From Nannobrachium achirus (Eukaryota; Chordata; Actinopteri; Myctophiformes; Myctophidae), in the NCBI GenBank assembly GCA_963921795.1, contig OY997641.1, positions 23,652,033 through 23,716,032 of the forward strand: DNA of 64,000 nucleotides, given 5' to 3'. The position numbers were made by a program, and so were the translations under genes. Each line of letters begins with the position of its first letter. Position 1 is the stretch's first letter. Of the stretch, positions 1-64,000 are shown in pieces. The notes beneath the pieces are model-generated. The model had not been told where the DNA came from, ran no database searches, and saw only the letters and a program-made list of their open reading frames with translations.

Positions 1-610
1 GTCAGGTCGCAGTTACTATCAAAACCTCCACAAACTGTGAGTCCGTCAGTCAGTCCGTCAGTCAGTCCGTCCGTCAGTCAGTCTGTCACACGTCACATGT
101 CACACTTTTGCCCTGCTCATATCTCCGCAACCGTTGCCCCGATCCATGCCAGATTTTGCACACACACTCCTTGCCTGCCAAACTATAACCTCCAAGGACT
201 CCCGGAGGGGCCCCCCAGATGTAAAAAATGACCAAATGTGCAAAAATGACCACCCCAACGGGGCTGCTCACGGGGAATTCCCGGGGCCCACCGACTCCTG
301 GTGCTCCAGAACGGATGCAAAAGTGGTGGCGCCCCCAGTGGAGGACCCCCTGCCACTGCAGCGCACATAAAATGCCGTAACTCGGGCTAGGAGGAGCGAC
401 CGGGAGAGCCGGGGCCGGTACCTATTCGTCCGCCTCGGCGGCGCGGAGAACCCACCCCTCATTTCTCACATGGCCCTCTTCTAGCGCCACCATGTGGCCG
501 ATTCTTGCAAAACACATTTTTGGACACTGCTCCTACAATTTTTGCCCTAAAATCACTCAAATCGGTACACAGTATGTGCTTATCTCCCGATTAGGGAGTC
601 TTACTGGTTA
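1..610 (+). mobile_element. Dispersed family A element, left-truncated by window edge
   Basis: The copy starts inside the left terminus (GTCAGGTCGCAGTTACTATC) and passes through a CAGTCCGT-type short tandem array, a GC-rich middle and a right end reading CTTATCTCCCGATTAGGGAG. The same order of blocks recurs at 1718-2076, 2104-2925, 3061-3415 and 6368-7235. Complete copies end in near-palindromic GCGACCGTAGGTCGC termini in inverted orientation, which suggests a non-autonomous DNA element. No coding capacity is visible; short frames across it are translations of the array. Superfamily is unknown to me. Confidence 0.7.
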
Positions 611-1717
611 GATACAATAAGTACATAAAGTACAATAAAAAGCATCCTGAAAAAAGTACTTTTCAAGTGTGACAAGGTCACTGTGAAGGTCTCTAGCTAT
701 GGTAGGTCATGAACAGCTGCCATTGACATGCACACAAGGGCATATTTCTTCTGTCTCCAAGTAATAAAACATATTGTAATGAACTCAGCATGATGTCACA
801 ATTGCACAATTATTCCATTTGTTTTCAAGCGGCAGCGTTAAAGGAATCTTCTGACTTCAGTATCATGTAGTTTGCCAGCAAAGGCTGAGGAACAGATAGC
901 TTTGTTTGAAGTCTCCATTCTCACATTCCTTGCATTTACACCACAAACAAAGAACAGGCTCCATTGCAGGTGTTTCCCAAAAATGAGCTCACGGCCTGGG
1001 ATCTGGCAGCAGTTGATCAACTGTTTATTTTCAAACCACTTTATAGGCGACAAAGCACAGAGCCTCAGGCTGGTGCAGTCAACAATTGACTTGAGCATCC
1101 CTCTCTAACCACATAAGCACTATTCACTATTCACTATTCACAAAACGAACAATTGAAATAGCAGACTTAAAAGCTCACATTGTGTTACATTGTGGATTTG
1201 TTTGTGCTATTTTCTGAATTCAAATATTTTGAAAATGTTCACCTATAATGTCATGTATGTGCCAAAATAGTTCCACCAGAAGTCATGTGGCTAAAGGACA
1301 ATTTATTCATCCATTGCCATGACAGTAATATGCTTTCGTCTCATCCCACTGAGTTTCCACTTGTGAAGCCGTCGGCAAGGATTTTACGCATCTGTTTCAG
1401 TCTAGCGGCTGGCAAAACAGGGACAGCGGCACCCCTGGCTTTAGGTGTAACCGTTACCCATGTGGAACACTTGTTTGATGAAACCCCAATAATGAGAGTG
1501 GGCTCACACACAAATCGGTCACTATCTAGGTCAGCAGTAGCTGTTTGGCAGGGTGCCCTGTACGGAGAATTTTCTTGTGTCACAAACAACACATTGTGAG
1601 CTTGTAGATCGGGCTATTTTCTGTGTGCGATGCCGTCGCACCACAAGGTTTAAATCAGGCTTCAGTCTAACAACAGCAGAGGGCGCTGTTTTTCCTTTCT
1701 TTTGCCGACGGTTTCGC
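611..1717. other. No gene seen; unique-looking AT-rich DNA
   Basis: No exon, RNA gene or clear element was recognised. Near 1590-1625 there is one arm of the recurrent hairpin motif (CATTGTGAGCTTGTAGATC followed by GCTATTTT). Confidence 0.5.
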
Positions 1718-2076
1718 TCGCGCGACCACTTTTGCATCCGTTCTGGAACACCAGGAGTTGGTGGTCCCCAGGAATTCCTCGTGAGCAGCCCCGTTGGGGT
1801 GGTCATTTGGTCATTTGCACTTTTTGGCGGCGGCACCAGGGGGTCCATTGGGGGTCCCTGGAGCTCCGGGGGTCCTGGAGGTTGTGGTTTGGCAGGCAAG
1901 GAGTGTGTGTACAAGGTTTGGCATGAATAGGGGCAACGGTGGCAGAGATATGAGTAGGGCAAAAGTGTGACGTGATGTGACGTGACGTGACTGACGTGAC
2001 GTGACTGACGGACGGACGGACGGACGGACGGACGGACGGACGGTGGAGGTTTTGAAAGTAACTGTGACCTGACGGT
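1718..2076 (-). mobile_element. Family A element, partial, reverse orientation
   Basis: This is the reverse complement of the left part of family A, from the CACTTTTGCATCCGTTCTGGA block to the GACGGTCGC terminus. It carries an expanded (ACGG)n tract at about 2007-2042 beside CGTGACGTGACTGA repeats. It ends only about 30 bases from the next family A copy, with the same orientation. Confidence 0.65.
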
Positions 2077-2103
2077 CGCAATTAACATCTAACAACATTA
2101 TTT

Positions 2104-2925
2104 ACCAGTAACACTCCCTAATCGGGAGATAAGCGACCGTAGGTCACTTATCTCCACAAATAGGGCAAAAATGTGTTTTGCCAAAATCTTCCTGATCCAT
2201 GTTGATGACATGAGTGTAGACATACTGTGTAGTGATTTTCGTGATTTTAGGGCAAAATCTGTAGGAGCAGTGTCCAAAAATGTGTTTTTAAAAATCGGCC
2301 TGGAGGTGGCGCTATATGGGAGAGATTCATGTTGATGGGATGAGTGTAGACATACTGTGTACCGATTTGCGTGATTTTAGGGCAAAAATTGTAGGAGCAG
2401 TGTCCAAAAATGTGTTTTGCAAGAAGCGGCCTCATGGTGGCGCTAGAAGAGGGCCATGTGAGAAATGAGGGGTGGGGTCTCCGCGCCGTCAAGGCGGACG
2501 AATAGGTACCGGCCCCGGCTGTCCCGGTCGCTCCTAGCCGGAGTTACGGCATTTTATGTGAGCTGCAGTGTAGGGGGGCCTCCACTGGGGGCGCCACCAC
2601 TTTTGCATCCGTTCTGGAGCACCAGGAGTGGGTGGTCCCCGGGAATTCCCCGTGAGCAGCCCCGTGGGGGTGGTCATTTGGTCAGTTTAGCACATTTGGT
2701 CATTTTTTACATCTGGGGGTCCCCCAGGGACCTGGGGGTCCCTGGAGCTCCGGGGTTTGTAGTTTGGCAGGTAAGGAACGTGTGTGCAAAATTTGGCATG
2801 GATCGGGGCAACGGTTGCGGAGATATGAGCAGGGCAAGAGTGTGACGTGTGAGGTGTGACAGACAGACTGACTGACGGACTTACACTTTGTGCAGGGTTT
2901 GATAGTAAATGCGACCTACGGTCGC
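2104..2925 (-). mobile_element. Family A element, nearly complete, reverse orientation
   Basis: The copy runs from the ACTCCCTAATCGGGAG end and GCGACCGTAGGTCAC terminus to the GCGACCTACGGTCGC terminus near 2925. It contains a partial internal duplication around 2205-2290 and 2335-2420 (GACATGAGTGTAGACATACTG versus GGATGAGTGTAGACATACTG). No open reading frame of protein character is present. Confidence 0.65.
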
Positions 2926-3060
2926 AACTATATGTTAAATGGCGTTTGAATCCATTTTGGGCCGCTTTGAACTGAAGAGAGGCAGCTTTCCTCCTAGCTA
3001 GCTGCTAATGTTAGCTAGCCAGTAGCCTGTGAGTGTGAACAGATGCATAGTCATAGTTGC

Positions 3061-3415
3061 AACCGTCAGGTCGCAGTTACTATCAGAACCTCCACCGGCT
3101 GTCCGTCAGTCCTCCGTCAGTCTGTCTGTCTGTCACGTCACGTCACGTCATGTCATGTCATGTCATGTCATGTCATGTCATGTCACACTTTTGGCCCTAC
3201 TTTTATCTCTGCCACCGTTGCCCCTATCCATGCCAAACTTTGCACACAAACTTTGCCCCTGATTTACATTTACTTGTATCACATGTCCCTCTTCTAGTGC
3301 CACCATGAGGTTGCTTTTTGCAGACTCTTATCTCCGGCACTGTTGCCCGTATCCATGCCACGCTTTGCACACACCTGACGGTCGCTTATCTCCCGATTAG
3401 GGAGTCTCATTGGTC
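3061..3415 (+). mobile_element. Family A element, short derivative
   Basis: Left terminus CAACCGTCAGGTCGCAGTT is followed by an expanded TGTCA pentamer array (about 3133-3185) and jumps to the right end CGGTCGCTTATCTCCCGATT. The GC-rich middle of the family is missing. Confidence 0.6.
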
Positions 3416-3699
3416 ATAGAGGACCCGGTCAAATGTTTTCCCCCACACATGAATCAAATAATCTCAATGATAAGATTCATTATTTTATTCTGAATGACGT
3501 TTAAAATCGATTTTCAGACATGGAAGCAGGCTAGCAGCATTCCTGCTAACGCAGCTTCCTCTGGCTGCTTTGTTTGTTGTCACTCAGGTGGGCACATCAA
3601 AGCCAGGTGTGGATCAAAGCCACCGCTTGTTCCGCCCCGCGCTACAAAACAAGCGCTCCTGGTCTCAATCTCACAGAATCTCCAAAACACTGTGACATA

Positions 3700-3990
3700 T
3701 ACTGTACATGTCAGTCTAACCTATATACTATACATGTCAGTCTAACCAGTGTGTCTGGTTCTACAGACAGGGATCTCCATATATGGGCATAAAAGGGATT
3801 TTGTTAGTGTGGTTCCCCTAACAGGACTTCATATGGGAATGCCCATATGGAGGTCACATCGGCCACATACAATCCCTTTTATGCCCATATATGGAGATCC
3901 CTGTCTGTAGAGCCAGCCACATAGGTTAGACTGACATGTATAGTTTATAGGTTAGAAAAGCGAGGTCGCTTCCGCCCTTAAGCGTCTTAC
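3700..3990. mobile_element. Dispersed family C, palindromic segment
   Basis: The segment 3769-3912 is an inverted repeat with outer arms CAGGGATCTCCATATATGGG and its complement. Related GCCCATATATGGAGATCCC blocks recur at 24560-25078, 28545-29115, 34660-34960 and 48675-49075, usually followed by a CGTCTTACTA end block, seen here near 3983. It looks like a non-autonomous transposon family; class not determined. Confidence 0.55.
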
Positions 3991-3997
3991 TACCACT

Positions 3998-4145
<148 letters not shown>

Positions 4146-4744
4146 CACAATATTACACACCTACGGTACTTCTCTCTTGATGACAACTGCTTATTTCGTT
4201 CATCTTGTGTTTAGAAAAACACAAATTACTATTTATTTTGTAGCAACCAGGGTTACAAAATGTATTTTTCTTTTTGTAAACTGTGGCCTTACATACAGTT
4301 GTGTGACCTTCCCAGGTAGAATGCTTGAACTTCCTGTTTTACATCAGCGAAAGACAACTATTTGAGTGGTGAAGAATAAGTAATCGTTAAAGCCCTAGTG
4401 CTGTATATAAGCCTCTTTTTGTGTGTACCGTATGCAATGGGCATGAATGTGATTCCAGTAGAGGGATTTAGAAGAGCATTGCAGTGGTGGTTGGGTTGCA
4501 TGGTGTGTGGTTGTCTGCAGAGTTTATCTCTCCAGAGGTTAGAGGTGTTTAATTATGGGTTTCCACGCAGTCTGGCTGTGTTTAGTCTGGTTCATCCACT
4601 TCTCCGTGGCTGTTGGAGAATTGAAAATGAAAGGAGGCTGAAAGCCCCTGGAGTCTAGGGGAACGACAGCCTCCACAGCCTCTTGCTTACACATAACGTT
4701 TATACACAGACCCACAGCAGACCTGGAGCTGACCTGCTCATGGT
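4146..4744. other. No gene seen
   Basis: Moderately AT-rich DNA with no exon signature or element that I recognise. Confidence 0.4.
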
Positions 4745-4900
4745 TCTGTGTAAATTAGAGCTGGCTTGGTCATTACTCTGTATAAAGTAGACATGGCCCA
4801 GTGTTTGTGCTGCGTAAAGTAGAGCCGACCCAGTGATTATTCTGTGTAAAGTAGAACTGGTCCGGTGTTGTTTCTGTGTAAAATAAATCTGACCAGTTGG
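4745..4900. repeat. Degenerate tandem repeat, unit about 33 bases
   Basis: Five imperfect units share the core CTGTGTAAAGTAGA followed by a variable CTGG-rich half. The minus-strand frame across it is a repeat artefact. Confidence 0.7.
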
Positions 4901-5078
4901 TTTGGTATATACAGTAGTAAAGCACAAGTTGGTTGTGTGTGACGTAGAACCAGAGAAATCTAGACAATCCTGTGGAATTATAGTTAACACATACTGATCA
5001 TGTTGAATAAATGTGTTGATGAGCAATGAACAGTTAACTATTTCCAATCATAAGGTTCACACCTGACCACAGCAGATG

Positions 5079-5080
<2 letters not shown>

Positions 5081-5154
<74 letters not shown>
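5081..5154. repeat. (TC)n microsatellite
   Basis: Uninterrupted TC dinucleotides, 37 units. Confidence 0.97.
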
Positions 5155-5157
<3 letters not shown>

Positions 5158-6367
5158 ATTATTGATCTTGATGAAGGCATGCACTGATTCATTAGCAAAA
5201 ATGAAATGAACATAAATTAAAACATTTTATTGGGTTTGTATAAAGATGTGTTTTAAATCATTAGACCTTGCTTATTTGCTTTTGTTGCTACTGTATATGG
5301 CAAATTACACTGTATCTTTCACCTTTTTACAAAGACTTTATCATGTACTGTTTGATGTGATTTTAGTAGTGTGCACCAATATGCTAGAAAGGCAAGCAGA
5401 ATTGAATCCTGGTTGTTGAAGGGACACTGAGTCTCACCTCACGTCTATCAAGCAGCTGATCTGGTTCTATTCACATGAATAAAAAACAACTAATGACGAA
5501 ACTTGAATTGAACTTTACTTGATGTCTGTAAAAGTCTGTAATAGTCTGTAAAAAACAACATTTTCACACAATCCTATACAGAGACAAGATGATTAGTAAA
5601 GATTATTGTTGCACAAGATTGAGTACATACAGTAATTCCTGCAGATTGTTCTCTGCAGTTTTAAGACATTCACACCCACTAAAAGGTGGATAAAAACGTG
5701 GAATTTGATCATCATAAATTCTTCCCTTGGTCTGCTACAGCGTTGTAATCCGCAGTGTGAAGACAGCTTTAGAAAGAAAAAACATATATGGGTTTATGTT
5801 ACATTCAGACCTTCTGGGATCCATACCAGGATGTTTAAAACACATCAACATATAAACACACAGCATACCTCCACCATCACTCATTTTCTGTTAGGACAGG
5901 GGTCTTCGACAGGGGGGTCCTGTCTGGTCTGAGGACCTCAGAGTTACTACAGGGGGGCGGGGGCCGCTAAATCTTAGTGTGATAGGATCATGTTTTTTAC
6001 ATTAACCATTTGAACCCTAGCATCCCTATTCTGAGTAGAACATCACAAGGGTGACTAGATGTCCCAAAAATCCTCGCATATTTTTTATGTAATTACAGTG
6101 GTCTTCTTATTTTGATAAAATGATGTATAAACACAACAGGCTTGGGAACAACTCCTTTCTCTTTTCTTCCTACTAAAACAGGTCAGCCGTGACGTGAGTG
6201 ACTGAGTCTGAACACTAAAGACAGATTTTTATACATTATCGTGGCGGCGCTGGTGCACCGAAAATAGCCAATCTACAAGCTCGCAGTCACAAAACAGCAT
6301 GTTCTGACACGCAACGTTTTGATCTGCTACTTCTTTCCGGCACTTTACACATACAGCATAAATTATT
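5155..6367. other. No gene seen; one hairpin arm
   Basis: No coding or RNA feature is recognised. Near 5897-5935 is a CAGGGGTCTTCGAC segment that resembles the start of hAT-type miniature elements, without a matching end found. At about 6261-6300 is one arm of the recurrent hairpin motif. Confidence 0.4.
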
Positions 6368-7235
6368 GCGACCGTAGGTCGCATTTACTACCAAAACCTC
6401 CACCGGCTGTCCGTGGGTCAGTGAGTCAGTGAGTCAGTGAGTCAGTCAGTCAGTCACACTTTTGCCCTGCTCATATCTCCGCAACCGTTGACCCGATCCA
6501 TGCCAGATTTTGCACACACACTCCTTGACTGCCAAACTACAACCTCCAAGGACCCCCGGAGCCCCAGGGACCCCCGGGTCCCTGGGGGACCCCCAGATGT
6601 AAAAAATGACCAAATGTGGTCACACGTCACACGTCACACTTTTTCCCTGCTCATATCTCCGCAACCGTTGACCCCATCCATGCCAGATTTTGCACACACA
6701 CTCCTTGCCTGCCAAACTACAACCTCCAAGGACCCCCGGAGCCGACCCCCAGATGTAAAAAATGACCAAATGTGCAAAAATGACCAAATGACCACCGCAA
6801 CGGGGCTGCTCACGGTGAATTCCCGGGGACCACCGACTCCTGGTGCTCCAGAACGGAAAGAAAGTGGTGGCGCCCCCAGTGGAGGACCCCCTGCCACTGC
6901 AGCGCACATAAAATGCCGTAACTCGGGCTAGGAGCGTCCGGGAGAGCCGGGGCCGGTACCGGTACCTATTCGTCCGCCAAGGCAACGCGGACACCCCACC
7001 CCTCATTTCTCACATGGCCCTATTCTAGCGCCACCTTCAGGCCGATTCTTAAAACACATTTTTGGACACTGCTCCTACAGTTTTTGCCCTAAAATCACGA
7101 ATATCACTACACAGCATGTCTACACTCATGTCATCAACATGGATCAGGAAGATTTTGGAAAAACAAATGTTTGCCCTATTTGTGGAGATAAGCCACCTAC
7201 GGTCGCTTATCTCCCGATTAGGGAGTCTTACTGGT
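6368..7235 (+). mobile_element. Family A element, longest copy, with internal duplication
   Basis: Left terminus GCGACCGTAGGTCGC and right terminus CTACGGTCGCTTATCTCC are both present and are inverted relative to each other. A block of about 180 bases (CACACTTTTGCCCTGCTCAT onward) occurs twice, starting at 6455 and 6635. The tetranucleotide array is GAGTCAGT-based here. Nothing in it looks coding. Confidence 0.7.
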
Positions 7236-7950
7236 GATAAATTAGGCATAACACTGCAGTTGATAAGCTTGATTGAAATATCAACAAATTCACGTTCAGT
7301 GGAGCCCTGGCCTTATGCATTCTTTCCTTGGACTAACTTCTACAGTAGCTGGTGAAATATTGAAGTTAAACACTTTCAATCTGGTGTCCCTATTTTGGCC
7401 ATGTCTTTATAGGCTAAATGTTTTGTAAATGTTCAAAAATAGCTGATCTTCAAGCTCATGACTCATGTTGGAGCTGGTGACGCCTCGCCTTCCATATAGT
7501 CTTTCCAAAACACCATATGGAGTGCAAAAAAGAAAACCTAGCAAATTGGCTGATATTTGACCATGCGACGCATCAGCATGGCATTCGCCGTCGGCAGTGA
7601 TGAATTGCACATCAGGCGTGAACAATGGCAATTTAATGAAACGCCGTGATTTGGGGAAAGCATAGCCGCTGAAGATCGATCAATACCTTCGCTCGCATTG
7701 GCTGCGAGCCTAATTTACTGCGTGATTTATCACCTTGCACTTTTGAGGGGCTGCTTTATACGTCGCTTTCCGATGTGGGAGGGAGGGGGATAGCTTGATT
7801 CCACTGACGATATTGAACGGCTCTCTTATCAGTTTCATCGGGATCTTTGAAGTGTGAGATTTTTTTCACTCGATCACACAGTACTGTTTTTAGAGAGAGA
7901 TTATTTCACCCAAGCAACCAGACAGATAGGGAGAAACAGAAAAGACGAGA
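7236..7950. other. No gene seen; one hairpin arm
   Basis: One arm of the hairpin motif lies at about 7437-7470 (AAATAGCTGATCTTCAAGCTC). Otherwise nothing is recognised. Confidence 0.4.
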
Positions 7951-7957
7951 GACAGAC

Positions 7958-8021
<64 letters not shown>
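7951..8021. repeat. (GACA)n microsatellite
   Basis: About seventeen tetranucleotide units, slightly interrupted at the left. Confidence 0.95.
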
Positions 8022-8057
8022 TATGCAATAACCTGGGCAATGTTGGACTGTGGGTAC

Positions 8058-8505
8058 CAGGCACGTGCACACATAGACATCAAAGGGGGCTTGAGCCCAT
8101 GCCCTTTTATCGGTCTGTAAAAAGTGCCCTCTCCAGACCATGAATGCAGTTTTTGCTATGGTGAAAGGAAATGCAAATGCCCTCTTTCCGTGCCATAACA
8201 GTAGGCAGCATTCAAGAGAATTGCCTTGTCCAAACTCTCCTGAACTTGAATGCAGCATCTTATGTTGAAAGAATTGCCCTCTCTGTGTAGAAATCCATGC
8301 CGTTACGCCACATCTCCAGTATTGACTTGGTTATGCTTAGTTCAGTGCGGTTTCACACACCGAAAATAGCCGACCTCCAAGCTCACAACGCGGCGCGATG
8401 CGACACGTTGTGAGCTTGGGAGGTCTGCTATTTTTGGTGCTTCCACCAAAAGGCCCTTTTGGAAATTCCAGCCCCTGCCTCTCTAACATTCTCTGCACGT
8501 CCCTG
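8058..8505. mobile_element. hAT-type miniature element with perfect 8-bp target duplication
   Basis: The element has termini CAGGCACGTGCA and TGCACGTCCCTG, which are inverted copies with one mismatch, and is flanked on both sides by GTGGGTAC (8050-8057 and 8506-8513). Eight-base duplications and CAG...CTG ends are hallmarks of hAT transposons. It is homologous along its length to 40064-40448. There is no transposase, so it is non-autonomous. It carries a copy of the recurrent hairpin at 8363-8435. Confidence 0.9.
8363..8435. repeat. Recurrent hairpin motif, copy in hAT element
   Basis: Left arm AAAATAGCCGACCTCCAAGC pairs with the right arm ending GGAGGTCTGCTATTTT; the pairing continues through GCTCACAACG with a loop of about 16 bases. 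See the finding on the hairpin family. Confidence 0.85.
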
Positions 8506-8513
8506 GTGGGTAC

Positions 8514-9276
8514 CAAATTCTGGACAAGCTGTTACACATCACAAGAGAGAGTGAGAGAGAGAGAGTTTGGGGGGGGGGTTGAGTGGGAAGTGGTGCTTGG
8601 CACCCCACCAGGAGGCGATGTGGAGAAGAAACAGCATCACATACAGTAAGACCTCCTACTGAGTGTGCAGGCAGCCAGTGCCTTTATCTAACCACCCACC
8701 CCCACCCTCACACCAAATAAAAAGCCACCCTGATGCGTTAAGCACTTGCAAACTGGCATCAAAAATAGCAGATCTACATGGTCAGAAAGTGTCGCATCAT
8801 GGCACCGCGTCAGCTTGTAGATAGGCTAATTTCACATTTTTCACCATCGTACGCCAAAGTAGAGAATTGGGCTTAAGCGGTTAAACCTCTCTATTCACTC
8901 TTCATTCATCAGTGATTGGTGAAGATGCTCCAGCTCATTTTGTGAAGGAGAATGATTCAGCATCAGCCATACCACTGTTACATAATGTCATCTGATGTTA
9001 TTGTTATTATTTTTATTTTTACAAAACATACCACATATCTTCATCATAGCGTATATGATTGATATTAATTTCCTAATAAGAAAGTGAAGATTGCATTGGT
9101 TGAAAAGGAAAAACTGAAAAATCCCAATTAGAACATTCCTGCTCCTGATTTCCTGTTTGATAGCTCATTTCCTTTGTCCTTCAAAGTCCTTTCATCTTCT
9201 CCTCATTCCCTTCTTTTCTCACCCTCTCCATCCATCCCTTATCTCATCCCTCACTTTCACCATCTGCTCTCCCTCT

Positions 9277-9279
<3 letters not shown>
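8514..9279. other. No gene seen; one hairpin copy
   Basis: A divergent hairpin copy lies at about 8761-8830 (AAAAATAGCAGATCTACATG at the left, CAGCTTGTAGATAGGCTA at the right). The rest is AT-rich DNA leading into the polypyrimidine stretch before the first USP43 exon. Confidence 0.45.

Positions 9280-9335
<56 letters not shown>
9280..9335. repeat. (TC)n microsatellite forming the polypyrimidine tract of an acceptor
   Basis: Uninterrupted TC dinucleotides end nine bases before the acceptor of the first USP43 exon seen, so the array may act as its polypyrimidine tract. Confidence 0.9.
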
Positions 9336-9339
<4 letters not shown>

Positions 9340-9344
9340 GCCAG

Positions 9345-9507
9345 GTTACCACCACAGCCTCCCCTCCTCTCCCTACTCCTCTGGTCCAGAGGCTCAGAGG
9401 TTACTGGCATCGGGGGCCTTGTCATCAGAGTTCCTCAACCAGGGGGTCCCCGTGAAGATCCTGCTGCTGGTGTGCAATGCTGCGGGGGCGGGACAACAGG
9501 CTGTCAG
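9345..9507 (+). CDS. usp43: USP43, ubiquitin carboxyl-terminal hydrolase 43: first exon visible
   Basis: USP43 is a USP-family deubiquitinase (cysteine isopeptidase that removes ubiquitin from proteins). The exon is bounded by GCGCCAG and GTAATG. It translates from the third base as YHHSLPSSPYSS..., ending in VKILLLVCNAAGAGQQAV plus two bases of an Arg codon. The KxLLxVCNxxGxGQQA block precedes the R-FGPPF segment of the next exon, the same order as in human USP43. This region lies in the insert between the two halves of the catalytic domain. The upstream exons that would hold the Cys box (NTCFMN type) were not found in the first 9.3 kb and must be left of the window. The identification rests on the full set of nine in-phase exons, above all the C-terminal tail. 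USP31 is the nearest alternative but its tail differs. Confidence 0.9.
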
Positions 9508-9941
9508 GTAATGGCGCGAAACTGTCCCCGTCGCACCGCGGCACACGCGACTGCGTCCTCAGCTGGTTGTTTTACCGGCCCGTTTCACAGGCGTGGAACG
9601 CAGTAACCTCGCCGGTCTAGAAAATATGGGGGGAAAATGTGGTTTCCGATTGAGGTTTCTTGTTGTGGGTTTCCGGTTGGCACCGCAACTAGGAACATGA
9701 TGCCCCACATAATGTGAATCAATTAGTTTATTAGCCTCTCTACACTATGAGTTACAATAAAAGATGGATGTACCAAACGATTATTATAGCACACAAATCA
9801 AAACGATTATACAAATGATGGCTGAGGGGAACTCTAGCACGGATCAGAAAACCGATCCCCGTGGAACACAGTAGAATTCATCTGTATGTCAGTATGAACC
9901 ATTTTCGGAGCAAAATCTCCTTTTTTTTTTGTCGGCATCCC

Positions 9942-10012
9942 AAAATAGCAGAACCACAAGCTCATAACCCATCACATTGTGTGATGGGTGCGCTTGTAGA
10001 TCTGCTATCTTT
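9942..10012. repeat. Recurrent hairpin motif, stand-alone copy
   Basis: Left arm AAAATAGCAGAACCACAAGC and right arm GCTTGTAGATCTGCTATCTTT pair around the inner stem CCCATCACA/TGTGATGGG. No hAT or other termini are evident beside it. Confidence 0.75.
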
Positions 10013-11326
10013 GGCACAGGACACCACCGTACAACGGAGATTGTGCATAAAAGTGGTGTGTTCAGTTTCAACTATACCTAGCTGAGAGAGGTGTCACGTC
10101 GACACGTATCCTGGGCAGATCGGGAGGCTGTCCTTGTGACCTTCAAATAACCATTCAGCTACGGCCGCCCCAATTGCAATGCCATAATTCACTTTGACAG
10201 ACATCTGATTCTCCTCTGCTCCTCAGTCTGTTTAGCAGTCCCCCCCCCCCCCCCCCCCCCAATACCCACACACACCCACACGCACCCACACACTCACATA
10301 TGCACACATACGTAGTTAATTGGATGGTTGAGAAAATCAAGGTCACGTCAGCTCCCCCAGTTCAAGAGAGGCTTGCGCTCGAACTAAACAAGAGGCGAGT
10401 TTCAGACCGCAGAGCTGAGGAGTTTGACATGTGGCGCGATGGAACGATCCATCAGCTAGCCTCCACACGGACACCAGGTCCGGGAGGATCGATATTCCGG
10501 GTCCAATTCCATTCACCAAGACGGTTGTATCTGTCTCTCCTTCAAATGCCTCACCACCCCCTCGCATTCGTCTCATCACATCAAAGCCAGGAGTATGATA
10601 TGACACTGGAATCTTATACAGTGTACGTTCTCTCTTTCTGATTCTCCCTGATTCTCCGAAGAACAGGTTTGCTGGTAGAGTCCTCGCCAGGGGAGCGAAG
10701 GTGCAGCAGAGTGTGACATTTGTTTGATTTCAGGTTAATTATTTTGTTTTACCAGTGATTCCACGAGGTGTTCGAGGGATAATACTCTGTGGAGGGCCGC
10801 ATCGCACCTTTCTCAAATCCAATTATTATTATGGTGACATTTGTTTTACCTTTTGTGGTAGTGAGAGAATATGCCATCTATGCCAGCATCGCTAATTCAT
10901 CATGAGACAAGTATCAACCGTTATTACCGGTATCACCATTACCATGAAGATTTGTAGTCTGCTCCACATTCGCTTCGAGGTATTTATTTACAGTGTGAGC
11001 TGTAATAGAGGTGGTGTTTGTCATCGCCACTAAATGAAGGTGAACTGAGCTCGTCGACTCAAAATAGATGCTGCTGATTAGGGACGCCGCATGCAGGGTG
11101 CGCTGTGGTACGTGTGGCTTATCGCATCAGTCGCAGCACGGTCGGACACACTTCCCACCCTTCCTGATGCGTTGACAGGCTCCTCATCGAGCCCTCGCCG
11201 TGGTTTAGACCGATGGCGTCCGATCCCAGAGCAGCAGCAGCAATCATCTCAAACTCCCCAGGATCTCTAATCTCTAATCCCATCTATAGCTGCAGCCCCG
11301 CCTGCAGCCCCCAGGACACTCTCTCG

Positions 11327-11418
11327 AAAATAGCAGATCTACAAGCTCACATGTGTCACAGGTGAGCTTCTACAGGCTCACATGTGTCACATCTGAGCTT
11401 GTAGTTTGCCTCTTTTCA
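11327..11418. repeat. Recurrent hairpin motif, copy with tandem inner stem
   Basis: The left arm is AAAATAGCAGATCTACAAGC; the right arm ends GAGCTTGTAGTTTGCCTCTTTT. The interior has two GCTCACATGTGTCACA blocks, so the inner stem was duplicated. Confidence 0.75.
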
Positions 11419-12647
11419 GTGTGGGATACCATGGACACCACACTAAGTATAAATCAGGATTAGTCAGTGAAAGGAAACGGACTGAGACAACCTGAGGCCA
11501 GAATATGAAATCCATGGTAGTTGTAATGATGCTTCAGGGGCAGAAAATGGCTGCATGGATGTGGCGTTTTTTGAGGCGCGTGGACTCCACTGTGATTGTG
11601 AACGAGTCAGAGATGGGGCCTTGTGATAACCAATCACTGTTTCCAACTCGCACCATACTAACCTCTTCTTACCCGAGAGGGAGAGCAGTTTCTAGTGAAC
11701 TCAGAGCCCTTAATACAGCAGGACTAAGAGCTGTTATGTCCCAGCTAAAAATGTATGTCCCATCGTTTGCTTGTTTCTTAATGACCTGACGTACAGGAGC
11801 AGTAAGAGCCCAGTTCAACTACAAAATAAAAAGGGATTGTCCTGGCTCTTGCTACTTACCGGTGTAATTAATTGTTTAAAACCGACCAAGTCCTTTTTCT
11901 CCTTGCCAGTCACACACGCACGCGCAGAAATGTTGTTTGGAAATTAACTTCCACGGCATGGAAATGATAGCAAATGGAGACCAGCGACATTAATGGTTAG
12001 AATGACACACCGTTTTTGTGATACTCTGTCTCAATGTATAGGAGCCTCGACGGTTTCCTGTGACTTTGATGGGATATTTTACCTGTGAACAAGCCCTGTC
12101 ATTAACGATGATTATTTGGTTGGTCCAAGCCTGTAGTAATCCCATGTCTGTTAAGAGTCTAATGCAAAAAAAAGAAAAAGCAGAAAACATTAATTAGTGA
12201 GACAGTTTGTGTATTACTGTTGATAATGAGGATACTACACGTGGCTCATTATTAAAATAGAATTGCCCTATTGAAGCATGGGACTTATGTTAAACTGTGT
12301 GTAGGTGTGTGCATGTGTGCGTGCTTGCGTATGGTGTAGACCTCACGTTGATAATAAGAATCTTGCCTTCAATCAGAGGTGTACTTTGATAAATGCATGG
12401 TGTGATTCTTCATTAGAAATGGAGGGTCTTCAATCTCCTTGGCTATAATGATGTCACATTAACCAGCCAGCCCCCTTCTATAGATAGGCTGTAATGAGAA
12501 ACGCACTGTATTACTGATAATGGGTCCAGCAATAGTAATTTCATATTATTATAATGGTATGCCAGGTGTAGATTAGCTGTGGACCATGTGACAGCCAGCA
12601 AGTCAGCAAGCTGGTACTCTCTTTATTCAATAATAGTAATGAGTGTG

Positions 12648-12783
12648 ATATCGTCGTTGTCAGGTGGAAACCTTGTACTGTATGTCCAAAACCGTCGTGG
12701 TGTGAGGCGTTGTGTGCTTGTAGATCTGCTATTTTCACTAGTTTTGTGCAACAGTCTAATATATGATGAGGCAGGGCTTTAAT
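12648..12783. mobile_element. Family D miniature element, partial
   Basis: The terminus ATCGTCGTTGTCAGGTGGAA is followed by the ACCTTGTA...TCCAAAACCG block, a hairpin arm (GTGCTTGTAGATCTGCTATTTTCACTAG) and a GATGAGGCAGGGCTTT block. Complete relatives are at 42641-42901 and inside 52147-52680. Confidence 0.65.
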
Positions 12784-12900
12784 TTAGGAAAAAAACATGC
12801 AAATTTGAAACTTGGACAAGGTTTCTGCTGGACAGTGATATATTTGGCTTCTTCTTCTCCCTTTTCTTCTTCTTTTTCTTCTTCTATTTTTCTGTCTCAG

Positions 12901-13012
12901 GTTTGGCCCTCCATTCCTAATGAGAGAGGATCGGTCCATTTCCTGGGACCAGCTGCAACAGAGCATCCTCAGCAAGCTTTACTACCTGATGATCAATGGA
13001 GCACAGGCACAG
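12901..13012 (+). CDS. usp43: USP43 exon: FGPPF segment
   Basis: The exon is bounded by GTCTCAG and GTAACC and completes the Arg codon split by the preceding intron. It encodes FGPPFLMREDRSISWDQLQQ and continues SILSKLYYLMINGAQAQ, ending in phase 0. This matches the human USP43 segment beginning FGPPFLIRED. The segment lies in the non-catalytic insert of the USP domain. A long pyrimidine-rich run (12850-12897) precedes the acceptor. Confidence 0.92.
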
Positions 13013-13923
13013 GTAACCGTAGTCTCAGACTCACAGATAGTCTGATGATGTTGCCTCAAAAAAAAAAACAACGTCTCTATTCCTATCAGCTGTCCGCAGT
13101 GTCAAGGTGCATGCACTTCCGAACGTTAATACCTTTTCAGAATCGAGCAGAATCTAAATACCACATGAAAGCAGTGGTCTGTGGTTGTTTTTCTTTTCTT
13201 TCTTTTTTTTTGCATGTCAATCAAGAGACCCTCATAGTAGACGGCTCTTGAATTCATTGAGAATCATTCTGGCCCACTGGGCCCCAGGCCTAATGCCAAT
13301 AATCAATGGTCTGGCTTGCAAGACTAAGGCTAGATTAAGACTAGGCCTATTGAAAAAGACAGATGCAAAGCAAGCTTTAAGGGCCAAAAAATATGCCAAG
13401 AACAGGCAACACCAGGCAAGTGACATTGAGAAAATAACCAAGCAGCGATGTGCCCAAAGCCAAAGGATGCTGTACATCAGCCTTGATATACCCATAAAAC
13501 GGCATAGCTGTGTGAGGTAGATGTGAGGGCCATGTAGGATCATGCTGACCTAATTCTGCTGCTGGTATTTGTTGAATAATTTGCCTGTAAATAATTCTTT
13601 AGCTACATCTTTAATCTGGCTGACTAATCTAATAAATAAACATAAATTGTATTAATTGGCCTATTAATAATGTGCTCTGATAGATTACCTTAATGATAGA
13701 GCGCACCTCGTTTGATGTGCAATGATAACATGCCAAATGGAACAAAGGGTGAGCTCACAACCAAATTAAAACAGAAAGAGAGTACTTTTGTCAGCGCTCT
13801 GTACTAGTGCATTACACTCTGTCCAATTTTCATAATATAAAAAGAGTGTGACATGGATGCTGAATAATCTTCAAAATAACATGAATTGAGGATGGCACTG
13901 CTTGTGGCTTCCCCTGCATGGGA
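13013..13923. other. USP43 intron: no gene seen
   Basis: No exon or recognised element. The 111-residue plus frame at 13185-13520 lacks any domain signature and is treated as chance. Confidence 0.45.
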
Positions 13924-13931
13924 ATTCAGAC

Positions 13932-14108
13932 CAGTGTTGATTTCGTTGACTAAAACTGGAAAGATGGAAAGAAAGGGTAAAATCTTAAAAAATAGAGAGT
14001 TTAAAAATCAGGCATGCACCATCAAGGTCCACCAAAATGCATTTTAGTCGACTAAAACTAGACTAATACGAAAAAGTTTCAGATGACTAAAACTAAATCA
14101 AAACACCG
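13932..14108. mobile_element. hAT-type miniature element, 7/8 target duplication
   Basis: The ends CAGTGTTGATTTCG and AAATCAAAACACCG are inverted copies with mismatches. The flanks are ATTCAGAC (13924-13931) and ATGCAGAC (14109-14116), an 8-base duplication with one difference. Interior GACTAAAACT motifs recall a miniature family common in fish genomes. Confidence 0.7.
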
Positions 14109-14229
14109 ATGCAGACCAACAAGGCCTATATTATGTCTGCTATAATTTGCAAACTGTTATGTCTTCATGTCAGCTATAGCATGTGTATGTCTGCTTCATG
14201 AGTACTAAATCCAAATAAACATTGTTTTC

Positions 14230-14396
14230 TTTTAATTAAAGCCCTACATCATCATACAAGGGTGTTGCACAAAAGTAGTGAAAATAGCGTATCTACAAGC
14301 ACACAACGCCTCGCAATGCGAGCAATGCTTTTTTGAATAATAACAAAAAAGGAAGGTTTTGGACATACTGTACGAGGTTTCCACCCGACAACGACG
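14230..14396. mobile_element. Family D miniature element, partial
   Basis: It contains CATCATACAAGGGTGTTGCACA, a hairpin arm (GAAAATAGCGTATCTACAAGC) with inner GCCTCGCAATGCGAG, and the terminus GGTTTCCACCCGACAACGACGAT at the right. The second hairpin arm is missing. Confidence 0.65.
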
Positions 14397-15699
14397 ATAA
14401 ACATCCAAATGTAAATACTAGGGAGTATGCCAGTAAATAATATAGTTCATTATTTATCAGCATAGTGTATTTGCAACATCAGTGAACCACATGCAGTACC
14501 TCATGATACCACCGGCCGACCTTGTACAGGGCCTTGCATATCTCCCAGATGGTCCTATTGCAAATCATTACAAGCTGTCCAATAAACCCATACATCTCCT
14601 TTTCTTTGCACACCAATAGCTGTTGTCGCTTTGTGGTTGGTATGTTATGCTATAACATACCAACCTTTACTTTTTTTTTGCTCGCTTGCGAATTTTCGTA
14701 TGTTGGATTACGAATCTCAAGCGAGCTTCAGGTCCTTGCAAGTAGATTTTCAGGTAACCGGTAAAGTCGGCGGAAAGAAACTCCCCTTTTTTTTTTACTG
14801 AAAATAAGGTTAGAAATAACTTAACTGAGGTTAAGATTAGGAATAGGGTTAGGTTTAACCATTTAGGCATAGTTTACAGAGGTATATAAGGATATTAAGG
14901 ATCCCAATGGAAAATAACAAATAAGCCTTGCCTTACCCGAGTTTACTTTTAGTTGATATTGTACCAGTGAACTGTACTGTCATGAAACTTTCTTTTCCCA
15001 TCCAAAAACCTTTAATAAATATCTCAATCAATCAATCAAAAGGCATAAACTATCAGCCTGGGCAAGTTTCTTTCCACTGACTCTTCTGGTATTCGATTTT
15101 CATACCGTCCTGAAACGGTATGAAAATTTGTACACTGTCAGAGTTAAGGGGAGACCTTGAAATTTGAAAGTTTGAGAAACTGGTAAATGGTCAGCATCAA
15201 TGTCTAGTGTGCTGTGAGTCGTAGTCAATGATTGGGTCAGAAGGTCAGCCAGTCTCTCCTCCATGCTCCAGTGGCTTAATGAGGAGCCCACCTTGGCTTG
15301 TTTGTTTCTCTGCGGTTGGTGTTGTTGTGACTGCGGTGGAACGTGAGATGTAACGATACAAATGCGAACAACACAGCCTGTTTAGACGTACCACAGCGGT
15401 GAGTTGCTGTCAAATCAATTATTTACCTTGCTGAAGCCAAAGGCTCCGTTTTCGCGCTTGTTGCTTGTTTGTGTGTGTGCGTGCGTGCGTGTGTGCGTGC
15501 GTGCGTGTTTGCCTGTTTTCTCACGCTGTGATTGTAGTTAGGTTCAGCCGCCCAGCAGTACTGTAGTAACGTGCTGTTAATCATGTATCCAAACAGATTT
15601 CCAATTAGTGTCTCCCCATGCATTGGGCGGACTGGCTGGCTCTAACAGCATGAAGCCATACAGCGTGCTGTGAGGAAATTAACTGATGACCTGCTGGGT
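14397..15699. other. USP43 intron: no gene seen
   Basis: It includes a short palindrome around GTATGTTATGCTATAACATACC (about 14640-14662), a GGTTAGG-rich stretch at 14810-14860 and a GTGC/GTGTGC stretch at 15470-15510. The segment 15569-15596 is the apparent template of the inverted 28-base insertion at 21988-22015. Confidence 0.45.
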
Positions 15700-16044
15700 T
15701 AGTCGATGTTTTTACAACAAACACACAGTAAAACTAGAAGCAGTGCTCTTCCGAGCACAGGTCTCCACCAGGCCATGCGTCCTGGTGGTGCTACTGTATA
15801 ATAGGCCAATGTAAATAGGCTGGCATATGTTCTTCACCTTAGACCTTTCATGGCAATCGGACACTGCATGCATGATTTGAGCATTGTGTTCCAAAAATGT
15901 GTTTTGCTAAAGTCTACCTGCTGGTGGCGCTATAACAGGCCAACGTGAAAAGGGTAGCATTTGTTCCTTGACATAGTGGGAACATGTTTGACAAATTTCA
16001 CGGTAATCGAAAGCTGCGTTGATGATTTGAAGCATTTTGTTCAA
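15700..16044 (+). mobile_element. Family B repeat, left part, split by the Ngaro-like insertion
   Basis: The block CAGTGCTCTTCCGAGCACAG and later GGTGGCGCTATAACAGGCC match 56940 onward. The repeat is interrupted at 16045 and resumes at 21671 (CTGAGCAATCCTGCAAACTT). Elsewhere (22220, 57270) the two halves are continuous, so the intervening 5.6 kb is an insertion. Confidence 0.75.
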
Positions 16045-16282
16045 AAAATAAAGCATAGCGTAAGTTTATGCAGGGCATGGGAGTCAAGTCGCCGCCAGTC
16101 TGAGTGTCAGTTGTCAGTCAGCTCTGTTCTCATACCTCATTAACATATCTGCTGGTCATTATGTCACATGACTGCCATACTCCAATCAGAGCTCTCAATC
16201 AGTAGGGAAGGCTCCTTTAAATAGAGCTTGCTTTCCCTACCAATGCTTGGTTCCGAAGCTTCGGAATCATTTGCTGCTTGCT
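16045..16282 (+). repeat. Split direct repeat A1
   Basis: Starts AAAATAAAGCATAGCG and ends TTTGCTGCTTGCT. The second copy A2 at 20969-21206 has equal length and no difference that I can see. It contains TTTAAATAG and a palindrome TTCCGAAGCTTCGGAA near 16252-16267. Confidence 0.9.
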
Positions 16283-18490
16283 GCTGCGGCTGCTCTACTC
16301 TCTGGTTCTGCTCGAAAGCTTGGTGATACCATATGGTTCTGCTTTAGATACTGCTTACTGCCGTGCTGCTTCAATAGCAATGCTAGCCTGCTTTTATATC
16401 TGTTGCTATCACTATGCTACTGCTAACAGTATTATGCCTAATGTTAACTACAGCTATCATGATGCACTACTTCATTAGTTCTCATTTACGTGTTTACTAC
16501 TACTCATAACTTGAACAAGGTCTCATCTAAAATGTATTACTAGCATGCTTGCTTCTCAGAAGAGAAAACATTTCAATAGTATAGCATATGCTAACAGTGG
16601 TAGTAGTGGAAGCTTCAAATTGTTTGTAGCAACATAAGCTAACAGCATGCTTTGCTCTACAGTGCACCCCGAACCATGATGGCATTGGCTGTGATTTGTG
16701 CTGCCTAGAACAGTATGTGAACTGTTGTTCCTGCCCAGCTTCCAGTGCTGTTTGTCTCCAGCAGATGCCACACTGGGTTTCTTAAATCTTTAATCGCAGG
16801 GCTACACTCTGCAAACACCAGCTAGTTCGGCAGCTAATCCAACATGTTGGCCGGTGTGGCCATACTCCCTTCAGATGCATGGCTCCATGCAGGGATTCCC
16901 ATCCTGCTTTAAACAGGTGTAGCTATGCTATTATTGATATCATGCATGGATGATATTCTGATGCTATTGCTCACTTCTAATATATGCCTCTTTTCCCAAC
17001 ATTGCTGCTAATCATATACTAATGCTACTTTTACTCTGCAGGCAGGTTGGAACTACTGAGTATATTTGTGTATTAAGATTAATGCTTTGCTCATTCAGGA
17101 ATCATGTCAAGTGTTTACAGGAGTAGCACTGCCCCTTTAAGGGCAGAGCATAAGGGGAGGTGGCTGCGTCTGGGCCTGTTTGGCCATGCAGAAGCCTGAG
17201 TCCGAGTGTTTGTTGGGGACCTGTCCTTGAGGAGTGGTTCAGCTAGTATTCGGTAAGAGTCTTGAATCAAATATTGACGCTTAGATAATTCAGTGGTACA
17301 GCATTTCAAGATGTTTTATGGAGGGGGTTTAAATGTTTAATGGTTAACATATGCCTTTCATGGGTGTAAGAACTTGTTACCGTGAGAGAGATTGTCATGT
17401 GCTACAGTTGAATTAGTCCATATTCATCTAACTGCCACTACTTGGAGTAAAGTAGGTGAGATTGCGGCATTCAAGCGAGGATCAAACACGCTCACTCTCA
17501 CACTTGCTTAAGTATGGAAATGAAGGTTCTTGCACAGGTGATTATTTGGCTTTATAAACACCATAGTTAATGTCTATGTGGTGGAATGGTGGAAAGTTGA
17601 TAAGGGAGGTTGTTAAATGGGCAATGCATCATGGGTAGTGTAGTCTATGTACTGCTACCATACACATTCACACTGTTCTCAGTCTAGCAGTGTTGCCAGG
17701 TCTGCCCATTATAAGCAACTCGGTCTTGTTTCCCCATAACTTCTAGTTGTGGGTTGTTTGTTCGGGCTTGTTCTGAAGTAAAGTTGCTTATTTGGCTTGC
17801 TTTCAACATCCTTCCAACATGCTTCCTGTTAGAATCAGCCTAGTCTGTGTGCAGAGTGGGTTAATTCCCTTTTTGAGCCACATGAGGTCAAGCAGCTACT
17901 GTGTGTGTAGTGTGGGGAGAGTTGAAGACTTGTTAGAAGGTTGCATGGGAAAAGTACAGTTGCATGATGGTACAGTTCTACTAAAAGGAGATCCTAGGAA
18001 GCTCTCCCTATTTACTCAGGAACCTTTGAGAGAGAGGTTTGAGTGAGAGGAATATTCCAGCATGGTGAGAGGCTTGTTCACTGCTAAATGCTAATGTTAG
18101 CGCATTTGGAACCTTTGAGTTGTATAGAGTAAGAGGATACATTCCAGCATGGGGAGAGGCTTGTTCACTGCTAAATGCTAATGTTAGAGGCTAATGTTAG
18201 TAACTCGGGGGTTGTCATGGGCTCATGCTACAACGCTATCATGGGAACACTGGAATGGCCATGTGAAAAGCTTGTTCACTGCTAAATGCTTATGTTAGCG
18301 GCTAATGCTAGTAACACTCAGGGGTGCCATTGTCTTATGCTACAAACGCTAGCATGGTAACACTGAAGTGGCCATGTGAAATGGATAAACTGAGTTGATT
18401 ATTGTATCTATGCACAGCCAGTACATGCTGAACGTTGTTCGGAACAGCGTTAAACACTTGTGCTGTAATTTTGCACACGGTGAAAAAGAT

Positions 18491-18768
18491 CATGTTTCAT
18501 TTCCAGGCTTCTGCCATTTTGCTGTATGCTCAACTTATGCTCATGCTAAAGCTGCTACATGTTTGTTGCTAACATCATGTTTCATTTCCAGGCTTCTGCC
18601 ATTTTGCTGTATGCTCAACTTATGCTCATGCTAAAGCTGCTACATGTCTGTTGCTAACATCATGTTTCATTTCCAGGCTTCTGCCATTTTGCTGTATGCT
18701 CAACTTATGCTCATGCTAAAGCTGCTACATGTCTGTTGCTAACATCATGTTTCATTTCCAGGCTTCTT
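18491..18768 (+). repeat. 85-bp tandem repeat with acceptor-like motif
   Basis: Three full 85-base units start at 18491, 18576 and 18661, with a partial one from 18746. Each has CATGTTTCATTTCCAGGCTT, resembling a 3' splice site. Degenerate relatives (…TCATTACAGCTCCATG, …TCTTTTCAGCTTCGTG) continue to about 19240 inside the Ngaro-like element. Confidence 0.9.
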
Positions 18769-20751
18769 TCTTTATCAGTTGTGCTGCTATGCTACAATGA
18801 TCACATAATTGTGCTAATGGCTCTTGTTGCTGCTGCTTCAGTCAGATACTATCATGTGTCCTAGAATTTCAGCTATTGCTAGCTCCACTCAACCTGCTGC
18901 TGCCTGCTAGCATAACTGCTAATAATTACAGCTAATGCTACTGCTAGTTAATGCTAACATCATGTTTATCATTACAGCTCCATGCCGGAGCTGTGGCATG
19001 CCCACTGCTACGGCATCAGGTTTTATCATTGCAGCTTCATGCTAAAGCTGCTTCATGTTCCGCTAAATCGTGTTTTTCTATATAGCTTCTTGCTGAGGCT
19101 GCTACATGTCTGCTGCGAACATCATGTTATCTTTTCAGCTTCGTGCTGGAGCTGCTGCATGGCTGCTGCTACAGCATGTCATTGCAGCGTTGTGCTGCAG
19201 CTTCTGTGTGTTTTCTGCTAACATGTTTATCTTTATAGTTTCGTCCACTACTGTATGAGGCCAGTCAGGAGTCGGTTGGCACTGCAGAGGGCATTGCTAC
19301 TACAGCTTCAGCTAACGCTACTTCTGCTGCAACCATGAGCCTGCCTGCCTGTACTCCTGCCTGCACGCCTGCCTGCCCACCTGCTGCACGCCTGCCCGCC
19401 TGCTGGCCCGCCTGCTTGCACGCTACAGATTCAGCAGACAGGGGAGTGGCTGCCTGCCTGTTTCATGAGCGACATCGATGTGTCGCGATGATCGAGGATT
19501 CTGGATCGAGGATACTCACCTGGACCTCCTCCCGAAGCCATGAAAGGCAGGTCATTCGTTAATCAAACTGCATCTTCATCTAAAGGCATAATTATATGGC
19601 TGATAAGTCAGATGTATTATATAGATTGCGTGGTTGTGGATGATAATAATAATTATAATAATGATGATCGTTGCAACAAGTCTCAAGATGATTCGAAGTA
19701 TATTTCAGCAGCACCTTATGCTTGTATGAGTTCATTAATATTCAGCCGGGTGGTGCATCAAGGCAATCCAGACTACGTTCTCAAACTAATACTTCTTTCT
19801 ATCCTCTATGTCATGGTATCTGCCTGGCGTCCTCTGGCGAGGCAAGCTGTATCGGACCTTGGAAGGATGGCTACCAGAGATGCTTCCTGCAGCATCGGGG
19901 ATGGCTCCACACCTGTACATCTCTCTATGCATACAACCGGGCTGGCTCCAACTCGGAAGTTATGGACGCTGATCCTCGGCAGCTATGAATGTTACTCGCC
20001 AGGAAGGAGGTCATTCTTGTTGCTCAAAAGCATGAGCGGCATTAAGTGAGGAGACGGTCGGCTAATTAATTGCTCAAAGGTGGTTGGCACGGTTATCACA
20101 GCTGTTAATATCAACTTCCAATTGCAGGGTCACGTCTACCTAGCATGGTGGGTAACCTCAAACAGCTCGCTCCCCCTTTAAGGGATGGGGCACAACTCGG
20201 CAAGCGTAGCTGATTCACTCTTCTTCGCAGTGTAGGATGGCTTAAGACCAACTGCTTAATACAATTTGGTTCTGCGTTAGAACCGCTCGCACACACAGCA
20301 CAGCAAGCGTAGCTGACCCACTTTATACACTAATGGTAGGATGGCCTTTTCTTAATTTAAGAACTGCTTCTTAACGGAATAATTATTTCAAAGGTCGGCA
20401 GCGTCGCTTCGCTGCCTCTCTTAGCTATTTCATTTCACTAATCATAGAATGGTCTCTTTTAAGATGCAGCATGTATCTTTTAGCATAAAATAAATTTGTC
20501 AACGCAGAGATCGCAGCTAGCTGCTGCTACACATAGTTACTGCTAAGCTTAGGATGGCTTCTCATGGTTCAAGACTGCAGTCTTTTACTTTTAATCATGT
20601 AGAAGTCTGCAGTGGCGCTCTGCTGCTACACATAACCAGAGTCTGACTGACACAGGTTTTATGTGGCGTTGGGTTCCGTGTTTTGGGGGGTTTTAAAGCG
20701 CTCTCTGGTTGGCCGAGCCCTGCCAAGACAGAGAGCAAGCTCATTAGTTTT

Positions 20752-20968
20752 GGGGGGTATTGCTGCGTTCCCTGATTTTGCTTAGCATGCTCAGAAATGC
20801 CTGCACAAAATTCAGGGAGCATCTCCGATCGCGGAGCCCTTCAAACGCCAAGTTTAACTGTATTCCATTTATGCAATAAATGGTTAAATATCCTTGCCAA
20901 TATCTTGCCGAGTCTATCTGTTCATTATGTTATTAATTGTTATATTCTTGACGTGAATGTTCCTGCCT
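20752..20968 (+). repeat. Split direct repeat B1
   Basis: Starts GGGGGGTATTGCTGCG and ends ATGTTCCTGCCT, directly followed by A2. The matching copy is B2. It contains AATAAA near 20874. Confidence 0.9.
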
Positions 20969-21206
20969 AAAATAAAGCATAGCGTAAGTTTATGCAGGGC
21001 ATGGGAGTCAAGTCGCCGCCAGTCTGAGTGTCAGTTGTCAGTCAGCTCTGTTCTCATACCTCATTAACATATCTGCTGGTCATTATGTCACATGACTGCC
21101 ATACTCCAATCAGAGCTCTCAATCAGTAGGGAAGGCTCCTTTAAATAGAGCTTGCTTTCCCTACCAATGCTTGGTTCCGAAGCTTCGGAATCATTTGCTG
21201 CTTGCT
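20969..21206 (+). repeat. Split direct repeat A2
   Basis: Same 238 bases as A1, abutting B1 without spacer. Confidence 0.9.
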
Positions 21207-21453
21207 TCCTCCTCCACCCCAGCCTCCACCTTTGCATGATCACTCTGGCTAAGCTCAAATACTTGTGATTGTCTGATTAAGTTACATGTCAATGTGGTTA
21301 AGCAAGTACTGTGATCTTGTCTAAGTTTCATGTCATGTTGTTAAGCTCATACTGTGATTTTGTCTAAGTTCATGTCAATGTTGTTAAGCTCAATACTGTG
21401 ATTTGACTATGTTACATGTCACGGTTATTGCTATTTGCTATTCTATCCCTATG

Positions 21454-21670
21454 GGGGGGTATTGCTGCGTTCCCTGATTTTGCTTAGCATGCTCAGAAAT
21501 GCCTGCACAAAATTCAGGGAGCATCTCCGATCGCGGAGCCCTTCAAACGCCAAGTTTAACTGTATTCCATTTATGCAATAAATGGTTAAATATCCTTGCC
21601 AATATCTTGCCGAGTCTATCTGTTCATTATGTTATTAATTGTTATATTCTTGACGTGAATGTTCCTGCCT
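21454..21670 (+). repeat. Split direct repeat B2
   Basis: Same 217 bases as B1; ends at the junction with the interrupted family B repeat. It is separated from A2 by 247 bases with three GTTAAGCTCA-type units. Confidence 0.9.
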
Positions 21671-22640
21671 AAACTGAGCAATCCTGCAAACTTTGGAAGC
21701 CAATATTAGCCAATTAGGATGGAACATGAAATATCAAATGGATCGGACTTGATCACATGACTATAGAGATACTGTGTACCGATTTGCATGATTTTTGGAT
21801 AAAATCTCAAGGAATAATAGGAAAAAATGTGTTTTACATAAGTCGGCCTCCTGGTGGCGCTATAAAAGGCTGATGTGAAAAATGCAGGGAAAGGGTTTTT
21901 CCTTGGCCTCTAGGGAGTACGCTTACAAAGTTTGAAACTGATCGGTGGAGTTATAGGTAAAACCACAAATCGGCCTGTTATAGCTTGCTGTTTGGATACA
22001 TGATTAACAGCACGTTTTTCCTTGGCCTCTAGGGAGTACGCTTACAAAGTTTGAAACTGATCGGTGGAGTTATAGGTAAAACCACAAATCGGCCTGTTAT
22101 AGCGCCACCATGAGGCTGATTTCAAAAATTTGAAGTGGCATTTCTTCCTCGACCTAGTGGGAACGTGTGTGCGCGATTTCATGATAATTGCACTTTGCGT
22201 TTGGGATTTGAGGCATTTTGTTCAAAACGGCTCAATCCTACAAACTTTGGAAGCCAATCTTAGCCAATCAGGATAGAATATGCAAAATCAGACAGATCCG
22301 TGTCGATCACATGACTGTCGAGATACTGCCTACCGATTTGTAGGATTTTTGGACAAAATCTGTAAGAGTAGTGCACAGAAATGTGTTTTGGGAACATCGG
22401 CCACTAGGTGGCGCTAGAAAAGGCCCATTTGATCAATTTAGGGCAGAGGTTCTAGATTGGCATCCAGGGAATGTGTGTGCTCACTTTGGCAGCGATCGGG
22501 CCAATGGCGACTGAGATTAGGTGCTCACAAACTGCGAGGACACACGGACGGACGCACGCACGCACGCACGCACGCACGGACGGACACACGGACGGACGAA
22601 GGGGAAAACATACTCTCCCCCATGCCTTCGGCTGGTGGAG
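21671..22640 (+). mobile_element. Family B repeat, right part
   Basis: This continues the repeat interrupted at 16045. It includes two GGTGGCGCTA blocks, a local 89-base duplication, an (ACGC)n array (about 22550-22578) and the end block GGAAAACATACTCTCCCCCATG with CCTTCGGCTGGTGGAGACA. The same end block follows an (ACGG)n array at 57570-57700. Confidence 0.7.
21896..22103. repeat. 89-bp direct duplication around an inverted templated insert
   Basis: The copies 21896-21984 and 22015-22103 are identical by eye and flank 30 extra bases. Of these, 21988-22015 is the exact reverse complement of 15569-15596 (28 bases, counting one shared with the second copy). Confidence 0.85.
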
Positions 22641-24211
22641 ACAATTACCAATGGTAATTACCTCTGAGTGTAAATGCACCCTTACCCGTCCATGTTTACA
22701 GTAAACTCCCCACTAGTAATTTAACTCTTGAGTGTAACATTGGGCCTAAATGTATGCTTCCCTGTCCATTTGGTAAAATCCCCAGTATCAATTTAATTCT
22801 GAGTGTAACAATGGACCTACCGTGAATGGACCTGTCTACTTAGTGCCATTCCCGAACTAGTTTGGGATTTTGGAACCAGCCGTAGTGTGCGTTTTATATT
22901 AAATAACACTAGCGCGCATTCAATGTAACCCATGGGTGAAAGAAAACTCCTCACTGCCATTGGGCGATGATGTCACCAGGAAGTGTGTATTCTCCATAGG
23001 CTCCTATTCATTGCGCTGCAAAGAACAGGCTTTATGTCTGAATCTTTCTCAAAAAAAAAATGTTTAGATCGCAGAGAAACCTTTTTTGGTGGTTACAATT
23101 TTTCTTCTCTGTGTGAAAGTAAACATCCTAATCTACATCGGATCTAGTGATTTCCACAACATGGACATGATCGCGGCTTCCGGGGCTCTTCAAAATAAAG
23201 CGCAGTGAATGGCAGCACACTCTGGCACACTGTGTTTGGATGATTAAAAAATAATAGCACTTTCTGAGACTGTAAAAGCTCAAATCAACAGTGGGGATTT
23301 TACTCTCCCGGGCCCACATAGCCTAGTCGTCTGATCTGTAAATATGATTTCTCTCTTCCCCTTCATGCCAGACTCAGCCGGCTATTTAATTAAAAGCTAA
23401 CGTGTACAGTCCAGTACAGTATAATCAGTTTACCTCTGCCAAGATTGGAGAAATGTTCCAATGGGTGCTTTTCATCCAAGTAAATGTGTCATTTGTAGCA
23501 CCGACGCACAGCGTTAACAATTGACTGTTCTTCTCCTTCATCTAATTTTAGCCATGGCAAATAATGCAAGCCATGGCAAATAATGCAACCCCCCTCCCTA
23601 GAAAAAAGAAGAATACAAATAATAATAATAATTAAAAGGCAGTATAGCAGCCAGGCAGTCATTCTGTTACTAAAAGTACTGAAATGGCGAGGTAGTTCGC
23701 CCACTGCTCACCAAAGTACACAATGTGATATGATATGCCATATCAATTTTCCAATTTAGGCATTTAGTAGAAACTCTAATCCAGAGCGACTTACAATAGC
23801 AAGGTAAACACATAAATCAAATCTAGGATCATTGGTAAACCAAGAACCTAGCTAGCATAAAGCCCTTTGCACACAGGACAGTTGCGTTTTTTTCGTTTGC
23901 TGTATGAATAAAACGCATTGGATTTGGTGTGCAATGCTTTGCAGAATCGGCGCTGCGGATCCCAAAAGGAGTCATAAAAGGAGTGATGAGTTTTTTACCG
24001 CATGCGACAAGACGCACAAATTGAACTGAGTTCGATCGAGAGAAAAAAACACACTGCCGCAGCCACTCGTCGCACGGCTAATTATTATCCGGTGTGCATG
24101 AGGTCGTAGAGAATCATTGTTTTCTTTTTAAAAAATGAAATTATCCGTTTTATCCGTGCGGATAAACGTGCCTGTGTGCAAAGGGCTTAAGTCTCAACAA
24201 TATAATTTTAA
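22641..24211. other. USP43 intron: no gene seen
   Basis: Contains GAGTGTAACA-type short direct repeats at about 22665-22815 and a CATGGCAAATAATGCAA doublet at 23550-23590. Between about 23860 and 24190 GCACACAGGACAG and CTGTGTGCAAAGGGCTT-type blocks are inverted, suggesting an eroded palindromic element. No exon was recognised. Confidence 0.45.
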
Positions 24212-24550
24212 ATCCTGAATACTAATTGAAGCCGAGGCTGAATTGGCCCGAATCGTATGAAAGAGGCACATGTTTGGTTCTACAGACTCCAACTTTCGCA
24301 TGCAGATAGCTCAGATCATTGCCTACTTTGCCGTTACTGTACTTATTTTCCAGTAGAACCGCCAATGCAACCAATATGCCCATAAAAGGGGATCCTGACT
24401 ACTATTTGAAGCCGAGGCCGAATTGGCCTGAATCGCATGAAAGAGGTCTCACAGCACATGGTTGGTTCTACAGACTCCACCTTTCGCACGCAGATAGCTC
24501 AGATCTTTGCCTACGTTCTTAGCTACTTCCCCTGCCGTTACTGTACTTGC
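24212..24550. repeat. 180-bp imperfect tandem duplication
   Basis: Units begin at 24212 and 24392 (ATCCTGAATACTAATTGAAG versus ATCCTGACTACTATTTGAAG) and share ATGAAAGAGG, GGTTCTACAGACTCCA and GCAGATAGCTCAGATC blocks. The divergence shows an older event. Confidence 0.8.
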
Positions 24551-24559
24551 ATGATGTAC

Positions 24560-25078
24560 AGTTGTACAAAACAAGGACTGAGAGATACAGAGATCTCCAT
24601 ATACTGTATGGGTACATATCCGTTTTACATCACACTGACATCACAATGACACAAGCGTGTGACTCGGTGGATGACTTGAATATGAAGATTTCAATGACTG
24701 TACAGCTTTTGCTGAAGAGAACAAGGATCAGTCGAGATCTGAGTTGGCTGAGGCGCAGACAGAGGAGACAAACATAAGACACAAGACCAGGGGAAAAGAG
24801 AGCCAGCTCTGTAAACGTTTTCTTTGTGGATAATGACAAGGGCACTACTGACAACATTGTTTATAGCGAACTCCTTTAGGATAATGGGCATAAAATGGAC
24901 ACACACAGACAGATACAGATATCTCCATATATGGGCATAAATGCACACCATATTATGGTCAAAACGGGACCTATGACAAATGGGGTTTGCATTAAAGGGC
25001 GGGGCATTCATTCCCTATTTACATCATTCCCGAGTATGCCGGTCTCCGACCTAGACACTCAAGGGCGGCCGAGCTTCT
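24560..25078. mobile_element. Family C repeat, degenerate
   Basis: AGATCTCCATATACTGTATGGG and AGATATCTCCATATATGGGC are family C blocks. It ends with CATTCCCGAGTATGCCGGTC, a block also near 32217. Confidence 0.5.
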
Positions 25079-27069
<1,991 letters not shown>

Positions 27070-27178
27070 TTAGGACTATATTGTCCTAGCTTGTGTCTTT
27101 CTCCTGTGCTTTCCAATAAGCCAGAAATGCCCAAAAGGCCATCTCTGTCTCTAACTGTTAACTGACAACAATCATGTC

Positions 27179-27478
27179 TTAAAGGAGTAGTTCACCCCCA
27201 AAATGACTTTTTTTCTATTGATTAGTTACGCCATGGAGACTAGAGTTCAATAATATTTTTAGGTTTTTGTCGCATTCCTAAGAAAAAAATGTGATAACAA
27301 TAAATTTACTCCCATTCGTTCCGGATGGGGACCCGTTTCGAAACTCAATGGGGGTAAATTTACTCGAATAAAAATGTTGTCTTGTGACAAAAAACAAAAA
27401 ATATTATTGAACTCTAGTCTCCATGGCATGAGTAATCAATAGAAAAAGAGTCATTTTGGGGGTGAACTACTCCTTTAA
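27179..27478. mobile_element. Palindromic miniature element flanked by TTAA
   Basis: The inverted arms begin TTAAAGGAGTAGTTCACCCC and end GGTGAACTACTCCTTTAA. The arms extend over most of the 300 bases, with a GC-richer centre. TTAA flanks are typical of piggyBac-type target sites. No transposase. Confidence 0.85.
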
Positions 27479-28198
<720 letters not shown>

Positions 28199-28544
28199 TT
28201 TGACATTTTATGTTTATAGTTTTTTTTTTTACATTGAACTTTAATTTTATTATGGAAAAGAAAGAGGGTCCTCCTTGCCCAAATGACGAGAAGATTGATT
28301 GATTGAAGATTGACTGATTGATTTAATGATTGATTGACACACAGGCAAGCCGAGACACTGCATTACCGCTCGCTGGGGCAGTACGCCGTCACCGGGACAA
28401 TGCAAGACAACGTAGTTCGGCCTCAGGACGACGCCCGATAGCTCTATATCCATGACAGATCAACTTCTTCATTGTGCCTCACTGTAGACGTCATAGGTGA
28501 CTGACGCCACATGAGATCTAGTATGAGATCTACTTGAGCTATTG
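28199..28544. other. USP43 intron: no gene seen
   Basis: Contains a GATTGATTGAAGATTGA-type short array around 28293-28337 and a GC-richer segment to 28440; not identified. Confidence 0.35.
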
Positions 28545-29115
28545 CAATCATAGGTCGCAACTTAAGTTTACTATGAGAAACGTCACAGCTTGTCCGCGTG
28601 TAGACGTGTACACAATTTTACAGTCGATGGGTTTGCCACTCTGACATCATGCTCTGATGTCACTGTGATGTCCGGCACACACTTATCCACGTATGACATC
28701 ACACAACCCGATATCACAGGTGATATCACCTATGTAAAAGTCCATATATGGTTATTCCCCACAATCCCTTTTATGCCCATATCTGAAGATCCCTGATGTC
28801 ATCGAAATATATATCCCTGGCCAGATGGCCAAGACATGGCCCATATCTGTGTGGCTGGTTCAGATAGGGATCTGTATGGGCATAAAATATATTCTGTGGT
28901 TGTGATGTCATGGGAACCACTCTAACAGAATCCCGTTTATGCCCATATATGGAGTTCCCTGATGTCATCAATATTAAGCCCATATCTAACAGGACTTCAT
29001 ATGGGAATGCCCATATATGGAGGAAGACAGCCCATATCTGTGTGGCTGGTTCAGACAGGGATCTCCATTTATGGGTAACTGGTCCGATGTCGTCCTGAGG
29101 CGTCTTACTAGTTAT
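28545..29115 (+). mobile_element. Family C repeat, long copy
   Basis: It starts near CATAGGTCGCAACTTAAGTT and ends near CCTGAGGCGTCTTACTAG. Blocks are shared in order with 48675-49075 (ACGTCACAGCTTGTC, GATGTCACTGTGATGTCCGG, GGCCAAGACATGGCCCATAT). The element ends only about 45 bases before a USP43 exon. Confidence 0.7.
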
Positions 29116-29160
29116 ACCCTGTCTTCTTGTTCACAGTGTCTTGTCATGGTGTCTTTCTAG

Positions 29161-29264
29161 AATGCCAGAGTGCTGTTTAATATTCGCGTGGTGGGAGGCT
29201 CAGCGTCCTACAGCTACCTGTCACCTCAAGACGGTCGGCCACTACACCACCCTGCCGTGGACAG
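29161..29264 (+). CDS. usp43: USP43 exon: IRVVG segment
   Basis: The exon is bounded by TTTCTAG and GTGAGT. It starts in phase 0 with NARVLFNIRVVGGSASYSYL and continues SPQDGRPLHHPAVD plus two bases of an Arg codon. Human USP43 has the corresponding FSIRVVG...SYLSPKDSRPL segment. The family C insertion just upstream leaves only a short acceptor region. Confidence 0.92.
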
Positions 29265-29857
29265 GTGAGTTCAGCTTAGATAGACACTCAGCTTTTTAGA
29301 AAACATTTGACTATTTATGGTTTATCTGACCGGGGAAGACACAAATGCATTTTGACAAACGTGACAAACTGAATACACCAGTCACAGGTTGAAGTCCCTT
29401 TCTACGTATCCCCTGGTGTGTTTAAAATCCTTTGAAAAATCACTGCTCAATAAAAGTACATGTATAAGTTTGATCCTCCATAATTTGCGTAATCTAATGA
29501 GTATCCAGACTATGCACAAAGAACTTATAAGAAACACAAATCTCCACAAAAACATAACAAGCCAGTAACGTCCCCACTGCTGATGTGTCAGGGATGGGGG
29601 GGAGCACTTATTTTGTATCTGTAAAAAAGGTAATGTAGTCTGCACATCATTTACATGGTTCCTACAGAAATATGGAAGCGGAATGGAATTAGATTCAAGT
29701 AATTTCCAGTTCTCGATAAGTATGGAAAAAAGAAAATAGAAAGAGAAAAAATACGTTTCCAGACAATTGTTTTCCTGCAAAATATTTACCAATTTGAGAG
29801 AGAGCCGATCAGAACAGCTTGAATGTTGTTAAAAAATCACACCCGTGTGAAGTGGAG

Positions 29858-29859
<2 letters not shown>
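29265..29859. other. USP43 intron: no gene seen
   Basis: AT-rich; the 136-residue minus frame at 29382-29792 is leucine and phenylalanine rich with no identifiable domain, most likely chance. Confidence 0.4.

Positions 29860-29937
<78 letters not shown>
29860..29937. repeat. (TG)n microsatellite
   Basis: About 78 uninterrupted bases of TG. Confidence 0.97.
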
Positions 29938-31719
29938 ATCATGTGTACCGATGTAGCGTTAATGACAGTAATATTAATATCAATATCAATAAAAATATTA
30001 ATATTAAAAATTAAAAATATTTTTTTCACAAAATGATGAAAAACATATTTTTACTTCTCGTTCACTGTTCAAAACGTAGATTCTTTATATTAGCCTAGGC
30101 ATTTAAGATTCCAGTACCAATCACATTGATTCAAAACACACAGAAAGAACGTCAATGTCCACACTGTTTCGCTAAAATATGAAAAAGTGATTTATTATAA
30201 AAATCATAAAATGTACATTCAGACTAGCATAACTATGTCTGATTCTTCAAGCAAAAGATAGATAAATGGGTTCCTAGGGAAGTAGTAGGCATAGTATTTT
30301 AAAACCTGTCAAACTGTACAAAATAGATGGCAGGCTACTGTACATGTTATCCAGTGTTGCATATCGTTTCCCCAAAAACATATAAATCAAAACAATCACC
30401 AAAAGAAAAGAAATGAAAGAAATGAAATAATCGAAGATCATTAAACATTCAATATCTAACCCTACTCTATCTTAGTTGCCATTGACACAATGTAAACACT
30501 GCCTTACTGTGAGAGGTCCGTTTGCACATGCGCGCAGAGAGGATAAGAGGAGAGGGTTGGTTGCTAGCGTAGCAGCCTAGCATGTGCTGGAAGGTCGGCC
30601 ATTGCAGCAGGGCGTTGGCTGTGTCATCGCCATGAGGCCTGACCATGCGGCTTGGATGGAGGCAGCCATCTTTGGAGAGCCACAGGAAGTAGCGTGTGCA
30701 GAGCAGGATGGAGAGGCACAGGAAGTAGCGTGTGCAGAGCAGGATGGAGAGGCACCCCCCCCTGGCTGGAGGAGGCGCTTGCTCAGGAGCAGGAGATCTT
30801 GCTGCTGTTGAGTGGTCTTCACCCACGTCTGTTGTCTTCACCGCTGGAGGGGGAGAGAGCTCGCACGCTCCAAATCTCACTGTCTGGGTATCTGGTTGAT
30901 GTCGTCGTCGGAGTGGGAGAGATAGCGTGCCTCAATCCCACGGACTGGCAGTCCTGATGATGAGTCCGGCAGGACTCTATGTTGAGAGACCAAGTCGTGG
31001 TCACCAGGGCGTGGCAGCCCTTGGTGGCTGAGTAGTCTTTAGCCCTCCTTGTGTGTTGTTGGTTCAGTGATTTTTTTCAAGAGAGAGAGAGAACCAGGAA
31101 ATGGTCTTTTAAAGTCCAGAGGTGTGGCCTCTCTGTTAGGCCTGCATGAGGAGGAGTTTGGAGCAAAGATCTCTGTCACCTCCCTGTTCTTAAATGAAGT
31201 CAAATTAAAACTCCTATCAACATTCTGAGGAAAAGTGATTTCCTACATTTGACCAGATATTTGTAATCATCATTATTTTAGACACGTGGAGGTATCAAGC
31301 ATCATTGTTTTATATCGTTCAGAGGGCAGATGGGTTAAAAAGTTAAATAACCAAAGAAATACATATTCGTACATGTTAAAATCAATGCATAGTTGATGTA
31401 CATCGTGTTAGAATACAACACATATGTTCATGTTATGGAATGTTATTTCATTAAGCTTTAATTCGCCGCATTCCATGATTCATGATCTTCTACATGTGGT
31501 CTGAGAGGCTCAGTACTGTGTGCACATGAAGAGAAGAGACCCTGGCAGGATGTCCCTTATCTTGATCGGCAGGGTAATAAAACACTATACTGGCACTTTG
31601 GAATGTGGTGTTGGGTGACACCATGGAGTAGACAGTCAATATCTCTTTTGGGGGAAGAAGGGTACATTCAACCGGTCCTAACACAAAGGGTCCATTTGGT
31701 TGAATATGAGTTATGAATA
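29938..31719. other. USP43 intron; 36-bp duplication at 30685-30756
   Basis: A 36-base unit starting GGAAGTAGCGTGTGCAGAGC is present twice in tandem. The surrounding GC-richer stretch 30520-31150 contains frames up to 137 residues on both strands but no domain that I recognise. It could be a repeat or a decayed non-coding element. Confidence 0.4.
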
Positions 31720-32240
31720 CAATTCATAACTGTTCATAATTTGTCGTGTCCATATCTAGCGTTCAGGCTACACCGATTTTTGTGACATTTGAAGAAAATA
31801 TGTAGGAAAAGGAGCAAAAAGTGTTTTGGAGAAAATTCAAGATGGCGGAAAATCTATCATGGCGCAAATGGGCGTGGCCTATATGGGGAGATGCGTCATG
31901 ACCCAAGGAATCCAGGGAAAAAATATTTTTAATTTTCCGACCTACGGTTCAAGAGTTACAGGCCAAAACGTAAAGTGGGGTGTTATGGCGCCACCATGCG
32001 GCCAAATGACACAATTATTTTTTATTTAATCCTTGAAATCATTATGAACCTCCTCTCCAAGTCTTGAAACTCTAGCCCCTATGGTTTGCGAGAGACAAAT
32101 AATTGAATGTGAGTTTTTGCGATTCCCATTATAAGTCAATGGGGAAAATTAATTCACTAATAAATTAATATCAATTAAACTATAGAACCTTTCTCTTAGA
32201 AAAGTAATAGCCCACGATTCCCGAGTAAGCCGGTCGATTT
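31720..32240. mobile_element. Dispersed repeat with GGCGCCACCATG block (family B-like)
   Basis: Blocks TGTTATGGCGCCACCATGCG and CAAGATGGCGG, plus a CATTATAAGTCAATGGGG stretch, belong to the same type of repeat as families A and B (both carry a GTTATAGCGCCACCATG-like block). The end CGATTCCCGAGTAAGCCGG is also found near 25026. Not classified. Confidence 0.45.
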
Positions 32241-32485
32241 GACATATGGCGCGAGTGTGTGGTGGCAAAACTGTGGGACTAGTGGCGTGCCGAAGTTTAG
32301 GAAGTTCAGGCTACATACACACAGACAGACACACACACACACACACAGACCCACACAGCCACGTATAGGGAGCCTGTGCTTCACACAGCTCCAAAAAATA
32401 AGTATGATGTATGACAAAATGCACAATTCTACCTCTACATCAGTCTGCAAAACAGTTCTGAACATTTATGACTTATCATTGTGTA

Positions 32486-32693
32486 GCTCAGTCAGTAGAG
32501 CTGTCGCCCTAGGACCACAAGGTCATGGATACAATCCCGGGCACCACCATCTCAGCGTATGAGCAGCACGACTTGGGTGCTAGTCATGCGGCAAGTACTG
32601 GGAGCTGATGGTAGGTGTGGAGCTCCACCTCAGCAGTCCGTCTCCCAGGGGTCTAGCACATTGTAACGGGGACAGACTCCCACTTGATCTGTT
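32486..32693 (+). mobile_element. tRNA-headed SINE-like element, left copy of inverted pair
   Basis: The head GTAGCTCAGTCAGTAGAGC is a Pol III A box of tRNA type and GGTCATGGATACAATCC a B box. A body of about 130 bases follows, with GGAGCTGATGGTAGGTGTGG and GTAACGGGGACAGACTCC. The anticodon arm is degenerate, so it is not a working tRNA. Confidence 0.7.
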
Positions 32694-32985
32694 GATCAGA
32701 TTTTTGTTTGTTTGTTTCTAGAGTAACCCCAAAACCCCCCTAAGTCCATTGAGTTCAATGGATGGATGGTGCAAGCTTGAGGATTGGTCAAGCTTCACGT
32801 GACATCACATAATATAAATAGGCCACCACACTTGCAATTACACAGAATTGCACCTTTCTAGCTCTGGAATAGTACCAAATCCAGAAATCCTTGACCAAAT
32901 GAGTTACATTTTATGCAGTAATATTAATTACATACTGTACATAGATAAGTAGGTCGGGAGTGGCTTATTGTCGGTATCAGCCGGT

Positions 32986-33190
32986 AACACACGGGAGTCT
33001 GTCCCCGTTACAATGCGCTAGACCCCTGGGAGATGGACTGCTGAGGTGGAGCGCCACACCTACCATCAGCTCCCAGTACTGCCGCACAGCTTGCCAATCC
33101 GTGCTACTCATACGCTGTGTTGGCGGTGCCCGGAATTGAACCCATGATCTTGTGGTCCAAAGGCAAGAGCTCTACCGACTGAGCTACCTG
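32986..33190 (-). mobile_element. tRNA-headed SINE-like element, inverted copy
   Basis: On the minus strand it reads GTAGCTCAGTCGGTAGAGCT, then ATGGGTTCAATTCCGGGCAC and the same body as 32486-32693. The two copies point at each other with their tails, separated by about 290 bases, so the segment can form a large foldback. Confidence 0.7.
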
Positions 33191-34183
33191 AACAGCATCA
33201 CAAATAATCAAATATTAAGCTTGTCCGAACTTGAGTTGTGCAGACATGGGGTTCCAAGACGCTAGTGCATTTTCTGTAGCACCTTTCTGTATCGATTTAA
33301 TTAAGTTTAGTCTTTTCTTACTTTGCTTATATACTGGTATAGCAGGTACCGGTATATAAAGCAGTGTTAGGAACATCATGGCTCAGTTCTACTAGTAGCT
33401 ATTGCGGTATAAATTCCCAGGGAAGATTTTCTCCTTCTCTCTCTGAAGAGATCTGAAATCTGCAGGGTTTCTTCCCCTTTGGCAGCACAGAGCCCAATAC
33501 GCACTGAAGCCAATCTATGAGTAGGCCTATGGAGATGATGGTGATCACTGATCATACACCAGTTTACCACCAGACACCACTTTTTGACCAGGACAGAGAG
33601 AATCCAGGGAAACAGGCAAACGACTGTGTACTGTGTGTAGTAGCACCTATAGTTTCTCCCTCTTCTTTCTATCTCTTATCCTCTTTCTCAACAGATGATG
33701 GAATGCTGGCATTGTTTTTTTGGTGATATGCTCCCACCTAGTGGTCACAGAGTACCATGTGGTAGCCATCTATTCTACTGTATACTGTTCAATTTACTGC
33801 ATTTGTATTCTGTTGAGGACACTGTTGCGTGTGGATTGTGATTTTGACTTGTACCTTTAGTTGTATTTTGTAAATACTGAAACCTATTTTAGTTTTGCAA
33901 ACTGGCACGTGAATATGAAACGAACTAGAATAGAAACCGCAATAAATCTACCAAAAGATGTGTTAGAATTTGTTGCAATAGCACAGATGATAGGGTCTTT
34001 TTTAGTGTTTAGTAGAGTTTATCAAATGAATAGGTACTAATCAAAATCAGTAAGTAAGCAAACCCATTCGGGAATTTTTAAATCTACTCATTTTGGGACA
34101 CATTTGGCATATTTAGCAACATTTCAAAACTGTAGAGTTGATTTGACCCCTAATCAGCCTGATTTGACCCTAATGTCCCGCAG
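33191..34183. other. USP43 intron: no gene seen
   Basis: No exon, RNA gene or recognised element except the acceptor region of the next exon. Confidence 0.4.
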
Positions 34184-34261
34184 AGCTCTGAAGCTGTGTA
34201 GTTCCGGAGGACCGCCTCACTTGAAGCTGATCATCGAATGGGAACACCGGATTAAAGACTG
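34184..34261 (+). CDS. usp43: USP43 exon: GGPPHxKL segment
   Basis: The exon is bounded by CCCGCAG and GTCAGT. It completes the split Arg codon, then encodes ALKLCSSGGPPHLKLIIEWE followed by HRIKD plus TG. The GGPPH(V/L)KL..EW block matches USP43, and USP31 has a similar one. It belongs to the USP domain insert before the second zinc-ribbon half. Confidence 0.92.
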
Positions 34262-34659
34262 GTCAGTCCAACTACATAAAGCATTGCTGTTGAACAGAAA
34301 ACGTATATCTCCATATTTAATCTTATGTACACCCTCACAGTCACAACACATAAGATGCGAGATCTGCTATTTTCACAATTGGAAAAGTAAGTAAGACAGA
34401 CACAATATCACAGACAGCACAGTTCTAACTCTCTATTCTGTTACAAACACTACTTAGCTAGATAATCACAGCGTTTACTTCCATAATAATGGATTTTTAC
34501 ACGTTTTACAGAGATTTAATTTCTTTGCTAAATAGTTACTATATCGATTTTAAAGCATTGAATCGAACCGTATCATATCGCCATGAATGAACCATTATCG
34601 TCCATGTATCGTATCGTTAACCATGTATCGTGATGCGTATCGTATTGTTGTTAAAACGG
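34262..34659. other. USP43 intron: no gene seen
   Basis: One hairpin arm (GAGATCTGCTATTTTCAC) lies at 34359-34376. Confidence 0.4.
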
Positions 34660-34960
34660 TTCATCCCTACCTGTCAGGGTACCCCCTTATGCCCATATAT
34701 GGAGATCCTCAGGATCCAGGCCCTAACTTGCCAAGGCCCTGCTTGGCTTTACTAATTAACAGCCCGTATATGGAGATCCCTGTACCAATGTCATCAATAT
34801 TAAGGACATATCTGGGAATGCCCATATTTGGTAATGCCTATAATATGGGCATGTCTTTACATAACATTGTTGACTATCATGCTGGGGTCTCCATATGGGT
34901 AACTGGTCCGATATGAGTGAGGTCGCATGTCGCCCTGAGGCGTCTTACTAGTGCTTTATA
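34660..34960. mobile_element. Family C repeat
   Basis: CCCATATATGGAGATCCTCAGG, GTATATGGAGATCCCTGTACCA and the end GTCGCATGTCGCCCTGAGGC with GTCTTACTAG are family C blocks. Confidence 0.6.
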
Positions 34961-35505
34961 CATAGTATATGTATACCGTCCCAGAAAAATTGAAGAAAAT
35001 CTTATACTACTAACAATCTACTAACGATCCGAGGTAGCGTTATTGGACACGCAGGAGGAGGGGCTGGGAGCATATGGACTGCAATAGCCTTTTTCATGTG
35101 ATAATGTGGTGTCCGAGGTGAAGGCTTATGTATGGCTATTGAGGTAATAATGACCACTGGTCATGGAGTTTTGAAGTAGTTCACAATTCACACATACAGT
35201 ATATATGTTACAGCGATTATTTCATTTGGTGACCACACACGTATACATACGTATATAGTATATACACACGCGCATGTGCAGTGCACGTGCCGTGCATGTG
35301 GAAGGGAATAATTATGGTACACCCTCTGAAAAAACCTTGAACACACCACTGTATTTGAACCATGCCATGATAAAAACAATAGCATCTGACGGCTCATTGT
35401 GTTTGTTTCGGAGCAGCAGTGGGGAGTGTGAAAAAAGGCAGGAGGCATACACATATACATCAATTTCACATTGAGCATTTTGAACTGTTGTGTTGTGGAG
35501 CGCAG
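34961..35505. other. USP43 intron: no gene seen
   Basis: Unique-looking DNA leading to the acceptor GGAGCGCAG. Confidence 0.4.
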
Positions 35506-35635
35506 CCTGTTCGGCAACATCCAGGAGGAGGTGGTGAAGGATGCAGAGAGTGTGAGGAACCAGCAGCAGCAGCATGTCCAGCAGTACAGCTGTACCCTGG
35601 ACGAGTGCTTCCAGCTCTACACCAAAGAGGAACAG
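35506..35635 (+). CDS. usp43: USP43 exon: start of the zinc-ribbon/finger region
   Basis: The exon is bounded by GAGCGCAG and GTACTG. It completes a Cys codon, then encodes LFGNIQEEVVKDAESVRNQQ, QQHVQQYSCT and LDECFQLYTKEEQ, ending in phase 0. SCTLDECFQxYTKEEQ is the conserved approach to the second CxxC of the USP finger domain in USP43. Confidence 0.93.
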
Positions 35636-35696
35636 GTACTGTCAACTAACACAAGCCCATTGATATTAGTCTTTATGCCTGTGTCCCCTCCTAGAT

Positions 35697-35753
35697 ACAC
35701 ACACACACGCGTGCACACACACACACACACACACGCACGCACGCACGTACGCA

Positions 35754-35785
<32 letters not shown>

Positions 35786-35793
35786 CACACACA
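35697..35793. repeat. Compound (CA)n/(CACG)n microsatellite
   Basis: CA dinucleotides surround a CACG and TACG array. Plus and minus frames over it are artefacts. Confidence 0.95.
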
Positions 35794-36654
35794 CGTTACG
35801 CATCACTGAACAGTTACACATCATTGACATATTGAGGGGCCTCTCTCTACACAACACAGAACCAAAGTAATTTCACTTAGACCCATGGGGACACCACAAA
35901 TGCAACAAATATCACTGTTGCAGATTCCAAATTGGAATTGCTTCAGTTCTTCCCATAGTTATCGTTACAAAATGTGAAAGGTTGAACCGTCGTAGAAACA
36001 CTATTTACCCCCACATTTCCATGGGTCCTGACAGTTGCACCCCATGACTGACTGGAGCGCCCCTTTCTAGTTCAACCCTGTTACTTTTCACAATGACAGC
36101 GGCTTGCATAACTAGAACCAAGTCAGTTAATGGACACTGACAGTGTACTAATCATCCACCCAGGCACCCACACACTTCCCTATACTGCAGCCTATTAGGC
36201 AGCAGGACTGACTGCTAAATACATACTGATGAGCTAAGAGTTGATGAGTCATGAATGTCTTTCACTCTGTGCCGTCCATTTACAGCAATTACAGACGGCC
36301 TTATCAAGAACGTTTGTACAAAAGTGCAAGGTTTACTGCCATGAATGCTCAGTATGAGGCCTTCTGTTTATTGGGCAAAGCAGTAATCATGTTCATAAAG
36401 AATATATGAGTTCACGCTGTATATTGTTTATACACGCAGAGACAGATCAGATGACTGAAGTCACAGACTGCCCACCCATCTTGTTTTATTAGGATTGTAG
36501 AGAGCCAGGAAGTTGAGACAGAGCGAGGGCATATCTAACATAGATGGACATGTCATGGATGTTACGATTGCGCCCATAGCCAAAAGTGCACCGTTTTTAT
36601 TATGTTTGGGGCAATCGGTGTCGGAGGGGTACTATTTCTACATTGCAGTATTGA
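35794..36654. other. USP43 intron: no gene seen
   Basis: No coding or element features recognised. Confidence 0.4.
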
Positions 36655-36658
36655 TAAC

Positions 36659-37690
36659 AGTGGTGGAAGAAGTACTCACATTTCTTACTTCAGTATCAAT
36701 TCTGCAATGTAGAAATTACGTTAAGTAAACGTCCGGAATTCAAAATCTACTTGAGTAAAAGTACAAAAGTATTGGTATCAAAATGTACTTAAAGGGATAT
36801 AACACTTTCAAAAAAACCTTTGGTAATTTTATCATCTAATCAGGCTTTTATGAATACCCTGAACAGTTTTTAATTAGCTTGATTTAATATTTAGATATTT
36901 GATGTAAATGTTACCAGGCCCTCCAGGCCCAGGGCCTCTCCCCACACACACCCATTGTAACTTCAAACTTCATTTTAACCATGATAGATTCATTAAAAAC
37001 ACCCATTATCTTTTCTGGTGACTCATAATACCATCCTAATACGTGAGCAGACCGTGTTTTTTCCATCACTTTTTTCATTTATTTTTAATAATATTTTTTT
37101 TGAATTTCATTTTTTCCATTTGACCAAATAATTATTAAAAATAAATGAAAAAAGTTATCGAAAAAACACGGCCTGCTCACGTATTAGGAGGGTAGTATGA
37201 GTAACCAGAAAAAAATAATGGGTGTTTTTAATGAATCTATCATGGTTAAAATGGAGTTTGAAGTTACAATGGGTGTGTATGTGGAGAGAGGCCCTACCAC
37301 TGCTCCCTGTTGAAAGTGGAATATCCCTTTAAAGTACCAAAAGTAGAAAGTACTTGTTATGTTAGCTCAACATAACAACATAACATAGTACTTGTTATGT
37401 TAGCTCATTGTGAGCTTGTAGATCAACTATTTTCAAATGGCCGAAATATACATACTGTAGGGCTGAAGTGGGTAATGTATGTTTTGTAATAAATCCAAAT
37501 CTACAAAGTAACTAGTAACTAAAGTTTTCAAATAATTGTAGTGGAGTAAAAGTACAATATTTGCCTCTGAGATGTAGTGGAGTAGAAATAAAAGTATTGG
37601 AAATTGGAAATACTCCAGTAAAGTACAAATACCCCAAAATTGTACTTAAGTACAGTACTTAAGTAATTGTAATCCTTATTACTGTGGCCG
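36659..37690. mobile_element. AAGTACTT-rich dispersed element, split by a TTAA palindrome
   Basis: The left part starts CAGTGGTGGAAGAAGTACTC and contains AGTAAAAGTACAAAAGTATT; the right part (37333-37690) contains GTGGAGTAAAAGTACAA and ends TTAAGTACAGTACTTAAGTA. This resembles a widespread fish repeat. A related fragment is at 41025-41095. Confidence 0.6.
36789..37332. mobile_element. Palindromic element flanked by TTAA
   Basis: The arms start TTAAAGGGATATAACACTTTC and end GGAATATCCCTTTAA. Inner arms such as ATGGTTAAAATGGAGTTTGA mirror CAAACTTCATTTTAACCAT. It is about 544 bases with an AT-rich centre and is nested inside the AAGTACTT-rich element. Confidence 0.8.
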
Positions 37691-39283
37691 GGTCTAGTAA
37701 TATTGTTCATCTCCCATTACTGTTGATGTGTTATGTTGTGTTAATCTTTTAGTGTATCCTCTTCTAAGACACATCAAAAGGACATTACAAACTGCTTGAT
37801 AGATGGATCGGACTATACCAATGTGCTTTGTTGCATGGTCTCTGTGAAGGTTGGCTGGATGGTCAGGCTCCACACATTTCTTTTTTACATCCCCAAAGAA
37901 ATCTGTGCAGGATAATTCAAATGGCAAACCCAGGCAAAATAATAATTCATCTGGCCAAAAACAAAGTTCCAAAAATACAAAACAGAAATGAACACTTGAC
38001 GTTGACCTTTAACTCCATATCCTCATTAAAAATTGTTTCTGGGAACTATAGTACTGTGTGCTGACCTTTCTTCTCTTGCTTAAGTACATTATGAACTCTT
38101 GGGGGATGTATAGAGTTTATAGAGTGAACAGGCGGGCTTTGACATTACATTTTTAAGACACACCATTGAGTGAAAATGTCCAAGGCACTGCCACGTTTTC
38201 ATGGTTAGCCTAACTAAGTGTTTTAGAATGTAAGTGATGTTCAGTATTCCTACTGCTGTTTCCACCTTGTGGAAATGAAGGATGAGGCCAGAAATCATAC
38301 AGGCATCTTGATACATACTGTAATAACACTGCTGTTGTGATGTTTTGCCGCCACCTTGTGGAAATGTAATGATGGGGCAGGACGGCAGGTAAAAGGTGTC
38401 AACCAATTCATAGGCAATCTCCCACATGTCGAGTGGGAGACTGGAGTTCTATCTAAGCTCTGGTCTAAATCACTACACCAGCACTATTTTACCCCACTGA
38501 TTTTGAAGATAGAAGTTAAAGAACTTTATTCTGAAATACAATTGCCTGACAGGAAATGTCCCCCACTTCTCAGTCCTTGTGAGTGTTACAGTAGCGATAT
38601 GGCACGTGTCCTTGGGGCTGTTTGGAATTGGGAATTGGCATAGTCATTTTCATTAATCTAGCACTTATCTGGACTGAAAAGGAGAGGGGGACAATTCCTG
38701 GCAGGCAAATATGTTCCTTATTGGAGCTTTTAGTTTTTTCTTCCTTTTTTTATGTTTTTTCATACGTCAGGGCAATAATGTTTCTGCACTGTCAAATAGT
38801 CCTACATATACTCTAAGATAGCATCAAAGTATCGATATTGTGAGACTTCTGCGATGTTTTCTAATTTGCCCAAATGCAGACAGAAACCCTGTGGAGCTTC
38901 ATTATTCAGTGTTGCTATTTACTTCCTATCTTAAGACCCACTGCTCTGTTTGCACACAATCACACACATTTTGCGGCGCTATCATACACATATTCTTGTC
39001 ACACTCTTTTACACACATGCACTCACCCTGGACACAAAGCAAGTCACAGTCCATTTGCGTTTCCACAACGAGGCTTTTGAAGGCGAGATAGTCAAAGCTC
39101 TCAGCAGGAGACTGCCAACAGCTCGGCTCAGTCTGCAGGCTGGTTTTTCCCAATTATTTCTCTCAGTGTCCTTCATCTGATCATCATGACAATAATAAGA
39201 AGACCAAGCCCTTTTGTTCCAGGATGATCACTGACCAACACTAGGCCTTCCAATGTTAGCACACAATTCGTGCATGAAAACCA
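37691..39283. other. USP43 intron: no gene seen
   Basis: Doublet CCACCTTGTGGAAATG occurs at 38262 and 38351. No exon was recognised. Confidence 0.4.
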
Positions 39284-39487
39284 TATTGTCACTGTCGGGC
39301 AGAAACCTTGTATCTCCAAGTTTCGCAAAGTAAAGCACTGCTTCATCATATGGCCATCGCACAAAAGTTGTGTGCGAGGCACTGTGTGCTTGTAGATCAG
39401 CTGTTTTCACTAGTTTAAATCATTTTAAAAATGATATATAAACAAACGGTTTTGGACATACAAGGTTTCCACCCGACAACGACGATA
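39284..39487. mobile_element. Family D miniature element
   Basis: Termini are ATTGTCACTGTCGGGCAGAAACC at the left and GGTTTCCACCCGACAACGACGAT at the right. Inside is one hairpin arm (TGTGTGCTTGTAGATCAGCTGTTTTCAC); the other arm is missing. Confidence 0.7.
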
Positions 39488-39611
39488 TGTTTAATATACA
39501 TGAGGCCCCTGACAATTTTAGAGAAAACTGCTGCGCTCTTTGTTTTAGTTTAGCTGCAGGTGCTGAGGCCCCCTACAATTTACAAGATTATGTACTGTAT
39601 ATTATTTTGAC

Positions 39612-39690
39612 CCTTTCTCTCTGTCTCCCCCTCTCTCCCTCTCTCCCTCTCTCCCTTTATCTCTCTCTCTCCCTCTCTCTCTCTCTTTCA
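39612..39690. repeat. Pyrimidine-rich (CTCTC)n tract before an exon
   Basis: Low-complexity CT tract immediately upstream of the acceptor at 39691, probably serving as its polypyrimidine tract. Confidence 0.9.
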
Positions 39691-39691
39691 G

Positions 39692-40034
39692 TTAGCACCA
39701 GATGATGCGTGGAAGTGTCCGCACTGCATGCAGCTGCAACAGGGCATGGTGAAGATGAGTCTGTGGACTCTGCCCGACATACTCATCCTCCACCTGAAGC
39801 GTTTCCGCCAAGTGGGCGAGCGCCGGAACAAGCTGACGACACTGGTGCGCTTCCCCCTGGCCGGCCTGGATATGGCACCGCATGTGGTGAAACGCAGCCA
39901 TGGCACCCGGCCCCCTCTCCAGCCAGGCTCGTGGAAGCGGCCGGGACCTTCCGACTCGGCCTCCCCGGACTTCCTGTATGATCTGTATGCAGTGTGCAAC
40001 CATCACGGAGGGATGCACGGGGGGCACTACACAG
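39692..40034 (+). CDS. usp43: USP43 exon: second zinc CxxC and catalytic His box
   Basis: The exon is bounded by TTTCAG and GTGTGA. It encodes LAPDDAWKCPHCMQLQQGMV (the second CxxC of the USP zinc ribbon), then LPDILILHLKRFRQVGERRN, the core strand segment of USP domains. It ends with DFLYDLYAVCNHHGGMHGG and HYT. The NHHGGMHGGHYT segment is the His box; the His of GHYT is the expected catalytic histidine. The exon ends in phase 1. VGERRNKL and LDMAPHVVKRS are characteristic of USP43. No disabling change is visible, so the protease half seen here looks functional. A hAT-type element begins 29 bases beyond its donor. Confidence 0.96.
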
Positions 40035-40063
40035 GTGTGAATGATGCCACGTATATTCACATA

Positions 40064-40448
40064 CAGGCACGTGCACACATAGACATCAAAGGGGGCTTGA
40101 GCCCCTGCCCTTTTATCCGTCTGTATAAAGTCCAGACCATGAATGCAGTTTTTACTATGGTGATAGAAACGCAAATGCCTTCTTTCCATTACATAAATGA
40201 AGGCAGCGTGCAAGAGGATTGCCTTGTCCAAACTCTCCTGAACTTGAACGCAGCATCTTATGTTGAAAGAATTGCCCTCTCTGTGTTGAAGTCGAGCATC
40301 GAAAATAGCCGAGCTCCAAGCTCAAAACACGTTGCGTCGCAGCGCAGCGCGTTGTGAACTTGGAGGTCTGCTATTTTTGAGATTTTCACTAAAAGGCTCT
40401 TTTAGGAATTTCAGCGCCTGCCACTCTAACATTCTCTGCACGTCCCGG
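40064..40448. mobile_element. hAT-type miniature element with perfect 8-bp target duplication
   Basis: The flanks are TTCACATA (40056-40063 and 40449-40456). The left terminus is CAGGCACGTGCA and the right end TGCACGTCCCGG, with the last bases mutated. It is the sister of 8058-8505. It makes up most of a 601-base USP43 intron, starting 30 bases inside the donor, and contains a hairpin copy. Confidence 0.9.
40302..40378. repeat. Recurrent hairpin motif, copy in hAT element
   Basis: Left arm AAAATAGCCGAGCTCCAAGC, right arm AACTTGGAGGTCTGCTATTTTT. The inner stem differs from the 8363 copy (ACACGTTGCG against CGCAGCGCGTTGTG) but pairing is kept. Confidence 0.85.
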
Positions 40449-40635
40449 TTCACATACAACCCATGAAGGGTGAACGTATGAATCAAACGCAGTATTATAC
40501 TCTGTCACAATGGGAAGAACTGTATTTGTAAGGTCTCTGTTTTTGCATAAGCTCCACAGGACATACTGTATATTGACACCTTTTTCATCCATTATGCATG
40601 CTTTATCTGGTTTCCTTTCTACTTTGCCATCACAG

Positions 40636-40794
40636 CCTTCTGCAGGAACTCGGTAGACGGCCAGTGGTACAACTATGACGACAGCAGCGCAGAGCCGGTT
40701 CCCGAGGCGGAGGTGTGCACGCGAGGAGCATACATCCTGTTCTACCAGAGACGAAACACCATCCCCCCATGGTCTGCCAGCTCCTCAGTCACAG
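40636..40794 (+). CDS. usp43: USP43 exon: end of catalytic domain (YDD box)
   Basis: The exon is bounded by ATCACAG and GTTAGC. It completes an Ala codon, giving HYTAFCRNSVDGQWYNYDDS across the junction, then SAEPVPEAEVCTRGAYILFY and QRRNTIPPWSASSSVTG. The Asp of the YDD motif is the expected third catalytic or support residue in USPs, and GAYILFYxRR ends the domain. PPWSASSS is shared with human USP43. It ends in phase 1. Confidence 0.96.
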
Positions 40795-41405
40795 GTTAGC
40801 AGCATGGTCACCTACTGTAGCTGTGTTCAGGTAACAATTATGAAGAATCTGTACGAATTATGGCAGCCGTGGTATCAAGGTGTCTGAAGTGTGATTGCAG
40901 TACATACATCAGATTCCCACGAGCCAATAAAATGTTCTCTACTACTAATAAGAAGCAGCTTTATGTTCCTTCTTCTTGTCTGACAGATGGAATGAATAAC
41001 AGCTTACAATGCTAACTGGGGGTACTTTAAGTACATTTTGATGCCAATACTTTTGTACTTTTACTCAAGTACATTTTTTTTTACTCAAGCAACATTTTCC
41101 TCATGGAGCTACAAGTCCAGGTCAGGATTAAACCATGAACTCTCAGGACCCTTTAACCTAAATGGGACATGGTTTAAAACCATTATAAACTGAATGGGAC
41201 ATGGTATAAAACCATTATAAACTGAATGGGAGTATGGGACATGGTAGGAACATCCAGGCCGATACAAAATCAGGAATCAAATCCATTCTTTTTAACAATT
41301 CTAAATGACTTTGTAATTACCCGGTCTATATTCCAGGTAATATTTGGAACGAGGCCACAGTAGAAATCTTTTTTTTTTCTCTCTCTTGTTTTTCTTGCTC
41401 ATCAG
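40795..41405. other. USP43 intron: no gene seen
   Basis: A fragment of the AAGTACTT-rich element lies at about 41025-41095 and a short tandem of AACTGAATGGGACATGGTA type at 41155-41245. Confidence 0.5.
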
Positions 41406-41579
41406 GCTCCACTAGCTCGTCCACCTCGGACCACTGGCTGATCCGACTGAGGGGAGGCAGTAAGAGGGGCAGCCTGGGTTCTGCAGGATCCACAGTGTGC
41501 CCTGCTGGACCCACGCCCGCACCACATTCCCCCGAGCTGCCTGTGTTCCGGGATGAAGCTCCCAAAGCACTAGAGACAA
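41406..41579 (+). CDS. usp43: USP43 exon: linker after the catalytic domain
   Basis: The exon is bounded by CTCATCAG and GTGAGC. It encodes STSSSTSDHWLIRLRGGSKR and a Ser, Gly and Pro-rich stretch ending DEAPKALET, with one base of the next codon. GSTSSS(T/L)SDHWL(I/L)RL is diagnostic for USP43. The segment is predicted to be disordered. Confidence 0.94.
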
Positions 41580-41838
41580 GTGAGCAAAACACTGACACAG
41601 CATGTTATGTCATTCAGTAATCATACTGTACACAGAGATCATACACATATATCATATATTATATACTGTATATTAATGCATGTAAAGCATATAAATACTG
41701 TATATACTTATTATTTATTTATTTATATCTATCAAATGAGTTCCGTTTTCTCTTCATTTAAATAGGATAGTAGAGAGAGAGACAGAGTGTAGAAAGTGCA
41801 ACAAGGTATCCAGCTGCAATCAAAGCGGGCTACACATT

Positions 41839-42031
41839 CAGGGCCGTAGCGTGTCTAATCAGCGCTCTATGTGAGCTCTCTCGAATGCGCCTCTCTCCAC
41901 TCGCGTGCGCGCGCACGAGGTTTTCGGACGGGTTTGGGGCTGGTTTGGGTCCACTCCCTCTATTTCGGCGCCCCCTCTAGGATGGCGCTCTAGGCGGCCG
42001 CTTAGCTCGCCTATAGCTAGAAGCGGCCCTG
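41839..42031. mobile_element. Short hAT-type miniature element with perfect 8-bp target duplication
   Basis: TACACATT occurs on both sides (41831-41838 and 42032-42039). The ends CAGGGCCGTAGC and GCTAGAAGCGGCCCTG are inverted copies with a few differences. Its GC-rich body of 193 bases lies in the last USP43 intron. Confidence 0.88.
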
Positions 42032-42640
42032 TACACATTCTCACTCCCTGGTCCTAATATGGTAGCAATTTGGACAAAATATACTACGACACGAGGGAGT
42101 GCCGTTTCACTCCAAACTCATAGGATGGTGCGCCAGTAAAAACTAGTTAACACGGTAGCGCACCATCATAAGCTAACTGGCTGAGCAGTGAGCACGCGCC
42201 CGTGCCGAGCGGTGTTACTGACGCCTACTTCTGCCGACTCAGCGTATCGATTTTATACATCATGACTTCCCCATCAACATGTGACGCTTCAGGAAAGCCT
42301 ATCAAACATCTGACACTTGTTCACATGTTGCCCAGCCCAACTCATCTGCTATTTTAAAAAGTGTAGAATATTCTAGGAACATTTTAACAACACACCTCCT
42401 CCCACACCGGCTGGTTAGGCCCCAAAATAACAAACACCCGTTTGCGGCACACCTCACATCAATCTTGTTTTACCTTTGTATTGTTGTGCTCATGGTCTCT
42501 TTTGTTGAAGTACATTTTAGCTGATACTTTGTTCATCACCTTATATTATCATGTTCTTTATTTTATTTAAGCCTTATTTAAGTTCTTTGTTATTATCAGC
42601 CTGTGAAGCACTTTGAGACAAACTTTTATGAATTAACATT

Positions 42641-42901
42641 TCGTCATTGTCAGGCAGAAACCTCATATCGCCGAGTTTCAGATTTGTACATTTTTTCGTA
42701 AAGTAAAGCCCTGCTTCATCATACAAGAGTGTCCCACAAAACTAGTGAAAATAGCAGATCTATGAGCACACAGCACCTCGTGGTGCGAGGCATTGTGTGA
42801 TTGTAAATCGGCTATTTTCACCAGTTTAAATCATTTTTAAAATGATGAATTAAAAAAGAACAGTTTTGGACATACAAAGGTTTCCACCCGACAACAACGA
42901 T
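42641..42901. mobile_element. Family D miniature element, complete, with central hairpin
   Basis: The termini are TCGTCATTGTCAGGCAGAAACC and GGTTTCCACCCGACAACAACGA. The hairpin core 42748-42818 has left arm AAAATAGCAGATCTATGAGC, inner CCTCGTGGTGCGAGG, and right arm GATTGTAAATCGGCTATTTT. It ends only 33 bases before the last USP43 exon. Confidence 0.8.
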
Positions 42902-42934
42902 TTCCTCATTCACGGTCACTCTGTCTTGCTCTAG

Positions 42935-44103
42935 ATGGGTTTGTAGCCGAACCGTTTGTCCGGGGAACCCAGGGCAGGAGCGTGAGCATGAGGTCACCCA
43001 CCAAGCCCAAGGACACCCTGAGCAAGGTCCTGCCTCTGCGCTGGTCGTTCCGCTCCAAGGATCGCTCCAAGCATCCTGCGCCGGCCCGACCTGGGGAACT
43101 GGTGGAGTACCTGGAGTCAGGACGCCGGCCACGCTGCACCAAAGACCCCATCATTACTTTGGTGGCCACTCCGCCACAGGCGAAAGCCCCCACAAGAGCC
43201 TCTGAAGCTGGGGAGAGGGACCTGGGAAGCTCCCCCAGTGGCAGCAGCCTTAGCTGCGCGGACAGGCCCAGTTCAGACACATGTGACTCCCCCAAAATGC
43301 CAGAGGGACAGAGCAGGCCGGCTGGGGAGAGAAACATGACCAACAGCGGCCATGTTAAAAACAAGGATAACGGCTCACTGGTACAGAGGACCTCCAAGAG
43401 GGTTAGGCAGGACCAGGGCAGGACCCTGGACCTACACTCCCAGAGAGGGGCTATGTTGGGGGGGCACATCAGCCACAGTGCCCCCCCGAGCAGGGACTCC
43501 ACACTGAAGAGAGTTAAGGTCCAGTCAGGGCTGACACCAAGGGGTCAGAGGGACTTATTACAGATGATCATGAACCCTGAGGAGAAGAAAGGGCTCAGGG
43601 GGGGAGAGGGAAGGAGTCAGGACAGCCTCTTGTCCATTCTGAAAACTGGCTTCACGAGAAAGGATATTCAAAGGACACCCGGCAAGGGACTTGACAGACG
43701 CATGAATGGCCACGGCCAGCCGGGAAAGGCGGTAAACGGTCATTTGGCGAGGATGTCTCTCTCCAACGGAACCCTGACTGCGATCGTGTCGACGGACGAC
43801 AAGAAAGCCAGTGGTTTCCGGAGGAGTGACATCCATAACGGCAAAGCGCTGCTGGTCAATGGAAAGGTCGCGAGTCAAGGCGCTGCCGACATCAAGCGTG
43901 CACACAGCTCCAGCAACATCCACACAAAGCTGGACCTGACCCTGCGCAGGTGTGCCTCCCTGCAGAGGAACGGGGACATAGCAGCCCCTCCAGGCCATCG
44001 CAGCCTGCTGTCAGAGAAGCCCAGTTATGCCACCCTGCAGCGGACGCGATACAGCACCACCTCCCTGGGCAGACAGAGACCCGTTCCAGAGTCTTGTTTC
44101 TGA
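42935..44103 (+). CDS. usp43: USP43 terminal coding exon, C-terminal tail and stop
   Basis: Acceptor TTGCTCTAG at 42934; the exon completes an Asn codon and runs in one open frame for 389 codons to TGA at 44101-44103. It encodes GFVAEPFVRGTQGRSVSMRS, then the basic block LPLRWSFRSKDRSKH and ELVEYLESGRRPR, a long Ser, Gly, Arg and Lys-rich region, and the terminus YSTTSLGRQRPVPESCF. Those four blocks line up with human USP43 and set it apart from USP31. The tail has no fold that I recognise and is probably disordered with phosphorylation sites. Human USP43 has been reported to act on histone H2B and to bind 14-3-3 proteins; that is knowledge of the family, not seen here. The 198-residue minus frame over this exon is a shadow. 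Confidence 0.96.
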
Positions 44104-44618
44104 GCCTGGTTTCGACTAATCCAGTGGCACAACCATTTTTTTTTTAAATGTTTTGCCCGGGTTGCTCGGTGCCACATTGGGTGTATGGAGTTGCAGTGAG
44201 CAAGCATATGCAACATACAAGTTGGAGCACATTCATAGAAATTATATCGGCGGATTAGAAGACCCGTCAACTGAAGAAGGGGGTCATTTTGATGATGATA
44301 ATCAGCACAGTTGTGGTCAGTAAACAATGTGGGAGGTTGGACCTGCCTTGCAACCTTGCAATATAACCTGAAGGCTTCTAACACCAGAATTGTGAGAAAT
44401 GACTCAGAAATTACCCCAGATTTTTTGTATTGTTTTGTTTTTGTTATTATTATGATAATATTATTTTTCTACCCAGTAACCATGATGATTTGAATCAGTG
44501 ACTGGTCAATGGTTACCTTAGTAGTGACTGATCATGTGGCTATATTTGTTTCATTGTAAGTGCCTCTAACAATCTGAAATGATTGTTCAACACTAAGACC
44601 ACTGTATTGATTTCCTTA
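44104..44618 (+). other. Probable start of USP43 3' untranslated region
   Basis: This follows the stop codon directly and holds no further long frame. No clear AATAAA signal was seen before the transposon at 44619; an AATAAA occurs far downstream at about 46805, inside another element. The transcript end cannot be placed. Confidence 0.5.
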
Positions 44619-45103
44619 GGGTCGTTTCATACCGTTATAAGGAGCCTAACTAATTTCGGTTCGGGAGGACGCCCCGACCCGAAATTATTTAGGTTTGGGG
44701 GGAGTTCATCCATACTTTCTTAACGGCTAGTGCCGAAGTTGCTTGTAAATATTGGAGGTCCGTGGCATGACAACGTTTGTGGCCGAAACAAATTTGACTT
44801 TCCCTCGCGCTGCACGCTGAATGACTGGAGGTCCAGTGAGTGAGTAGCAGCTCCAGCGGGGCCGGGGTCTCTTCTCTCTCTCACACTCACAAACGCTCGA
44901 TCGAGCTCTGTAAAAACATTTAATCTACAAGCTCACATTATAGACGTGCCGCCTCCCTTGCTGCATGCATGTCATCACACAGTCACAACTCGTCGTGGAA
45001 AACCTATCAACACGGAACACTAGCAAATAGCAATTAGCAAAGTTGTGTTTAAGCTCTTCTTTTGTCTTTAAAACGGTCGGCGATGCGTTAGCGATACACG
45101 CAG

Positions 45104-45160
<57 letters not shown>

Positions 45161-45528
45161 GCGCGCGCGCCTCCCAGTCCACCACTCTTCGTCTCCAGCC
45201 AGAGCGAGAGACAGCTGACTTGTGTCCGCTCTGCGAAGCCCAATACACGGCCACACAAGCATTTGAAAGTCGGCGTGTCTCCCTCCCAAACGACCGCTGT
45301 TTCCTTGGATTCACAGCCGAGAATATGAACGTGAAGCCGGGCTGAATGAATGAGAAGACACCGCTGAGTACCGAAATGAAGTCGGGAGGTCACAACATTT
45401 CGTCAGCACCGTAGAGCCGAATTTAGTCGGTTGACGCCCCCCCGAACCGGGGGATGCGAACCATATTTGGGTTTGCCTAGTGCCGAACCGAACTTAGTTA
45501 GGCTCCTTATAACGGTATGGATCGACCC
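44619..45528. mobile_element. PIF/Harbinger-like non-autonomous element, TTA flanks
   Basis: The inverted ends GGGTCGTTTCATACCGTTAT and its counterpart ATAACGGTATGGATCGACCC continue into AGGAGCCTAACTAA on both arms. TTA occurs on both sides (44616-44618 and 45529-45531), as expected for PIF/Harbinger target sites. The interior has (TG)n at 45105-45158, a CGCGCG stretch and one hairpin arm near 44932-44945. No transposase. A fragment of related TTCGGTTCGG sequence is at 47390-47520. Confidence 0.75.
45105..45158. repeat. (TG)n microsatellite
   Basis: About 54 bases of TG, followed by CGCGCGCGCC. Confidence 0.96.
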
Positions 45529-45754
45529 TTAGGGTTAAACCCAGAATGCCACCTCACAGTTATGGTACAGGCCTAAGACGGAACTGCTTTGAAAAGAACA
45601 TTCCAGTTGACCCTTTGTTTATTCTTTGCCTATGTGTGTTTAAAAAACGATAACTATGCAGAGTTACTGAGAAGAGATACTGCTGTAATGTCCCTTTTCT
45701 GTTTTATGCTTGAGTTACCAGCGGATACATGCAAAGAGGAGAATTTAATGATTG

Positions 45755-45755
<1 letters not shown>

Positions 45756-45843
<88 letters not shown>
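45756..45843. repeat. (TG)n microsatellite
   Basis: About 88 uninterrupted bases of TG. Confidence 0.97.
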
Positions 45844-45846
<3 letters not shown>

Positions 45847-46075
45847 CAACACCCTTCTGCACTGTAAAGTGGCTGCTATGAACCCTTATAGTTGTGTGTT
45901 TGGTCATTTATAATACATATATTTTCCTCTATGCACTTTAAAAATAATTAGTAATCTTTTCTCAGTGCCACGCATATGAGAGCGTCTCTACCATTTTCAG
46001 ACATTGTTCATGTTGTTTACAAAGAGAGCATGTCCATTATTATGCATTGCTAATTTAAAGTCACCAAAATGTATA

Positions 46076-46978
46076 TTAAATGGACAACCTTTTTTCTTCT
46101 TTTTTTCATATTTTATATTGTAATTAGAGAAAATGTTTTAAAGCTATACTGTGTAAGATGCCCAACTAGTGGTCATTAGCCCTATAGCAAACCGCGGTCG
46201 CGTCCGCGTCTTTCGGCCGTTTTTCGTACCTTCAGACCCCCGCGTCTGCCTCCACCTCGCTGAGATCTATCTTTTGAGGGGTCCCTTGTTCCTGTGCGTT
46301 CAGTAATTCCAGAGATACGGACTCCTTCACCCTGCCTGGTAGGCGAAATTACCTAGAGAAGGGATGGTACAAACGGGCGACAACAAATATGGCTGCCATA
46401 GCGACCCCACTTCAAGATGCGCTGTGATTGGCCGGCAGTTGTATAACCCTCGCTGTGATTGGCCGGTAGTGTGATGACGCAATTTTGGCGCGAGATCCGG
46501 TCCCCGGCAAGGATCGCAGTTTACATATATAGAGAAGGCTTTACAGGCTGAAATTCACGGAGTGGGTGTTCTAAAACTTTAGCGATTTAACAGTTAGGAC
46601 AATTTTAAGATTTGTTTTATAAAAAAAGTTACATGGTATAACTTTAATGTACTGCTTTCTATCGTTTTATTGATTTTGATGATTTTAATTTCAGTGGGTC
46701 GGGGCATGCGTACACGTGGCTAAATATGTATTTTTAGACGCAATGAGCCCATTCCCAAGATCCACCGCAATCTTTCATGGGCAGATTTGACTAGTAGTGT
46801 TACTGTAAATACTAATAAAAAAATGCTGGCTTATTGTATCTAAAAAGACACACTGAAAATCGCTAAAAGGATAGAAAGCAGTAAATGAAAAGATTTTAAT
46901 ACTCATCTTTTCTTTTCTCTAATTACAATCTAAAATATGAACCTTGGTTGTAAAAAGAAAAACTAAGTTGTCCTTTAA
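46076..46978. mobile_element. Large palindromic element flanked by TTAA, with GC-rich promoter-like core
   Basis: The ends TTAAATGGACAACC and GTTGTCCTTTAA are inverted, and inner arms such as ATTGTAATTAGAGAAAA mirror TTTTCTCTAATTACAAT. The core (about 46180-46545) is GC-rich with two GCTGTGATTGGCCGG copies, GTGATGACGCAA and TTTTGGCGCGAG. No protein frame is visible. Confidence 0.75.
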
Positions 46979-47210
46979 TACCGTAGCTAAATTGGCAAAT
47001 TGCTGGAGTTACCGGTACTTTTAATTTGAATTCATTTCATTAACTGAATGAAGTGAAAAGCATGATGGCTGTTGTTGAAATCACAAAAAAAGAGTGAGGG
47101 TGCAAAAGCCACTTTTTGTTTGGAGTGATTAACAGTGCATGTGTAAAGTGGACATCTTGAGAATCTTTCTCTATCACACATACTTTATAATTTCTCCTCC
47201 AGTTTAGCTC

Positions 47211-47260
<50 letters not shown>

Positions 47261-48607
47261 CGTGCGTTCGCGTGTGTTATGTTTTGTAGGTACATACGGT
47301 ATGCATGCATACGGGAAACTAACGCTCCTATTCACTGCAAACATCCTCAGTAAAATGAAGCCACCAAAAGTAAGGGCAGATGCATACTCAAATTTAGTTC
47401 GGTTCGGATCGGGGAGTCACAAAATCTTGGCATCACCGAACAGCCAAATTAATGGCGCTACCTGCCCCCCACCGAACCTCTGAATGACGTCATATTGTAG
47501 TTTAGACAGAGCCAAACCGAAATAAATTTGTCTAAAAGTGTAGTATGCATCCGCCCCAACAGGACCAATAGGTCTTTACAGTCTTTACAGTCACAGTCAT
47601 TGTTCCACAGTACAGTGAAGCACACACCACATCAGACAACTAATAATTTATACTTAAATCATAGCACAACCATGTTGCACAACTACATATATATTTTTAC
47701 AACACAAATACGTGTTGACAATAATCCTAACATGTTGAGATTTTCAATATTCCTGTACAGGGTGCAAAGATAAGCTTCACTTTACTTAAACCTCATTGAT
47801 TTGTTTCAATTTTAATAATTGTATAATTATTGTCCAATTATACGTAATATACCATCCTCTATTTTAAATGCTATGGGAGTGCACAGCAGTCATCGTAGAT
47901 CTTTCTAAAGCCATTGCTCTCAGTGAGTAGAGAATGCAAGAAGGCTGCAGTTGTGGTCCATCATTACATGTATTTTAATGACCAGTGCATCCTTAAAAAA
48001 AACCTTGCATCAATTAATTCAAAAGTGGGTTGCACACAATCTTCTCTTATTTAAAATTGCTTTTACCCAACAAGCAATTGAAGATTAGAAAAGACAATTA
48101 TTATGTTGTGTTGTTATTATTATACTTTTAACACTCAGCGAGCATAGATTCTACAGCACCAAAAAATGAGCACTTGTGTGTTGTGGAAATTACCTTAAGT
48201 GAAGGCTATTGTTTGATAAGAAGTTAGTGGGAAAATGTGGGGTCAACTATATTTTATATGCAACATAAAAGAAAAGATTATGTGATATGTAATTTACGCT
48301 GTAAAATTTGAGGTCACTGGATGAGGTCTCTAAGAAGCACAAGTGGACATGAATTAATATATACAGTAGTCGACCCTGTATCTGACTGCCTGTAATGTCT
48401 GCCTAATATACTGGAAGTTAAATGAATTACAAATTAAACACTTTTGTCCTCACAACTAATTTCAGTGTGATGTACTGTGATGTACTTTTCCATATGACCC
48501 TCTCTTACCTGCATGTGTCACTCTTTATATACAATACTTTTACCGACTGTATCTGTTTGCATTCTCTGTTGCAGTTCGATTACAGGAATGCCATATTTGA
48601 GCACACG

Positions 48608-48608
<1 letters not shown>
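46979..48608. other. Intergenic DNA: no gene seen
   Basis: Contains a (GT)n(GCGT)n array at 47213-47267 and a fragment related to the PIF-like element at about 47390-47520. The rest is AT-rich and unidentified. Confidence 0.4.

Positions 48609-48647
<39 letters not shown>
48609..48647. repeat. (AT)n microsatellite
   Basis: About 39 bases of TA dinucleotide. Confidence 0.95.
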
Positions 48648-48652
<5 letters not shown>

Positions 48653-48674
48653 AGGCTTTTCTGCCTTTATTGAT

Positions 48675-49075
48675 TGTTGCGACCGAAGGTCAAGTTTACC
48701 ATGAGAAATGTCACAGCTTGTCTCCGTGTGTGTACACATTTTTACGGTCTATGGGTTTGTCGCTCTGACATGCTCTGATGTCACTGTGATGTCCGGCACA
48801 TCTTGTCCATGTATACGTGTATCTCTGAAGGTCACGCCTGACACTGTGGTTCCCTTGACACATCACTGTGACATCACAGGTGACATCCCCTATGTAAAAG
48901 TCCATATATGGGTATTCCCCAGAATCACTTTTATGCCCATATACCGGTATGAAGATCCCTGATGTCATCGATATATATCACTGGCCATGATGGCCAAGGC
49001 ATGGCCCATATCTGTGTGGCTGGTTCAGACAGGGATCTCCATGTATGGGCAATATACAAGGGATGTACTCTGATC
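48675..49075 (+). mobile_element. Family C repeat
   Basis: It starts TTGCGACCGAAGGTCAAGTT and shares the ordered blocks listed for 28545-29115, with about 570 versus 400 bases total length. Confidence 0.7.
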
Positions 49076-49135
49076 CGATATACCGGTACATCACATTGGC
49101 TTTTTTACAATTTTGAAAAACATATTAAAATACTT

Positions 49136-49190
49136 CAAATAGCTGATCTACTTCGACACATTGTGAGCTTGTAGATCAGCTAGCTATTTG
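49136..49190. repeat. Recurrent hairpin motif, short copy
   Basis: CAAATAGCTGATCTAC pairs with GTAGATCAGCTAGCTATTTG across a short loop. Confidence 0.75.
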
Positions 49191-49644
49191 AAAAAAAAGG
49201 CAAAAAGGTTTAGGGATAAGGCATGGACGAAAATAGAGCCCTATACAGTATATGTGGTATGTGCCTGGACCACTAGGCAAGTGGGCGCGGCCATGCTGTT
49301 CTTATTATTAAACAAAATGAGTTCTTAAGCTTACAGAGAAGTAAAATTATGCGAGTGAATTTTTGCAGACCTTTTACCAAGAATATACTGTACACTGGCA
49401 TCAAAGGTTTGCTTTGATTAAGCAAGCTGAGCTCACTAATTAGTCAATCTCATGCTGTGAAAGATGGTTGTAGTAAGTAATAATGGATGCATAAAAGATC
49501 GCTTTCCTGATCATCATGCCTCTAATTATACAGAATGCTGATCAGAGACTCGGCTTACAAGATCCCTGATCCCTGAGCTGGCGTCTAGTTGCTGCACACA
49601 TCCTATTCAAAACACTGGTGATGATACGTACAAGGTGACCAGGA

Positions 49645-49800
49645 CAGGGGTGTTGCACCAAATTCTGGGCCCTGGGTACAAGGATTCAATGCGGGCCCCC
49701 CATGAATGTTCTTCATAGGGGGGGACTGGGAACGCATTATTACGCATTATTTTGTGCTTTAACTATTGAAAAATAGCAGGTATACAAGCTCCCAGGAGGG
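49645..49800. mobile_element. hAT-type element fragment, relative of 62120-62629
   Basis: It starts CAGGGGTGTTGCACCAAATT and shares CTGGGCCCTGGGTACAAGGA and TTTAACTATTGAAAAATAGC with the complete element, then stops inside the hairpin. No right end or duplication is present. Confidence 0.7.
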
Positions 49801-49811
49801 CAAATTGTCTA

Positions 49812-50515
49812 GGACGAGTGGATTTTTGTCCTGGGGTTTTTAGCGAGGGTTCTGTCAGCATCCCTATGTTGGCTGATCTGAGTGAACGGGTGGTTGATCA
49901 GGTTTTGGATCAAGGAGCTGTACCTTTGGCTGCTTTGAAGGTCAGCAGCATCAGTGTTTTGTATTCAGTGCGGGGAAGGGAGCGGAGATGGGGGGAGACG
50001 TGAGAATTTTGTACTTGTATTGGTGACGGGTTTGGGATGTTCAGCATCATCAGTTCTGTTTTCTTCTGGCTGATCTTCAGAGGTGTTCAGAGTCATACGA
50101 TATCTCTTGCAACTGCTGGTACAGTATGTGTGAGAGAACAAAGCCACATCATCTGCAAGACTGCAAAGTCGAGATCTTCCTTGCCACTTGGTTTGTCTTT
50201 GGTGGTTCTTCTCATCACCCAGTCCATTACCAGGTTGAAATGTAATGCACACTTTCCTCACGCCTGTTTTTATTGCAAAACTGTGTTGACTACAGTATTT
50301 CCAATTTGGCATGTGACGTTATTGCTGATGAGAAGGACACATTGTTTTGGAATCCCATATGTACGTAGTATTCTCCATAAGCTGTCTCTGTGAATACTAT
50401 CAGAAGCCTTCGCGAAATCCCAAAGTTGATATACAGTCGCCTCTGCCACTCTGTATTCTGTTCTATGATGTTACAACTCATCCTCTACCTTTTTGGAATC
50501 GTGCTTGATCCTCTC
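49812..50515 (-). pseudogene. Decayed non-LTR retrotransposon reverse transcriptase
   Basis: In broken frames of the minus strand I read REDQARFQKGRG (about 50510), then DFAKASDSIHRDSLWRILRT and YGIP (about 50423-50352), GVRKVC, and SLADDVALFSHT near 50160. These match reverse transcriptase motifs of LINEs: the GFRKGR approach, DFxKAFDSxHR, GVRQGC and the catalytic (F)ADD box. Later fragments such as LTFKAAKGTAP (about 49940) fit a LINE C-terminus. At least two frame changes and a stop separate the pieces, so it is dead. Confidence 0.75.
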
Positions 50516-52138
<1,623 letters not shown>

Positions 52139-52146
52139 TCACACAA

Positions 52147-52680
52147 CAGGGACGTGCTGGCCATTGGGAAAAGCGGGACAACTCCCGAACGGCCGGTTCA
52201 TTCCCGGCCGTTCCAGGCCGGCCATTAGGAAAAAATTTAATGTCTGCCTTTGTTCCACTTTGGGGGCTGGACGGCCAACAAAGTAAATCGTCACTGTCAG
52301 GCAGAAACCTCGTATCTCCACGTTTCAAATGTATAAATTTTTTCGCAAAGCAAAGCCCTGCTTCATCATACAAGGCCGTTGCACAAAAGTAGTGAAAACA
52401 GCTGATCTACAAGCACACAACGCCTCGCGGTGCGAGGCATTGTGTGCTTGTAAATCGGCTGTTTTCACTAGTTTAAATCATTTTTTTAAATGATGAATAC
52501 AAATCAAACGGTTTTGGACATACAAGGTTTCCACCCGACTGGCTTGTCACTTGTCATGATCTGAAATGGCAAATCTTTGAGCAGCAGCAGCGCTCAAAGA
52601 TAGATCTCTCTCCATAGCGCGCAATGAGGGCCTCTCCAACTCTTTTTCCCGGGCTGAATCAGGGGCCCAGCACGTCCCTG
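52147..52680. mobile_element. hAT-type element with perfect 8-bp target duplication, carrying a family D insert
   Basis: Flanks are TCACACAA on both sides (52139-52146 and 52681-52688). The inverted ends are CAGGGACGTGCTGG and CCAGCACGTCCCTG, a perfect 14-base match. Bases about 52289-52540 are a family D element (CGTCACTGTCAGGCAGAAAC to GGTTTCCACCCGAC) with the full hairpin at 52395-52466. Confidence 0.92.
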
Positions 52681-52688
52681 TCACACAA

Positions 52689-54474
52689 GGTATTGACTGT
52701 CACACTTTCCAAGGCAAACAGGCTCCTTTTCAAACCTGCAGTATACAGCAGTGCTTCCCAAAGAGAGGGAATCACATATTTCAAAAATATATATTTTATA
52801 TATATATTCTTTTTATTTATAATATTTAATAGGTAGATTAAATGGTTAATTCATAATGTATCTTTGTACGTTTGGGTCCTGGGGAGACACCACATTTCTG
52901 TTTTGGGTCTCGAGCTGAAACATTGGGGAACCTCGAGGTCTCTGGCATACAGTACAGTATAAGGGACCCAGCAAAACATCATGTCACTAACACTGTGAGA
53001 GTAAACATTGAATTACATAGTAGATTGTTTATGTCAAGAGAGCCATTAAGATGTGCCTGGAGAATACAGTATATCTTATGGCTCTCCATGCCATAACAAC
53101 ATGAGGGTGTGAGTCATAATAACATGACTCACGCCCTCTGCTTACTCTAGGTCTGCTGGCTGGCCGATGTGTTGGAATTACATACACTAATGCCTCATTC
53201 ACATACGGAAAAGCCAAGCTAATGGTTTGCTTGGTAATTCAATGTATTCTCTATGCAAACCAGCTTTTAAAATTTCCAAGCTGGAAAAAAAAGCTTGGAA
53301 ATTTTTAAAGCTGGTTTGCATAGAGAATACATTGAATTAGCAAGCAAACCATTAGCTTGGCTTCTCTCAGTGTGAATGCAGCATTATGCTACAACTGCTC
53401 ATAATCCATATACTGTACGGTATGTGTTGTGGGGCATCTCCGCAGCTTCTGTCACAACTAATTCACCAACTTACTGTAGTCTAAATCCTTCTCACTAAGC
53501 AGATTTTCCCATGAAGAAACTAATCCTCATGTTTGATGTTTCCCGTTGTTGTCTTTGTCATTGATATCCACTTACTGTGTAATGATTTACAGTAGCACGA
53601 GATAGATTACATTCTGTGTCAGGCCTTTCATTAACTGAGCATCCGGTAAATGCTGTTAATGCAAGGCTTATGTTTTGAATAGTTTATTGTAAAGAGAATT
53701 ATCTGTCCCAGATTGAATCTATATCCAAACATAAATCTGAGTCCACGCCATCGGCATGTGCTGTTAACTCACTGACCAAGCGTTACCTCCAGAACCACTT
53801 CTTCATCCATAAATGCTTTGTTTGAAAGCTGTGTTAAACTGCAGGCTTGTCTGTTGTCTATGTTGGAACCATTTACTGTGGGATGTAAGGTGACATTCAC
53901 ACAGGCACCTTTTATGACGATTAAAACGAATCCTATAACGTATTGTTGGAAAATACACAACGGTTGGGCATGTGTGAAGACGCATCCGTATTCTTTTTCG
54001 AATAAAAGAAACGAATGCAAATCCACAAAAAAATGGTGGTTTCGATGCGCTACCGCAAACGCTTCCCTGTTGGTGTGAATCCATCCGTCTCAAATACAGG
54101 CAATGAAACATTGTGGTAGGCTATATAGAGCCATGTGCGGGTTAAATCCATAGTTATTTATAAAAGGTTAAATCCCCCCGTCTGTTCTCATTAGATTTCT
54201 GACGATTCTGGCCGCCTCCTCCCCTCATTGATTTCTGATCACCGCTCCCTCGATCGCACATAGTGTATTATTTGTGAGGAGTTGTTGCTCACAGTTAGAT
54301 AAAAGGAAAGTGCCACTGGAGTCACTTGTATAGCTGTATATCATATATAGGCTATAATATAATATAGGCCGATAGCCCTTGCTCGCGCGCGCGGCTCTGT
54401 GCCAAATCGTGTCCAAATGGAGACGCTTTCATGCGCGGAGCGCAAAGAGGGAGCCAGCGGAGGACAAGACGAGG

Positions 54475-54477
<3 letters not shown>
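52689..54477. other. Intergenic DNA: no gene seen, one foldback
   Basis: 53188-53386 is a foldback: TAATGCCTCATTCACA opposes TGTGAATGCAGCATTA, and long inner arms around AAGCCAAGCTAATGGTTTGC pair with GCAAACCATTAGCTTGGCTT. Nothing else was recognised. Confidence 0.65.

Positions 54478-54513
<36 letters not shown>
54478..54513. repeat. (AG)n microsatellite
   Basis: About 36 bases of AG in a GC-rich neighbourhood (54370-54680). Confidence 0.95.
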
Positions 54514-54515
<2 letters not shown>

Positions 54516-56415
54516 GTTGACGCTCTACTCTTCGTAGATATTCATATCTTGCTAATGTATTTGCTGTCTGGTTTATTGCTGGTAGATTTTGCGAGTCCCT
54601 CCGGCCGCCGCTGGTTTTATTTTTTGATCGCCCGTTTATACGACCGTCGACCGCAGATAAATATTTGTGGGGGTCCTGACTCCTGCGGTTACATTGTGAG
54701 TTGAACTTGAAGAATTAATAAACACAGGGAGATGGAGGAGGCATTATTATGCAGCTTGGATACATACATGTCCCGTGGACAGACGTGGACTCAGTGATTC
54801 CTTGTTTCGGATGACAAAGTGCAGTGCGAGCGCAAACGTATCAATTAAATATGCAAGAATGTAGCAACTTCACCCCTCCCATTCGCAAGACTAAACCGAA
54901 TTATATTATGAGAATGTGGCCTAAGTCATACAGGGAACATGGATAATATCCAGATGCATGTCAGGCTGGTACCCAGTGATGTAGCTGCTCATGAAACTGT
55001 CGAAGAGCACAAATCCTTAAATAAAAACCTGAGCTCTCGATTTAATGAAAAGTTTAGTAAGAAAGAGAAATAATATTATAGTTGGCATGACAGTATATTT
55101 GATTGCAGTCATTGCACAGCTTCATTTGGTATGGAGCATCAACATTGCCTTGTAGACTTTGTAATTAGAGCACGGATCTTAAGATAAACAGTTCCCCACA
55201 TTTTTACAGAAGTGATCTAACAATTTTCATAATGGGAAAGATGGATCTGAAAATGTGACTGTTAAATGAACCCCCATCCTCTGCCTTTCAATGTTTATTG
55301 TCACTTGGGCATTCATTTGTTTCTTTCTAGGCCCCTGGCTCTGTTCAGTTTGATTAATTCTTCATTGCGCAGGATATAAAGACATGATTAAAATTATATA
55401 ACATTCTCTATAATAATTAAGTGTGGGTGATAGCTATACCTACCAAATATGGTTTTATATAAAGCCAATCAAAGCTCAGAGCTTTGAGATTCAAGGTCGG
55501 GAAATGGCCACTTATTTGGACAGGAGCGTACTGACAAGCTAGATCAGCTATTTTCAAGTAGCCAATGTTTAAATATTGACAGATTTAATAGGGACACAAT
55601 TAGTCATTGGTCATGAAAGTGGCCGATCAATCTGCAGTGTTTTTCTTTGCTTCCTAGATAGATGCACAATGAGCGGCCTGCACCACTCCAAAAGAACAGA
55701 CTTACAAGCTATCAACGCACTACGTCATGGCTTGTTGACAGCTTATACATCTGTTATTTTGGACACATTTATGGAGACAGCAGTGCATCAAGCCGACCGA
55801 CATTTCATTGAATTATTCTGCTTGTGTTATTGAATAACACAAGCAGATTGCTGTAATTTAAAGTTCTGAACAACCAGCAATGTGCGAGTGATAATTCTCT
55901 GTATCAATACAATTTTATTTCAAGGCAATTTGCTGCTCTTCCATGCGGAGAGAGGGAAAGGATTGAGAGGGAAAGGATTGAGGATTTAGGAGATCCAGGA
56001 TCCTAAATCCACAATTAAAGGGTTGTGTGTCTTCTCTTAAAGGCAATGGTATCTGGCACGGATTGGTTTGATTGTTGTAACGCCTAAACCACACCTATGC
56101 ATAATGTAACAGGTAACGCAGGTGTTTTTAGGGATTTAGCAGGTCCCCAGAATAGCAACTTCTGCGTCTTCTTCTTTCGTGTATCATCATCCTTGATGAT
56201 TGGTTGGCGACATTTTATTTCACAAGATTTCTTGTTACTTAGGGGAGGGCATGGGGCTGGCTGTCATCTTCTCCCACTAACTTCTGCGTGGGAACACCCC
56301 TACCCCCAAATTTAGGAAATAGCATTTTCTAAACCCTAATCGGCAAAATAGAGCCCATAGTTTACTGAGGTTTAGGGTTAGGTAAGGTTTAAGCATAGTT
56401 TTACTGAGGTTAGGG
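54514..56415. other. Intergenic DNA: no gene seen
   Basis: A degenerate hairpin arm pair is seen at 55536-55556 and 55700-55760. A GGTTAGG-type stretch precedes the next element. Confidence 0.4.
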
Positions 56416-56909
56416 TTAAAAGGATCCCTGGCCAATACGTCAAATATGCCTTACATTATAATTGTCCTCTATAACTACAATGTAAAATTAAAAACACCTT
56501 AAATAGTTTATTTCTTCTAGAAATAGCTAATCTCTCACTCAACATGGGAAATGCCTGTCGCAAGTTGATGATGTCATAAATGTCATGTGTGATCAATCCC
56601 CATGGAATTTATGGCATGCATGTGAAAATGAAAACACACTAACTCATCTGAAATATTGATTTGATGCTCATATTAACCATAGGAAGTATTAAGTTTGTTT
56701 TTATTTTCACATGCATGCCATAAATTCCATAGGGATAGATCACACATGACATCATCAACTTGCGACAGGCATTTCCCCTATTGAGTGAAAGATTAGCTAT
56801 TTCTAGAAGAAAAAAAATAATTGAGGTTTTTTAATTTTACATTGTAGTTATAGAGGACAATTATAATGTATTAAGGCATATTTGTCGTATTAGCCAGGGA
56901 TCCCTTTAA
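56416..56909. mobile_element. Palindromic element flanked by TTAA
   Basis: Arms TTAAAAGGATCCCTGGCCAA and AGCCAGGGATCCCTTTAA are inverted; about 220 bases of each arm pair (for example CAAGTTGATGATGTCAT with ATGACATCATCAACTTG). The centre is about 60 bases and AT-rich. Confidence 0.85.
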
Positions 56910-56939
56910 GGTTAGATTTAGGCATAGTTGCAAAAACAA

Positions 56940-57700
56940 CTAGAAGCAGTGCTCTTCCGAGCACAGGTCTCCACCAGGTCAGGCATGTAATGTGTTTTAC
57001 ATAAGTCGGCCTCCTGATGGCGCTATAAAAGGCTGATGTAAAAAATGCAGGGAAAAGGTTTTACCTTGGCCTCTAAGGAGTGCGCATACAAAGTTTGACA
57101 CTAATCGGTGGAGTTATAGGTGAAAACATGAATCGGCCTGTTATAGCGCCACCATGAGGCTGATTTGATTTTTCTTAAGTGGCATTTATTCCTCTGCCTA
57201 TTGGGAATGTGCATGCACAATTTCACCAAAATCGCACACTGCGTTCAGGATTTCAGGCATTTTATTCAAAACTGACCAATCCTGCAAACTTTGAAAGCCA
57301 GTTTTAGCCAATCAGGATGGAATATGGAAAATCTGACACATCCATGTCGATCACATGACTGTAGAGATACTGTCTACTGATTTACGTTATTTTTGGACAA
57401 AATCTGTAGGAGTACTGGCAAAAGTTAGTTTTGCAAAAGTCGGCCTCCTGGTGGCGCTAGAACAGGCCCATGTGAAATATTTGGGGCAGAGGTTCTGAAT
57501 TGGTGTCGAGGGAGTGTGTGTGCACAGTTTGGCAGCGACCGGGCCAACGGCGCCGGAGATTAGCTGGTAACGGACAAACGGACGGACGCACGGACGGACG
57601 GACGCACGGACGGACGGACGCACGGACGGACGGACGGACGCACGGACGGACGGACGGAGGGGAAAACATACTCTCCCTCAGCCTTCGGCTGGTGGAGACA
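56940..57700 (+). mobile_element. Family B repeat with (ACGG)n array, uninterrupted copy
   Basis: It begins AGCAGTGCTCTTCCGAGCAC and runs through TTATAGCGCCACCATGAGGC to an (ACGG/ACGC)n array (about 57575-57658) and GGAAAACATACTCTCCCTCA. It serves as the unbroken reference for the copy split at 16045. Confidence 0.7.
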
Positions 57701-58384
57701 ATAACTATCAGTCACAGTGACTACTGGCCAATCACAGCGGGTCTCCAGCGGTGGTATCCATAAGCACGGGGTGGGTGGTTGCGCATGCAGTGTCAGGGTG
57801 TCAAGGAAGCAAATATCACCAATTACATTTCCACTCCACTCCTTTGTGATGAATACAAGTGTATCTTTTCTGCGATATTGTTGAATGAATAATGATTCTT
57901 CATGTTAAGAAAGGGCTAAAACAATTAGTACTGCCCCCTCCCCCAACATCTGCACCATGGGTCTGCTTGAAATGTACTGCTTTTCACCAGTGCACAGTTT
58001 ATTTTTGTATGCAACACTTTATTGACATAATTTATTACACTGTTTGTCTGGTCCGGGCCCCACCAGGGGTCCAAATGGATCCTTACGGGTCTGTAACTGA
58101 GAGTGTACAAATGTAACAATTTTCTTTGGGACTCCAATCTACGGGGTAGGACAGGTTCCAATGTACGCTCTCAGAGTTACAGACCTGTAGGGGTCCATTT
58201 GGTCCATTTGGTCCCCAGCATTGATGTTGAGATCCAGTGTTTAATTATAGTCACATGTACAATTATTGAGTTTAACTGAAACCTTTGGAGGCAGATATGG
58301 TGAGTAGTATTGAATGATCTTACAACACAAAAATATACATCTGTGTTTAACCAGTCAAACCCCATGAAACATCTGCACAGTACA
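57701..58384. other. Intergenic DNA: no gene seen
   Basis: The segments 58050-58115 and 58160-58210 form a short inverted pair (GTAACTGAGAGTGTACAAATG near GTACGCTCTCAGAGTTACAG), perhaps another small foldback. Confidence 0.4.
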
Positions 58385-58769
58385 TGTGGCGGAGAGAGTC
58401 GCAGCTCCAGCCTGAAGCCTCAAAAGTCTAGTATCTGCCCTCGTGCCATAAGGATATCCCTTTGGAGTGATGGTTAAGATATTGGACTTTCACGCGGGAG
58501 ACCCAGGTTCGAAGCCGAGTGGGGAGGTTTGGATCACCTCCGTTACATTGGTGCCGTGACCCGGATCCGGGCTTCCCTGTAGGAGGAAGTCAAAGGGGGG
58601 TGAGTGTGGCGGAGAGAGTCGCAGCCCCAGCCTGAAGCCTCAAAAAAGTGTAGTATGTGCCCTCGTTCCATAAGGATATCCCTCTGGAGTGATGGTTAAG
58701 ATATTGGACTTTCACGCGGGAGACCCGGGTTCGAAGCCGAGTGGGGAGTTTTGGAACACCTCCGTTACA
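58385..58769 (+). mobile_element. TRIM-like mini LTR element with tRNA-like promoter in its LTRs
   Basis: Two direct repeats of 163 and 165 bases (58385-58547, 58605-58769) both begin TGTGGCGGAGAGAGTCGCAG and end CACCTCCGTTACA, so they have TG...CA ends. The 57-base interior starts TTGGTGCCGTGACCCGGATC, which looks like a retroelement primer binding site, and ends CAAAGGGGGGTGAG, which looks like a polypurine tract abutting the second repeat. Each repeat contains GATGGTTAAGATATTGGACT and CACGCGGGAGACC with GGTTCGAAGCC, i.e. tRNA-like A and B boxes. The repeats differ at roughly ten places. No clear target duplication was found (flanks GTACA and CATAC). A chance tandem of tRNA-derived SINEs is the alternative. 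Confidence 0.7.
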
Positions 58770-58835
58770 CATACAACACACATTCATGTTAAGTTAACGT
58801 AACGTCTGATGAAGCCACACAATAAAAAACATTGG

Positions 58836-58895
58836 TGCGACCGTCAGGTCGCAGTTAGTATCAAAATGTCCACCCTCATGTCTGTCCGTTAGCCA
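58836..58895 (+). mobile_element. Family A terminus fragment
   Basis: GCGACCGTCAGGTCGCAGTTAG followed by TATCAAAATGTCCACC is the left end of family A; the remainder is absent. Confidence 0.6.
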
Positions 58896-58928
58896 TTAGG
58901 GTGTTTTACTTGTGTTCATTTCACTCTG

Positions 58929-59123
58929 GCCCCTTTTCCACCAAAATAACTTTGGTTCTAGAACTGGTTCCGTTCTAGATGCTTGGAACCTTGGGTGGTG
59001 CTTTCACGGAACCGGCGTCCATTTTTTGGTTCCAGTTCCGAACCAACTTTTAGGGTTTGAACTAATTCATTTTCAGTGGCAACACTCTGAACTTAACTGG
59101 TTTAACCCTGGTGGAAAAGGGGC
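58929..59123. mobile_element. Miniature inverted-repeat element (GCCCCTTTTCCACCA ends)
   Basis: The ends GGCCCCTTTTCCACCA and TGGTGGAAAAGGGGC are inverted copies; the interior contains GGTTCTAGAACTGGTTCC and GGTTCCAGTTCCGAACC palindromes. A common type of miniature element in fish. Confidence 0.75.
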
Positions 59124-59452
59124 ATCTGAGTAGCCTGCTTCCAGACCATAGACCCTGCCCACTCTCAGAGTGGACTGTTTCTCTGGTCTGGAGCTGAGTA
59201 CAGAATCGGCAGTTTAGCAGCCAAAAACTGCGGCTGATCCAATGAGCGCAGGGGGTGGGGGCGGGTTTAACGAATATCCAATCCGTGCAGCAGTTGAAAC
59301 GATTCAAACAAAGTTCACACACACAGGCAGGCTGAGGCAGGCACACACACACGGGTCCGCATCAGAGTTCCGACGGTCCGGTATTCCGACACTAAAACTA
59401 TAACCCTAACTCTACCCCCAACCCTAAACCTAACCTCAGTAAACCTTACCTC

Positions 59453-59560
59453 AGTAACTAACCTGCCGACGCTAAGTAACTAACCTGCCTTACGCTAAGT
59501 AACTAACCTGCCTTACGCTAAGTAACTAACCTGCCGACGCTAAGTAACTAACCTGCCGAC
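59453..59560. repeat. 22-23-bp tandem repeat
   Basis: Five units of AGTAACTAACCTGCC followed by GACGCTA or TTACGCTA. It follows an AACCCTAAC-rich stretch (59400-59450). Confidence 0.85.
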
Positions 59561-62111
59561 CATGTCGGAACAGCGGATAGTCGGGATAGTGAGCGCTTCC
59601 CCACACACACGCGCGCGCTCTGATTTCACCAAGCTGTTAATGTTGATTACATGTTTCTGGTTGCAGTTCTGTGTGGAAGCAGTCACTGGCACAGACAGAG
59701 ACACACACACAATCACACACACACACACGCCGCGACCGTGCGTCGCGTTCACCGTGCGCCGCGATCACTGTGCGTCGCGATCACTCGCGCGCGGTCGCGT
59801 GCGTGCATGCTCGCAAAAAAGTCCCTCCCCCGTAAATCGCTCAGAATAGGGCAGTTTCAGACTAAAGCGTGAGCTGAGTCTGAAATCAGGCTAGGCTCTG
59901 AGTGTAATAATTTACTCAAATGGACATGTCCAGCTTTACAATCTTAGAGGAATTTATTATGCAGATGGCTCCATTGTGTTTTTCTATGATGCATTTTACA
60001 CATGGCATGCAATAGAAAGCATACAGTTAGAAGCTGAGGAAAAAATAATGTCTACAGTGGCAAAAATTGTATAAAGCGGATGAATTCAACATTCATTTAA
60101 GATAACAAGAAAAAACACATAAGCGGAATGTTCACAGCGGCCAATGACAGATTATGTCATTAAACTGTATCTGGCAGTTGTCTGAAGATGGTTCAGTAAT
60201 GTATGCAGCATGGCTGCATGCTGAGAATGTAAAAAGGATTTCCTGCAGTGACATCTGTAATGCAAAAACACCACCAATATAAAATCCTATTGCCAGCTTT
60301 TTCATCTGACAATGAAAGTGTGTTGAATTATCTAGGGCAGGGGTGGGCACTGGGCAACCACTTCTTTTTGATCTACCAGGTGATCAAACTGGGCTATTGA
60401 GGGGATCAATTGAGTATTATTAATACATTATTGACTTATTCTATGCTTGTATTGGTGCAACTGGGTGATCCTGACAGCCATGGTAAACTGCTACTGTAAG
60501 TGATCATGTACTAGATAGCAGATGGTTGTTTAAATGTAAAGGATTCTGTTTTATGTACATTTGCCTCTTTTTAAGTTCTGTTCTAGCCACCTGGCGTCCA
60601 TATTTTTGGGCATATCATCTTTCAAAAAACTAAGAAATAAGATTTAAAAAAAACTAAATGTAAAAAAACTGTGAAAATGTCAGAAGCTCACAACACATTT
60701 TGGTGCTACATGGAAGCTTGTACAACATCTATTTTCACAATTCTTCATACAATGATACAGTAGGGCATAAGTGGTTAAAACGTGAGAACAAATTGCATGC
60801 AATGGCCACTATAGAAGCTAGATATGAAAAGGAGATTTCTTTAATGGCCTTTGTACATGCTTTGGCATGACTACACATGATGGCATTTACACTCATCTTC
60901 ACTGAGGTCACATATGATGTTAAAGTGTTTCATAAATAGTGATGCACAAAACTTTATGTAACACCGTTCTTTTATGTACAACATACAGTAAGACTAAGAA
61001 AACGACAATAAATCACGCACATCCGCTCACTAAAAACCAGGTGCCGGGCCAAGATCAGAATTCTTAACATAAGACTAACACATGTAACAAAAGTGCTATA
61101 ATCATCAATTGTAGGATTGAGCATGATTCACACTCCAGAACATAGAGATTACATTAGCACATTCTAGGAAATTATGTGAATACATTTGATCCGTCTTCTG
61201 GTGTATTATTATCACATGGGAATCTTCCTCTGTAAATTTGCACTTTGCAAGGAGCTGAATTTTATTGGAAAGGAAATTGCTATTAATAATAACTGGTGGT
61301 CGTGGTGGACCTGGAATTATGATGAGATGACGAATAGTGAACAATGGCATTGATGGTAAAGTCATAAGACAAGCAATTAATTCACATAATGCTACTGTAA
61401 TTGGATTCATTTCATAATGCTCTCTTGCGACCTAGTCAGTACTCTCGGGTTAATAAATATAGTGTGAAGGACAATTCTCTGAAAGCACTGATGCTACTCT
61501 CATGATACATTTTGAAAAGCTCTGATACATTTTGAAATAAAAACAAAGAAACAAACAAACAAAAGAAGACAAACAGTTTGTGCCAAATTTGTAAAATAAT
61601 AGGCCTACGGTCTGTTATTGAATGAATACTATACAATAGGCCTACTATACCAACACTTATCCGGATTTGCATTAGACTTGATGTTTAACCACTTGAACCC
61701 CATGCAGCGTCCCTATTCTGGATCGACATTAGCCAAAAATAGCAGATCTACAAGCTCACAACGTGTCGCAAGAGATTTGGTGTAGATGGAAAAAGAACAC
61801 ACCTCAATGCAACTCAGGTCCATTTTACTGTGTACAATTATAGGGGGTCTAAAAGTGTTTAAACTGAAGTCATATAAATTCCTAAACAATAATGAAATAT
61901 TCTGCGGCATGCATCCCTGGACATCCCTGGTGTCACGGTGCCCTATGATGCCCACGGCACCCACTTTGAGAAACCCTGACTTACAGTGTCTTCAGGTGAC
62001 GGCTGAGAAAATCCTCATGTGGTGGTGGGCTGTTAGATGGCTATGGTGCACGGGTAGACCATGATGTTGCTGTTTGCTGCTCTCCAGTTAGTGAGGCCAC
62101 TTTAGAGTACA
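59561..62111. other. Intergenic DNA: no gene seen, two hairpin copies
   Basis: A divergent hairpin lies at about 60674-60742 (GAAAATGTCAGAAGCTCAC ... GGAAGCTTGTACAACATCTATTTTC). One arm lies at about 61737-61765. The segment 59132-59893 has weakly inverted ends (AGCCTGCTTCCAGACC and GTCTGAAATCAGGCTAGG). Confidence 0.45.
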
Positions 62112-62119
62112 GTCACAGG

Positions 62120-62629
62120 CAGGGGTGTCGCACCAAGTTCTGGGCCCTGGGTACAAGGATTCACTGCGGGCCCCCCATGAATGTTCTTCATAGGGGGAGG
62201 GGGTTTAACCCATTTAGACTGCATGGGAACGCATTATTACGCATCATTTTGTGCTTTAACTATTGAAAAATAGCAGATCTACAAGATCGCAGCGTGGCAC
62301 CGAGTGCTGTGCTGCGAGCTTGTAGATCTGCTTCTTTTTTGAATATTTCAAATCCTCCTAAGGTTTTTTGAAAAACCTATGTTTCTATGTCAGTGGTACT
62401 CAAATCATTTCATGTGAAGGACCCCCAAAATGATATGTATTTGATTTGTTCCCTTAAAAAATACATATATTCAAAGATTTGCACACATTTTCATGACTTT
62501 TCAAAAATAGCAGATCTACAAGCTCACGTCGGTGCCAAGCTCGTGTCGGTGCAGCGCTGCGAGCTTGTGGATCTGCACCTTGGGCCCTAGTAACTCAGTT
62601 CCACTCTTCCCCCGCTTGTGACGCCCCTG
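62120..62629. mobile_element. hAT-type element with perfect 8-bp target duplication beside the receptor stop codon
   Basis: The flanks are GTCACAGG on both sides (62112-62119 and 62630-62637). The inverted ends are CAGGGGTGTCGCACCAAG and CTTGTGACGCCCCTG. It holds two hairpin copies (about 62267-62338 and 62504-62577). Its right edge is 17 bases past the receptor stop codon, so it lies in the 3' untranslated region of that gene if transcribed. Confidence 0.92.
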
Positions 62630-62646
62630 GTCACAGGCAGCACATT

Positions 62647-63644
62647 TCAGAGTAGTTCCCTGGATGACGGGGACTGATGAGACACATCTGTTGCCGTCCT
62701 CAGAGTCATACCATCAGCCATGACCTCCGGTTCCACCCGGAACACCCGGGGTGTTTGCCGAATCGCTACGATGAACTGTCTCTTAAAGGTCTCACTCAAC
62801 ACGATGTAGAGGAATGGGTTAATGCAGCTGTTGGCGTAGCCCATGCTAATGGCAATATTGTAAGCGTACAGGAAAGCAAACGACGGCCGCTCGATACCTA
62901 GGTGTGCCAGCTGCAGGATGTAATAGGGAGCCCAGCAGATGAAAAAGGCCAGGCATATAGCCACCGCCATGCGGGTCACCTTGCGTGTACGTGTCCTCAG
63001 ACTGCGCTGAGGCAGGGGGGCCACTGTGGCTGACATGTTCTGTAGGATTTTGGTGAAGCCCACGCAGATGACCACCAGAGGCAGAGCAAAGGCCAAGAAG
63101 AACTGGTAGAGGGTGAACCAGTATTTGTCCGTGGTGGGATGGGGCAGCAGCAGGGCGCAGCTGACAGAACCGTCCTGGAGGGGCATGAGACCAGCGTACA
63201 TCCATACCGGGGTGATGGACACCAGAGAAAACAGCCACACCAGTGCCACCGCTATCTCTGCCATGAGGGGGGTTCGAACATGGTTGAAGCGTATGGGGTG
63301 GACTGTTGCCAGGTAGCGGTCAAATGTCATGACAGTGAGAATGTACGTGCTGACGATCTGACTGTTGGAATCGAGCGCGGTGATGACGGTGCACATTGTA
63401 CCACCGAAGCACCAGGAGCCATTGCCCACGAGCTGGTGGATGAGGAAGGGCATGCCGAGGAGGAAGAGGAGGTCCACGATGGATAAACTGAAGATGAAGA
63501 TGTCAGGTGCTGTCTGCTGTGCCCAGAACTTGGTCTTCTTGACGATGGTGTAGATGACGATGCAGTTTCCAATTATCCCAAAGACGCAGATGACGCCAAA
63601 GATGCTCGGCATGAGCACATTATCATAGGACTGGTGGACAGTTT
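62647..63644 (-). CDS. mchr1: Melanin-concentrating hormone receptor 1-like GPCR, main coding exon
   Basis: This is a class A G-protein-coupled receptor for melanin-concentrating hormone, expected in the plasma membrane of neurons. The frame from ATG at 63687 gives 346 residues with seven hydrophobic segments. Visible landmarks (that numbering): N41 in IIGN, D72 in VDLLFLLGMP, C99 and C177 for the disulfide, D106 in ITALDSNSQ (the ligand-contacting Asp of MCH receptors), DRY at 123-125, CWAPYY at 251-256 and NPFLY at 290-294. ITPVWMYA, YWFTLYQFFLAFALP and ISMGYANSCINPF closely match human MCHR1. The first 14 residues are probably intron: CCTTTAATTCATCTCCACCAG before AAACTGTCCACC is a good acceptor, so I place the exon 5' end at 63644 (phase 1) with an N-terminal exon beyond the window. 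A single-exon start at 63687 is the alternative. Fish have more than one mchr1 copy; I cannot tell which this is. Confidence 0.92.
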
Positions 63645-64000
63645 CTGGTGGAGATGAATTAAAGGGGGAAAGAATAATTATTGACATACAGACAGACAGA
63701 ATGTTACTGTAGGTGTTATTTTGAAATGACTTTCAAGTGGTTATTTCTAGTACTGCAACACAATTTAACCGTGCGTTAATAATTTTAGGACAGTGCTAAC
63801 ATCTGGCAGGATCAAATCTGGGACCTTTATAATTAGGTTGGCCTTCTTCTTATGTGTGTGACTGTGTGTGTGTGAGTGCATGCGTGCGTGCGTGCGTGCG
63901 TGTGTGTGTGTGTCTTGTCTGCTTTTTCTTATGTTACTGCAGTTGATTAATTTTGACCCTCCTGGTCAAAAGAAGTTACAGACAACTATTGTACAGAAAT
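63645..64000. other. Probable intron of the MCHR1-like gene, with (TG)/(TGCG) array
   Basis: On the minus strand this precedes the proposed acceptor. A GTGT/GCGT compound repeat lies at about 63855-63912. No N-terminal exon is visible. Confidence 0.6.

Follow-up and report, generated by a model that had tools for sequence, protein, structure and literature searches.

TRIMs (terminal-repeat retrotransposons in miniature) with tRNA-like LTRs have been named Helenus and, together with Cassandra and Ajax, form the group TRIMp3 (Kojima 2024, PMC10886601). According to the parts of that paper on which we draw throughout, Helenus elements are gene-less, 311–1263 bp long and bounded by two LTRs; box B with GGTTC is conserved, and box A contains TRGCY and YGG in most, not all, members. 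Animal Helenus are associated with 4-bp duplications and tandem arrays, with tRNA-His, -Leu or -Lys as the vertebrate primers, a helper Gypsy sharing their primer site has been inferred, and a tRNA-derived SINE was suggested as the source of the tRNA stretch (PMC10886601). Zebrafish has 5,575 Helenus LTRs and 2,618 interiors, and fish families related to the zebrafish LTR-11_DR are described from Cypriniformes, a catfish and milkfish; the string 'Clupei' is absent from these parts of the text (PMC10886601). Cassandra of plants and Ajax of nemerteans are likewise TRIMs with a Pol III-type promoter in their LTRs. Ajax is characterised by a 5S-derived promoter, a tRNA-Leu primer and 5-bp duplications, and in these same portions of the paper termination is mentioned only twice, both times with regard to Cassandra (PMC10886601). 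Judged by title, a literature search returned no further work on Helenus, TRIMp3 or LTR-11_DR.

The element described here lies in a window of 64,000 nucleotides (the whole stretch of DNA that was analysed) from Nannobrachium achirus. The original prediction had been made in the belief that no counterpart was described from fish, which is contradicted by Helenus (Kojima 2024, PMC10886601). TRIMs with tRNA-like LTRs have been in print since 2024; the present copy is real, its kind is not new. On re-reading, the two TG...CA repeats and the 57-base interior matched the predicted coordinates, lengths and letters exactly, and both the primer-binding-like start of the interior and the purine tract are present, with TGAG parting the tract from the 3' LTR (Table 1). 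TGGTTAAG, CACGCGGGAGACC and GGTTCGAAGCC occur in both repeats. A and B box-like motifs, too, are held by both repeats as had been proposed, except that the A box, judged by the consensus, fits better at TGGAGTGATGG than at the proposed TGGTTAAG.

Table 1. Features of the element copy in the window
Feature	Position	Strand	Basis
5' LTR, TG...CA, 163 bp	58385..58547	+	identical boundaries in other copies, 4-bp duplications outside them
3' LTR, TG...CA, 165 bp	58605..58769	+	sequence comparison of both repeats
interior, 57 bp	58548..58604	+	57 bp in 40/42 units, nearly invariant
primer-binding site, tRNA-His	58549..58566	+	18/18 bases complementary to own tRNA-His 3' end plus CCA
polypurine tract AAAGGGGGG	58592..58600	+	followed by TGAG (4 nt), then 3' LTR
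tRNA-derived stretch, 5' LTR	58457..58526	+	best match own tRNA-Asp, local alignment score 46
tRNA-derived stretch, 3' LTR	58681..58748	+	score 51 against own tRNA-Asp
A box-like TGGAGTGATGG, 5' LTR	58463..58473	+	consensus and PMC10886601
A box-like TGGAGTGATGG, 3' LTR	58685..58695	+	sequence
B box-like GGTTCGAAGCC, 5' LTR	58506..58516	+	exact form in 62/84 LTRs
B box-like GGTTCGAAGCC, 3' LTR	58728..58738	+	sequence

With Helenus, as far as the cited parts describe it, the family has in common the TRIM form with tRNA-like LTRs, 4-bp duplications, a tRNA-His primer, a polypurine tract and tandem arrays (PMC10886601). Six Helenus features are found: the short, gene-less form with two LTRs (385 bp), the tRNA-derived stretch in the LTR, GGTTC, the primer site, the polypurine tract and the 4-bp duplications. 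The A box here reads TGGAG...TGG, in which YGG is present and TRGCY, the form given for most members only (PMC10886601), is not seen. We conclude that the present family is another member of Helenus, placed there by described features and not by the letters of LTR-11_DR. The LTRs of the window copy are 94% alike (8 mismatches and one 2-base indel); the copy is preceded by TACA and followed by CATA, with no exact target duplication, and its interior differs from the majority at two positions, where 4/42 and 2/42 units agree with it. Because of the eight LTR mismatches and the missing duplication this copy may be old, or the recombination product of two copies.

The host genome comprises 1,658,514,493 bases in 564 contigs, 24 of them of chromosome size. 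With the 385-bp query at least 45 matches were obtained from the best 40 of 2,516 candidates scored, so that the arrangement in the window is not due to chance; the 5' LTR alone gave at least 65 matches (best 40 of 1,952 candidates scored). Exact 30-base junctions of LTR and primer site number 461 genome-wide (reversed control 0) and exact 17-base LTR ends 1,534 (control 0); a longer, 31-base LTR-end pattern was too specific, with 6 matches. Among the 66 LTR ends listed for contig C1, 20 have a same-strand partner 150–260 bp off, 16 continue into an exact junction with the primer site, and for 37 neither applies; these last may be solo LTRs or LTRs with mutated partners and do not amount to a count of solo LTRs. 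On contig C4 (76.7 Mb), 18 of the 36 exact junctions listed fall within 71.9–74.9 Mb, near the contig end, and three junctions near 73.478 Mb are spaced 220 bp. The B-box pattern had no match in one viral and one prokaryote contig collection, nor had the primer-site pattern in the viral one, results that are silent on other fish. All detailed statistics given below come from loci L001–L076, the best matches to the window, and are biased toward intact and similar copies. A search for many copies with two LTRs, solo LTRs and 4–6-base target duplications had been proposed as a check, and two-LTR copies, solo LTRs and 4-bp target duplications were all found.

When chains of LTRs were told apart by their 60- and 100-base flanks, 58 remained, of which 39 have two LTRs, 15 one, three have three and one has four. 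Exact 4-bp target duplications border 43 of these 58 chains, compared with 8.5% of 2,000 draws of randomly paired flanks. They are distributed over all chain types (two-LTR 30/39, single 9/15, three-LTR 3/3, four-LTR 1/1), giving nine solo LTRs with a target duplication, and the chains of three and four LTRs make up the four tandem arrays. The 15 chains without an exact duplication are nine two-LTR chains, including the window copy, and six single LTRs, which are broken or interrupted pieces; two of the six are the halves of locus L049, parted by some 1.1 kb of inserted DNA. This insert (approximately 1738–2825 of L049) sits 17 bp into the 3' LTR, and its reverse-strand open frames resemble, by eye, a non-LTR retrotransposon. 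Two of the 58 chains, both at L020 and 1,280 bp apart, have identical 20-base flanks and may represent one insertion within a duplicated segment. A smaller set of 56 chains, told apart by 20-base flanks, which merges two chains, gave 41/56 duplications against 8.6% at random. Shift controls on this set found 0 duplications for one base, 10 and 8 for two, 0 and 1 for three, 8 and 6 for four, and 1 and 0 for five, a pattern expected of alternating targets. In the same set YRYR is found at 28 of the 41 duplicated tetramers compared with 108 of 1,189 flank tetramers (9%), and the alternation of pyrimidine and purine reaches beyond the duplication on both sides. Insect Gypsy elements with 4-bp duplications show a similar target preference; Cassandra makes 5-bp duplications, compared with 4 bp here.

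A comparison of the 18 bases after the first LTR with tRNA 3' ends had been suggested, and the site at 58549–58566 proved complementary, 18/18, to the 3' end of the host's own tRNA-His genes (L112, L114 and L115) with CCA added. The best tRNA-His matches of the host share 97% identity with the human form, from which they differ within the primer-site stretch; it is the host's version that the element's primer site fits, and the human version of the site (19 bases, exact) has a single match in the genome. Telling LTR-interior-LTR units apart by 20-base keys left 42, with an interior of exactly 57 bp in 40 of them. The LTRs of one unit diverge by 1.8% on average (median 1.2%; no mismatch in 7/42 pairs, gaps uncounted) and those of different units by 3.8%, as expected when one template yields both LTRs. 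At the border of interior and 3' LTR, 38/42 units read GGGGGGTGAG|TGTGGCGG, with TGAG between the polypurine tract and the LTR. The plus-strand primer would thus extend four bases beyond the tract, or else these four bases are removed by the integrase.

From the 4-bp duplications, the solo repeats and the 18/18 tRNA-His primer site it follows that this is an LTR element, moved by tRNA-primed reverse transcription and an integrase, and not a tandem SINE. A tandem (dimeric) SINE mobilised by a LINE would explain the tRNA-like stretch with its A and B box-like motifs, and tandem forms do exist, but neither exact 4-bp duplications at fixed TG...CA ends together with solo LTRs nor a conserved interior with an 18/18 tRNA-His primer site are in keeping with it, and its probability is close to nil. 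We rejected it on the LTR anatomy, the solo LTRs, the conserved interior and the 4-bp duplications. Tandem units without the interior, or a lack of solo LTRs, had been named beforehand as the pattern speaking for such a SINE; in the units read here the interior is kept, and solo LTRs are present. tRNA-derived SINEs (SINE2) resemble the present element in their tRNA-derived promoter, here a putative one, but, unlike it, are spread by LINEs and possess no LTRs, primer site or integrase-type 4-bp duplications. The predicted animal TRIM whose LTRs contain a tRNA-like stretch is borne out by the two-LTR copies, solo LTRs, 4-bp duplications and tRNA-His primer site. What the present analysis adds is a controlled check, in a fish, that TRIMs of the tRNA-promoter type spread by the LTR route, through duplications, solo LTRs, divergence of LTR pairs and the 18/18 tRNA-His site.

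The relationship of the LTR stretch to tRNA exceeds chance: aligned with the host's own tRNA-Asp, the 5' LTR stretch scores 46 (best of 500 shuffles 33) and that of the 3' LTR 51 (best of 300 shuffles 32). Five tRNAs were compared: Asp and His, both taken from the host genome, and Val, Glu and Gly. Among 84 LTRs the best-scoring one is Asp in 54, Val in 17, Glu in 10 and Gly in 3, with margins so small that the assignment to tRNA-Asp is only a lead; in the cited parts the figure of fish Helenus shows an alignment with human tRNA-Val instead (PMC10886601). In 62 of the 84 LTRs the B box has precisely the form GGTTCGAAGCC, and it is recognisable in 81 (GGTTC in 79, GGTTT in 2; 3 unrecognised by the script), an A box-like GGAGTGATGGT or GGAGTAATGGT occurs in 70 (7 unrecognised by the script), and the A-to-B spacing is 42 in 73. 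tRNA detection on the LTR had been proposed as a check. ARAGORN reported no tRNA gene in the window, and a relaxed run called only an implausible tRNA-Ile of 91–93 nt in both LTRs, for which reason we dismiss a working tRNA gene. A 5S or other Rfam family was dismissed as well, the single hit within 57900–59200 being far below the gathering score, and no 5S match appeared in this interval at E up to 1. Cassandra differs in this respect, with a 5S rRNA promoter and a terminator in its LTR (PMC10886601), compared with a tRNA-type stretch without a 5S match here. The stretch is best read as a promoter or the relic of one, not as a tRNA. Of the 40 tRNA-Asp matches listed for the genome, 39 lie at C16:3.87–4.46 Mb, many of them 1.26–1.39 kb apart and all identical to the query, forming tandem tRNA gene arrays.

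Could the tRNA-like stretch then be a mere passenger, which came with a SINE into the LTR of an ancestor and no longer works as a promoter in what is an ordinary Pol II TRIM? In agreement with this, the tRNA-like RNA shows no folding beyond chance (z -1.0), and over 99 LTRs the share of the majority letter is 0.955 in the A-box region, 0.979 in the B box and 0.975 in the whole LTR, so that neither box clearly stands out in conservation from the remaining LTR, the A-box region in particular being no better kept than the rest. Yet neither AATAAA/ATTAAA nor a TATAAA-like box is found in any of the 42 units, the B box and the A-to-B spacing persist in the large majority of LTRs, and conserved boxes are described in Helenus of other phyla (PMC10886601, in the parts cited). 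We therefore regard a Pol II TRIM as rather improbable.

Our preferred reading, to which we assign a probability of roughly 0.85, is a TRIM of the Helenus kind with a life cycle that would depend on Pol III, tRNA-His and a borrowed integrase. Transcription by Pol III from the tRNA-derived stretch we infer from the letters of the LTRs. The stretch of the 5' LTR would recruit Pol III, transcription would start near LTR position 65–75, cross the interior and the 3' LTR, and might stop at a T-run that happens to lie in the flank. The first DNA strand would be primed by tRNA-His, and the some 90–100 nt of it copied up to the 5' end of the RNA would then pair with the 3' LTR. The second strand would start from the polypurine tract, and insertion would be the work of an integrase from a putative Ty3/Gypsy-type element, with a preference for alternating pyrimidine-purine targets.

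These copies raise a testable question, namely how Pol III transcription would be terminated in LTRs so poor in terminators. TTTT follows the B box in one of 99 LTRs, namely the window's own 3' LTR, and is missing altogether from 38 of the 42 units, so that any Pol III transcript made from them would end outside the element. Past the 3' LTR the first TTTT is 12 to 360 bases off in 37 of the 42 units, and in the other 5 there is none within 400 bases (inner units of arrays included). Avoidance of terminators by selection is not supported, as TTTT is also missing from 56% of the sequences obtained when LTR and interior were shuffled by dinucleotides (20 of the 42 units shuffled). A more far-reaching proposal holds that the LTRs work without a Pol III terminator of their own, that the stretch from the start to the LTR end, and no short R region, would mediate the first strand transfer within the 3' LTR, and that a second class of tRNA-His sites, ending GCGTTACA, would represent a Gypsy helper with no more than the integrase end and the primer site in common. 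We consider this combination speculative and, on balance, unlikely. Read-through without a terminator and strand transfer over the whole stretch would set the present LTRs apart from Cassandra and, if true, terminator-less LTRs and a helper with GCGTTACA would add new details to a kind already known.

The search for a helper used a pattern that excludes most junctions of the present family and yielded 87 further tRNA-His sites, some of them clearly mutated Helenus. In 7 of the 59 sites listed with letters, GCGTTACAA precedes the tRNA-His site, giving an LTR end like that of Helenus (examples at C8:30890561-30890586 and C13:40851799-40851824). This class is possibly the helper, or another TRIM family whose LTRs end in a similar way. 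No integrase or gag match was seen, by eye, within 100 kb of the seven sites (best 150 of 2,208 integrase and 150 of 240 gag candidates), 30 integrase loci (L081–L110) contain no Helenus end or tract motif and no tRNA-His primer site, and a helper Gypsy with the same primer site was not found among the integrase, gag and tRNA-His site listings. These data also bear on the idea that the element arose recently by internal deletion from a full-length Gypsy whose same or very similar LTRs still exist in the host genome. The 87 other primer sites, a share of which is mutated Helenus, and the recurrent class with GCGTTACAA, close to the Helenus end CGTTACA, are what one would expect of it; but the truncated loci L058, L060, L067 and L076 and the interrupted L049 show no Gypsy coding beside the LTR (open frames, by eye), and all seven GCGTTACAA sites are more than 100 kb from any listed integrase or gag match. 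Such an origin appears quite improbable.

Other repeats surround the window copy. Just upstream, at 58068–58205, lies a palindromic MITE-like repeat whose 36-nt arms are 83% complementary, and downstream, at 58929–59123, a short MITE-like stretch with perfect 15-bp inverted ends GCCCCTTTTCCACCA. The window further contains two open frames that appear to resemble a melanin-concentrating hormone receptor (62647–63732, minus strand) and a ubiquitin-specific protease (39611–44103, plus strand).
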